Source of the DNA: Eubacteriales bacterium
GTDB taxonomy: Bacteria; Bacillota; Clostridia; Lachnospirales; Lachnospiraceae
Length of the DNA: 42,246 nucleotides
Assembly (NCBI GenBank): GCA_030527665.1
Contig: JAUNAK010000017.1
Span: 1-42,246 of the forward strand
Direction: 5' to 3'
Made by a program: the position numbers and the translations under genes. The notes beneath the pieces were generated by a model. It had not been told where the DNA came from. It worked only from the letters and a program-made list of their open reading frames with translations, and made no database searches. Of this stretch, positions 1-42,246 are shown piece after piece. How positions within the stretch are numbered: the stretch's first letter is position 1; every line of letters starts with the position of its first letter.

Positions 1-54
1 CATTATGAGAGATCAAACGAAGAATTTGTAGTTACCCAAAAATTAAGCGCTTAC

Positions 55-81
55 ACAGAGTTGTGCATCCCACAGCTCTGT
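55..81 (-). terminator. Possible terminator after the LCP gene
   Basis: An 11-bp stem (ACAGAG-TTGTG against CACAG-CTCTGT, one G-T wobble) with a 5-nt loop lies about 30 bp past the LCP stop codon. Read on the minus strand, a TTAATTTTT tract follows after about ten bases. The T tract is not directly adjacent, so this may be a weak terminator closing the polysaccharide operon. Confidence 0.45.
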
Positions 82-111
82 CACGCTTTCGTTTTCCAAT
101 ATATTTTACTA

Positions 112-1203
112 TCAGCCGGAATAAATATAACTCTGCAGATAGTTGCTGTTGTCGTTCAGACTCGGTACCAGAACCATCATGCCGTGGATCGTCTCGTTGG
201 TATAGGTTCCGTCCACCGGCAGGCAGTACATGCCGGTGATCTCCATTTTTTTCGTGGATAAGGTATATACGATTCCGGCGATCTGGCGGTTCGTCATATC
301 CGTCTTCAGGGCCGGGAACATCTGATCCGCCATGCTGAGCAGATTGATCAGATCACTGCCCTTGACCTTGTCATAGGCAGTCTTCAGTACACGGCGCTGA
401 CGCTCGGTACGCCCCCAGTCTGCATTGCCGACGGCACGGATACGGGAGAAGGTCAGCGACTGTTCCGGTGTCAGGGAATTGATGCCCTCTTTGATTCCCC
501 AGTTACTGCCGCTGTTCATATATTCCGCTTCCTCTGCGGTGATGTCGATATCGATATTACCGATAACCTCCATGGCCTGAATGAATCGATCAAAATCCAC
601 CTCGCAGTTTCCATCGATATGGATACCGAAATCCTGCTCGATCGTCTTGTCCAGCAGCTCCATGCCGCCAAAAGCATAGGCTGCATTGATACGATTGTCC
701 TCATATCCCGGAATCGGCACATACATATCTCGCATCAGCGAGATCAGCTTGATACTCTTATTCTTCTTGTTGATGCTGGCAATGATCATGGTATCCGAGC
801 GGGCCCGTTCCTCACCGGTTCGTCTGTCCTGACCGATCAGCAGAATATTGGTGATATTACGATCCTTCAGCAGACTGATATCCGCCATATCCCATACCAG
901 GTCCTCCGCAACAAGCGAATCCTCCAGCTGCAGCTCCTTTTCCTCATCCGTCAGTTCAAAATCCTGCTCTTCCTTTGCCACCGTGATGTACTTGGTCTTG
1001 TCCACATGATCGATCTTGGCAAACTCATGAAAAAGCACCAGTGCTCCGCCGATCAGCAGTCCGCCGATGATCCAGAGTGCGATCAGACTGGAACGCAGAT
1101 CCCGGTTCGTTCCCGCCTGCTTCCAGCGGGTATCCTTATGCTTCTTTGCTTTTTTCCGATCCCGAAAATATCGGTGCTCCCAATCCTCTCTGTTCTCTGA
1201 CAT
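112..1203 (-). CDS. LytR-CpsA-Psr (LCP) family cell-wall glycopolymer ligase
   Basis: The protein has 363 residues: a basic cytoplasmic N-terminus, one membrane segment at about residues 40-60 (LIALWIIGGLLIGGALVLF) and an extracellular LCP domain. LCP landmarks are visible: LLIGQDRR, RARSDTMIIASIN, SLMRDMYVPIPG, RINAAYAFGG and FSRIRAVGNADWGRTERQRR. The arginines and aspartates in these blocks bind the polyprenyl-pyrophosphate head group. LCP enzymes move finished glycopolymers from the undecaprenyl carrier to peptidoglycan. As the last gene of a Wzx/Wzy-type locus, its likely job is to anchor the capsule made by the upstream genes; that substrate is inferred. Family assignment is secure. Confidence 0.93.
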   Translation of the reverse strand: MSENREDWEHRYFRDRKKAKKHKDTRWKQAGTNRDLRSSLIALWIIGGLLIGGALVLFHEFAKIDHVDKTKYITVAKEEQDFELTDEEKELQLEDSLVAEDLVWDMADISLLKDRNITNILLIGQDRRTGEERARSDTMIIASINKKNKSIKLISLMRDMYVPIPGYEDNRINAAYAFGGMELLDKTIEQDFGIHIDGNCEVDFDRFIQAMEVIGNIDIDITAEEAEYMNSGSNWGIKEGINSLTPEQSLTFSRIRAVGNADWGRTERQRRVLKTAYDKVKGSDLINLLSMADQMFPALKTDMTNRQIAGIVYTLSTKKMEITGMYCLPVDGTYTNETIHGMMVLVPSLNDNSNYLQSYIYSG

Positions 1204-1357
1204 TTCTTCCTCTCATTCTTTCCATCCGGTGATACCCGAACCGTCCTGCCCGCTATAAGCAGTTTCCGCATAAGTGCCTGTACATCCGCTGCCGGTCTCA
1301 CCGAAGATCCGGTGCAGCGGCAGCCGGACCAACCGGCCCCAAAGCGCATCTACGGCT

Positions 1358-1981
1358 TTATGCCTCTTCCAGTTTCCGCAGTTCCTTTTTCGCCTTGCCG
1401 GAAACCACATGTGTTCTCTGATTTCGAACCGCCTCGGTTACAGCCTCCACCAGATAGAAGATTCCTGCTCCCAGTATACCGCCGACAGTATTGTCGATCA
1501 CATCATCCAGCTCGGTGATGCCGCATTTCAATACATACTGCAGTATCTCTATGCCTGTACTGAGCAGTATGCAGATCAGTACCGTTTCCAAAAAAGCACG
1601 CTTTCTGGATTTTTTCTGCTCCATGGCCGCTGCCCGCAGCAGGGCAAACGGCATAAACAGGATAATATTCATCAGATTGCTTCGAAGTGCTTCACTGTTG
1701 ATTCCCTTTATGAAACTGGCATATGAATCGAAAGGGATCAGACTTACGGCCTGCGAGCTTCCCCATTCTCTCTGCCCGATCGTGATCCAGCAAATAATCA
1801 CCAGGGAACAGATCTCCGCGGTCAGAAGGATCGACTTCCACCACCGATTTTTCCTGAAGAATCGATAGCACAATGCAAATAGGATGCAGCAAAGCAGGCA
1901 CCCGACCAGCCCTGCAACCGGCGTCATCGCATAGACCCGATTCAGAATTGTCTGTGAAACATGATTTACTCTATACAGCAT
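1358..1981 (-). CDS. VanZ-like family membrane protein
   Basis: The protein has 207 residues with about five hydrophobic segments. It shows VanZ-type blocks: SLIPFDSYASF, a long helix with NLMNIILFMPFALL, then TGIEILQYVLKCGITELDDVIDNTVGGILGAG. VanZ proteins are small membrane proteins of uncertain biochemistry; the founding member gives low-level teicoplanin resistance, and homologues often sit at the ends of cell-envelope clusters. The gene lies between the NTP_transf_5 gene and the LCP ligase on the same strand, and the 154-bp gap before the LCP gene holds no gene. Family is clear; function here is unknown. Confidence 0.85.
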   Translation of the reverse strand: MLYRVNHVSQTILNRVYAMTPVAGLVGCLLCCILFALCYRFFRKNRWWKSILLTAEICSLVIICWITIGQREWGSSQAVSLIPFDSYASFIKGINSEALRSNLMNIILFMPFALLRAAAMEQKKSRKRAFLETVLICILLSTGIEILQYVLKCGITELDDVIDNTVGGILGAGIFYLVEAVTEAVRNQRTHVVSGKAKKELRKLEEA

Positions 1982-2014
1982 ACATTATCCTTATTCAACG
2001 TATATCCATATGCC

Positions 2015-3277
2015 CTATTTGATGATTCCATAGGTACGCATCAATTCCACCCGTTCCGAGCCAAGCCGGATACTTTCCGTCGATATACGTCTCTTTTCTT
2101 TCTTATTTATTTCCGAACGATACCGGAGTACCCGCTGCACCCAGGCTGCCGGCAGCAGATAGGGATGCTTTCGCAGGTAGACATAGTCCTTCTCCATCGT
2201 CTGTCTCGGCAGGCAGATGCTTGCCAGAATTCCTTCCGCCGTTTTTCCGGACACATACTGGCCGCGTCTGTCTGCGGCAACCGCCTGCAGCGTGATGTTG
2301 CTGCTGTGTCTGCGCATTTTTTCCTGCCCGTAGATACCCGCATCCAGCAGATCCTCCAGCATGGGTGTTTCATCTACACGGATCGATCTCCAGCGATCCG
2401 GAAAATGCGCCTGTTCCGGATCAAAGGTCAAGTATTTCTCTCCAATCGCAAATACAGATGCCGCAAACAGATCCGCACGGATCTCACAGCATCGCTCCAG
2501 AAGCCATTCCCAGTCAATTTCCGCCCCGTATGCATTGGCATACAAGGCACAGTCACTGACCTGGCGCAGTCCAAATCCACTGTGCAGAAAATGCTTGAAC
2601 GCATGACAGAGCAGATAAAACAGATGCGTGGTCGGCTCCATCGTCAGATATGTCTGTCCGTCGATCTCCGCCTCCATCAGCGCATCCCCAAATGCATTGT
2701 CAAAATATCGATTCAGATTCCCGTAAGCCCTTACTTCCGGTGCAAAAAGGTGTTTGTGCAGTTCAATATATAAGGGAGAATTCTCCTGACTGTAAGCCGT
2801 TTCACTTGCATTGGGATCATACTGCCTATTCTCCGCGATCTGCATGCCATACTGCAGAAATGCCCGATGAAACTCCGGACAGCGCTCCTCCGGAATAAAC
2901 AGGTCTTCATCGTTCGACAGGCGCATATCCGGATTCGGATAAAGGGAACGGCAGATCAGCCCCTTCACCACGACCGGAATACATCCATTCTCTCGCAGAT
3001 ATGTGTACAAATTCTTAAATGCAAGTGTTTTTTCCGTCTGCCGAACCGTCTGCCGAAGAGCCCACGTTCTCTGCCTGCGCCTGAACACCGCACTGCAGTT
3101 TTGAAAGGAAGGAGCCGCATACACCGCACCGTAGATCATCGGAAGTACCCGATGCTTATCCGCCAGCTGAAAAAACTCTGTCCACTCGGCAGCAGAAATC
3201 TCCTCTGTCCAGTCCACTATTCGATTTTCCAGGGAAGCCTTGAAGGCTTCTAAGAATAATTGTTTAACTTGATTCAT
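2015..3277 (-). CDS. NTP_transf_5 (uncharacterised nucleotidyltransferase) family protein
   Basis: The protein has 420 residues and is soluble. The key block is VVVKGLICRSLYPNPDMRLSNDEDLFIPEE at about residues 100-130. It matches the KG...LY..P..R...D.D signature of the NTP_transf_5 family, a branch of the nucleotidyltransferase fold found in polysaccharide, peptide and antibiotic clusters. The D-x-D acidic pair would bind metal. A helical C-terminal half follows (HLFYLLCHAFKHFLHSGFGLRQVSDCALY), also typical. Neither substrate nor reaction is established for most members. Its place among polysaccharide genes suggests a link to that pathway, by context only. The ribosome site is weak. Confidence 0.8.
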   Translation of the reverse strand: MNQVKQLFLEAFKASLENRIVDWTEEISAAEWTEFFQLADKHRVLPMIYGAVYAAPSFQNCSAVFRRRQRTWALRQTVRQTEKTLAFKNLYTYLRENGCIPVVVKGLICRSLYPNPDMRLSNDEDLFIPEERCPEFHRAFLQYGMQIAENRQYDPNASETAYSQENSPLYIELHKHLFAPEVRAYGNLNRYFDNAFGDALMEAEIDGQTYLTMEPTTHLFYLLCHAFKHFLHSGFGLRQVSDCALYANAYGAEIDWEWLLERCCEIRADLFAASVFAIGEKYLTFDPEQAHFPDRWRSIRVDETPMLEDLLDAGIYGQEKMRRHSSNITLQAVAADRRGQYVSGKTAEGILASICLPRQTMEKDYVYLRKHPYLLPAAWVQRVLRYRSEINKKEKRRISTESIRLGSERVELMRTYGIIK

Positions 3278-3378
3278 TTCAAAACCTGCACTGCATTCAT
3301 CTGTGTTTTCACCTGATTATTACCCTTTCTAAAATATCAACGCGTTCATTGCGTAAATATCTTTGTGAATAAGAATCA

Positions 3379-4470
3379 CTAAATCACTAACTCTTGCAGT
3401 TGATGCTCTAACTCTGAATAATATCCGTTTAATAGATTCTCATCATAATAGAAAGGATAATTAGGCATTCCCATATAGGAAGGCTTTATTTCTTCTATAT
3501 CATTTACTAATTTAACATAGGGCAATTCCTTTATCCAACTATAACACCCTTGTATTTTAGGACTTTTACCAACAAAAGCAATACACTTAGTACCTGTGAT
3601 TGCCGCAAAAATCATTCCATGTAGCCGATCCGTAATAACTAATTCCGCAGAACTAAACTCATCAAATTTTTTTTGCAATTCAGAATCGCGATTTTCCGGG
3701 GTTACATAATGATCCAATACTGTATTTGATAATATAAAATTGTCACCAAATACCTCTTTGACCTGGCTTATAATATCTCGTTTACACTCATTATTCAATG
3801 CACTCTCTATATCATCTCTAAGACACAATAAACATCCTTTTCTGGATCCCCCATTTGTACTGCGATTCAATCTAAATACCATATCCGGAGCCAGTCGAAC
3901 ATTATGATAATTCTTCTGCATTCTTTCATAGGATATTTTTTCACGTGCATAAAAGGTGATATCAGAATGAGCATTATAAATTTTTTTCGATACCTCTAAT
4001 TGAGTTTTTCCATCTAAATCCTGTGAATAGTAAAAACTATTAGGCAGAAAAATTATCCTCGACTTTGATAATGTTTGCACCAATACATGATTCATCTCTT
4101 CAATATCCGGCCACAAATTTCCTAAATTCCCTCCACCATTAACCAATACTGTTGAACCATTGATTTTTGAAAGAAAAGAATAACTTTTTAATATGAATAA
4201 TGTTTTCCCAGTTATCTCATAAAAATCTATCTTTAGTTTTAAGAGCAGCTCATACTCTGCTGCAGTAATTGCATGATCTCCTAAGTTTGCATGCTCTGGT
4301 GTAAAGATTAAAAACACGGGGTTATTATGAGACGCTTTATATTTAAGAATGGGTTTGACAAATCGATAATAATATAGAACTTTACGAAATATATATGACC
4401 CTTTTCTATAGAAAAAATAAAGTATATCGTTCTCTCTGCAAAACAAAAAAACTCTATTCTTGAAATTCAT
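3379..4470 (-). CDS. Polysaccharide pyruvyl transferase family protein
   Basis: The protein has 363 residues. Diagnostic blocks are NLGDHAITAAEYELL near residue 64, LVNGGGNLGNLWPD near residue 110, and VITDRLHGMIFAAITGTKCIAF near residue 290. These define the WcaK/CsaB/EpsO-type fold, which adds pyruvate ketals from phosphoenolpyruvate to sugars of surface polymers, giving them negative charge. Some members have other transferase roles, so the pyruvyl donor is inferred. The start is supported by AGAAGGA just upstream. The gene is markedly A+T-rich, like its neighbours up to about 9.4 kb, and lies 8 bp after a GT2 gene in the same operon. Confidence 0.85.
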   Translation of the reverse strand: MNFKNRVFLFCRENDILYFFYRKGSYIFRKVLYYYRFVKPILKYKASHNNPVFLIFTPEHANLGDHAITAAEYELLLKLKIDFYEITGKTLFILKSYSFLSKINGSTVLVNGGGNLGNLWPDIEEMNHVLVQTLSKSRIIFLPNSFYYSQDLDGKTQLEVSKKIYNAHSDITFYAREKISYERMQKNYHNVRLAPDMVFRLNRSTNGGSRKGCLLCLRDDIESALNNECKRDIISQVKEVFGDNFILSNTVLDHYVTPENRDSELQKKFDEFSSAELVITDRLHGMIFAAITGTKCIAFVGKSPKIQGCYSWIKELPYVKLVNDIEEIKPSYMGMPNYPFYYDENLLNGYYSELEHQLQELVI

Positions 4471-4478
4471 ATTTCCTT

Positions 4479-5489
4479 CTATTCTTTCCTAATTTTTAGA
4501 TATAGTTTTTTCATACAGATCAAAATAGCCGGTTTAATAAACGTTTTATAATAAAACCTCAAATACTGCTTTCTCAAAACATATCGCATGTGATATGTTT
4601 TCTCTGCTTTTTCCATAATCATTATACTATTCTGTATATCCGAGAACTTCGAATCAGCATAATTCCATAATGTTTTCATTTCATTTGGATAATACCCACA
4701 TGAAAAAATCCTAAATGCAGAATAATAAAGAACATGCAGTGCACATAACCACTCCAATTCATCTCTAAACTCATCGAAATAACCGTTCAAAACATAAAAC
4801 TGTAATGTAATATCATATGCAGTCATTATCTCTTGCATCCTATTTCTATTCAAGCTATGTGTAATGCTCCCGCCTTGCTGAACATAATAGTATAGGTTTT
4901 CTTTTAAATACCCGATTTTCTCTGCTGATGGAATCAGTCGATAGAATGTTGCTAAATCCTCATACCAAAGATGCTCCGGAAATCGAATCTGTGTACTTTG
5001 GAACAATTTTCTTTTATACAATTTGAAACAAAAAGATGGCTCAAACAACATTAACTCTTTCTTTGTTAGTTCAGTAAATCCCGAATTATACGGCTTTGTG
5101 CTCTGTTCTATTACCTTTCCATTTTCAGCTACACGGGTGCTATCAAATGCCAAAATATCAACATTATTTACTGCAATACAGTCATATAATTTTTGTAATG
5201 CGTTAGAAGGTATATAGTCATCACTGTCTAAAAAGAAAAGATAATCACCCTGTGCAGAATTAATACCACTGTTTCTCGCACCACCTAATCCTTTGTTTTC
5301 CTGTCTGATAATTTTTACTCGCTTATCTCGCTCTTTATATTTTTTCAATATTTCGAGCGATCCGTCTGTAGCCCCATCATCAATTGCAATTACTTCATAA
5401 TCAGCAAATGTTTGTTCCAGTATGGAGTTTAAACACTTATCTAAATATTGTTCAACATTATAAATAGGAACAATAACTGAGAACACCAT
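4479..5489 (-). CDS. Glycosyltransferase family 2
   Basis: The protein has 336 residues. The GT-A fold is shown by FSVIVPIYNVEQYLDKCLNSIL at the N-terminus, then VIAIDDGATDGS, GLGGARNSGINSAQGDYLFFLDSDDY, where the LDSDD block is the DxD-type metal and nucleotide-sugar site, and WYEDLATFYRL, which fits the catalytic ED region. The C-terminal 100 residues are helical and basic, suggesting membrane association. It should add one sugar to the lipid-linked repeat unit; donor and acceptor cannot be read from sequence. It is separated from the flippase gene by 5 bp, so the two are very likely cotranscribed and possibly translationally coupled. Confidence 0.92.
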   Translation of the reverse strand: MVFSVIVPIYNVEQYLDKCLNSILEQTFADYEVIAIDDGATDGSLEILKKYKERDKRVKIIRQENKGLGGARNSGINSAQGDYLFFLDSDDYIPSNALQKLYDCIAVNNVDILAFDSTRVAENGKVIEQSTKPYNSGFTELTKKELMLFEPSFCFKLYKRKLFQSTQIRFPEHLWYEDLATFYRLIPSAEKIGYLKENLYYYVQQGGSITHSLNRNRMQEIMTAYDITLQFYVLNGYFDEFRDELEWLCALHVLYYSAFRIFSCGYYPNEMKTLWNYADSKFSDIQNSIMIMEKAEKTYHMRYVLRKQYLRFYYKTFIKPAILICMKKLYLKIRKE

Positions 5490-5494
5490 ATATA

Positions 5495-7042
5495 CTATTT
5501 CCTTTTTTTCCTTAAGAATTTATCTAAAAACCTTTTTAGCAAAGCTAAAAAAAAGGAAAACTCCTCTTTTCTATAGAAGGCAGCGATAAAAACAATGTTC
5601 GGAACCACAATACAAATACATATTTTTAATATCAACGTAACCCATGCCGAGAATTTTATTAAGGAACATAAAGCAAAACACAGTCCCCCGCTTATCGTAA
5701 GCATTACAGCATATAATAAATACCGAGTTATATATGAGGTGAATTTTTTATGAAATCCATGCTTAAAAACAACATATGGTTCATACCAGGTATTTGTAAC
5801 CAATCGTGCGATGGCAGTCGCTATAAATATCCCTAACAATCCCATTGTTTTTCCTAAAACAAAATCTCCGATCAAATTAAGCACAGCTGTAAATAAAAGC
5901 GCATATTGTCCATATCTGAATAACCCCATAGTGGATTTAAACATACCAACTACACACTGCATTCCCAGCATATAAAAATTGATTGCAAGAATGATCGGAA
6001 CTGAATTATTAATGACATATTCATTTCCAAATAAAACAGCAACTATATCCCCCGAGAGAACAGCTATCCCAATTGCTGCCCATCCATATACCCAAAAATT
6101 TGCAAGATTTAAAGAGCAAAAAACCGCATATTTCCTCTCTTCACTTTCCTGTGCATTTAAATTTCCAACACTCGAAGTTATGCTGGCAAAAATTTGATTA
6201 ACAAATGAATTTAATATACCTGAAAGCAAGGTATAGTTCGATACAACACCAGTTGTAATTATTCCATTGAAGAAGGTAATCACAATATTATCCGTATTAT
6301 TAACAAGCAATCCACTTAACTTGGTAACAGTCAGGGCCTTGACATTTCGAATAATACTATACATTTCATCTTTAGACAGTTTTTCATCCGGATAATCATC
6401 CAGGTATGGGTAATCCTTCGACGCTTTTAATGCAATTACTATATTGGTAAGCAACGAAAAAAAGACTTGTAAAACCAAATACAGCAAGTAATTATGTGTA
6501 AAAAGCAATGCAATTATCTGTGCAACATTTTGGAGAATTACGATTATATAACTGATTGCCGTTACAACATAATTTCGCTGATGTGCTATTAAAATAGAGC
6601 CTTTATAACTGAAAAAATACCCACTTGCCATACTGAACAGATACAATAAATATAATAAGTAGATATTTTCCTGAATATTTGGCTGCTCTTTTATTATATA
6701 TTTTAGAAAAGGACAAATAACCAAACCAAACAAAGCTACTGCAATTCCAATAATAAAATAGGCTTTTTTATAAACCTTCATTATTGCAGAAATCTTTTTC
6801 TTATCATTACATGCAACAGGTTTATACAATGCATAAACCATAGCAGTACCTATACCTAGTTCAGTTAAAGAAAGCATCGATAGAATATTAGAAAATAATC
6901 CATTTACGCCAAGATACTCTGCGCTTAATAATCTTACAAAAATAATACGGCAGATAAAGCTTAGTAAAATATTGAATATATATCCGCCTAAGCTCACTAC
7001 CATATTAATTGTTGAATATTCTATTCTGGAACGTTTTTTCAC
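5495..7042 (-). CDS. Oligosaccharide repeat-unit flippase (Wzx/RfbX-like, MATE/MOP superfamily)
   Basis: The protein has 515 residues with 12-14 predicted membrane segments spaced across its length. The N-terminus (SRIEYSTINMVVSLGGYIFNILLSFICRIIFVRLLSAEYLGVNGLFSNIL) has the typical Wzx/PST layout, with the LSAEYLGVNGLF turn after the first helix. The C-terminus ends in a basic tail. Wzx proteins move undecaprenyl-linked repeat units across the membrane for polymerisation. The start is GTG, with GGAG nine bases upstream. It is A+T-rich and is the only flippase in the cluster, so the locus is probably of Wzx/Wzy type rather than ABC-exported. Confidence 0.9.
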   Translation of the reverse strand: MKKRSRIEYSTINMVVSLGGYIFNILLSFICRIIFVRLLSAEYLGVNGLFSNILSMLSLTELGIGTAMVYALYKPVACNDKKKISAIMKVYKKAYFIIGIAVALFGLVICPFLKYIIKEQPNIQENIYLLYLLYLFSMASGYFFSYKGSILIAHQRNYVVTAISYIIVILQNVAQIIALLFTHNYLLYLVLQVFFSLLTNIVIALKASKDYPYLDDYPDEKLSKDEMYSIIRNVKALTVTKLSGLLVNNTDNIVITFFNGIITTGVVSNYTLLSGILNSFVNQIFASITSSVGNLNAQESEERKYAVFCSLNLANFWVYGWAAIGIAVLSGDIVAVLFGNEYVINNSVPIILAINFYMLGMQCVVGMFKSTMGLFRYGQYALLFTAVLNLIGDFVLGKTMGLLGIFIATAIARLVTNTWYEPYVVFKHGFHKKFTSYITRYLLYAVMLTISGGLCFALCSLIKFSAWVTLILKICICIVVPNIVFIAAFYRKEEFSFFLALLKRFLDKFLRKKRK

Positions 7043-7067
7043 TAAGTATTACTCCGTTCATAATTAT

Positions 7068-8213
7068 TCAACTCAAAAAGATATTCTCAATCTCTTCCAT
7101 TCTTTTTTCTAATACAAACTCCTGGCCACGTAAAACTGCCATTTTTTTATAGACATTTATTTTACTTTGTTCGGTAAATAAATCGAATAAAGCATCATAC
7201 AGGGACTCTTCGTCATTTTCTGTAATAACACCACATTCACAGTCATTGAATAATTCCTTCATTCCGGCGCAGTTTGTTGTAATTATCGGAAGCCCTAGAA
7301 TCAAAGCCTCTGTTGCAACAGTACTGAACCCTTCTGTCCTTGACGAACAGACCATAATATCTGAACGAATCATATATTTATAAGGATTATCCTGATATCC
7401 TAAAATATGAATATTCTTTTCAAGATGATATTTTGCTATATATTGCTCTAATACCAATCGCTCCTCACCATCGCCCAGAATAAAAAGCGTGAATTCAAAA
7501 TGATCATCCTGTAACTTTTTCACTATATGTAAAAGTCGATCATACCCTTTTTGCTTTACCAGTCTTCCTACTGCAATCAGAATCATTCCGGAGGAATCGG
7601 GTAATTCACAATTTTCTCCAGATTTTTTTCTTATCTCAAATTCATTAACCGGATTGTATTGAACCTGAATTTTTGTTTCATCAATATGATATTTACTTGT
7701 AAACGCATCTTTGACTGCATTCGAAACACAAAAAATACAATCAAAATGTCTATAGTGCTCCGCTTCATCAAGTACATTCTTATATAAAAAATCCGTCCAT
7801 GAATTTTGTATCAAGTCTGTATGAATCCATGCATATTTTTTTGATTTCCTATTTCTTGAACCAGCAATAATTTTGGTACTTTCCCCTTCAATAAAAGCGA
7901 CCTCTACATCATACTCCCCTCTAATAAAGAGTTTGTAAAAGATAGCCGACGGTAAAACCTGAAATAATTTGCCTTTCATCTTTTCATAAAAAGAATAAAG
8001 AACTTTTTTTATTGTATTACTACCAGAATATTGATCAAACAAAACTCTGTATTCCACTTTGTCGGAATAAATATTACTATCCCATTTCTCACGATGCATT
8101 GAATAAAGCGTAACTGAAAACTTTGAATAATCTAAATTATGAATAATCGTTTGAAGAACTTTTTCAGCTCCTCCACCATAAAGAGAATTTGTCATAATAA
8201 GAATTTTTTTCAT
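7068..8213 (-). CDS. Glycosyltransferase family 4 (first of a paralogous pair)
   Basis: The protein has 381 residues. I chose the ATG at 8213 over the longer frame from 8252 because AAAGGGGGG lies just upstream and because it removes an overlap with the preceding gene. GT-B features are the N-terminal NSLYGGGAEKVLQ loop, IAVGRLVKQKGYDRLLHIVKKL starting the C-terminal Rossmann domain, and CSSRTEGFSTVATEALILGLPIITTNCAGMKELF, the E-x7-E donor site of GT4 retaining enzymes. It is clearly related to the next gene upstream (8230-9360), sharing the unusual AFIEG-TK-I-S-NRKSKK-AW-HTD stretch and a similar C-terminal domain. The pair looks like a local duplication that now probably adds two different sugars. 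Confidence 0.92.
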   Translation of the reverse strand: MKKILIMTNSLYGGGAEKVLQTIIHNLDYSKFSVTLYSMHREKWDSNIYSDKVEYRVLFDQYSGSNTIKKVLYSFYEKMKGKLFQVLPSAIFYKLFIRGEYDVEVAFIEGESTKIIAGSRNRKSKKYAWIHTDLIQNSWTDFLYKNVLDEAEHYRHFDCIFCVSNAVKDAFTSKYHIDETKIQVQYNPVNEFEIRKKSGENCELPDSSGMILIAVGRLVKQKGYDRLLHIVKKLQDDHFEFTLFILGDGEERLVLEQYIAKYHLEKNIHILGYQDNPYKYMIRSDIMVCSSRTEGFSTVATEALILGLPIITTNCAGMKELFNDCECGVITENDEESLYDALFDLFTEQSKINVYKKMAVLRGQEFVLEKRMEEIENIFLS

Positions 8214-8229
8214 ATGGCAGTTCCCCCCT

Positions 8230-9360
8230 TTATTCACCAAATAATTCTTCAATCTCTTTAATTCTACCTTCTATACTGAAATCCATTGCACGCCTTTTCA
8301 CGTCCTCTTTGTAACTGTCAATTGACAATTTGTTCAAAATCACATCTTTCAGCATTCTGTACAATTCATCATCCGTGTTCTCAACGATCTCTCCACATTT
8401 ATAATTCCCAAAGAGTTCCTGCATTCCAGCACAGTCGACTGTAAAAATAGGTAAACCAACTATTAACGCTTCTGTTGCAGCTATACTAAATCCTTCTGCA
8501 TAAGAAGAACAAACATATGCATCCGCATGTGCTAAATACGGATAAGGGTTCTTCTTAAATCCCACCAGCTCAATATAATCTTGAAGTTTATTATTTGCGA
8601 TATAATCTTTTAACTCCTCTTCTTGTTCTCCTGTTCCCAAAATCTGTAAAAAAAACGGATAGCCTTCCTGTTTTATTTTGTTACAGCATTCAAGAAGTCT
8701 CTTATAACCTTTTTGTTCTACCAATCTTCCAATAGTTACCAACCTGATATTTTTTGAATCAGTATCATTGATTGGCACCGTCGCAAGTCTTTTTATCGTT
8801 ATATTATCAATCGGATTATATTGTATCCGAAGATTATTTGTAGAGAAGAATTTCGCTTCAAATGCCCACTTCACACTCATTGAAACAAAGAGAATAGTAT
8901 TAAATTTTTTATATACACTACACTGGTGATCCACAGATCTATAACAGGAATCGGCATAGGAATTCTTCTGCATATCTGTATGTACCCATGCTATTTTTTT
9001 GCTTTTCCTGTTTGTGGATGAGGCAATAACTTTAGTTGCAAATCCTTCAATAAAAGCAATTTCTACATCGTATTCCTCTTTAATATATTTTTGATAAACT
9101 CTTTTGGGATCCGCAGAATATATATACTTATACTTAATTCTATATTGAATTTGCTCTAGCTTTGTATTATTACTACACTCTTCCAACATTGTAAGTAAAC
9201 GACAGTTCTTCTCAACTTCTTCAACATATATCCCTGTTTTTACAACTGTCATAACAGTAATTTCATATAAAGTTTTATCTATATTTCTTACTATATCTAA
9301 TAAAACTTTTTCTGCTCCGCCACCAGCAAGGCTTTCCAGCAAAAATAATACCTTTTTCAA
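8230..9360 (-). CDS. Glycosyltransferase family 4 (second of a paralogous pair)
   Basis: The protein has 376 residues from a TTG start at 9360. TTG is preferred because GAGGGGGG sits directly upstream and the next residues (KKVLFLLESLAGGGAEKV) align with the start of its paralogue; an upstream in-frame start at 9390 has no ribosome site. GT4 blocks are LVTIGRLVEQKGYKRLLECCNKI, LQILGTGEQEEELKDYI and CSSYAEGFSIAATEALIVGLPIFTVDCAGMQELF with the E-x7-E pair. The upstream boundary is a 95-bp A+T-rich gap after the 9456-10658 gene. Both paralogues carry G-rich ribosome sites of the same kind, so the regulatory sequence was duplicated too. Confidence 0.9.
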   Translation of the reverse strand: MKKVLFLLESLAGGGAEKVLLDIVRNIDKTLYEITVMTVVKTGIYVEEVEKNCRLLTMLEECSNNTKLEQIQYRIKYKYIYSADPKRVYQKYIKEEYDVEIAFIEGFATKVIASSTNRKSKKIAWVHTDMQKNSYADSCYRSVDHQCSVYKKFNTILFVSMSVKWAFEAKFFSTNNLRIQYNPIDNITIKRLATVPINDTDSKNIRLVTIGRLVEQKGYKRLLECCNKIKQEGYPFFLQILGTGEQEEELKDYIANNKLQDYIELVGFKKNPYPYLAHADAYVCSSYAEGFSIAATEALIVGLPIFTVDCAGMQELFGNYKCGEIVENTDDELYRMLKDVILNKLSIDSYKEDVKRRAMDFSIEGRIKEIEELFGE

Positions 9361-9455
9361 ATTCCCCCCTCGAATTCCTGTAAAATACAATCTATAATAT
9401 GCATTTCACCTCAATATTCTACGCAATACTTGTGGTGTTTCCATATGTCAAGACA

Positions 9456-10658
9456 TTATTCTTCACCTTCCATAAACCTGTATATCTTATTGATCTCATC
9501 CACATTAGAATACTGCTTTTTCGAACAGGCTTCAGATAACGCATTCATTTTATCAGGATCCAACAGCAGCCTTATGATTCCCTCCGCACACCGTTCATTG
9601 TCCATAGGCACAATAACACCATCTACGTTGTTTTCCAATTGATCAACTGCCGTTTCATAATTTGTGATCACAACCGGCTTCTTCAACACCTGGGCTTCAA
9701 TGACAGAAACACATTTTCCCTCATATCTGCTTGGCTGTACATAAATATCACAATTTGCGATGTATGGATATGGATTATCCCGTTTACCCAACAGAATAAC
9801 ATGCTCTTCCATGTGAAACTGTTGAATCTTCTGCCTGATCAAAGATTCCTCGGCTCCATATCCGATGATATACCACTTTATATTTATACCGCGATTACGT
9901 ATTCTGGAACAAATATCCGGAATGTTATCAAAATTTTTTGCACTGGTGTAGCGGCCAATCGATAATAAGATCCATTCACCTTGTTTCTTTGGCATATCAG
10001 CGATTTCTGCCTTAGCCTGTTCCCTGATATGATTTACCGCCAGACAATTTTCTATCGTCATCGCTTTGTTCTTTAACGTCGGATAGCGTTTAATTAATTT
10101 TTCCGTACATGCATCCGATACACTGATTACCGCATCCACCTGACTGAATGTTTTTAAGTCCTTTTTTTCATCCGGAAACAGAATATCGTAATCCGTATGA
10201 TTCCATGTGATTTTTTTCTTTGCGTTAACCTTATTGATCAATGTATCCGCAATACCTAAAAACATAATTCCAAGATCATATTCTCCGGGTATCTCGGGCA
10301 GCAATGGCTGCAGATAACCGGCTGTATACTGCATGGACATCCAAATGCCCGGTTTTTCTTTTGAAAATACACAATGCATTCTAAGAGCAATTTTTGAAAT
10401 AATTCTTGCCATGCCAAAAAAAGTATTTCTTCCAAATAATAAGGATTTAATCGGAACATCAAATGTTCTGTACCTGGAAATTTCCGGAAGCAGAATCACC
10501 TGTTTCGGGATATAACGCAGAAAATCCCCTTCCTGTCTGTATAAGAAAAGTGATACCTCGTATTTTTGATAATCAATATTCTCCAACAACCCCAGAAGGC
10601 TTCTTTCTGCACCACCAATGAACATGGATGGCATAATAATCAATATCTTTTTTTTCAC
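9456..10658 (-). CDS. Glycosyltransferase family 4
   Basis: The protein has 400 residues from a GTG start preceded by AAGGA. GT-B/GT4 blocks include the N-terminal PSMFIGGAERSLLGLLENIDYQKYEV, WILLSIGRYTSAKNFDNIPDICSRI, WYIIGYGAEESLIRQKI and VQPSRYEGKCVSVIEAQVLKKPVVIT, where EGKCVSVIE is the donor E-x7-E site. It shares the AWxHTD-like NHTDYD block with the two downstream GT4 genes but is more distant from them. Two base pairs separate it from the acyltransferase gene upstream, indicating one transcript. It should add a sugar to the repeat unit; the sugar is unknown. Confidence 0.92.
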   Translation of the reverse strand: MKKKILIIMPSMFIGGAERSLLGLLENIDYQKYEVSLFLYRQEGDFLRYIPKQVILLPEISRYRTFDVPIKSLLFGRNTFFGMARIISKIALRMHCVFSKEKPGIWMSMQYTAGYLQPLLPEIPGEYDLGIMFLGIADTLINKVNAKKKITWNHTDYDILFPDEKKDLKTFSQVDAVISVSDACTEKLIKRYPTLKNKAMTIENCLAVNHIREQAKAEIADMPKKQGEWILLSIGRYTSAKNFDNIPDICSRIRNRGINIKWYIIGYGAEESLIRQKIQQFHMEEHVILLGKRDNPYPYIANCDIYVQPSRYEGKCVSVIEAQVLKKPVVITNYETAVDQLENNVDGVIVPMDNERCAEGIIRLLLDPDKMNALSEACSKKQYSNVDEINKIYRFMEGEE

Positions 10659-10660
10659 GA

Positions 10661-11206
10661 TCAGTCCTTCCGAAGTGGTTTAATGATCAGCTCTCTGTTC
10701 TGCATAACCAATGAACCGGCAGGTATCTCTTCACTGATAACACATCCAGCCCCAATCAAACAATTATCGCCGATTTTGGCGCCTTTCAATACAACTACAT
10801 TCGCTCCCAGCCAACAGCCTTTTCCGATAACAATATCGCCTTTGGTATGCGTTTCACTCACACCTTCCTTATAATTGAAGCCATGATTATTATCAAAGAT
10901 ATTTACATTGGGTCCAAACTTGCAGCCTTCGCCGATTGCTATCCGTCCCTTGCAGGAAATCATGGAATTTTCATTCATATAGACCCGACTTCCAATTTCC
11001 AGTCTGCCGCCTTCATCAACGATCATTACGCAGCGACCATCCGAAACAATATTTTTGCCCAGTATCACTGTACTGTTTTTTTTGAATACCAGTTTTGTAT
11101 TTCTGCTCAGCAATTCAACAGGTGCCACATTTACATTGGCATCAGCACAAATAGCTTTTAATCGAATTTTTATGAAGTTATGCAGCACTAGAATCAAAGG
11201 TTTCAT
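10661..11206 (-). CDS. Hexapeptide-repeat (LbH) O-acyltransferase
   Basis: The protein has 181 residues made mostly of left-handed beta-helix hexapeptide turns (for example IGEGCKFGPNVNIFDNNHGF, IVIGKGCWLGANVVVLKGAKIGDNCLIGAGCVI). The NNHGF histidine is the usual catalytic base of the maltose/galactoside O-acetyltransferase branch, and the trimer-forming helix is shared. It probably acetylates a sugar of the polysaccharide using acetyl-CoA; acyl donor and position are inferred. The start codon overlaps the stop of the GT32 gene by 4 bp (ATGA), a sign of translational coupling. Confidence 0.9.
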   Translation of the reverse strand: MKPLILVLHNFIKIRLKAICADANVNVAPVELLSRNTKLVFKKNSTVILGKNIVSDGRCVMIVDEGGRLEIGSRVYMNENSMISCKGRIAIGEGCKFGPNVNIFDNNHGFNYKEGVSETHTKGDIVIGKGCWLGANVVVLKGAKIGDNCLIGAGCVISEEIPAGSLVMQNRELIIKPLRKD

Positions 11207-11892
11207 TTTCTCACTCCAATCCGTTTTTGCAATCTATGAAGCGGCCTTGCAAGTTTACTACGAATATATGCAGCCTTACTTACACCACCTCCCGCATACC
11301 AATGAACAGAAATGGAGTTTCTTGTCTTTTTTAACCATCCAGTAGAAACATCATACGGATTAAACCAATCGATTGGATAGACGGTATAATCCACCGTTGT
11401 CTGCATCTCTCCATTTCTCAACATCCCCAGCTTCGTCAGAGCATGCGTATTCATCTGCGGACATCCGATTACCCCATGCATTCCGTCTAGCAAAACATCA
11501 TACTCCGCCAACATTGCACGAACCATCTGCCCATGTGCTACAGATCCAAATCCCATTCCGGTATTAATATACTCTTTCGTTTCAAACCCGATATATCCGT
11601 TATTATTCAAAAGTTCTTCCGGTGATTTCAATAATTCAACATCTGTATCGAAATATATCCCCCCATACCTTTCCACGACAACAAGCCGAATATAATCTGT
11701 CAAAAATGCATATTTTTTTGTGTCATAACACATACGCGTATATGGATTCGTGTCGATATCAAAATTACTCTCATTCCATTCGATTATTTCATACTCCGGG
11801 CAATACTTCTTCCAACTGGCAATACACTTTTTGGCCAGCTTTGGCAATTCTTTTCCGCCAAACCAGCAATAATGAATCTTCTTGGGTATCAT
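11203..11892 (-). CDS. Glycosyltransferase family 32 (capsular polysaccharide synthesis type)
   Basis: The protein has 229 residues. The family pattern is strong: IPKKIHYCWFGGKELPKLAKKCIASWKKYCPEYEIIEWNE at the N-terminus and FLTDYIRLVVVERYGGIYFDTDVELLK, where DTD is the DxD metal site. The C-terminal SISVHWYAGGG block carries the conserved tryptophan-histidine region. GT32 enzymes of this size usually transfer galactose or mannose from a nucleotide sugar to surface glycans. The start is well supported by GAGGAG five bases upstream. It lies 9 bp after the EpsG-like gene. Confidence 0.93.
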   Translation of the reverse strand: MIPKKIHYCWFGGKELPKLAKKCIASWKKYCPEYEIIEWNESNFDIDTNPYTRMCYDTKKYAFLTDYIRLVVVERYGGIYFDTDVELLKSPEELLNNNGYIGFETKEYINTGMGFGSVAHGQMVRAMLAEYDVLLDGMHGVIGCPQMNTHALTKLGMLRNGEMQTTVDYTVYPIDWFNPYDVSTGWLKKTRNSISVHWYAGGGVSKAAYIRSKLARPLHRLQKRIGVRK

Positions 11893-11901
11893 TCTTTCTC
11901 C

Positions 11902-13020
11902 TCAGTTAAGAGACTTTACATAATTAAAGAAGCTGATGCTTGTAAACAGATTATCAAAATTTTGATTGATTGCATTTGCATAATAAAAATACCCCAAATA
12001 ACCGATGATTGCACACACGGTTACCAGCTCTGCCGATCGCTTATTAAATATTCTCATCAGCCATGGAATAGATAAACACTGAAAGATCTGAAAATAATTT
12101 GCCAATCGTCCAAAATAATTTGCAGTACCAAATAAACCTACGAACATGATCTCTGCATTCAGCATAGACAGATTAATAATTACATTATCTGTCTCTGTCC
12201 CTTCCTTCCATATAGTTCTTCTTCCTATGAAGGAAAGAATTAGCGGAACTGCGCAAACTGCAAGCCGGAAAGGATTGATGCCCTCTCCCGTAAATGTGCT
12301 GGCATCAAATTCTTCTCCGAGAAGTGTCGTTACGTTAACAATAGTACCTACCAACCGCTGAAGTGCAAATCCTATTACAAGAAATACACCAAGGACAACA
12401 TAGCCTTTTGCCGTCCACGGTTTATATGTCATGAATGGTACGATCAAAAACATCAATGCATACGGATGGAATGTTGCAGCCGCAAGAATCACAAGAATGA
12501 ATGCTATCCATCTTTTCTTCAGAGCCAGCTCAATCCCAACAAGTGCAATTGCAACAGCTACACATTGCTTAATTGCAGCCAGTGTAAAGGTATACGTACC
12601 GACTGCAATGAACAGGTAAATGGAAAAACAGATATTCGTTGTGTGCTTTCGGATAAACCACAGGTATAATCCCACTGTAACCAATGCATAAAACATCAAG
12701 AACGATTGTGTCGAAAACCCTAAATTTTTCAATATACTATTAACAAACTGAAATCCCGGATTAGATCCAATTGACAGCCAGTCGCCGGCCGCCAGAAACG
12801 GATTGGATTTTGTCATAAGTTCATATGCATGTGCATATGCAGTTGTATCATTATAATTTGTACGCAGACCAACAAATCCTGCCAAAACCAAAGTCATAAT
12901 AAGATAGGCAATTCCATCTTTCTTCCTGTATTCCATGCTCCTTGCATCGTAACTGGAATTCCAGTGCGAAACCGCAGCCATTACAATACCAAATAAAAAA
13001 ACAGGCAATAACTTCGTCAT
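11902..13020 (-). CDS. EpsG-like / Wzy-type polysaccharide polymerase
   Basis: The protein has 372 residues from the ATG at 13020, which has AGGAG eight bases upstream; an upstream in-frame start would run into the preceding GT2 gene. It is a polytopic membrane protein (about ten segments) with EpsG-family features: FVGLRTNYNDTTAYAHAYELM after the second helix, GNPGFQFVNSIL-like text (SIGSNPGFQFVNSILKNLG), and FHPYALMFLIVPFM. EpsG proteins are the Firmicute counterpart of Wzy and join flipped repeat units into long chains outside the membrane. It is the only polymerase candidate in the locus, which supports that role. Confidence 0.88.
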   Translation of the reverse strand: MTKLLPVFLFGIVMAAVSHWNSSYDARSMEYRKKDGIAYLIMTLVLAGFVGLRTNYNDTTAYAHAYELMTKSNPFLAAGDWLSIGSNPGFQFVNSILKNLGFSTQSFLMFYALVTVGLYLWFIRKHTTNICFSIYLFIAVGTYTFTLAAIKQCVAVAIALVGIELALKKRWIAFILVILAAATFHPYALMFLIVPFMTYKPWTAKGYVVLGVFLVIGFALQRLVGTIVNVTTLLGEEFDASTFTGEGINPFRLAVCAVPLILSFIGRRTIWKEGTETDNVIINLSMLNAEIMFVGLFGTANYFGRLANYFQIFQCLSIPWLMRIFNKRSAELVTVCAIIGYLGYFYYANAINQNFDNLFTSISFFNYVKSLN

Positions 13021-13043
13021 ATTCCCTACTCCTAATGAGACAA

Positions 13044-13913
13044 CTACCGTGTCATTCTTTGAATATAAATATAGTACACAATTGCCAACGGCAGCGCAGC
13101 CAACAGCAATGGTGATCTTACAATCATGATTTTCCGTTTTGCCAGCCAGGATTCGCATATGTAATGCGCAGCTGTCTTGTATCGATACCCAAATGTCATC
13201 CCCGGTACTTCCAAAACAGCCTTTCGTAGTTCTGCAAAACTATTAGGACTGTCTACATACTGCTTATAAATATTTGCGGACATTCCATTTTCCTGATAGT
13301 CTACTATACAAAAGCATTCATTAACAGGAATAAATCTATACTGTCTGGACAATTTGATAATGAAATAATGCGGATTGAAGTTTTTCTCTCCGGAAAAGAC
13401 TGGCATAGGTGCTGCTTTTTTCCACAAATCATTCCTCATAACATACTTCTTATCGCCCTGACCGGGAACACATAACAGTGCTGCTGCATTGATCGTCTCT
13501 GCATCCGGCAACCGTTTGCCTATCAATTCCCCATTCTTGTCATAATCCAATCCGACCAACCCAGCTGCATCTTTATTTTTTCTGTTTCTCCATGCTGCGA
13601 GAATTCTCTCGATTCCATCCATAGGAAGAGAATCATCAGAATCAATGCATACCGACAGTTCTGTATCCATATTCGCAATAGCCGTATTATATCCGGTATG
13701 AAGTCCGCCATTTTCTTTATAGATATAACGAATGGTATAACCATTGGATTGCTTCATCCATTCCGAAACCAGTTCTCTTGTATGATCCGTTGAACCATCA
13801 TCGATAATCAGCCATTCAAAATCCTTGCAGGTCTGCGCATTCAGACTGTCATAGCACTTGCCGAGAATATAGGCACGATTATATGTAGGTGTAAACACAG
13901 TAATTGAAGCCAT
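13044..13913 (-). CDS. Glycosyltransferase family 2
   Basis: The protein has 289 residues. GT-A blocks are ITVFTPTYNRAYILGKCYDSL, FEWLIIDDGSTDHTRELV, ENGGLHTGYNTAI and LSVCIDSDDSLP, the DSDD being the metal and nucleotide-sugar site. The C-terminal end has one hydrophobic stretch (LLLAALPLAIVYYIYIQ) that could anchor it to the membrane. AAGGAAC lies before the ATG. It sits between an acetyltransferase and the polymerase gene with gaps of 9 and 23 bp, so it belongs to the same transcript. Donor sugar unknown. Confidence 0.92.
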   Translation of the reverse strand: MASITVFTPTYNRAYILGKCYDSLNAQTCKDFEWLIIDDGSTDHTRELVSEWMKQSNGYTIRYIYKENGGLHTGYNTAIANMDTELSVCIDSDDSLPMDGIERILAAWRNRKNKDAAGLVGLDYDKNGELIGKRLPDAETINAAALLCVPGQGDKKYVMRNDLWKKAAPMPVFSGEKNFNPHYFIIKLSRQYRFIPVNECFCIVDYQENGMSANIYKQYVDSPNSFAELRKAVLEVPGMTFGYRYKTAAHYICESWLAKRKIMIVRSPLLLAALPLAIVYYIYIQRMTR

Positions 13914-13922
13914 ACTTGTTCC

Positions 13923-14468
13923 TTATTCAATAAATGCAATTCCGTCACGGGTTTGCTCCTGAAGCTTTCTGACTTTTTCTGCATTTAATCCTTTTCCCAT
14001 GACAAACGTTCCATCAAATACATTTTCTCCATCCCGCATCTGTGCTTTCTGTCTCAAAGTATATTCCTCTGTAGTGCACAGCACTTTTGCCGGACATCCT
14101 GCAGCAACCGTTCGTGCGGGCACATCCTTGGTCACAACACTTCCGGCTCCGATTACAGCATATTCTCCAATTGTTACTCCGGGAAGGATCGTGGCATTTG
14201 CACCGATAAATACATGGTCTTCGATCTTAATTCTCCCTAGCTTTGTATATCCCAATAGTTTTTTTGTACTTGCATCATGGGCCATAAGCACCGCTCGAAT
14301 CGATATCGTAACATCATTGCCGATCTCGATCAGATAACAATGTGTAGGATCTATGTATACACCTTGCTGACGATTAAAGTTATTTCCTACCTTCAAGCCC
14401 CGCTTTACCAATGTATCAGTAGGAACTTCTCTATTTAAGTACATCAGCATTTTGCGAATCAGATTCAT
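13923..14468 (-). CDS. Hexapeptide-repeat acetyltransferase (maltose/serine O-acetyltransferase-like)
   Basis: The protein has 181 residues. A short helical N-terminus (NLIRKMLMYLNREV) is followed by left-handed beta-helix turns, VFIGANATILPGVTIGEYAVIGAGSVVTKDVPARTVAAGCPAKVL, characteristic of the LacA/Maa/CysE-like transferases. The AHDAS histidine is the likely catalytic base. It is the second LbH acyltransferase in this operon and only distantly similar to the one at 10661-11206, so two different positions or sugars are probably acylated. The start has AAGGGGA upstream. Confidence 0.9.
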   Translation of the reverse strand: MNLIRKMLMYLNREVPTDTLVKRGLKVGNNFNRQQGVYIDPTHCYLIEIGNDVTISIRAVLMAHDASTKKLLGYTKLGRIKIEDHVFIGANATILPGVTIGEYAVIGAGSVVTKDVPARTVAAGCPAKVLCTTEEYTLRQKAQMRDGENVFDGTFVMGKGLNAEKVRKLQEQTRDGIAFIE

Positions 14469-14505
14469 TCTTCTTTCCCCTTACGCTCATTCAGATACTT
14501 TCGTT

Positions 14506-15594
14506 CTACTTTTTCAAATACCACTCCTGCAGCTCTTCGGCATTACTTTCAATATCAAAGCCTGCATGAACGATCTCCTGAAAGGTATCTCTACGCTCTA
14601 CCCCTTTGCATCCAAGTATTGCCTCTGCCCATACTTCCGGTGAATCATTCAGCGACAGCTGCTGTACCAGATCTGTTTTCTTACAATCGATCGGTACCTT
14701 ATCGGAAATGAAACATGGCAGACCAGCCGCCTGAGCTTCTACAATAGCCAGTGACACCCCTTCATAATTGGACGGCATAACAAAGACATCCATTGCCTGC
14801 AGCAGATCCGGCACATCGGTACGTAAGCCTGTCATGATAACTTTGTCCGCAAGACCAAGCTCTCCAGCTTTTCGCTTGATTGACTCCCTCAGTTCACCAT
14901 CGCCAACCAGCAGCAGCCTTGCAGAAGGTTCCCGATCTGCAACCGCATGAAAAATATCCAGTAAAAACAAATGATTCTTTGCCGCCGAAAAACGTGCAGT
15001 CAGCCCGAGAAGAAACGCCCCCTCCAGTCCAAGTTCTGCGCGAACCTTGTCTCTTACTTCCTTATTATATCGATTCTGTCCGGCAGAAATGGCATTATTC
15101 AGAATTCGATACTCTGCACCGCCGAACATCCAGTCTCCGGCATCTCTGCCGCAGGCAAATAAGTCTGTGGCATATCCCGGAATTCTCCGCTTGTACCAGA
15201 GCTTGATCAGATATTTCCAGTTTTTATCCTGACCTGCCGCATGGCTGTGAGCGATTCGTATCGGTACTCCACACTCCTTTGCTGCACATAATGCAGCTGA
15301 ACTCAGACAGTCCTGGTGTACATGTACGATTCTGTATTCCGGATGTTCCCCAAAGAATCTCTTCAATGCCGCTCTGTAACTGCGGCTCCAGGGAACCAGC
15401 CTGGGCATTCGATAAATGTGACCACCTAAACGCTCGATATCCTCATCATAATCTGATTTCTCCGGACGATGTTCGATAAAGTCAAACTGAACCCTGCTTC
15501 GATCTATATTTCGATAATAATTCATCAGCATCGTCTCCAGACCGCCCCGATTCATGGTCGTAACGATCTGAAGAACTCTGATTGGTTCGCTCAT
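14506..15594 (-). CDS. Glycosyltransferase family 4 (EpsF-like)
   Basis: The protein has 362 residues. The N-terminus IRVLQIVTTMNRGGLETMLMNYYRNIDRSRVQFDFIEHRP is typical of the EpsF-like GT4 group of Firmicute exopolysaccharide loci. Further blocks are HVHQDCLSSAALCAAKECGVPIRIAHSHA, LLGLTARFSAAKNHLFLLDIF, LLVGDGELRESIKRKA and VMPSNYEGVSLAIVEAQAAGLPCFIS with the E-x7-E donor motif. The ATG overlaps the stop of the upstream GT4 gene by 4 bp. G+C is higher here than in the 3.4-9.4 kb part of the cluster. Confidence 0.93.
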   Translation of the reverse strand: MSEPIRVLQIVTTMNRGGLETMLMNYYRNIDRSRVQFDFIEHRPEKSDYDEDIERLGGHIYRMPRLVPWSRSYRAALKRFFGEHPEYRIVHVHQDCLSSAALCAAKECGVPIRIAHSHAAGQDKNWKYLIKLWYKRRIPGYATDLFACGRDAGDWMFGGAEYRILNNAISAGQNRYNKEVRDKVRAELGLEGAFLLGLTARFSAAKNHLFLLDIFHAVADREPSARLLLVGDGELRESIKRKAGELGLADKVIMTGLRTDVPDLLQAMDVFVMPSNYEGVSLAIVEAQAAGLPCFISDKVPIDCKKTDLVQQLSLNDSPEVWAEAILGCKGVERRDTFQEIVHAGFDIESNAEELQEWYLKK

Positions 15595-16688
15595 ATGCCC
15601 AGTCCCTTCATCGTTTCCATAACTACCTTCTCTTTGTCGAAGACAGCTTCCATGTGCTGTCTTCCTTCCTTTCCCATTGCTTCACGTTCTTCCCGGGAAA
15701 GTTTCATAAATGTTTTCATAGCCTGGTATACGCTGTCCGCATCTCTGGCCTTGCATAGATATCCGCTCTTCCCTTCAATGACAGCTTCCCGGCAGCCCGG
15801 AATATTACTGGTGATCACCGGTCTTCCCATTGCAGCACATTCCAGATTGGTATTGGCCATTCCTTCATGCCAGCTTGGAAGAACAAAACAATGTGCTTTT
15901 GAAATGTACGATTGAACGTCCTCCTGATAGCCGTGATATTTCAGCCAGCCTGCTTTTTGATACCTGTCTATCCTGTCACAATAATCTTCTTCGTATCTTC
16001 CAAGCACATCCAGCACACAATTTTCACCATCTGCATGCAGCCGTTCCATCGCGGCAAATAATTCATTGACTCCCTTTTCTGCCATTATCCTACCCATAAA
16101 CAGAAAGTGTGTGGCTTCTTCCTGTGGATAAGGTGCATAGAAAAAACGTTCCAGATTCACCCCTGCTCCATGCAGCAGCTTCGTCTGCTTCTGTCTGCAG
16201 ATTTTCATCCGAAGAAAAACATTTCTATTCTCGCTATTTTCAAAGAATATCACTTTTGCCCGTCTCAAAGATACTTTATATAAAAAAGTAACAAATGTTT
16301 TCAGGATTCCCCTATTTTGAAAAGCGGTTCCTAGGCCGGTTATATTACTTGCATAAGGAATTCCTGCCAGCCGGCTTGCAAATCCACCATATACATTGGG
16401 TTTGATCGTATAGGTAATAACCAGATCCGGACAAATCACCTTCAATAATTTTCGATAGGTCAAAAACAATTTCAAATCTGTTTTCGGATTGATTCCGCGC
16501 CGATCAACAGCTGTATCGATAAATGTACAGCTTAACTTCTCAATGTCTGAACGCCGCCCTTCTATATTTGGACAAGAAGCAAAGACTTCACATCTTTGCT
16601 CTATCATTTTTTTTATCAGATCACCTCGAAATTGCAGCAGCCCACCATCATTGTTAGCAATTATCAGTATTTTTGGCTGTCCCCTCAT
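15591..16688 (-). CDS. Glycosyltransferase family 4 (PglA/CapM-like)
   Basis: The protein has 365 residues with GGAGGA nine bases before the ATG. Blocks typical of the PglA/CapM/WbpX-like group are ILIIANNDGGLLQFRGDLIKKM, VITYTIKPNVYGGFASRLAGIPYASNITGLGTAFQ, HFLFMGRIMAEKGVNELFAAM and VLPSWHEGMANTNLECAAMGRPVITSNIPGCREAV. In this group the enzyme usually adds the second sugar, onto the residue placed by a PglC-type priming transferase. Its place just after the priming transferase and ATP-grasp genes fits such a role, which remains an inference. Confidence 0.92.
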   Translation of the reverse strand: MRGQPKILIIANNDGGLLQFRGDLIKKMIEQRCEVFASCPNIEGRRSDIEKLSCTFIDTAVDRRGINPKTDLKLFLTYRKLLKVICPDLVITYTIKPNVYGGFASRLAGIPYASNITGLGTAFQNRGILKTFVTFLYKVSLRRAKVIFFENSENRNVFLRMKICRQKQTKLLHGAGVNLERFFYAPYPQEEATHFLFMGRIMAEKGVNELFAAMERLHADGENCVLDVLGRYEEDYCDRIDRYQKAGWLKYHGYQEDVQSYISKAHCFVLPSWHEGMANTNLECAAMGRPVITSNIPGCREAVIEGKSGYLCKARDADSVYQAMKTFMKLSREEREAMGKEGRQHMEAVFDKEKVVMETMKGLGI

Positions 16689-16745
16689 ACAGAGTACTCC
16701 TCCGCCCCCAATGTTTCATATATTTCTAAAAGTATTACATCATAA

Positions 16746-17714
16746 TTATGCATCAATCCGTTTAATCATCAATTCATTATATTTCATCATGCATACACCT
16801 TCGTCATACTCCCCAATCCGGCTCTCGTTTATATCCCCTCTGAGGTTATTGACAATAAGTTTCATATGATTCGCTCCGCTCTCATAAGCATGTGGATAGC
16901 CTCCACCAAAACGTGGATTAACTTCCGATATATAATATTCACCATTAATATTAAAAATATCTATATCGAGCTGTCCCTTATAGCCAGCCTCCTTAACAAA
17001 TTTAGCGATCAGATCAAATAATTTGTCATCCTTGAATGAAACAGCTTTATCTGTTTCACCCGCACGCATTCTCAATTTTTTCTTCGTAAAAACTGAAACG
17101 ACTTCACCAGATAGCAAATCAACATATACATCTGCTCCTATCTCCTGACCATCTAATAACTCCTGAACCATCAAATCCTTCTCGTGAGAAAACAATAATT
17201 TTACCGTTTCCAAATCATAAACTTTCGAAGCTGAGACACTCGCACTTCCTCTTACCGGTTTAACAAAAACAGGAAATGTGATCCGCCCTTCAGTTACATC
17301 CGTTTGAAATTTTTCAACATCAATGTAGGATTTTGCACACTTATAATCATGTTCTAAAAGCCAACTATACATCTGATATTTATCTAGTGCCCTTTCACAT
17401 AGTACATAATCAGACCCAATAACAGCAGTGCCTATAGCCTCAAATTTATTACTATTAGCTGCCAGAAGCGAAAGTTCCGGATCAATCAAAGACAATACGC
17501 CTGTAATATTTTCCTTTTTACATATTTCTAAGATCTCATTGATATAATTGGGGTCCGTCATTCTGGAAACAATATAATGTTTATCTGCCTCATATATTGC
17601 CGGTGCCAGATCGCTCATATCTGTTGCAATAACTTTACCTTCCCCATCTAATTCCCTTACAAAATACTGTACAATCTTATTTCTGGTACCTGCACTTAAT
17701 ATTAAAATATTCAT
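16746..17714 (-). CDS. ATP-grasp domain enzyme (carbamoyl-phosphate-synthase-like)
   Basis: The protein has 322 residues. It has an N-terminal pre-ATP-grasp Rossmann part (MNILILSAGTRNKIVQYFVREL), a mid region with FPVFVKPVRGSASVSASKVYD that holds the ATP-contacting lysine and loop, and a C-terminal ISEVNPRFGGGYPHAYESGANHMKLIVNN, where E-x-N-P-R-x-G-G binds magnesium. Such enzymes join a carboxylate to an amine, and this subtype recurs beside PglC-like transferases and DegT aminotransferases in Gram-positive capsule loci. It may attach an amino acid or similar group to an aminosugar; that is inference. The gene begins one base after the stop of the sugar transferase gene and is A+T-rich. Confidence 0.88.
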   Translation of the reverse strand: MNILILSAGTRNKIVQYFVRELDGEGKVIATDMSDLAPAIYEADKHYIVSRMTDPNYINEILEICKKENITGVLSLIDPELSLLAANSNKFEAIGTAVIGSDYVLCERALDKYQMYSWLLEHDYKCAKSYIDVEKFQTDVTEGRITFPVFVKPVRGSASVSASKVYDLETVKLLFSHEKDLMVQELLDGQEIGADVYVDLLSGEVVSVFTKKKLRMRAGETDKAVSFKDDKLFDLIAKFVKEAGYKGQLDIDIFNINGEYYISEVNPRFGGGYPHAYESGANHMKLIVNNLRGDINESRIGEYDEGVCMMKYNELMIKRIDA

Positions 17715-17715
17715 A

Positions 17716-18378
17716 TTATTGTCTCTTATTTCTATTTAGTTTAGCACTACGTTCTTCAGCAAAATTCGGCTCAACCTTATTTGTATCTACAGCAACATCC
17801 TCTTTTTTTATTATTTTAGCAATAGTCTGCAGAATTATATGCAGATCCCCTAAAAATGTAATTTTTTTAACATACTGAACATCTAATGCGAGTCTATGAT
17901 CCCAATCAATAAAATTCCTTCCATTAACCTGCGCTAACCCACTCAGTCCGGGCCTCACATCATGCCGATGCTTCTCTTCCTTACTATAGAATGGCAGATA
18001 CTGTATGGTTAACGGCCGAGGTCCGATCAAAGACATTTCACCTTTAATAATATTAATTATTTCCGGTAATTCATCCAGACTTGAAGCTCTCAGCGCCCTA
18101 CCAAATTTTGTTAATCGCTGCTCATCCGGGAGAAAATCCCCATTTTCATCACGGGCATCTGTCATTGTTCGAAACTTATACAGCTTAAAAATCTTTTCAT
18201 TTTTTCCCGGCCGCTCTTGTTTAAACAATACCGGACTACCTAATTTTATTTTAACCAAAATTGCCAATATAATGTAAAGCCAGCCAAAAACAAGTAATGT
18301 CATAACTCCGCAAATTACATCGAACATTCGCTTGAAGTACTTTTCATATACTCCATATGGTTTATGTTTCTCACTCAT
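17716..18378 (-). CDS. Priming sugar transferase (undecaprenyl-phosphate sugar-1-phosphate transferase, PglC/EpsL-like)
   Basis: The protein has 220 residues, the short monotopic PglC-size form. After FKRMFDVICG comes one hydrophobic re-entrant helix (about residues 17-42), then the family motifs LFKQERPGKNEKIFKLYKFRTM, LDELPEIINIIKGEMSLIGPRPL and RPGLSGLAQVNGR. The DE in SLDELPE is the catalytic dyad. It transfers a sugar-1-phosphate to undecaprenyl phosphate and thereby commits the lipid carrier to this pathway. The short hydrophilic C-terminal tail is rich in lysine. It is the second gene of the operon, after the aminotransferase, suggesting the priming sugar could be an amino sugar. Confidence 0.95.
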   Translation of the reverse strand: MSEKHKPYGVYEKYFKRMFDVICGVMTLLVFGWLYIILAILVKIKLGSPVLFKQERPGKNEKIFKLYKFRTMTDARDENGDFLPDEQRLTKFGRALRASSLDELPEIINIIKGEMSLIGPRPLTIQYLPFYSKEEKHRHDVRPGLSGLAQVNGRNFIDWDHRLALDVQYVKKITFLGDLHIILQTIAKIIKKEDVAVDTNKVEPNFAEERSAKLNRNKRQ

Positions 18379-18393
18379 AACCGCCTCTTTTAT

Positions 18394-19656
18394 CTACTCA
18401 AAACAAGCCCTGACAATAGCAATTATTCTATCCTGCTGCTCCGGAGTCATTTTGTTGTCACTTGGCAGACACAGTCCCCTGTGAAAAATATCCATTCCTA
18501 CATCCAGCGGCCTTCCGTCCATCCCTTTGCTGCCTCCGGAAATATAGGCATTTGTCTTTGCCCTGCCGCTGCCTTCTCTTGTAATAAAGGGATTCATCCG
18601 ATAAATCGGCTGCATATGCATCGGCTTCCAGATCGGACGTCCTTCAGCATTACAATTTGCCAAAGCTTCCAGAATCTCCGTCGGACAGGATTTTCCATGT
18701 TCCGGCGTATATAATACTTCACAATCACTGCGTACCTGACTGCACATTGCCTCCGGATTGATCAGCATACAGGACAGCCAGTAGTTCGGCACCGAATGCT
18801 CCTCTTCCACCGGATTCATGGTAACCGGCAGCCCCCGAAATCCTTCACGATAGCGTTCATAAATAGCATTTTTCTGCGCAATATGCTCCTCCAGATGGGG
18901 GAACTGTCCCCGAACAACACCGGCGATCACATTGCTCATTCGATAATTGTATCCCAGTTCCTCATGCTGATACCAGGGTGCATTTTCGCGGGACTGGGTA
19001 GACCATTTACGTACCCGATCCGCTGCCTCTGCATCATCGGTCAGCAGCATTCCGCCTGACGAACCGGTAATGATCTTATTTCCGTTGAAAGAGATGGCGT
19101 TGTACTGCCCCAATGAACCACAAGGTTTTCCTTTATAGAAAGCTCCAAGAGCTTCTGCCGCATCCTCGATCAATACCGCCCCGTATCTGCTGCAGATGGC
19201 ATTGATTTCATCCATCTTGCCGGGTGTTCCATACAGATGTGCCAGTACAACTGCTTTTATATCCGAATACTGCTCGAATGCCTTTTCCAGTGCAGCCGGA
19301 TCCATATTCCAGGTATCATATTCTGTATCGATAAAAACCGGGATACCGCCTTCATAAACGACAGGATTAACGGTCGCTCCAAAGGTCATATCCGAGCATG
19401 CAACAAGGTCACCCGTCTGTACTCCGGCAAGCTTTACCGCAAGATGCAATGCAGAAGTACCGGATGCCAATGCGACAGCATACTTACATCCTGTCTTCTC
19501 ACAGGCTAGTTTTTCAACCTCGTTGATATTGGCACCGACTGTTGACATCCAGTTTGTCTCATATGCTTCCTTCATAAACTGCATTTCTTCCCCATGCATC
19601 GTCGGACTGCTCAGCCAGATTCTGGAATCAAACGGTTTACAATTTCCTGTATACAT
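18394..19656 (-). CDS. DegT/DnrJ/EryC1/StrS family PLP-dependent sugar aminotransferase
   Basis: The protein has 420 residues from the ATG at 19656, with GAGGAAA just upstream; the longer frame from 19725 runs into a hairpin and lacks a ribosome site. Diagnostic text is RIWLSSPTMHGEEMQFMKEAYETNWMSTVG, GCKYAVALASGTSALHLAVKLAGV (cofactor phosphate cradle), VLIEDAAEALGAFYKG, and SFNGNKIITGSSGGMLLTDD, in which K194 is the PLP Schiff-base lysine. These enzymes aminate keto-sugar nucleotides, as in UDP-bacillosamine or perosamine pathways. No sugar dehydratase that would supply the substrate lies in the window. It is the first gene of the polysaccharide operon. Confidence 0.93.
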   Translation of the reverse strand: MYTGNCKPFDSRIWLSSPTMHGEEMQFMKEAYETNWMSTVGANINEVEKLACEKTGCKYAVALASGTSALHLAVKLAGVQTGDLVACSDMTFGATVNPVVYEGGIPVFIDTEYDTWNMDPAALEKAFEQYSDIKAVVLAHLYGTPGKMDEINAICSRYGAVLIEDAAEALGAFYKGKPCGSLGQYNAISFNGNKIITGSSGGMLLTDDAEAADRVRKWSTQSRENAPWYQHEELGYNYRMSNVIAGVVRGQFPHLEEHIAQKNAIYERYREGFRGLPVTMNPVEEEHSVPNYWLSCMLINPEAMCSQVRSDCEVLYTPEHGKSCPTEILEALANCNAEGRPIWKPMHMQPIYRMNPFITREGSGRAKTNAYISGGSKGMDGRPLDVGMDIFHRGLCLPSDNKMTPEQQDRIIAIVRACFE

Positions 19657-19707
19657 ATCTTTTCCTCGGTTCTCTGAAATCATTATCTCTGCATAATAAT
19701 AAACAAA

Positions 19708-19742
19708 AATGCCTATCCTGTCCAATAAACAGGATAGACATT
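19708..19742 (-). terminator. Hairpin a: terminator or attenuator ahead of the polysaccharide operon
   Basis: Arms at 19708-19721 and 19729-19742 pair over 14 bp with one mismatch and a 7-nt loop; the core is CCTATCCTGT/ACAGGATAG. Read on the minus strand the hairpin is followed by ATTTTTGTTTATTATTAT, a fair terminator tract. It lies between the HPr-like gene and the first polysaccharide gene, so it could end HPr transcripts or act as an attenuator for read-through into the operon. Confidence 0.6.
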
Positions 19743-19756
19743 GTCATTTTCTTTAG

Positions 19757-19802
19757 AATAGAAGTGCCTATTCTGTCCGAAAACAGGATAGGCACTTCTA
19801 TT
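19757..19802. repeat. Hairpin b: 20-bp inverted repeat sharing its core with hairpin a
   Basis: Arms at 19757-19776 and 19783-19802 pair over 20 bp (one G-T wobble) with loop CCGAAA. The arm core TGCCTATYCTGT is the same as in hairpin a, so the two look like copies of one element. Hairpin b begins directly after the stop codon of the HPr-like gene and has no adjacent T tract on the minus strand, so by itself it is more likely an RNA-stability or attenuation element than a terminator. Confidence 0.7.
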
Positions 19803-19803
19803 T

Positions 19804-20025
19804 CTATGCCAGATGCTCCTCAATAAACGCCTCCAGCTTCGCATTCTCTCCGCCGGTATTGATATCGAGTGGCTCCCGAAGATCAAGGCTGAGTACACCG
19901 ATGATTGATTTTGCATCCACCATCAGTGAACCGCGTTTCAAGGTTACATCAAAATCACAATCCGAGGCAATTAGAATGAGCTCTTTTGCCTCTTCTACGG
20001 TAGTAAGTAAGATTCTGCGTTCCAT
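19804..20025 (-). CDS. HPr-like protein lacking the phosphorylatable histidine
   Basis: The protein has 73 residues from the ATG at 20025, chosen because GGAGGG lies seven bases upstream; an in-frame ATG at 20049 overlaps that site. The text KRGSLMVDAKSIIGVLSLDLREPLDINTGGENAKLEAFIEEHL matches the second half of HPr, including the Ser-46 region (AKSIIGVLSL). The first half lacks the H-A-R-P active-site block around His-15; the aligned stretch reads TTVEEAKELILIASD. It therefore cannot relay phosphate from enzyme I in the normal way. Like Crh of Bacillus, it may act only through its serine, as a regulatory partner of CcpA or other proteins. Function is inferred; fold assignment is good. Confidence 0.8.
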   Translation of the reverse strand: MERRILLTTVEEAKELILIASDCDFDVTLKRGSLMVDAKSIIGVLSLDLREPLDINTGGENAKLEAFIEEHLA

Positions 20026-20100
20026 TCCGATTCCCTCCAGTCCAAACATCTACAAGTCGCATGATCCGATTCACGCAAATCTTCCTTTGGTGGTCTTTAT

Positions 20101-20106
20101 ATTATA
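20101..20106 (-). promoter_or_regulatory. Likely -10 element of the HPr-like gene
   Basis: A perfect TATAAT (minus strand) lies about 75 bp before the start codon. The best -35 at 17-bp spacing is TGGTTT, which is poor, so only the -10 is convincing. Confidence 0.4.
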
Positions 20107-20166
20107 ACCGAACGCAGATTAGTAAACCAGTGTATTTCTCTTATTTTTATATTAAATTACTATAAC

Positions 20167-23100
20167 TTACTCCCAAGAAATCAAAAAGCTGAACCGACAT
20201 CCCCGTTTTGCCGGATAGGTGTGTTCCTTTGCCGTTGCCGGGCCACAGCTTCCGGTTCCGATACCCATCTGCAGGCCCTGAATGGTGACATAGGTGCCGG
20301 TGGTCTTCTCATCTTCCCGATGACGCATAGTCAGAAGCTCCGGATCGCTGTAGGGCTTGATGCCCAGCTCGAAGGCTCGGTTAACGGCGGTGAAGGTCAC
20401 CTTGTGCATGCCGTCACTGACGGATGCATAGCGGCAGTCACAGCGGTTGCCGCTCTCCTGCGGACGAATATTCGGCTCCGTCATATCGGAGACTTCGCAG
20501 TTCACTTTGCCGATTGGGAACTGTTCCTTCATATCTATATAGGATTCACCGATCCTGCCCTCATACTCCACATGGCTGAAGGCTGCCGGCAGGCGGAAGG
20601 TCTTGCCGAAGCGGGGAAGAATGTCGTTCTTTCCAACTTTTTTGCCGCGGATCTCGCAGGTCACCAGCACACCTTCGCTGCATGCCTCATAGATATCCTT
20701 GCAGGCAAAAACCATATGGCCGATGGTCATCTCCGAAAGGATCGTCACGCTCTTCTCGCTCTGGTGTACGGACAGCAGCTTCTCCTGCTGCTTCGTATAT
20801 TTCTCCATGGTGTTCTGACCGGTGATGCTTCTGTCATTATCGGTAGCAGCACGATACAGGATCGTGTACGGTTCTGCTGCCGTGACAGCTGCGTTTCCTG
20901 CCGGTCCGTTGCCCGGAAGGTCAATGATCGGTCTGCCGTCAAAGATCCGGAAGCCTTCGGTCTCGCCGGCTCCGAGGATATGCTCGGCAGTTCCCCGCAT
21001 TTCAATTGCACGATGGCTGATTCCCCGTTTCAGCTGCAGATCATCCAATCCTACTTCTTTTCCGGTTGCGGTGTCGATGGTATGGAATACGATATGGTCC
21101 GCACCGCCTAAGTCGACAGACACTTTCTCTTTGGAAAGCGGTCCGGCTGTCGGGATCAGCGTATGCTCGCTGCCATCCGGAAGAGTATAACGTACTTCGT
21201 AGCGGCTGCCTGCACTGAAGCTTCTGGTATTGAACAGCTCGATCGTTCCGTTGTCGACCTTCCGGATCCGGATCGGTCGATAGCAGTGCTTGGCGATCCA
21301 TGCACCGGTGGACGGACTTCTGTCCGGATAGAAGATACCGTCTACACAGAAGTTGCTGTCATGAATGTATTCACCGTGATCACCGCCGTAAGTATAGCTT
21401 CCATCCTCATGCAGTACCGCATGATCTACCATCTCCCAGATACAGCCGCCCATCAGCGCATCAAAGAGATAGATGTCCTTCCAGTAGGATTCGATATTTC
21501 CCGGACCTACGCCCATCGCGTGGGCATATTCACAGAGGAAGTAGGGACGATCGTTGAATTTTGCAGTCTTGCTCTTACCCAGTCCGACCAGATGTACATT
21601 TGCCTGTTTCGGATACATCTCACTGCCTACATCGTAAGCTTTGATGCGGGAATGAACCGCACTCTCATAATGGATCGGAATATCCGTATGCTGTTTGAGG
21701 TATGCATACTCTGCATCGGTACAGCAGCCGGCTCCGGCTTCATTTCCCAGACTCCAGAGGGCAATGCTTACATGCATCTTGTCCCGCTGATACATTCTGG
21801 CTGCACGATCTACGATATGATCGATCCAGGCCGGATCATCGGTAATCCAGTTGTAGCTCGGCGGAAGTTTCTGAACGAATACGCCGTGAGTCTCCAGATC
21901 GGTCTCATCCACGATATAGATTCCGTATTCATCGGCCAGCTCCAGCAGCAGCGGATCCGGCGGATAATGGGAGGTACGAATGGTATCGATATTGAATTCC
22001 TTGCAGATTTGGATGTCTCTCTCGATCTCATCCGGTGTCATGGTATAGCCGTTGGTACAGCTGGTATCATGATGGTTAACGCCATGGAATTTGATTTTTG
22101 CATCGTTCCATTTGTAGGTTCTGCCTTCGATGCGGATATTCTTGAAACCGACTCTTTCTTTGATGCTAGTCGTTCCTTCGATCTCGTAATAGGCATTGTA
22201 CAGAACCGGATCTTCGGCATTCCATTCCTTTACATCCAGCTGGTCAAAAACGACTTTCGCTGTATATCGTTTCTCTCCGTCTACGATACGGAAGCTTTCC
22301 GGATGCACGGTCTTTGTCAGCTCCAGTCCGTGTCCTTCCAATGCAAATGTCACATCTGCGGAACCGGTCAGTACGGCTGTCATCTCCGCACGATAACCGG
22401 CAGCTGTTTTTTTCGTCTGAAAATCGATATCCCAGATATCCGTCGGCTCGTATGCATACACCATTACATCGCGGAAAATACCGTTGTTGCGGAACATATC
22501 CTGGGATTCCAGATAGGTACCGTTGCACCATCTGTGTACAACTGCCAGGATCTCATTCTCACCTTCCTGCAGGTACGGAGAAATCCGGAATTCGGCCATG
22601 TTGTGAGAGCCCTCGGAATATCCAACGAATCTGCCGTTGATATACAGATCCAGACAGGTTGCTACGCCGAAGAACGACATCACATAGTCTTTGTCCAGAT
22701 CACGGATCTGCATATCGCGGCGGTATACGCCTACAAAATTATAGAGTTCCTCCGGCTCGATGGTTCTGGGTCCCATTCCTACTTCTCCGCCCAGCCACAT
22801 GAAATTCTTGCCGGCCTTCTCGGTTGTCGGGATCTTCGGCGGATCATAGGGGAACTGGTAGCGAATATTTACATAGAAGGGCTTGTCGTAGCCGCGGAAC
22901 TGCCAGCAGGAGGGCACATCCAGGGTATCCCACTGCACCGCTTCCGTATCAAAAGCAGTCGGAAGCTCGGCCGGCTTTGCATAAAATGCAAAATCCCAGT
23001 CACCATTCAGGCAGATCGCCTTCGGAGAACGGTATCTCTTCTCCTTTGCGGTTACCGCATCCGCTGCCTGCCGATCCGGATAGGGAACGAAGTAGGTACG

Positions 23101-23169
23101 CGGTTCGCATTTATTTACTTCATAAGTATTAAAATCACAGTAGTTCGTCGTATTCAGCTGATATTTCAT
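20167..23169 (-). CDS. lacZ: Beta-galactosidase, glycoside hydrolase family 2
   Basis: The protein has 1000 residues, the usual length for the large LacZ type. It shows the N-terminal jelly-roll sugar-binding domain (SPKAICLNGDWDFAFYAKPAELP, DVPSCWQFRGYDKPFYVNIRYQFPYDPP), two Ig-like domains, the TIM barrel and a C-terminal Bgal small-chain domain (about residues 720-1000). The acid/base glutamate is E477 in LWSLGNEAGAG and the nucleophile is E547 in FLCEYAHAMG. No signal peptide is present, so it acts in the cytoplasm on imported lactose or galactosides. It is the second gene after a LacI-type regulator, 45 bp away and on the same strand, so regulator and enzyme are probably cotranscribed. 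No lactose transporter is adjacent. Confidence 0.96.
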   Translation of the reverse strand: MKYQLNTTNYCDFNTYEVNKCEPRTYFVPYPDRQAADAVTAKEKRYRSPKAICLNGDWDFAFYAKPAELPTAFDTEAVQWDTLDVPSCWQFRGYDKPFYVNIRYQFPYDPPKIPTTEKAGKNFMWLGGEVGMGPRTIEPEELYNFVGVYRRDMQIRDLDKDYVMSFFGVATCLDLYINGRFVGYSEGSHNMAEFRISPYLQEGENEILAVVHRWCNGTYLESQDMFRNNGIFRDVMVYAYEPTDIWDIDFQTKKTAAGYRAEMTAVLTGSADVTFALEGHGLELTKTVHPESFRIVDGEKRYTAKVVFDQLDVKEWNAEDPVLYNAYYEIEGTTSIKERVGFKNIRIEGRTYKWNDAKIKFHGVNHHDTSCTNGYTMTPDEIERDIQICKEFNIDTIRTSHYPPDPLLLELADEYGIYIVDETDLETHGVFVQKLPPSYNWITDDPAWIDHIVDRAARMYQRDKMHVSIALWSLGNEAGAGCCTDAEYAYLKQHTDIPIHYESAVHSRIKAYDVGSEMYPKQANVHLVGLGKSKTAKFNDRPYFLCEYAHAMGVGPGNIESYWKDIYLFDALMGGCIWEMVDHAVLHEDGSYTYGGDHGEYIHDSNFCVDGIFYPDRSPSTGAWIAKHCYRPIRIRKVDNGTIELFNTRSFSAGSRYEVRYTLPDGSEHTLIPTAGPLSKEKVSVDLGGADHIVFHTIDTATGKEVGLDDLQLKRGISHRAIEMRGTAEHILGAGETEGFRIFDGRPIIDLPGNGPAGNAAVTAAEPYTILYRAATDNDRSITGQNTMEKYTKQQEKLLSVHQSEKSVTILSEMTIGHMVFACKDIYEACSEGVLVTCEIRGKKVGKNDILPRFGKTFRLPAAFSHVEYEGRIGESYIDMKEQFPIGKVNCEVSDMTEPNIRPQESGNRCDCRYASVSDGMHKVTFTAVNRAFELGIKPYSDPELLTMRHREDEKTTGTYVTIQGLQMGIGTGSCGPATAKEHTYPAKRGCRFSFLISWE

Positions 23170-23214
23170 ATATCCTTTTTCTGGTGCCTCCTGTTTATAT
23201 TTTTATTTTAACGC

Positions 23215-24252
23215 TCAGCAGTTCTGGCGCATTTTTATCGATAATTCCGTTCGGATCCAGTCTTTCTCCGGTGCATTGCCGTATGTCAGATATTCAAACA
23301 GCAGCTGCAGCGGCTCCCGCCCCTGTGCCTCCGGATCCTGACAGATCGTTGCGGCGATCACGCCGTCTTTGATCATATCGTACTGTTCCCCTGCCACCAG
23401 ATCGTTGGTGATCAGACGCAGCTTTCGTTCCGGCATTCGTTCCTGCAGCCACCGGCAGATCCGGTAATTACCCGGATTGACCAGATACAGAAGCTTCAGG
23501 TTCGGCTTTTCTTCGATCGCCTGCACGATTTTTTCCGCAGAAGGATCATTTGCGGCATCATAGGGACAGGACATCTGAAAGGCGATCTGCATCTCCGGAT
23601 ACCGTTCTGCCATCTCTGCCCGGAATCCTTCCATGCGCTGATTCACAGACTGCAGGGAATGGGAACCATAGAACAGAACACCGATTTCTCCCTGTTCCTC
23701 GGTCAGCAGTGCCGCCAGACCGCAGGCCAGACGTCCGGCCTGTTCGTAATCGCAGCCTACATAAGCAACCCGCTTCCGATCCGGATGATTCATGTTGAAA
23801 GACGCAAAGGGCGGAATCTCCCTTTCCTCCTTTCGAAATGCCTCAGGCAGAAATGCGGATGTAAAGCCGTCCAGTACCCAGCCGTCCATATCCATGGACA
23901 GGATCCGCCTGCAAAGTGCCTTCTCTTCCTGCAGTTCCGCAAGCGTGTAGTAGACCGGATGTACCGTAACACCGAATACTTCCAGTTCCTTCGCATAGGC
24001 TTCCGCGCTGCTCCGTACCTTGTCATAATACGGACAGTAGGGATCCCGTATGCAGACAAAACCGATCCGGCGCTGCTTCTTGCGAAGTGCCAGTCCCTTT
24101 GCCGCACGATTGGGTCGATAGCCCAGCTCCTCGGCGATCTTCCTGACCAGTACCTCTTTCTCGGCAGCCACTCTTCCGCGGTTGTTCAAAACCCGGTCAA
24201 CGGTTCCCCTTGATACACCGGCTCGTTCCGCTATTTCTCTCAGTGTTGCCAT
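23215..24252 (-). CDS. LacI/GalR-family transcriptional regulator
   Basis: The protein has 345 residues. The N-terminal helix-turn-helix and hinge helix are clear (ATLREIAERAGVSRGTVDRVLNNRGRVAAEKEVLVRKIAEELGYRPNRAAKGL). Residues 65-345 form a periplasmic-binding-protein-like sugar sensor (RIGFVCIRDPYCPYYDKV, VAYVGCDYEQAGRLACGLAALL, LRLITNDLVAGEQYDMIKDGVIAATICQDPEAQGREPLQLLFEYL). The last block resembles the ribose/galactose-binding subtype. It most likely represses its own operon with lacZ and releases DNA on binding a galactoside; the ligand is inferred from the neighbour. The start is supported by AGGAGA. The TGTDR-type turn (GTVDRVLN) differs slightly from the more common TVSRVLN. Confidence 0.93.
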   Translation of the reverse strand: MATLREIAERAGVSRGTVDRVLNNRGRVAAEKEVLVRKIAEELGYRPNRAAKGLALRKKQRRIGFVCIRDPYCPYYDKVRSSAEAYAKELEVFGVTVHPVYYTLAELQEEKALCRRILSMDMDGWVLDGFTSAFLPEAFRKEEREIPPFASFNMNHPDRKRVAYVGCDYEQAGRLACGLAALLTEEQGEIGVLFYGSHSLQSVNQRMEGFRAEMAERYPEMQIAFQMSCPYDAANDPSAEKIVQAIEEKPNLKLLYLVNPGNYRICRWLQERMPERKLRLITNDLVAGEQYDMIKDGVIAATICQDPEAQGREPLQLLFEYLTYGNAPEKDWIRTELSIKMRQNC

Positions 24253-24267
24253 GCTCGTCTCCTGCTC

Positions 24268-24324
24268 TTACTGCTTACTTCCGTTTTTGCTGCTTACTTC
24301 ATCTTTTACTGCTTATTTCCGGAT
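24268..24324 (-). repeat. Three tandem 19-bp repeats in the lacI leader
   Basis: On the plus strand the unit TTACTGCTTACTTCC recurs at 24268, 24287 (TTGCTGCTTACTTCA) and 24306 (TTACTGCTTATTTCC), an exact 19-bp period. On the mRNA this gives three GAAGUAAGCAG-like blocks within the 5' untranslated region between the promoter and the lacI start. It could be a repeated regulator site or simple slippage. Confidence 0.8.
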
Positions 24325-24330
24325 CTCCGG
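24319..24330. promoter_or_regulatory. Possible operator downstream of the lacI promoter
   Basis: CCGGA-TC-TCCGG is an inverted repeat with a 2-bp centre, placed about 13 bp downstream of the predicted start site of the lacI-lacZ transcript. Position fits an autorepression site, but the sequence does not match the usual central-CG LacI-family operator, so this is tentative. Confidence 0.3.
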
Positions 24331-24349
24331 ATACCTCAAACTACTTTTT

Positions 24350-24358
24350 ATTATATCA
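24350..24358 (-). promoter_or_regulatory. Extended -10 promoter for the lacI-lacZ operon
   Basis: On the minus strand TG-A-TATAAT gives a perfect extended -10 about 95 bp before the lacI start. There is no good -35, which is common for extended -10 promoters. Confidence 0.6.
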
Positions 24359-24423
24359 TAGAAAGTCCGGATATTCTTCAGGAAGAAACAAAGAATATGC
24401 CCCGGCAGTTTTCTGGTAAACAA

Positions 24424-24462
24424 AAAGATCCGCAGGCTCTTCTACAGAACCTGCGGATCTTT
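24424..24462 (-). terminator. Terminator of the HMA-protein gene
   Basis: A perfect 13-bp stem (AAAGATCCGCAGG/CCTGCGGATCTTT) with a 13-nt loop. On the minus strand it is followed by TTTTTGTTT. It insulates the HMA gene from the lacI promoter downstream. Confidence 0.9.
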
Positions 24463-24573
24463 GCATGTATATATTCATTTGTCTGCCATGTACATGATGG
24501 AAATAGAGATCACATAAAATTCCCAATTACCTGTTCCATGAGCAGCCTGCGGATGATAGATTTCGGTCTCCGA

Positions 24574-24792
24574 TTACAGGAAGATCTCACAGTCGTCTTC
24601 TACCTTCTTGCAGTTTTTCAGAACATCCTGCATAACGGAAGCAGCCTCAGCACCGTCCTCGAATTCCACTTTCATCTTCTGTGTCATGAAAGTTACAGTT
24701 GCATCCTTAACACCTGCAGTTGCCTTTGCTGCATCTTCCATCTTCTGTGCACATGCTGCGCAGTCTACTTCGATCTTGTAAGTCTTCTTCAT
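24574..24792 (-). CDS. Free-standing heavy-metal-associated (HMA) domain protein
   Basis: The protein has 72 residues, exactly one ferredoxin-like HMA domain. The metal loop is DCAACAQKM, with C11 and C14 forming the CxxC pair; the usual methionine before the loop is replaced (VDCAAC instead of MxCxxC). The acidic C-terminus (VEDDCEIFL) carries a third cysteine. The P1B ATPase encoded at 27070-28980 has no HMA domain of its own, so this protein probably acts as its separate metal-delivery or buffering partner. It has its own strong promoter and an operator shared with the ATPase gene. The metal (zinc, cadmium, lead or copper) is not certain. Confidence 0.9.
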   Translation of the reverse strand: MKKTYKIEVDCAACAQKMEDAAKATAGVKDATVTFMTQKMKVEFEDGAEAASVMQDVLKNCKKVEDDCEIFL

Positions 24793-24855
24793 AATAGATA
24801 ATTCCTCTCTTCAACATTTTATGCTGTTTTAAATCGTAATTGCTATGTCCTGTCA

Positions 24856-24873
24856 ATTAAACGATTATTTAAT
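24856..24873. promoter_or_regulatory. ArsR-type operator in the HMA gene promoter
   Basis: ATTAAACGATTATTTAAT matches 15 of 18 bases of the operator at 29029-29046 and lies at the same distance (10 bp) downstream of the -10. The ATTAAA/TTTAAT outer arms are inverted. Confidence 0.75.
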
Positions 24874-24883
24874 CGATAAATTA

Positions 24884-24912
24884 AATATATACTTCCTCCG
24901 CTCTCTTGTCAA
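24884..24912 (-). promoter_or_regulatory. Promoter of the HMA gene
   Basis: On the minus strand TTGACA (24907-24912), a 17-bp spacer and TATATT (24884-24889). The operator starts just past the -10, so a bound repressor would cover the transcription start. Confidence 0.85.
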
Positions 24913-24941
24913 TACCATCCGGTAAATACATCCATCGTATT

Positions 24942-24980
24942 TTGCATAGAAAAAACACCCTTCTGGTTTTGACACGCTAA
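24942..24980 (+). other. Degenerate copy of the micro-ORF hairpin element (copy 1)
   Basis: A TTG-started frame of 12 codons reads MHRKNTLLVLTR and is followed by GGTGGTTTTCTGC. It aligns with copy 2 at 25231-25269 over about 57 bp with about 12 differences, starting at the TTTTGCATAG block. It lacks the ribosome site and the second hairpin of copy 2, and its stem is damaged, so it looks like a decayed duplicate. Confidence 0.5.
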
Positions 24981-25194
24981 AGGTGGTTTTCTGCTCTCCG
25001 CCCCTGTAAGTGAAAGGAATTCCATGAAAGAAAACGTGAAAGGAAAGGGAGTTATAAGCACATTGTTATTTTCCTGCAATTGTGCTAAATTTCTATTATC
25101 TATACAATATTTATAACAATATTTATAGAAACCGGATATTTATCGATAGTATATTTTATTTTTATATGATATACTGTTTATGCAGTCGTGTTGC

Positions 25195-25319
25195 AGGGTG
25201 GTGCTCGCCTCTAGTTAAAGGAGGTGATTTTTGCATAGAAAAACCACCCTCCTAACTTTGACCGGTTAAGGGTGGTTTTCTACTATCCAGAGGTCAACCC
25301 ACCTTGTGGGCGGCTGCCT
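25195..25319 (+). ncRNA. Small structured element with a 12-codon reading frame (copy 2)
   Basis: The element has AGGGTGGT (25195-25202), a perfect 12-nt Shine-Dalgarno AAAGGAGGTGAT (25217-25228), a TTG start at 25231 and a frame MHRKTTLLTLTG ending at 25269. Then come a second AGGGTGGT (25269-25276) and a CCCAC-CTT-GTGGG hairpin with a T-rich tail (to about 25325). Both AGGGTGGT copies can pair with the single ACCACCCT at 25243-25250, so two exclusive folds are possible; one traps the ribosome site in a loop. The layout recalls leader-peptide attenuators and the mRNAs of small Firmicute type I toxins, though the hydrophobic toxin core is missing. Identity is not established. Confidence 0.5.
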
Positions 25320-25451
25320 TTATACTTATAGAATACCATTTGCTATATTTCCATGCAAGTATAATAACTCACAATTCCCCAAAAGACATAGATGTCTCGC
25401 CGGCCAATTTACATCCGGCTGCTATCTGTCCCTGTCAGAGAAAGGAGTGCT

Positions 25452-25832
25452 ATGAAAGAAACTGAGATTCTTGCCCCTTCTGCTCATGCCTCGCATGAGC
25501 ATGATGCACATACACACGAAGTGATCCGGCATTTCCCGGAAAGTACGACCATCGAAGCCGTTTCCCTTGCAATGAAACAGCTGGGTGATCCCAGCCGACT
25601 TCGTATCTTCTGGCTTCTCTGTCATGTGGAGACCTGTGTGATCGAGATAGCAGCTTCAGTCGATATGACGAGTCCGGCTGTCTCACACCATCTGAAGCTT
25701 CTGAAAAGTGCAGGGCTGATCGTTTCGACCCGTAAGGGTAAGGAGAGGTATTATAAGGCTGCGGATACGCCGCTCGCTCGGAAGCTGCACTACACCATCG
25801 AGGAAATTGCAGAGATTTCCTGTCCGGAATGA
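25452..25832 (+). CDS. ArsR/SmtB-family metal-responsive repressor
   Basis: The protein has 126 residues from the ATG at 25452, with AAAGGAG upstream; a longer frame from 25392 lacks a ribosome site. The winged helix is clear: LAMKQLGDPSRLRIFWLLCHVETCVIEIAASVDMTSPAVSHHLKLLKSAGLIVSTRKGKERYY. The cysteine in ETCVIEI matches the first cysteine of the ELCVCDL metal site of ArsR/CadC proteins, while the second is isoleucine. The N-terminus is histidine-rich (HASHEHDAHTHEVIRH), giving an additional likely metal ligand set. It probably represses the HMA and ATPase promoters through the shared ATTAAAC operator; I see no such operator at its own promoter. Confidence 0.92.
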   Translation: MKETEILAPSAHASHEHDAHTHEVIRHFPESTTIEAVSLAMKQLGDPSRLRIFWLLCHVETCVIEIAASVDMTSPAVSHHLKLLKSAGLIVSTRKGKERYYKAADTPLARKLHYTIEEIAEISCPE

Positions 25833-25943
25833 GAAAACGTCAAAACGTTAGATTCTCTTCAGGATTCCCATTTTTCATCTTACCGATCGACCGCCGTCTG
25901 TCAGATATTTCTTTCTGCACCATTTCCAAAAAGGAGGACCACC

Positions 25944-26822
25944 ATGTACCTTTTTCATGAAGCCGGCTATCCGTTGAGTCCCGATCTTGTGCTGCCCTGC
26001 ATCGGATTCGGCACCTACAAAACCAATGACAATGCTTCCTGCGAAGCTGTCATCCGTCGTGCACTTGACGTCGGCTACCGTTATTTTGACACGGCTTCCA
26101 TATATGAGACAGAACGCCCCATCGGAGAGGCACTGAAAAAAAGCGGCTTATCCCGTGAGGAATATATGATCGCATCAAAGGTTTGGATCGACGAGATGGG
26201 CAGAGGCAATACCCGTGCTGCACTGGAGCGCAGTCTTTCCCGCCTGCAGACCGATTACCTTGATCTCTATCTGATCCACTGGCCCAGAAGATCTGCTCTG
26301 GATCCGGACTGGAAGCAGGTGCAGATCGAGACCTGGCAGGAAATGGAGGATATGGTCAGAGAAGGCAAGATCCGGGCTCTTGGTCTCAGCAACTTCCTTC
26401 CTCATCATCTGGACAATATTCTGGAGCACAGTACCATAAAGCCGGTCGTAGATCAGCTGGAGCTGCATCCGGGATATTCCCAGGAGGCTGCCGTTTCCTA
26501 TTGTCAGCAAAACGGGATCCTGCTGCAGGCCTGGAGTCCCCTCGGACGCAGCGACCTGATGAATCATCCGTTTATGCTTTCCCTGGCAGAAAAATACGGC
26601 CGCTCCGTTTCGCAGATCTGTATTCGTTTTCTTGTACAAAGAAATATCATGCCGCTTGTTAAGGCAACTTCTCTTGCACATATGCAGGAAAATGTAAACA
26701 TTTTTGACTTTGCCCTCAGCCGGGAGGACATGCAGATGCTTTCCTGTATGCCGCAGACAACATGGCGCGGCGAGCATCCGGATTTTGCCATTCCAAACAA
26801 AGCAAGTAATTTTAATCAATAA
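25944..26822 (+). CDS. Aldo/keto reductase
   Basis: The protein has 292 residues with AAGGAGG eight bases before the ATG. The TIM-barrel family signature is complete: GFGTYKTNDN, DVGYRYFDTASIYETERPIGEAL, ASKVW, LDLYLIHWP and IRALGLSNF. The catalytic tetrad is D49, Y54, K79 and H112. The C-terminal MPLVKATSLAHMQENVNIFDF block contacts the NADPH phosphate. Members reduce aldehydes and ketones with NADPH; the substrate is not predictable. The nearest relatives by pattern are the 2,5-diketo-gluconate-reductase-like group. It sits between the repressor and the ATPase on the plus strand and ends in its own terminator, so a role in metal stress is possible but not shown. Confidence 0.95.
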   Translation: MYLFHEAGYPLSPDLVLPCIGFGTYKTNDNASCEAVIRRALDVGYRYFDTASIYETERPIGEALKKSGLSREEYMIASKVWIDEMGRGNTRAALERSLSRLQTDYLDLYLIHWPRRSALDPDWKQVQIETWQEMEDMVREGKIRALGLSNFLPHHLDNILEHSTIKPVVDQLELHPGYSQEAAVSYCQQNGILLQAWSPLGRSDLMNHPFMLSLAEKYGRSVSQICIRFLVQRNIMPLVKATSLAHMQENVNIFDFALSREDMQMLSCMPQTTWRGEHPDFAIPNKASNFNQ

Positions 26823-26833
26823 AATCCCGCAAA

Positions 26834-26861
26834 AAAAGCTTCGCCGATCGGCGAAGCTTTT
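26834..26861. terminator. Terminator after the aldo/keto reductase
   Basis: A perfect 12-bp stem, AAAAGCTTCGCC-GATC-GGCGAAGCTTTT, with A and T runs on either side. The symmetry allows it to work in both directions. Confidence 0.9.
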
Positions 26862-26884
26862 CTTATATTACACAGTCTGATCGG

Positions 26885-27051
26885 ATCCTGACACGCCCGA
26901 TTGTATCCTGTCACTCTCGGATTCTATCCTCTCACATCAGGATCTCATCCTGTCATTCTCGGATCACATCCTCTCACACCGGGATTGCATCTTAGCGTTC
27001 TTAGATCCTATACTATTACTCTCGTACCTTATCCGTTCTTCTGTATCTCCG
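26885..27051. repeat. Degenerate 21-bp tandem repeat (about eight copies)
   Basis: Units begin with ATCCT or a variant at 26885, 26905, 26926, 26947, 26968, 26989, 27010 and 27031; after the first (20 bp) every step is exactly 21 bp. Copies two and four (ATCCTGTCACTCTCGGATTCT and ATCCTGTCATTCTCGGATCAC) are closest. The block fills the gap between the convergent reductase and ATPase genes. A plus-strand frame through it gives a 7-residue repeat (YPVTLGF, YPLTSGS, HPVILGS), but it has no ribosome site and is probably not a gene. Confidence 0.85.
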
Positions 27052-27069
27052 CTGGAGAACCTTGCCGGA

Positions 27070-28980
27070 TTACAGATTCTTCACATGCATGCATCGGATC
27101 GCATTCAGTACCGCGAGGATCATGACACCGACATCGGCGATGATAGCCAGCCACATGTTAGCCAGACCAAATGCCGCCAGAAGCAGGCAGAGGATCTTGA
27201 TTCCCAATGCAAAAACGATGTTTTCTTTTACAATGCGGATACATTTTCTGGCGATCTTGACGCCTTTGACGATCTTCAGCGGATCATCGTCCATCAGAAC
27301 TACGTCTGCAGCTTCGATTGCTGCATCGGAGCCGAGTGCTCCCATGGCAATTCCAACATCTGCACGGGACAGTACCGGTGCATCATTGATGCCGTCACCG
27401 ACAAATGCCAGACGGCGTTTATCGGAAGTTTCTTTCATGAGTTCTTCTACGCAGGATACCTTATCAGCCGGAAGCAGTTCGGCATGATAGTCGGTTACGC
27501 CAACCTCTTCGGCTACCTTCCGGGCTACGGATTCCGCATCGCCGGTCAGCATTACTGTCTTCTCGATTCCCACCTTACGCAGGCCTTCCATGGCTGCCCT
27601 GGATGTTTCCTTCAGTTCATCGGAAATGACTACATGTCCGGCATAACTGCCGTCTACAGCCACATGGATAATGGTTCCCACCTTGTGGCAGGGTTCTACG
27701 TTCAGACCAAGTGTACGCATCAGCTTTGTATTGCCGACTGCAACTGCTTTTCCGTCTACCTTTGCTGTAATTCCCTGTCCGCTGATTTCCTGTACATCTT
27801 CAATGCGGCTCTGATCAATGGCTTTTCCGTATGCAGCCTTCAGACTGAGACTGATTGGATGGGAGGAATGGCATTCCGCAAGGGCTGCCAGCTCCAGCAG
27901 TTCCTCTTTCGGAATCGTATTTCTATGTGTATCTGTTACGGCAAAGTTGCCTTTTGTGATGGTTCCTGTTTTGTCAAATGCCATGATACGTACATTTGCC
28001 AGTGTCTCCAGATAGTTGGAGCCCTTGATCAGGATACCCTGGTTGCTGGCACCGCCGAGTCCGGCAAAAAAGCTGAGCGGAATACTGATAACGACCGCAC
28101 ACGGACAGCTGATTACCAGGAAGGTACATGCACGAAGGATCCAGTCGCCCCAGAGAGCGAGATAACCGGAGTAATTCGCCATGCCGATGCCTGTCAGCAT
28201 ACAGAAGATCGGCGGAAGCACCGCCAGTGCAAGTGCTGCATATACAACGATCGGTGTATAGACTCTTGCAAATTTTGCAATAAAATTCTCGGATCTGGAT
28301 TTTCTGGAAGCGGCATTCTCTACCAGATCCAGGATCTTGGATGCGGTGGACTCATCAAATTCGCAGGTCGTACGGATCTTCAGAACGCCGGTCATATTGA
28401 TGCTTCCGCTGAGGATCTGCATTCCCGGTCCTACATCCACCGGACGGCTCTCACCGGTCAGTGCACTGGTGTTCATGGAAGAGTTTCCTTCTTCTACGAC
28501 TCCATCCAGCGGAACCTTCTCACCGGGTTTGACAACGATGATGCTGCCTACTTCGATCTCATCGGGATCCACCTGCTCCAGCTGACCGTCCACCTCGATG
28601 TTGGCATAATCCGGACGGATATCCATCAGTTCGGTAATGCTGCGGCGGCTCTTGCCGACTGCATAGCTCTGGAACAGCTCGCCTACCTGGTACAGCAGCA
28701 TAACGGCTACACCTTCTCCATACTCGCCAAGAACGATGGCACCGATGGTAGCGATGGTCATCAAGAAGTTTTCATCAAATACCTGTTTGTTACGGATTCC
28801 GAGAAAGGCTTTCCGGAGTACATCTCTTCCGACTGTCAGGTACGGAACCAGGAACAGCAGGAACAGTACCGGCTTCGGCAGGGAGACCGGAACGATCCCC
28901 TCGGAGATCAGGAACAGCGGCACAAACAGAACCGCTGCAATGATGATCTGTGTTAATGCTTTCTTTTGTTTTTTTGTCAT
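27070..28980 (-). CDS. P1B-type heavy-metal-translocating ATPase (Zn/Cd/Pb-type)
   Basis: The protein has 636 residues, short because there is no N-terminal HMA domain; it begins with the first membrane helices. The transmembrane metal site is C292-P293-C294 (VISCPCAVVISIPL). The actuator domain has TALTGESRPVDV, the phosphorylation site is D336 in FDKTGTITKG, and the nucleotide domain has CHSSHPIS (the HP motif) and MLTGDAESVARKVAEEVGV, with GDGINDAPVLSRADVGIAMG near the end. CPC with a downstream lysine-rich last helix (LGIKILCLLL) fits Zn/Cd/Pb exporters rather than Cu exporters; the metal is still an inference. The gene has its own promoter with the ArsR-type operator and lies convergent to the aldo/keto reductase. 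Confidence 0.95.
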   Translation of the reverse strand: MTKKQKKALTQIIIAAVLFVPLFLISEGIVPVSLPKPVLFLLFLVPYLTVGRDVLRKAFLGIRNKQVFDENFLMTIATIGAIVLGEYGEGVAVMLLYQVGELFQSYAVGKSRRSITELMDIRPDYANIEVDGQLEQVDPDEIEVGSIIVVKPGEKVPLDGVVEEGNSSMNTSALTGESRPVDVGPGMQILSGSINMTGVLKIRTTCEFDESTASKILDLVENAASRKSRSENFIAKFARVYTPIVVYAALALAVLPPIFCMLTGIGMANYSGYLALWGDWILRACTFLVISCPCAVVISIPLSFFAGLGGASNQGILIKGSNYLETLANVRIMAFDKTGTITKGNFAVTDTHRNTIPKEELLELAALAECHSSHPISLSLKAAYGKAIDQSRIEDVQEISGQGITAKVDGKAVAVGNTKLMRTLGLNVEPCHKVGTIIHVAVDGSYAGHVVISDELKETSRAAMEGLRKVGIEKTVMLTGDAESVARKVAEEVGVTDYHAELLPADKVSCVEELMKETSDKRRLAFVGDGINDAPVLSRADVGIAMGALGSDAAIEAADVVLMDDDPLKIVKGVKIARKCIRIVKENIVFALGIKILCLLLAAFGLANMWLAIIADVGVMILAVLNAIRCMHVKNL

Positions 28981-29026
28981 GGCTTGACCTCATTTCTATT
29001 CAAAAGTGTCTGATTTGTAAATGCTA

Positions 29027-29048
29027 CGATTAAACATTTGTTTAATCG
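29027..29048. promoter_or_regulatory. ArsR-type operator in the P1B ATPase promoter
   Basis: A perfect 10-bp inverted repeat, CGATTAAACA and TGTTTAATCG, with a 2-bp centre. The spacing and the ACA-nn-TGT core match the classic ArsR/SmtB operator pattern (TGAACA-nn-TGTTCA) with changed outer bases. It covers the predicted transcription start. Confidence 0.85.
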
Positions 29049-29056
29049 TTGAGTTA

Positions 29057-29085
29057 ATCATATGCCAGACGGCATTCATTGTCAA
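29057..29085 (-). promoter_or_regulatory. Promoter of the P1B ATPase gene
   Basis: On the minus strand TTGACA (29080-29085), a 17-bp spacer and TATGAT (29057-29062). Layout is the same as for the HMA gene promoter. Confidence 0.88.
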
Positions 29086-29200
29086 TCCCTTTGTTCCAAA
29101 AAAACAGCTGTGTTTTTCTGCCGCGAATCGTCCTCTGCTTTCCTGTATCGAAACCATTCTTTCTTTTTCCGGATAAATGCCTCTCTGCATTTTTCTGCAA

Positions 29201-29251
29201 AAAAGCCATCCCCTGTGTCACTGCCTTACGGCAGCATGCAGGGAATGGCTG
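29201..29251 (-). terminator. Terminator of the antiterminator gene
   Basis: On the minus strand an outer stem GCCATTCCCTG/CAGGGGATGGC (one mismatch) encloses an inner CTGCC-GTAA-GGCAG hairpin and is followed by TTTTTT. It lies about 50 bp after the stop codon of the PRD protein gene. Confidence 0.88.
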
Positions 29252-29298
29252 ATAAAATCGAAAATCCCGAAGATGCTTATTCTTCGTCTATTATTTTT

Positions 29299-30129
29299 TT
29301 AATCTTCTTTTCCGCTTACGCGGGCTATATGCATGGCCAGATATCCGATCTCAGAATCCTGGCAGGGCTTACGCAGAAAAGCACTGATCTGACCGCAAAT
29401 GGATTCCGCCAGACGATACGTCTCAGGATATTTCGTCCGCATGTAGTCATTCAGATTCATCTTGATCTCTTCTCCGATCTGCATGCGCGTTACCATATAA
29501 CGGATATGATTCATCATTCGATTATAGCCGATCGATGTAACTTCCAGTTTCTGTCCGGTCTGCTCCTCAATATAGCTGATACAGCTCCGTACGACCTGAG
29601 CGGTCTGCAGCGACTGGGAAACACTCTCATCCTCGATGGATGTGTGAACATGAAGTGCCAGAAACCCGATCTCATCCTCCGTCAGATCAACACCGAACCG
29701 TTCTCTCACCAAAGCACCGGCTGTCTCAGCCACCTTATATTCCATGTGAAACAGCAGGCGAATATCTTCCTTTAAGGGATTGTGGATCTCTTCTCCGCTT
29801 TTCATACGCTGAATGGCAAAACTCAGATGATCCGCCATGGGAAAAACGATCTGTCGATCCACCTTCCGAAAGGCTTTCTCTGCTTCCTGCAGAATCGCTC
29901 CGGCAATTTCCAGACAGACAGGATCTACATGATTGACGATACTGACGGCATCTCCCCGCTCGGAGGCCGCCTCCAGGGAATATACCTCCGCATGCTCCGG
30001 AAGTTCCAGACGCTCTGCGGTCTTCCTGCCGAATCCGATTCCCTTTCCCAGAATGAGGAGTCTCTTTTTCTTATCCGGAGATAATACGATCATGGCATTG
30101 TGATTCAGAACTTTAACTACACGATACAT
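29299..30129 (-). CDS. PRD-domain transcription antiterminator (BglG/LicT/SacY family)
   Basis: The protein has 276 residues from the ATG at 30129, preceded by GGAGGGG. Residues 1-55 are the CAT RNA-binding domain (YRVVKVLNHNAMIVLSPDKKKRLLILGKGIGFGRK, with the NHN and GKGIGFG signatures). Two PTS-regulation domains follow, with their phosphorylatable histidines in ADHLSFAIQRM and LALHVHTS (PRD1) and in NHIRYMVTRM and LAMHIARV (PRD2). The protein binds a RAT hairpin in nascent mRNA and blocks a terminator. A good RAT site sits in the leader of the adjacent PTS gene (32650-32679), which identifies its likely target. PTS proteins would phosphorylate its PRDs to signal sugar supply. Confidence 0.95.
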   Translation of the reverse strand: MYRVVKVLNHNAMIVLSPDKKKRLLILGKGIGFGRKTAERLELPEHAEVYSLEAASERGDAVSIVNHVDPVCLEIAGAILQEAEKAFRKVDRQIVFPMADHLSFAIQRMKSGEEIHNPLKEDIRLLFHMEYKVAETAGALVRERFGVDLTEDEIGFLALHVHTSIEDESVSQSLQTAQVVRSCISYIEEQTGQKLEVTSIGYNRMMNHIRYMVTRMQIGEEIKMNLNDYMRTKYPETYRLAESICGQISAFLRKPCQDSEIGYLAMHIARVSGKED

Positions 30130-30190
30130 ATCGCCCCTCCTTCTCATCTGCCTTCATCTTACCTGCCCCATGCTGTTTGCGCAAGAAATT

Positions 30191-30225
30191 CTTCCCTGGC
30201 CGACTCTATCCACCGTTCAGGGAAG
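30191..30225 (-). terminator. Hairpin between the PTS gene and its antiterminator gene
   Basis: An 8-bp perfect stem, CTTCCCTG/CAGGGAAG, with a 19-nt loop in the 192-bp gap. On the minus strand only AATTTCTTG follows, so termination would be partial at best and some read-through from the PTS gene is likely. Confidence 0.4.
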
Positions 30226-30321
30226 ATGTTCAACTGTACACCTGCTTTACATAGCAGCAGATTCCTGCATGGCAGTCCGCTTCTTACATACGAATCTGCA
30301 GCTTACATGTCGATCTGCTTC

Positions 30322-32487
30322 TTATTCATAATAATCCACTGCCAGAAGTGCATCACCCGGTTTTACCGGGCCTGCCTGCAGCAGCCGGATATCCATGTTG
30401 TCTTCAACCTCGGTACAGAGGATTGGAGATACGATAGACGGTGCATGTTCCTTAATGAATGCGAGATCCATTTTCAGAAGCGGATCACCTTTTTTGACCT
30501 TCTGTCCGTTTTCAACATAGACCGTAAAACCTTCTCCATTTAATGCAACCGTATCGATTCCCATGTGGAACAGCATGTCCACACCGGTATCTGTCCGGAA
30601 TCCGATGGCATGTTTCGTGTCAAATACAAACACGACCTCTCCGTCCTCCGGGGCATACAGGGTATCCTCCTCCGGTGTAACCGCTGCACCCAGTCCCATC
30701 ATGCCGCCGGCAAAGGCTTCATCGGGACAGGTCGCCAGATCTGCTGCCGTTCCTTTGATCGGGCTTGCGATCGTTACGGTTCTGACGATTTTTTTGCCCG
30801 CAAAAGTATTTTCTTCTGCGTTTTCTTCTGCTGTTCCGCTGTTCTCTGCTGCTTCGGCTGTAAATTCAACGTTCGGCTGCGTTTCCAGATATTCCTCCAG
30901 ATTGTTTTTCACAACGGTTACGCCCGGTCCGTAGATGACCTGAACCGCATTTCCTCTGTGAACGATACCCGAGCATCCGGTTGCTTTCAGAATCGAATCG
31001 TTGACCAGTTCACTCTTACGTACGTTGACACGGAGACGTGTTGCACAGCAGTCAACGTCCGCAATATTTGCTTTTCCACCCAGTCCCTTCATGATCAGAT
31101 CACTCTTCTGATCCTTTTCGGAAACAGCTTCTCCGTCTTTCTTTGCCAGATAGTCTGCCTTGGAGAACAGTTTTGTCTCCACATCGTCATCTTCACGGCC
31201 GGGTGTCTTCAGATCGAATTTTTTGATCAGGAAGCTGAAGATCACATAATACAGTACAAAGTAGATCAGGCCGACAGGAATGATGCGCAGCCAGCTTGTC
31301 TTTTCATTGCCCTGCAGAATACCGAAGAGCAGAAGGTCCAGAAGACCGCCGGAGAATGTCAGTCCAACGGCAATATTCAGGATATGTGCGATCATATATG
31401 CCGCACCGGCAAGCAGAACCTGTACGCCAAAGAGCATCGGAGCTACAAAGAGGAAGGAAAACTCGATCGGTTCTGTGATACCTGTCAGCATACTGGCAAG
31501 TGCTGCTGACAGAAGCAGACCGCCTGCCTGTTTTTTCTTTTCCGGTTTTGCCGTACGGTACATGGCAAGTGCTGCTCCCGGAAGTCCGAAGATCATGAAG
31601 ATAAACTCACCGGAGAAGAAACGGGTCGCATCTGCACTGAAGTGTGCGATGGAACCGGAGTTTGCCAGCTGTGCGAAGAAAATATTCTGGCCGCCTTCAT
31701 AGATCTGGCCGGCAACCTCCATCGTACCGCCGACAGCTGTCTGCCAGAACGGCATATAGAATACATGATGCAGACCAAACGGAATAAGGGATCTCTTGAT
31801 AATTCCGAAGATCAGGGTTCCGAAGTAACCGGAGTTATTTACCAGACCGCCGAGCATATAGATTCCGTTCTGAACGATCGGCCAGATAAAGAAGCACGCA
31901 ATACCTACGAACATGTAAACGATCGTGGAAATGATCGGTACAAAACGGCTGCCGCCGAAGAAGGAAATGGCTGCCGGAAGTTCGATCTTGTAATACTTAT
32001 TGTGAAGAGCTGCTACACCAAGACCAACGATAATACCGCCGAACACGCCCATCTGCAGTGTGTGGATACCTACGATCGAAGTCACCGTTCCGGTGAGACC
32101 TTTTCCGGTCTCCATACCGGCTGCATCGATCCAGCCGTTGATGGAAAGCATTGCCTGGATCGTAATGTTCATTACAAAAAAGGCGATCATAGCAGCAAGT
32201 GCTGCGGTGGATTTTTCTTTTTTCGCCATACCGATCGCAACGCCGACGGCGAAGATCAGCGGCAGGTTATTGAAAATCGCACTGCCGACAGCATTCATGA
32301 TCAGCAGCAGTCCGTTCAAAATGGTTCCTTCTCCCAGGATCCGTTCCAGATGATAGGTTGCAATCGTTGTTTCGTTGGTAAAAGAGCTTCCGAGTCCCAG
32401 CAGCAGTCCGGCTACCGGAAGGATCGCGATCGGAAGCATAAAGCTTCGGCCAACGCGCTGCAGTACAGCAAAAATTTTGTCTTTCAT
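30322..32487 (-). CDS. ptsG: PTS glucose-type permease, fused EIIC-EIIB-EIIA
   Basis: The protein has 721 residues. Residues 1-400 form the EIIC membrane domain (SFMLPIAILPVAGLLLGLG at the start, GVQVLLAGAAYMIAHILNIAVGLTFSGGLLDLLLFGIL near the end). EIIB spans about 450-530, with the phosphorylated C481 in DCCATRLRV. EIIA spans about 570-721, with the two family histidines H626 and H641 in KHAIGFRTDTGVDMLFHMGIDTV; H641 carries the phosphate. Such IICBA proteins import and phosphorylate glucose or a related sugar such as N-acetylglucosamine; the exact sugar is inferred. The leader has a RAT-terminator switch. The gene lies 192 bp ahead of the antiterminator gene on the same strand. Confidence 0.95.
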   Translation of the reverse strand: MKDKIFAVLQRVGRSFMLPIAILPVAGLLLGLGSSFTNETTIATYHLERILGEGTILNGLLLIMNAVGSAIFNNLPLIFAVGVAIGMAKKEKSTAALAAMIAFFVMNITIQAMLSINGWIDAAGMETGKGLTGTVTSIVGIHTLQMGVFGGIIVGLGVAALHNKYYKIELPAAISFFGGSRFVPIISTIVYMFVGIACFFIWPIVQNGIYMLGGLVNNSGYFGTLIFGIIKRSLIPFGLHHVFYMPFWQTAVGGTMEVAGQIYEGGQNIFFAQLANSGSIAHFSADATRFFSGEFIFMIFGLPGAALAMYRTAKPEKKKQAGGLLLSAALASMLTGITEPIEFSFLFVAPMLFGVQVLLAGAAYMIAHILNIAVGLTFSGGLLDLLLFGILQGNEKTSWLRIIPVGLIYFVLYYVIFSFLIKKFDLKTPGREDDDVETKLFSKADYLAKKDGEAVSEKDQKSDLIMKGLGGKANIADVDCCATRLRVNVRKSELVNDSILKATGCSGIVHRGNAVQVIYGPGVTVVKNNLEEYLETQPNVEFTAEAAENSGTAEENAEENTFAGKKIVRTVTIASPIKGTAADLATCPDEAFAGGMMGLGAAVTPEEDTLYAPEDGEVVFVFDTKHAIGFRTDTGVDMLFHMGIDTVALNGEGFTVYVENGQKVKKGDPLLKMDLAFIKEHAPSIVSPILCTEVEDNMDIRLLQAGPVKPGDALLAVDYYE

Positions 32488-32564
32488 GTTCGTCCTCCTT
32501 TAAGAAACATGTGCAGTCTCACAGGAACCTCTGTCTTTGTTTTCTTAGAATCAGCGGTTTTTGT

Positions 32565-32656
32565 GAAACAAAAAAGGCATTCACTGACATATACCTTCAA
32601 AGATACCTCGCTGCTGCGAACTACCTCTTTTTTGAAAATATATGTCAGTGAATGCC
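32565..32656 (-). terminator. Leader terminator of the PTS gene (antitermination target)
   Basis: An 18-bp perfect stem is formed by 32576-32593 and 32639-32656 (GGCATTCACTGACATATA and its complement) across a 45-nt loop, followed on the minus strand by TTTTTTGTTT. The 5' arm (minus strand) starts inside the RAT, so the two structures exclude each other. Confidence 0.92.
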
Positions 32657-32679
32657 TGCTTTACCAGTTACATACTGAT
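32650..32679 (-). promoter_or_regulatory. Ribonucleic antiterminator (RAT) site of the PTS leader
   Basis: The minus strand reads AGTATGTAACTGGTAAAGCAGGC and continues into ATT. It matches the BglG/SacY/LicT RAT consensus around TGTTACTG, the variable loop, and AAGCAGGCA. It overlaps the first bases of the terminator stem. Confidence 0.88.
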
Positions 32680-32690
32680 CTGTTGAGTCG

Positions 32691-32719
32691 AATCTAACAC
32701 AGGACAGCATCCCTGTCAA
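32691..32719 (-). promoter_or_regulatory. Promoter of the PTS gene
   Basis: On the minus strand TTGACA (32714-32719), a 17-bp spacer and TAGATT (32691-32696). The start site would lie a few bases before the RAT, giving a leader of about 195 nt. Confidence 0.85.
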
Positions 32720-32819
32720 TATGCGATTCAACTATTTTTACTTTTATCTTGGATTACGGATATTCCGGTTTAACTGCTCTCCGGAAGCTTATGCTGCATA
32801 TCACTGTATAGATCCGGTA

Positions 32820-33590
32820 TTACAATCCGGTCTCCCTGTGATACTGCCGTACCCAGTCACGCAGTGTCTCATCGATATCTGCGTTCGGCTCCTTCATGCG
32901 AAGTCCTGCGATCTCTTCTTCCATCTCCGCAAGCACCGCATCGGTCACCTGCAGCTCTGCTGCCCGATGCCGGAAGGCTTCTTCCCCTTCATTCATGCGA
33001 ACACAGTACAGATAATTCTTCAGTGTAGAAGAGCTTTTCAGGATCCTGTAAGCCTCCTTCAGACACTCGGCCGCCTCATCCAGCTGAAACAGCTTGGCAT
33101 AGGCAACTCCCATGTTGTGATAGATAGTTCCCGGGAACTGTGCACCGACCCGCTCCTCCGGCTCTGCCTGCAGAACCTGGCGGTATACAGCGATCGCACG
33201 GGTATACTTCCGATACTGCACAAGCAGATCCGCTTTTCTGCGAAGCCGGAACTGCTCCGACAGGCGAAGGATCTCACGAACCTCATTCCTGAACACCTCT
33301 CTGTCCTCGGCATAGATCCAGTTGCACTCTGCATTGATGGCATAGAGGATCTTTTCCACCGGATTCTCATTGCTGCGAAGCATCAGGATATCTCTTGCCA
33401 GACGGCGCAGCTTCAGATCGGTGTTGATCCATTCGATCAGGCCATCCTCAAAAAAATCCAGGTCGATCAGCGGAAGATTGTAATCCATGAAATAGCATAG
33501 CTCCTCCAGTGACCATATATTGATATCCACATCGGACACGTAGTAGGGATTTTCCGCCCTGACTAACTGACATAAAATTGTTGTACTCAC
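32820..33590 (-). CDS. TPR-containing protein of the DUF5716/DUF5717 operon
   Basis: The protein has 256 residues, soluble and helical. About residues 120-190 form two tetratricopeptide-like repeats (ADLLVQYRKYTRAIAVYRQVLQAEP, TIYHNMGVAYAKLFQLDEAAECLKEAYRILKSS). The first 110 residues are acidic and contain WSLEELCYFMDYNLPLIDLDFFEDGLIEWI, which I do not recognise from other families. The start codon lies three bases after the stop of the DUF5716 gene, so the two are almost certainly cotranslated. TPRs usually hold protein complexes together; here the likely partners are the two proteins encoded upstream. Function unknown. Confidence 0.85.
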   Translation of the reverse strand: MSTTILCQLVRAENPYYVSDVDINIWSLEELCYFMDYNLPLIDLDFFEDGLIEWINTDLKLRRLARDILMLRSNENPVEKILYAINAECNWIYAEDREVFRNEVREILRLSEQFRLRRKADLLVQYRKYTRAIAVYRQVLQAEPEERVGAQFPGTIYHNMGVAYAKLFQLDEAAECLKEAYRILKSSSTLKNYLYCVRMNEGEEAFRHRAAELQVTDAVLAEMEEEIAGLRMKEPNADIDETLRDWVRQYHRETGL

Positions 33591-33593
33591 CGA

Positions 33594-34754
33594 TCAGCCC
33601 TCCAGTATTTCCCGCCAGATCTGTCCGGAAGCCGGGAACAGGTCACCAAAGCCCAGATCCTCCGCTTCAACCACACAGCGTGTCGGCGATTCAAACTCCA
33701 GATGCAGACGGATCCTCGTTGTTCGATCCGGCCGCTCCGGCATCCCCGGAAGTTCCATACGCAGAACATTCTGCTTTTTCGAGTCCATGGCACTGACAAC
33801 AAACTCCAGAGCCGCTTCGTCATCCAGCAGGCATTCCACTGTTTTTTCCGTATCATACCAGTTCACACCGGCAGAGATCAGCGGATAATAGGTCTCATTG
33901 CCCTGCACGATCATCTGCATGCCGATGTTGTTTCGCACCAGATCATCTCCCAGATAGAGATAGTCTCCCAGACGGCGCTCCAGCACCCGCTCTCTTGCTG
34001 CATAGCAGGCTCCGCGGGCAAACAGGTTGTCTACCATGAATACCTTACGGCCGCCCTTGCAAAGCAGCGGAACCGAGCGCTTGCCCCAGCTTCCGGAGAA
34101 GGTCTCGCCCATTATAAAGATACAGGAATAGATATTCTGGCGCAGCGACGCATTGATCATATTGCAGAACTGCTCATCCCAGAGGCTCTTATCCTCCTTC
34201 AGCGTAATGGAGACGCCTTCCGATACCATACAGGTGATCGGGCGGGTCTGCTGATTCATGGTCAGGGAATAGAAGGAGACCTGACGGTCATCAAACCGGA
34301 AAAATCCGACATTTCGATTCCAGTATTCTTTTTTCTGATACAGGGTATGGTAGTAAAAACTTTCCTTATAATCCTGCAGAAAACCACGTCCGCTCTCGAT
34401 TCCAAGATCCTCGTATACGAAACGGATCAGCTCCACCAGATGGCGGTCCAGCTTCGGCACCGTCACCGTGATTCCCTCGATCTGTAACTCCGGATCGGTG
34501 ATCCCCTGATCCTCCAGTGTCTGGCGCAGGATATCGGAAGCCTTCTGCTCCATATCCAGGATCATATCCACATCCGTATCTTCCTCCGGCAGTTCGGACT
34601 GTACCTCCAGCTCATCCAGAATATCCTGCAGGGATACGCCTTCCACACTGTCCTTCATGGAGGCCACTACCGTATTCTCCGTTTCCGTATCATAATAGCA
34701 GACCTGCGGGTCTTCTTTGTTCAGGTCTACACCGATTATCAGATTACGATTCAT
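33594..34754 (-). CDS. DUF5716 family protein with a degenerate Hsp70/actin-like layout
   Basis: The protein has 386 residues. I recognise it as DUF5716, a family of unknown function. Its text follows the order of Hsp70/actin-type ATPases: NLIIGVDLNKEDPQVCYYD (residues 4-22) resembles the first phosphate loop, RGFLQDYKESFYYHTLYQK (123-141) the connecting helix, VGFFRFDDRQVSFYSL (149-164) the second phosphate loop, and CIFIMGETFSGSWGKR to LFARGACYAA (211-252) the adenosine region. The glycine-rich GGGT of the second loop is absent, so ATP hydrolysis is doubtful. The last 50 residues look like a beta-rich tail. The fold comparison is my reading of motif order, not a proven homology. It lies 13 bp after the DUF5717 gene. 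Confidence 0.85.
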   Translation of the reverse strand: MNRNLIIGVDLNKEDPQVCYYDTETENTVVASMKDSVEGVSLQDILDELEVQSELPEEDTDVDMILDMEQKASDILRQTLEDQGITDPELQIEGITVTVPKLDRHLVELIRFVYEDLGIESGRGFLQDYKESFYYHTLYQKKEYWNRNVGFFRFDDRQVSFYSLTMNQQTRPITCMVSEGVSITLKEDKSLWDEQFCNMINASLRQNIYSCIFIMGETFSGSWGKRSVPLLCKGGRKVFMVDNLFARGACYAARERVLERRLGDYLYLGDDLVRNNIGMQMIVQGNETYYPLISAGVNWYDTEKTVECLLDDEAALEFVVSAMDSKKQNVLRMELPGMPERPDRTTRIRLHLEFESPTRCVVEAEDLGFGDLFPASGQIWREILEG

Positions 34755-34767
34755 GCTGCCTCCTTTC

Positions 34768-37700
34768 TCAATCCATCAGCTTCAGGAATTCATCTACGAA
34801 TGCTTCCTGAGAACGATACTGATCCATGGTCTGCTGCAGGGTCAGGCTGTCATTGTTGTCTCTTGCCTCCAGCATCCGGTTCAGCAGACGGAACTTGGTA
34901 TTTCCGGAGGTATCCATATCACTTAATGAGATTTCATAGCAGTCGGTATTTTCGATCTTGCCGTTGGTCATTACGCTCAGATAATAGGTAAGGGTCTCCC
35001 CGTAAAACAGCAGGAATTCTCTTACAAAAATACCCTTGTACACATTACGTACCGGCTCACTGATCCAGGCACCGGTCTGTCCGTCCAGTTCGGTCAGCCG
35101 GTAATGAATAACTACACGGCATTCCGGATCGTACTGTTCCTGGATGAAGATCTTATCCTCGATCTGGTATGCCTGCAACAGTTCTTTCGGCAGCTTGCCG
35201 TAGAATTCGAACCGCAGTCCTCTCTCATCCATTTCCTTCAGAAGGACGCGGCAAAGCTCTGTCTGCTTCTGATCCAGTGTTCCGATCTGTGCATAATATT
35301 TCAGAAGAGCCAGCTTGCAGATGGTCTTGTCCAACTCTTCTCTGTCCATGGCTTCTTCCATCATGGAGAAGATCTGTCCGGATGTCTGACGGTTTCCAAG
35401 GAAATAATGATCCGCCAGATATGCCAGGAATTCGGCACATACCTCCGGCTCTCCCTCATGATCCATATAGCTTCTGAGAACCTCCGTCTCCTGATCCGGG
35501 AACTGATGGGTACGCATGGACTGCAGAAGGATCTTTTTCTCCAGAACCGTCTGATCCAGCCGTTTGTCGGTCAGACTCTTCCACAGACGGCAGAGATTTT
35601 TGACCGATCCTTCATAACGATCACGCAGATAGACCAGCAGTACATCTTCACGGCAGCCGTTCTCATACACATTCCATGCGAAGCAGGTAAAATCCTCTTC
35701 CTCGATATGCTTCTCATCCAGGATCAGACGGCCTGCCAGCAGCTGCAGCTGCTCCTGCCGGATCTCTTCATAGCCGTAACCGGAGATCACATGCCAGGCA
35801 TCCTCATATCTTCCCTCGCGGATCAGAATGTGGGTGGTACCGATCCTGTCCGCTCTTGCATATTCATCCACTTCCTCGTCCGGAAGGGCATCCGGCAGCA
35901 TCCTGTCATCCGGATGGGCCAGATCGTAATCCAGCAGTTTGCGCCGGATCATATCCCGATATTCATCAGTAAATGCCGTATTGCGCACCGCTGCCCGGTA
36001 CCAGTTGATATTGCGGCTGCTGATCTCCATCTGGAAGGCCTTGTCATGGCACATATACAGGGTCAGTCCCGGATGATTGATGCCGAAATCCATGCAGGCT
36101 CTTGCAAAATCCTTCGGATCCAGCAGATTCTGCTTCGTAAACGGTACAGTCACGGCAAAACGGCGGCGATTGACATCCTCGAACAGAATCGAGGAATCCT
36201 CGGAATATACCCGCGGATATGCCACGCCTTCGATCACCAGTGCCTCTTCTTCTCTTTCGATATGACTGTGGGATACGATCACCTTGCGTATCCCCTTGAC
36301 CGGAACCGTCACCTTCCGTGCAAAAATAACATTGGCCAGCTTCTCCGCCATTTCGGCAGATTCCGGTTTCCGGAAATACTCGGCATACAGCACGGCATAG
36401 TTCTCATCGATCTTGCCTCTCTGCAGAGATGACAGGGCAAAATCACGCATATAACGGGAGTAGTTCAGATAACCGGTCTCATCCGCATCCTTGTGCAGGA
36501 TCACGCTGGCATACAGCAGCGCTTTTTTCCGATCCTCCAGCATGTTGTTGGTTGCAAAATACATGCGGACCGGAAGCGGGATCTCCTCCGAAGCCGGACG
36601 GCTGTAGGTCTCCATATAATATTCGTAGAGGCGGGTAACACGGAGGTCTCTCTCCACCGCCTTTTCATACCACTCAAAGCAGGCCCGACGATTCGGATTT
36701 CCCTTGATCAGCAGCTTGCAGATCGCCTCCAGAATATCGTCGTTGGGATATTTGCGATAGCCGACGGTCAGTACACGGAAGACCGACGGGCTGAAGTTTT
36801 TCTCATTGGAAGACAAAAATGCGGCTCTCTGCAGAAGTCCCTCGGAAATATAGCCCTGTTTCTGTCCGAAGTTCAGAACACGAAGCATGAACGGGGACAG
36901 TCTGCGCAGCAGTGCCTCCTCCTTTGCCAGCAGCTTCCATGCATCCAGATACAGGAACGGACTGCTGCATCCGGCACGGAAGCAGTCCTCATACTCCTCC
37001 ATCAAATCTGCGGAAGTCAGCATATCGGTGCCTTCCTCCTTGTGGATCAGGTGCAGCAGCAGATAGCTGTTCGGATGACGCATGAAATATTTGCGAAGCC
37101 GGGGCAGAATATTGGTCTGTTCCTGGGGAAGAAGTCCCACCGTCTTGGCAATACTCAGATAGACCGCCTTCTGCTCGGCCGTCTGGAACGCAAGAATTCC
37201 GTCCTTAAACGGCCACAGGATCTCCATGGTACGGGAATAATCCTCTGCCGCACAGGTCAGATATGCCTGGTACAGTGTCGCCCATACATCCGACGGATTC
37301 TCCTGCAGCATCTCCTGCACGGTCATGGAAGAAGATTCCTGCCAGCCCCGATAATCCAGAATATGCAGCTGCAGATTCAGATAGTCCCGCATCAGCCAGG
37401 CAACGCGGCGGTTTCTGGCGGTGGAAGGACGAAGCATCGCAGCGTCCGAGGCGGAAGCCTCTACCGTGAATTCCAGTGTCTGATGTACGCTTCGAATAAG
37501 GATCTTTCCATAGGAGCGGCCGGTGCCGAGCATCTCCCGGCGTACGACATATTCCAGACCGTAGACCTTTCCGATAAAGTCTTCGGAGGTGATGACCTTT
37601 TTCTCCACTTCCAGGAAATCGCCGATCACCTCTACCTCCAGACGGATGTAGCCCCAGGTATTTTTGTAGATATACAGGGTATCCTTCTGGGATACATCCA

Positions 37701-38319
37701 GATGATAGGCCGCCTTCTCCTGCTTATCCAGAGAGATCTCGATGGGTGCCTTTTTGCCGCAGGCAATCAGAAACTCCTCCAGATGCTGGTAGGTGACCGG
37801 ATTTCTGGACATGCCCTTATACAGAGACAGATACCGGCGGTTGCTGCCATTCAGTATCCCTGTGAATCCCGGACTTGTAAACAGACGGAATCCCTCCCGG
37901 ATCTCCCGCATGCACAATCTGGAAAAATCATCCAGTGTATGCACCTCTTTGTGCAGACCATCCTCCGGCAGCTCCGTTACTTCGATCTGTACCGGAACGG
38001 AGATCTCCGACAGATTGCTGCTGATCAGAATGGATCCTTCTACCTTTTTGCCCGCACGAAGTCCTTTTACGTCCACACCGAAAAGTACCTCACAGGAAGT
38101 TCCGGAAACCTCACTGACTGCCGGAACAATCCGGTAGCTATCGGACATGATCTGTGCACGCACATGACTTCCGTCACTTGCCTTGATCGTAAAAGAAGCT
38201 CTTTTCTGTGCCCCTTCCTGTACGCGGAAGGAAAACTCCGGCTGTGATACGATCAGTTTCGGAAGATCATATACAAAACCTGCTTCTGCTGTTATCTCTT
38301 GTTTGCTCAATATATTCAC
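34768..38319 (-). CDS. DUF5717 family giant protein
   Basis: The protein has 1183 residues with no signal peptide or membrane segment. Residues 20-115 and about 200-290 are beta-rich and Ig-like (FSFRVQEGAQKRASFTIKASDGSHVRAQI, VSGTSCEVLFGVDVKGLRAGKKVEGSILIS). From about residue 330 to 950 there are long runs of helical repeat of TPR/HEAT character (for example YASVILHKDADETGYLNYSRYMRDFAL). The C-terminus is again mixed beta. I know the family as DUF5717 of Lachnospiraceae, with no assigned function. The start is either GTG at 38319 or TTG at 38310; AGGGTG is better placed for the TTG. First gene of a three-gene operon with DUF5716 and the TPR protein, expressed from the symmetric promoter at 38364-38427. 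Confidence 0.85.
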   Translation of the reverse strand: MNILSKQEITAEAGFVYDLPKLIVSQPEFSFRVQEGAQKRASFTIKASDGSHVRAQIMSDSYRIVPAVSEVSGTSCEVLFGVDVKGLRAGKKVEGSILISSNLSEISVPVQIEVTELPEDGLHKEVHTLDDFSRLCMREIREGFRLFTSPGFTGILNGSNRRYLSLYKGMSRNPVTYQHLEEFLIACGKKAPIEISLDKQEKAAYHLDVSQKDTLYIYKNTWGYIRLEVEVIGDFLEVEKKVITSEDFIGKVYGLEYVVRREMLGTGRSYGKILIRSVHQTLEFTVEASASDAAMLRPSTARNRRVAWLMRDYLNLQLHILDYRGWQESSSMTVQEMLQENPSDVWATLYQAYLTCAAEDYSRTMEILWPFKDGILAFQTAEQKAVYLSIAKTVGLLPQEQTNILPRLRKYFMRHPNSYLLLHLIHKEEGTDMLTSADLMEEYEDCFRAGCSSPFLYLDAWKLLAKEEALLRRLSPFMLRVLNFGQKQGYISEGLLQRAAFLSSNEKNFSPSVFRVLTVGYRKYPNDDILEAICKLLIKGNPNRRACFEWYEKAVERDLRVTRLYEYYMETYSRPASEEIPLPVRMYFATNNMLEDRKKALLYASVILHKDADETGYLNYSRYMRDFALSSLQRGKIDENYAVLYAEYFRKPESAEMAEKLANVIFARKVTVPVKGIRKVIVSHSHIEREEEALVIEGVAYPRVYSEDSSILFEDVNRRRFAVTVPFTKQNLLDPKDFARACMDFGINHPGLTLYMCHDKAFQMEISSRNINWYRAAVRNTAFTDEYRDMIRRKLLDYDLAHPDDRMLPDALPDEEVDEYARADRIGTTHILIREGRYEDAWHVISGYGYEEIRQEQLQLLAGRLILDEKHIEEEDFTCFAWNVYENGCREDVLLVYLRDRYEGSVKNLCRLWKSLTDKRLDQTVLEKKILLQSMRTHQFPDQETEVLRSYMDHEGEPEVCAEFLAYLADHYFLGNRQTSGQIFSMMEEAMDREELDKTICKLALLKYYAQIGTLDQKQTELCRVLLKEMDERGLRFEFYGKLPKELLQAYQIEDKIFIQEQYDPECRVVIHYRLTELDGQTGAWISEPVRNVYKGIFVREFLLFYGETLTYYLSVMTNGKIENTDCYEISLSDMDTSGNTKFRLLNRMLEARDNNDSLTLQQTMDQYRSQEAFVDEFLKLMD

Positions 38320-38363
38320 CCTGCCTTATTCCAATGATATTGGGGTTTACCTATCCTTGCTGC

Positions 38364-38392
38364 TTGACGAAGGGCAGACTCGCCCTTATACT
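38364..38392 (+). promoter_or_regulatory. Promoter of the aminotransferase gene
   Basis: TTGACG (38364-38369), a 17-bp spacer and TATACT (38387-38392). Its -10 is one arm of the palindrome TATACTG-TGAC-CAGTATA, the other arm of which is the -10 of the opposite promoter. The predicted start near 38399 leaves a leader of about 220 nt. Confidence 0.8.
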
Positions 38393-38398
38393 GTGACC

Positions 38399-38427
38399 AG
38401 TATACAACATCTCTTTTGTATTCGCAA
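38399..38427 (-). promoter_or_regulatory. Promoter of the DUF5717-DUF5716-TPR operon
   Basis: On the minus strand TTGCGA (38422-38427), a 17-bp spacer and TATACT (38399-38404). It overlaps head-on with the plus-strand promoter, so RNA polymerase can use only one direction at a time. Confidence 0.75.
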
Positions 38428-38621
38428 TGTACGCAGCGGAACTGCTTACCGAAGCCGTTTTGCCCCAGATGCGGTTTCATGCACCCGAGGACGACTTGTG
38501 GAAAGCGCTGTTCCCAACCGAGCATCGTCTGCAGCCTTTGTATCCTCAGCAAAAGATCCGGCGACCTTTTCTGAAGGTTCGATGTCTGCACGGCTCACGG
38601 AAATATAGAAAGGAAATCTCC
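38405..38621 (+). promoter_or_regulatory. Structured 5' leader of the aminotransferase gene
   Basis: About 220 nt separate the predicted start site from the ATG. Several pairings are visible: GCCG-TTTTGC (around 38451) with GCAAAA-GATC-CGGC (around 38549), enclosing GACGA/TCGTC and a TGGAA-AGCGCTG-TTCCCA hairpin; then CGACCTT/GAAGGTTCG ahead of the ribosome site. I do not recognise a known riboswitch; cobalamin, T-box, c-di-GMP and glycine signatures are absent. An open frame runs through it in phase with the gene but has no ribosome site. Confidence 0.5.
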
Positions 38622-39731
38622 ATGTCTGACACAAATCTGCAGCCAAAGGAGCACTTCCACGGAAGTGACCTTGAGAAAATAGAAGCTATTTATCATATTA
38701 AAAAAGAAGACATCATCAGTTTTTCCGCCAATATCAACCCGCTGGGAATTTCCGGAAAGCTGAAAGCCTCTCTCGCCGAACACCTGGATGCCATCCAGAC
38801 CTATCCGGACAGAGAATATACAGAACTGCGCAAGACCATGGCCGCTTATGCCGGCACTTCCTATGAAAATGTGATCGTAGGAAACGGTTCCACCGAACTG
38901 ATCTCTCTGGTGATCACTGCCATTGCTCCAAAACGTGCGATGGTACTGGCTCCGTCCTACTCGGAATATGAACGCGAGATCACCCTTCGCGGCGGCGAAC
39001 TCGTCAGCTACAATCTGCAGGAGGAACAGGATTTTCGTCTGGACCTCACAGACTTCTGTGCACAGCTGACCGACGATCTGGATCTGCTTGTCTTCTGCAA
39101 TCCCAACAACCCGACCTCGTCTGCAGTCAACAGAGATGACATGCGCTGCATTCTGACCGCCTGCCGTGAACATGGTATCTTTGTTATGGTGGATGAGACC
39201 TATGTGGAATTCACCGACCCGAAGGACCGGATCTCTTCCGTTCCCCTGACTGCCGAATTCGACAATCTGGTCGTTCTGCGCGGCACATCCAAATTTTTTG
39301 CCGCTCCCGGACTTCGCCTTGGCTATGCCATCACCTCCGGTGAGACGCTGCGCAGCGAGATCCTTACCCAGCAGAATCCCTGGTCCATCAGTTCGCTTGC
39401 CGAGATCGCCGGCCGCCTGATGTTCCTTGATGAAGAATATATTGCACGTACCACTGCGCTGATCAACACCGAGCGTATCCGCCTTGCCGAAGAGCTGCAG
39501 ACCTGGAACACAGTAAAGCTCTACCCGGCCTACGGCAACTTCCAGCTCGTAAAGATCCTGAAGGAGGACGTAGACGCCTATGCGCTGTTCGATCACTGCA
39601 TCCGCAAAGGTCTGATGATCCGTAACTGCTCCACCTTCTCCAATCTGTCAGATAAATACTTCCGCTTCTGCTACATGAACCCTGAAGATAACGATCGTCT
39701 TCTGGCAGCCCTGCGGGAGCTGCTTGGATAA
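38622..39731 (+). CDS. PLP-dependent aminotransferase/decarboxylase of the HisC/CobD class
   Basis: The protein has 369 residues from the ATG at 38622, with AAAGGAA upstream. Fold type I features are FSANINPLGISGKLKASL, VIVGNGSTELISLVI (phosphate cradle), LLVFCNPNNPTSSAV, VMVDETYVEF, and VVLRGTSKFFAAPGLRLGYAI, with K224 the PLP lysine. The NINPLG opening is characteristic of CobD (threonine-phosphate decarboxylase) and close HisC relatives. No cobalamin or histidine genes are adjacent, so the true substrate is open. The gene is alone on the plus strand with a long leader in front and a strong terminator after it. Confidence 0.93.
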   Translation: MSDTNLQPKEHFHGSDLEKIEAIYHIKKEDIISFSANINPLGISGKLKASLAEHLDAIQTYPDREYTELRKTMAAYAGTSYENVIVGNGSTELISLVITAIAPKRAMVLAPSYSEYEREITLRGGELVSYNLQEEQDFRLDLTDFCAQLTDDLDLLVFCNPNNPTSSAVNRDDMRCILTACREHGIFVMVDETYVEFTDPKDRISSVPLTAEFDNLVVLRGTSKFFAAPGLRLGYAITSGETLRSEILTQQNPWSISSLAEIAGRLMFLDEEYIARTTALINTERIRLAEELQTWNTVKLYPAYGNFQLVKILKEDVDAYALFDHCIRKGLMIRNCSTFSNLSDKYFRFCYMNPEDNDRLLAALRELLG

Positions 39732-39771
39732 AGAAGGAGTCCACAGTCATTCAAAGCTGTGGACTCCTTCT
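39732..39771 (+). terminator. Terminator of the aminotransferase gene
   Basis: A perfect 15-bp stem, AGAAGGAGTCCACAG/CTGTGGACTCCTTCT, with a 10-nt loop, starting right after the stop codon. A run of seven Ts follows about 12 bases later. Confidence 0.85.
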
Positions 39772-39896
39772 ATGTTTCCGTTCTTTTTTTCCGTTCTCTA
39801 TTATTTCTCTATTTTCTTCTCTGTTTTTGCTCTTTATTTTCTTTTCTCTTTTTGTGCTTAATTTGCATTCTTTATCGTCATTTTTATCTTCATGCT
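39772..39896. other. Pyrimidine-rich intergenic tract
   Basis: About 125 bp of nearly pure T/C on the plus strand (A/G on the minus), with TATTTTCTT and TTTTTCTC phrases repeated irregularly. It lies between the convergent aminotransferase and acyltransferase genes. No frame or hairpin stands out. Confidence 0.7.
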
Positions 39897-41243
39897 TTAT
39901 CTTCGTCTGCCTTTCCCTAACATTTCAGGAAGAATCCGGAGCACTAGAGGCTCAACGGCCAGACACAGCAAAATACTGCACACGCAGGTCACTATGGAAA
40001 ATGGATATCCCTTCGGAAGCTGCAGACGGGATGCCAGAACGTCCGCTGCCTGCAGAGGAAACTTATGCATAACCAGAATTGCCAGACTGGACCGGCCGAT
40101 CTTCTCCATCCATACCGACTGCTTCCAGGCATAGGCAAGCAGCAGGATCCCCAATGTTCCAAGCAATGCTCCCAGCATGTACAGCAGCGGATTCCGAAAC
40201 AGATCGGCTCTTGTATCCGTCGTTCCGTTTATTCGAACCTGCAGGATATTCAGAATCAGGAGGATCACTCCGCCGGCACCGGCAAACATACGAATCCGCA
40301 CCGTATTTGTATTTTTCCGTGCAGCTGCTTTTTTCTTTTCAGCGGCTGCGGGAACACCCGGTTCGGTTCTTTCTGTGTCGACCGAACTTTCAGCGGCTGC
40401 GGGAACACCCGGTTCATCCCTTTCTATGCCGATCGGGCTGTCTGCATTTTCCAGGCGGTCAGAGACTCGCATCCATACCCGTCCGAGGCAGAAGAAAAAC
40501 AGCATTCCCGCTGCAGTTTCCGCCTCCCAGGGAAGCTGCACATCCAGACTGCCGAATCCCTCTGCCAGAATCCAGACACCGCCCAGACATCCTGCCAGAA
40601 GCCAGCATACCTCACCGGCTTTTTCCCCTCTTCGTTCTGCAAGCTTCGTGCATCCTTTTAACAGCATAAATCCAAGGATCTCCAATATTGCCAGACAAGG
40701 CAGAAACCAGAGCGGACGGTTCCACATCATCTGTCCCCACTCAGAATTGGCATAGAGCATACCCTTCAGATTTGTCCACAGTCCAAGTGAGTCTCCTTCG
40801 TTCGGTACCAGACCGATCCGTCCCATGAGAAGAAAGATGGCAATGCTGATCAGCGCCCAACACAGATAGGGAACAACGATCGTCTGCAGCAGTTTCCGAA
40901 AGAAAACAGAAGCTTTTCTGTCATCAAAATCCCAGACTGCTGATCTGCATCCTGTTGATTCGCATCTTGCCGATTCACCTCCTGCAGCTTCGCCTCCTGC
41001 ACCATTCTCCCCCGCCGTGTTTCTTCTTCGACAGAAAGTCATTCCTGACAGCGTAAAAAACAATACGGTATTAAAGGAAAACAGGTAATCCCGAAAAGGG
41101 ATCTGATTATCCTGTATACAGCAGTGTCCCAGAACAATGATGCAGATTCCTATTCCTTTTGCTATATCGATCCAACCGGATCTTTTGCGATTTCTTTCCT
41201 TCTTTTTTTTCACTTCTTTCATCTCCACGGTAAACTGCTCCAT
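39897..41243 (-). CDS. Membrane acyltransferase family 3 (OafA/YrhL-like)
   Basis: The protein has 448 residues with about ten membrane helices. The N-terminal block GWIDIAKGIGICIIVLGHCC carries the catalytic histidine H40 of the family, followed by FRDYLFSFNTVLFFTLSGMTF. These enzymes transfer acetyl or other acyl groups to cell-surface sugars from the membrane. Two hydrophilic inserts are unusual: an E/G/A/S-rich stretch at about residues 75-105 (GAGGEAAGGESARCESTG) and, at about 265-310, a duplicated ER-EPGVPAAAE unit followed by KKKAAARK. Both lie between helices. The cognate polymer is unknown; it is far from the capsule operon and on its own transcript. Confidence 0.88.
   Translation of the reverse strand: MEQFTVEMKEVKKKKERNRKRSGWIDIAKGIGICIIVLGHCCIQDNQIPFRDYLFSFNTVLFFTLSGMTFCRRRNTAGENGAGGEAAGGESARCESTGCRSAVWDFDDRKASVFFRKLLQTIVVPYLCWALISIAIFLLMGRIGLVPNEGDSLGLWTNLKGMLYANSEWGQMMWNRPLWFLPCLAILEILGFMLLKGCTKLAERRGEKAGEVCWLLAGCLGGVWILAEGFGSLDVQLPWEAETAAGMLFFFCLGRVWMRVSDRLENADSPIGIERDEPGVPAAAESSVDTERTEPGVPAAAEKKKAAARKNTNTVRIRMFAGAGGVILLILNILQVRINGTTDTRADLFRNPLLYMLGALLGTLGILLLAYAWKQSVWMEKIGRSSLAILVMHKFPLQAADVLASRLQLPKGYPFSIVTCVCSILLCLAVEPLVLRILPEMLGKGRRR
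40342..40418. repeat. Direct repeat inside the acyltransferase gene
   Basis: On the plus strand TTTCAGCGGCTGCGGGAACA and the next bases CCCGGTTC occur twice, about 51 bp apart, each followed by a similar CTTTCT sequence. The repeat encodes the duplicated EPGVPAAAE units. The period is a multiple of three, so the frame is kept. Confidence 0.8.
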
Positions 41244-41268
41244 CTGCCGCTTTACAATCCATATTTCA

Positions 41269-41299
41269 TAAAAAATCGTGGGAAGATTTCTCCTCCCAC
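41269..41299 (-). terminator. Terminator of the toxin-antitoxin operon
   Basis: On the minus strand GTGGGA-(10 nt)-TCCCAC followed by GATTTTTTATG, just after the toxin stop codon. Confidence 0.75.
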
Positions 41300-41307
41300 T
41301 TATTTCA

Positions 41308-41913
41308 CTATAATACTCTTAATAACTGAACCAACCTATGTTCTTCCGGCAATCCTTCTTTTGCCAAACGGCTTCCAAATAATTTGAACCGATTCTCATC
41401 TCGATAGAAATGCAAAAGCTTCTCTTCCGGAGCAGCTTCTAAAAAAGTCACCATTCCACCGGCTCTAAACTGCAATTCTCTAATTGTCGCAATGGCTGCC
41501 TCTAATAACTGTTCTCCTGAAATTCTCTTATTTAACTCATCTGTATAATTTTTTCCCAGCTGGGCAATTAGAAATGCAGATAACGAATATGTTCCGTCAA
41601 ATTCATTCACTTCACTAACCCTGCTGATTTTTCGTGCCATAGTTTTACTGATTGAGTCAATTTTTAGAGATATTGGTTTAATTGCTAATGTAAAATATCC
41701 TAAAACTTCTGCGTTTCTATTCGATAATACAATGTACGTAACCGACTGATTTTTTTTCGTAAACTCGATTGCCTGTTCCTTTAAAAATCTTTCAACATCC
41801 GGATTCTTCTCACATGAAAACTCGGAGAGAATTTCTTTAAGTATGTCCTCTCCGAGCTCATCATTATTTTGCAGATATTCACGAATGTTAACTACGGAAA
41901 TACCATTAAGCAT
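41308..41913 (-). CDS. GNAT-fold acetyltransferase, probable toxin of a toxin-antitoxin pair
   Basis: The protein has 201 residues. The central YIVLSNRNAEVLGYFTLAIKPISL matches the beta-3/beta-4 core (GYFTLA) of GNAT toxins such as TacT and AtaT, and the C-terminal EEKLLHFYRDENRFKLFGSR matches their closing FYxxxGF region. In between, AFLIAQLGKNYTDELNKRISGEQLLEAAIATIREL holds the acetyl-CoA loop, but the canonical Q/R-x-x-G-x-G is not intact. Known GNAT toxins acetylate aminoacyl-tRNA and stop translation; that activity is inferred. The ATG overlaps the upstream small gene by 8 bp, which is typical for toxin-antitoxin pairs. Confidence 0.8.
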   Translation of the reverse strand: MLNGISVVNIREYLQNNDELGEDILKEILSEFSCEKNPDVERFLKEQAIEFTKKNQSVTYIVLSNRNAEVLGYFTLAIKPISLKIDSISKTMARKISRVSEVNEFDGTYSLSAFLIAQLGKNYTDELNKRISGEQLLEAAIATIRELQFRAGGMVTFLEAAPEEKLLHFYRDENRFKLFGSRLAKEGLPEEHRLVQLLRVL

Positions 41914-42100
41914 TCGATTTTTTCCTTCTTGCCATAAATTTCTTCACTTCATCAGCCCCACGCAAATGGGTAATCTGCAAATCAGGAGCTGGTGCCTGGC
42001 AAATAGCTTCCTGATAAGACTCTTCAATTGCATTTGCAAATTGTTCAACTTGTTCTTTTCCGGAAACGACAAATGTTTTAGTAATACTTGAAGTTGCCAT
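41906..42100 (-). CDS. Small antitoxin candidate paired with the GNAT protein
   Basis: The protein has 64 residues: a short beta N-terminus (MATSSITKTFVVSGKEQVEQFANAIEESYQEA), then a linker rich in alanine and proline, then a basic tail (RGADEVKKFMARRKKSNA). It does not look like the ribbon-helix-helix antitoxins usual for TacT-type systems, since no RHH signature is seen. The start has AAAGGAG seven bases upstream. It precedes and overlaps the toxin gene, which is the common antitoxin-first order. Neutralisation by binding is inferred from position and size only. Confidence 0.7.
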   Translation of the reverse strand: MATSSITKTFVVSGKEQVEQFANAIEESYQEAICQAPAPDLQITHLRGADEVKKFMARRKKSNA

Positions 42101-42155
42101 AATACGTCTCCTTTATTAGTATATTCTTATTACAAATTATCCATTCCTTAACTAT

Positions 42156-42184
42156 ATCCTATTCGCTTTTACAGACTTTGGCAA
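42156..42184 (-). promoter_or_regulatory. Possible promoter of the toxin-antitoxin operon
   Basis: On the minus strand TTGCCA (42179-42184), a 17-bp spacer and TAGGAT (42156-42161). The -35 matches five of six bases, the -10 four of six. Confidence 0.45.
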
Positions 42185-42203
42185 CCGCAAATTAACGATC
42201 ATT

Positions 42204-42240
42204 TTCTGTGTTTAACAGAAACGAAATTCCTATTAAACAC
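42204..42240. repeat. Nested inverted repeats upstream of the toxin-antitoxin operon
   Basis: GTGTTTAA and TTAAACAC form 8-bp inverted arms about 17 nt apart, and TTCTGT-GTTTA-ACAGAA forms a second small hairpin sharing the left arm. This may be an operator for the pair or a terminator of a gene beyond the window edge. No other gene is visible in the last 145 bases. Confidence 0.5.
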
Positions 42241-42246
42241 AAAATC

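Follow-up and report, generated by a model that had tools for sequence, protein, structure and literature searches.

What kind of machine, if any, is encoded by a compact operon for a giant DUF5717 protein, a DUF5716 protein and a TPR protein, and from what is it descended? The question is raised by a locus in a 42,246-nucleotide stretch of DNA (hereafter the window) from a member of the Lachnospiraceae, a family counted among the abundant gut bacteria. Pfam places the window proteins clearly within its families DUF5716 and DUF5717, to which it assigns no function, and no function for a DUF5716/DUF5717 unit was described in the open-licence literature searched.

Organisation of the operon

The three genes are located on the minus strand in the order DUF5717, DUF5716 and TPR protein, with intervening spacers of 13 and 3 bp, exactly as described in a sequence-only reading of the same stretch, which had drawn attention to three closely spaced genes. 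The first gene (34768..38319, GTG start) encodes a protein of 1183 residues, in which Pfam identified DUF5717_N (PF18984, E 5e-213) and the DUF5717 C-terminal family (PF18983, E 6e-79). The second (33594..34754, ATG start), which is preceded by a good ribosome-binding site as judged by eye, encodes the 386-residue DUF5716 protein (DUF5716_C, E 4e-100), a degenerate, or pseudo-, Hsp70 according to the evidence presented below. The last gene (32820..33590, GTG start) encodes a protein of 256 residues matching TPR_2 at 1e-8, in keeping with the TPRs that had been read in the third protein. Inspection by eye placed a PTS transporter gene approximately 330 bp downstream of the trio and a divergent aminotransferase gene upstream of it, and with these flanks the trio stands alone. 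A CIRCE heat-shock site was sought with up to three mismatches allowed and none was found in the window, and Rfam returned zero matches across it. Sigma-70-like and terminator-like sites numbered 10 and 6, respectively, in the window, against 6.1 and 3.7 expected by chance, and no claim is drawn from either.

The AlphaFold2 model of the DUF5717 protein (pLDDT 87.2, pTM 0.62) is beta-rich at approximately residues 22–115, 195–288, 667–731 and 1057–1131 and helical at approximately 293–662 and 735–1051, an alternation that agrees with the Ig-like ends and long helical repeats proposed earlier from the letters. On the minus strand these segments correspond to two PapD/ASH-like Ig domains, the first N-terminal (37975..38256) and the second at 37456..37737, a first helical repeat stretch (36334..37443), a beta-rich insert (36127..36321), a second helical repeat stretch (35167..36117) and a C-terminal beta-sandwich (34927..35151). 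The first helical stretch is supported by the secondary structure of the model and by Foldseek matches to chains of the Ski2-3-8, Paf1/Ctr9 and Naa15 complexes, and the last three segments by the model.

DUF5716 is a degenerate Hsp70

Structure prediction combined with fold searches gave for DUF5716 a two-lobed actin-like NBD (approximately residues 1–262; 33969..34754, minus strand) followed by an SBD-beta-like part devoid of the alpha-helical lid (approximately residues 263–386; 33597..33968, minus strand). The best fold matches of the model were DnaK, Hsc70, BiP, Sse1 and Ssz1, with residues 2–503 of the DnaK chain aligned against residues 4–386 of the model and 351 of the 386 residues included in the alignment. 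At the sequence level the relationship is faint: a DUF5716 profile searched against PDB sequences found DnaK weakly (whole-sequence E 9e-4), in both the NBD and SBD-beta, and the Hsp70 family model PF00012 returned no row for the window protein at E values up to 1. On the predicted structure, then, DUF5716 has an Hsp70 fold. Indeed, the earlier reading had recognised the motif order of the Hsp70/actin fold, with the GGGT loop lost, and had looked to structure prediction for a two-lobed actin-like fold; alignment, model and fold search are in accord with it on these points.

Comparison with DnaK at the level of individual residues indicates that the catalytic residues are lost. Positions equivalent to K70 and E171 of DnaK are each kept in none of the 78 DUF5716 proteins of the Lachnospiraceae compared, and T199 is kept in eight of them; the window protein has L, Y and Q, respectively, at these positions. 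The stretch holding subdomain IIB, which closes over the nucleotide, is about halved, spanning 54–94 residues (median 63, n = 78) in the DUF5716 proteins of the family, as against medians of 138–174 in the other four groups compared, and 57 residues in the window protein as against 137 in DnaK of the same genome. The absence of the lid is reflected in a median of 21 residues after the DLG motif of SBD-beta, compared with 161 in DnaK. Since K70 and E171 are kept in 0 of 78 proteins and the IIB-holding stretch is approximately halved, an ATP switch in DUF5716 is unlikely, and the description of the protein as 'switch-like' in the earlier reading is not sustained.

Distribution and gene order

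DUF5716 was detected in 244 of 250 Lachnospiraceae genomes (199 of the 202 of good quality) and DUF5717_N in 245 (200 of the 202), with both families missing from three genomes (G327, G389 and G522). Five of the 244 genomes (G427, G435, G502, G523 and G545) have two DUF5716 matches and the rest have one. Among the carriers are Blautia wexlerae, Kineothrix alysoides and Butyrivibrio proteoclasticus, all Lachnospiraceae, from which the family of the window is taken to be this one. Within a sample of the phylum, DUF5716 and DUF5717_N were each present in four of 299 genomes, all four from this family, and DUF5716 was found in none of the 295 others. Among 116 genomes of the order, 62 were matched by a profile of the DUF5717 C-terminus, namely 11 Lachnospiraceae and 51 from other families, referred to here as sister families. 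At the level of the class, the sister DUF5717 profile matched 12 of 245 genomes, comprising nine Lachnospiraceae and three from families f150 and f157; the latter matches are weak and partial (E 1e-4 to 1e-7) and look like generic repeats, and a wider spread of DUF5717 was rejected. The phylum and class samples taken thus gave no instance of the unit beyond its order.

The gene order is likewise conserved. Among 80 named loci (one of which, L170, a MAG, is labelled Oscillospiraceae, and others only Clostridia or Eubacteriales), DUF5716 was called in 78, with DUF5717 directly upstream in 77 of these and a TPR gene directly downstream in 68; three of the ten loci that lack an adjoining TPR gene have no gene before the end of the stretch. 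The proposal of a three-gene unit special to this bacterial group, whose genes should occur together, is therefore upheld by both counts. Given that the gene set is present in ∼98% of the sampled genomes of the family and in none of those sampled outside the order, it is probably important to the lifestyle of these bacteria.

An Hsp70 operon in the sister families

Loci were fetched from 50 of the 51 genomes with a DUF5717 C-terminus match outside the Lachnospiraceae (G566 was left out), and their genes were labelled by means of profiles built from the fetched loci, many of which are cut by contig or stretch ends. The operon that emerges has the order Q (a coiled-coil protein, in some loci), N, DUF5717, Hsp70-A, a GrpE protein, P, Hsp70-B, an Hsp70 with a VWA domain (Hsp70-VWA) and T, with median gaps between genes of −4 to 36 bp. 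N, which is encoded by a separate gene in most sister loci and fused in some, represents the Ig part of DUF5717, and P is a pseudo-Hsp70, the orthologue of DUF5716. The numbers of the 50 loci in which each gene was called are 40 for Hsp70-A, 36 for GrpE, 35 for P, 29 for Hsp70-B, 26 for the VWA type, 17 for Q and 12 for T, with extended stretches adding T for five. For the L078/L088 operon genes, Pfam reported HSP70 at 2e-67, 8.5e-61 and 1.5e-91, the last together with a VWA domain, and GrpE at 2.6e-11.

The full set of residues equivalent to K70, E171 and T199 is retained by 39 of 39 Hsp70-A, 28 of 28 Hsp70-B and 24 of 26 Hsp70-VWA proteins; among 34 sister P proteins, the lysine and the threonine are kept in none and the glutamate in four. 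Hsp70-A and Hsp70-B both end soon after SBD-beta and are therefore lidless. P of L078 matches HSP70 (5e-11) and DUF5716_C (2e-19) in one protein, and is thus an intermediate; PF00012 matches P of L082 as well. P of locus L068, from family f125, matches DUF5716_C at 3e-74, and HSP70 was not matched in it at E values up to 0.1. The kinship with a chaperone machine that had been suspected earlier is accordingly borne out by a sister operon that encodes a GrpE protein alongside three catalytically intact Hsp70s.

Hsp70-A was uncalled in ten sister loci. One of these (L196) lies at a contig edge, and another (L214) does have Hsp70-A (66% identity). In seven genomes of family f126 the DUF5717 locus is without labelled Hsp70 genes and Hsp70-A is encoded elsewhere in the genome (74–77% identity), and therefore the parts need not be co-transcribed. 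The tenth, L082 of genome G559, yielded as its only match to the Hsp70-A query a protein of DnaK type (34% identity). Of the operon, only N, DUF5717 and P remain in this genome; the P protein is placed with that of another member of the same family, f136 (100/99), and two other f136 genomes (L078 and L199) retain most of the operon; G559 is thus a second, independent reduction to scaffold and pseudo-Hsp70. A 385-residue open reading frame before DUF5717 in L087 was considered as a split N part and rejected, being S-adenosylmethionine synthetase, and a basal position for L087 was likewise dropped, as the trees of P/DUF5716 and of DUF5717 do not place it so.

Orthology and probable loss of the ATPases

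Each of the three genes of the window has its orthologue in the sister operon, at the beginning, in the middle and at the end, respectively: DUF5717 is equivalent to N plus the sister DUF5717 protein, DUF5716 is equivalent to P, and T is the counterpart of the TPR protein. Correspondence of the last pair is apparent from a profile of the window TPR family, which matched five sister T proteins at 3e-19 to 9e-32, and from the non-TPR N-terminal domain common to T proteins (approximately residues 1–100; 33291..33590, minus strand). A profile of these N-terminal 100 residues alone, free of TPRs, matched 17 of 19 sister T proteins at 9e-14 to 1e-5, with the best non-T sister protein at only E 0.3. 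The two that it missed are L213_4 and L090_13, of which the latter is apart from the operon and looks to have been mislabelled as T. Relatives of the divergent aminotransferase beside the window operon adjoin six sister loci (41–50% identity), thereby supporting a shared locus.

In a tree of P and DUF5716, all 14 Lachnospiraceae rows fall together (100/97) and are joined by P of family f125 (100/99); the DUF5717 tree likewise places the family with f125 (SH-aLRT 99, no bootstrap). The f125 locus retains Hsp70-A, GrpE, P and Hsp70-B, with the VWA-type gene in two reading frames and the T gene beyond the stretch fetched. The simplest reading is that the dedicated Hsp70s and GrpE went from the operon in the stem of the Lachnospiraceae, and since neither tree has an independent outgroup, 'loss' is used here on the strength of parsimony and gene order.

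Searches for the missing genes are consistent with this reading. Hsp70-A, GrpE, Hsp70-B and Hsp70-VWA are absent between and beside the three genes of the window, and in the genome from which it comes (94% complete) DnaK is the one Hsp70 above the cut-off, with a further partial match falling below it. When 150 Lachnospiraceae genomes were searched with Hsp70-A, 145 gave a match, with no orthologue among the matches listed, in which identity did not exceed 43%; the strongest of them (E 2.6e-52, 37% identity) is as expected of a DnaK-type protein. The same search of sister genomes, ten of the 15 being from the one family f126, found a copy at 54–77% identity in 13 of 14 once the source genome of the query was excluded. 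Further Hsp70s were observed behind the trio at one Lachnospiraceae locus, L108.

Interpretation and alternative explanations

These data leave us highly confident of the evolutionary identity of the trio as a reduced Hsp70 machine, and it is probable that the trio constitutes the ATPase-free core of that machine, which may serve as a client-holding scaffold. The ancestral operon would have comprised the DUF5717 scaffold, three lidless intact Hsp70s (one ending in VWA), a GrpE-tailed exchange factor, the pseudo-Hsp70 and the TPR protein, an arrangement still seen in many sister-family genomes of the order. In the window lineage, the operon would have lost the Hsp70s and the GrpE protein, with scaffold, DUF5716 and TPR protein staying as a unit. 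The three proteins may then be together in one complex, in which DUF5717 would provide a frame holding the other two, DUF5716 would act via SBD-beta and the remaining surfaces of its NBD as a fixed, ATP-free docking or holding subunit, and the TPR protein would recruit clients or the general DnaK. Such an assembly would bind client proteins without ATP, having formerly been driven by dedicated Hsp70s recharged by GrpE. The holding or scaffold mechanism is offered tentatively, as a somewhat less than even prospect. At similar odds, somewhat below even, the machine in shedding its ATPases and exchange factor would have become an ATP-free core complex, near-universal in a large family, with the pseudo-Hsp70 as its fixed client-binding subunit on the giant Ig and helical-repeat scaffold, the full sister machine, with several lidless Hsp70s, GrpE and VWA, being still ATP-driven.

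The trio could alternatively be a co-chaperone of the general DnaK, which would have replaced the lost dedicated Hsp70s, with DUF5716 a fixed partner that brings clients to DnaK or stimulates it. Precedents for such partnerships are the atypical Hsp70s Ssz1 and Sse1 (Hsp110), which act as partners of other Hsp70s; Ssz1 of yeast, a pseudo-Hsp70 without a lid, works with Ssb and with Zuo1, the J-protein of its complex. Pfam detected no J-domain in those genes of the sister operon that were scanned, whereas the Ssz1 complex has Zuo1, and since the Ssz1 fold matches of DUF5716 tie with those of ordinary Hsp70s, an Ssz1-type function is not singled out; the co-chaperone explanation is regarded as unlikely. 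A slightly more doubtful idea is that of a dedicated membrane assembly factor, for an envelope or secretion complex for example, anchored by a coiled-coil membrane protein. A candidate anchor of approximately 400 residues was found in 53 of 120 Lachnospiraceae genomes (one match being weak), encoded directly after the TPR gene in 31 of the 33 named loci holding it, the TPR gene being uncalled in the other two, and with two membrane-like segments by hydropathy in three examples. Q, another coiled-coil protein, begins the operon in 17 of 50 sister loci, with membrane-like segments in 17 of 17. The hydrophobic segments of these two proteins suggest that, in many species, the site of action may be close to the membrane. 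However, the ∼400-residue family has no match in the genome of the window and is lacking from 67 of the 120 genomes, and therefore is not a required part, and hydropathy revealed a membrane-like segment in none of the three window proteins. Q was also considered as a relative of MotA, TolQ or ZorA, and this was rejected, the PADLOC matches of one Q falling in its coiled-coil tail and profiles from Pfam and PDB giving mostly coiled-coil matches.

Far less probable than either is membership in a system of phage defence or conflict resembling the GAP1-N2 neighbourhoods of Kaur et al. 2020 (PMC7159879), although the sister operon does have similar ingredients, namely HSP70, GrpE and TPR, with VWA in addition. 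That paper describes GTPase-centred neighbourhoods with HSP70, GrpE and FNIII/TPR proteins in Firmicutes and Actinobacteria, some of which include another HSP70, one without the peptide-binding domain. Pfam found no GTPase domain among the nine L078/L088 operon genes and no match to a GAP1 domain, for which its library may hold no model. PADLOC left the trio of the window unmatched and, among seven other proteins scanned, gave only weak matches for four, the best at E 1.5e-5, which fell in stretches of coiled coil or Hsp70. The unit is nearly universal in the family as sampled (199 of the 202 genomes of good quality), unlike patchily distributed defence systems, and this, together with the lack of a PADLOC match for the trio, makes a defence role unlikely.

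The reduced Hsp70 machine thus being the preferred explanation, its descent from an Hsp70–GrpE system opens the unit to biochemical testing, and the ATP-driven form is available in the sister families for study alongside it. If true, the trio would be a striking example of how a chaperone system can be pared down to its pseudo-enzyme.

Comparison with known systems

As far as the open-licence literature searched extends, the Hsp70 ancestry of DUF5716 and the ancestral operon are new. Literature on Hsp70 with VWA or GrpE, on lidless and atypical forms and on signature proteins of the Lachnospiraceae offered nothing on this unit, and the main text of a paper on DnaK duplication (PMC11019930) contains no word beginning 'Lachnospir'. 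The described GAP1-N2 systems (PMC7159879) resemble the sister operon in having one theme that combines HSP70 and GrpE with FNIII proteins joined to TPRs or DnaJ, and another with VWA proteins, and differ in that no GTPase was seen in the scanned sister operon genes and that the present unit is nearly universal in one family. CnuD of the CoCoNuT systems (PMC11090510) has Hsp70-like NBD/SBD units with degenerate ATPase motifs and is to that extent alike, but is tied to McrBC-type GTPases and nucleases, none of which occur in the operon genes scanned here.

Ssz1 and Sse1 are both among the best fold matches of DUF5716, which is, like Ssz1, a pseudo-Hsp70 without a lid. Ssz1 belongs to the ribosome-associated complex, whereas Pfam scans of sister operon genes detected no J-domain alongside the DUF5716 unit, and an exchange role of the Hsp110 type is unlikely since IIB is cut down; the comparison with these two proteins is one of functional analogy only. 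DUF5716 differs from DnaK and other Hsp70s of PF00012 in that the catalytic residues, the lid and most of subdomain IIB are gone. It nonetheless shares with them the two-lobed actin-like NBD and SBD-beta, over 351 of 386 aligned residues, and is linked to them by a sister protein that matches both HSP70 and DUF5716_C.

Variation in DUF5717 gene structure and gene order

The gene N, which encodes the Ig part of DUF5717 separately in most loci of the sister Hsp70 operon, is apparently fused to DUF5717 in several sister genomes also, where the predicted proteins comprise 1179-1329 aa (loci L069, L187, L189, L194, L192 and L214). Since sister genomes too seem to have the fused form, the fusion may have arisen more than once. 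Within the window's own family, the DUF5717 protein at locus L087 (genome G495) comprises 853 aa and is without the N-terminal Ig part; an S-adenosylmethionine synthetase gene is located before DUF5717 at this locus.

Gene order around DUF5717 varies also. In seven genomes of f126, a sister family of the order, the DUF5717 locus is separated from the Hsp70 genes (L079, L202, L206, L208, L209, L210 and L212), and Hsp70-A, with 74-77% identity, is encoded at another genomic site. At L081, L203, L205 and L207, unlabelled additional genes, many encoding 90-250 aa, are interspersed among the Hsp70 operon members; one of those at L081, which has a relative in L090, looked by eye like a candidate Uma2-type nuclease. 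In one own-family genome (L108, 12057-20928), three more Hsp70 genes come after the trio, and behind them are genes for a protein of 442 aa, a further Hsp70-like protein and a coiled coil of 342 aa. Three of four L108 Hsp70s form a separate clade in the tree, on long branches and distinct from the A, B and VWA groups.

Inverted repeat upstream of the PTS gene

An Rfam search of the window returned no matches. Immediately upstream of the PTS gene (30322-32487, minus strand), the stretch 32561-32660 contains a long inverted repeat with a run of T residues after it; judged by eye, this arrangement looks like a terminator/antiterminator switch of a PTS operon.
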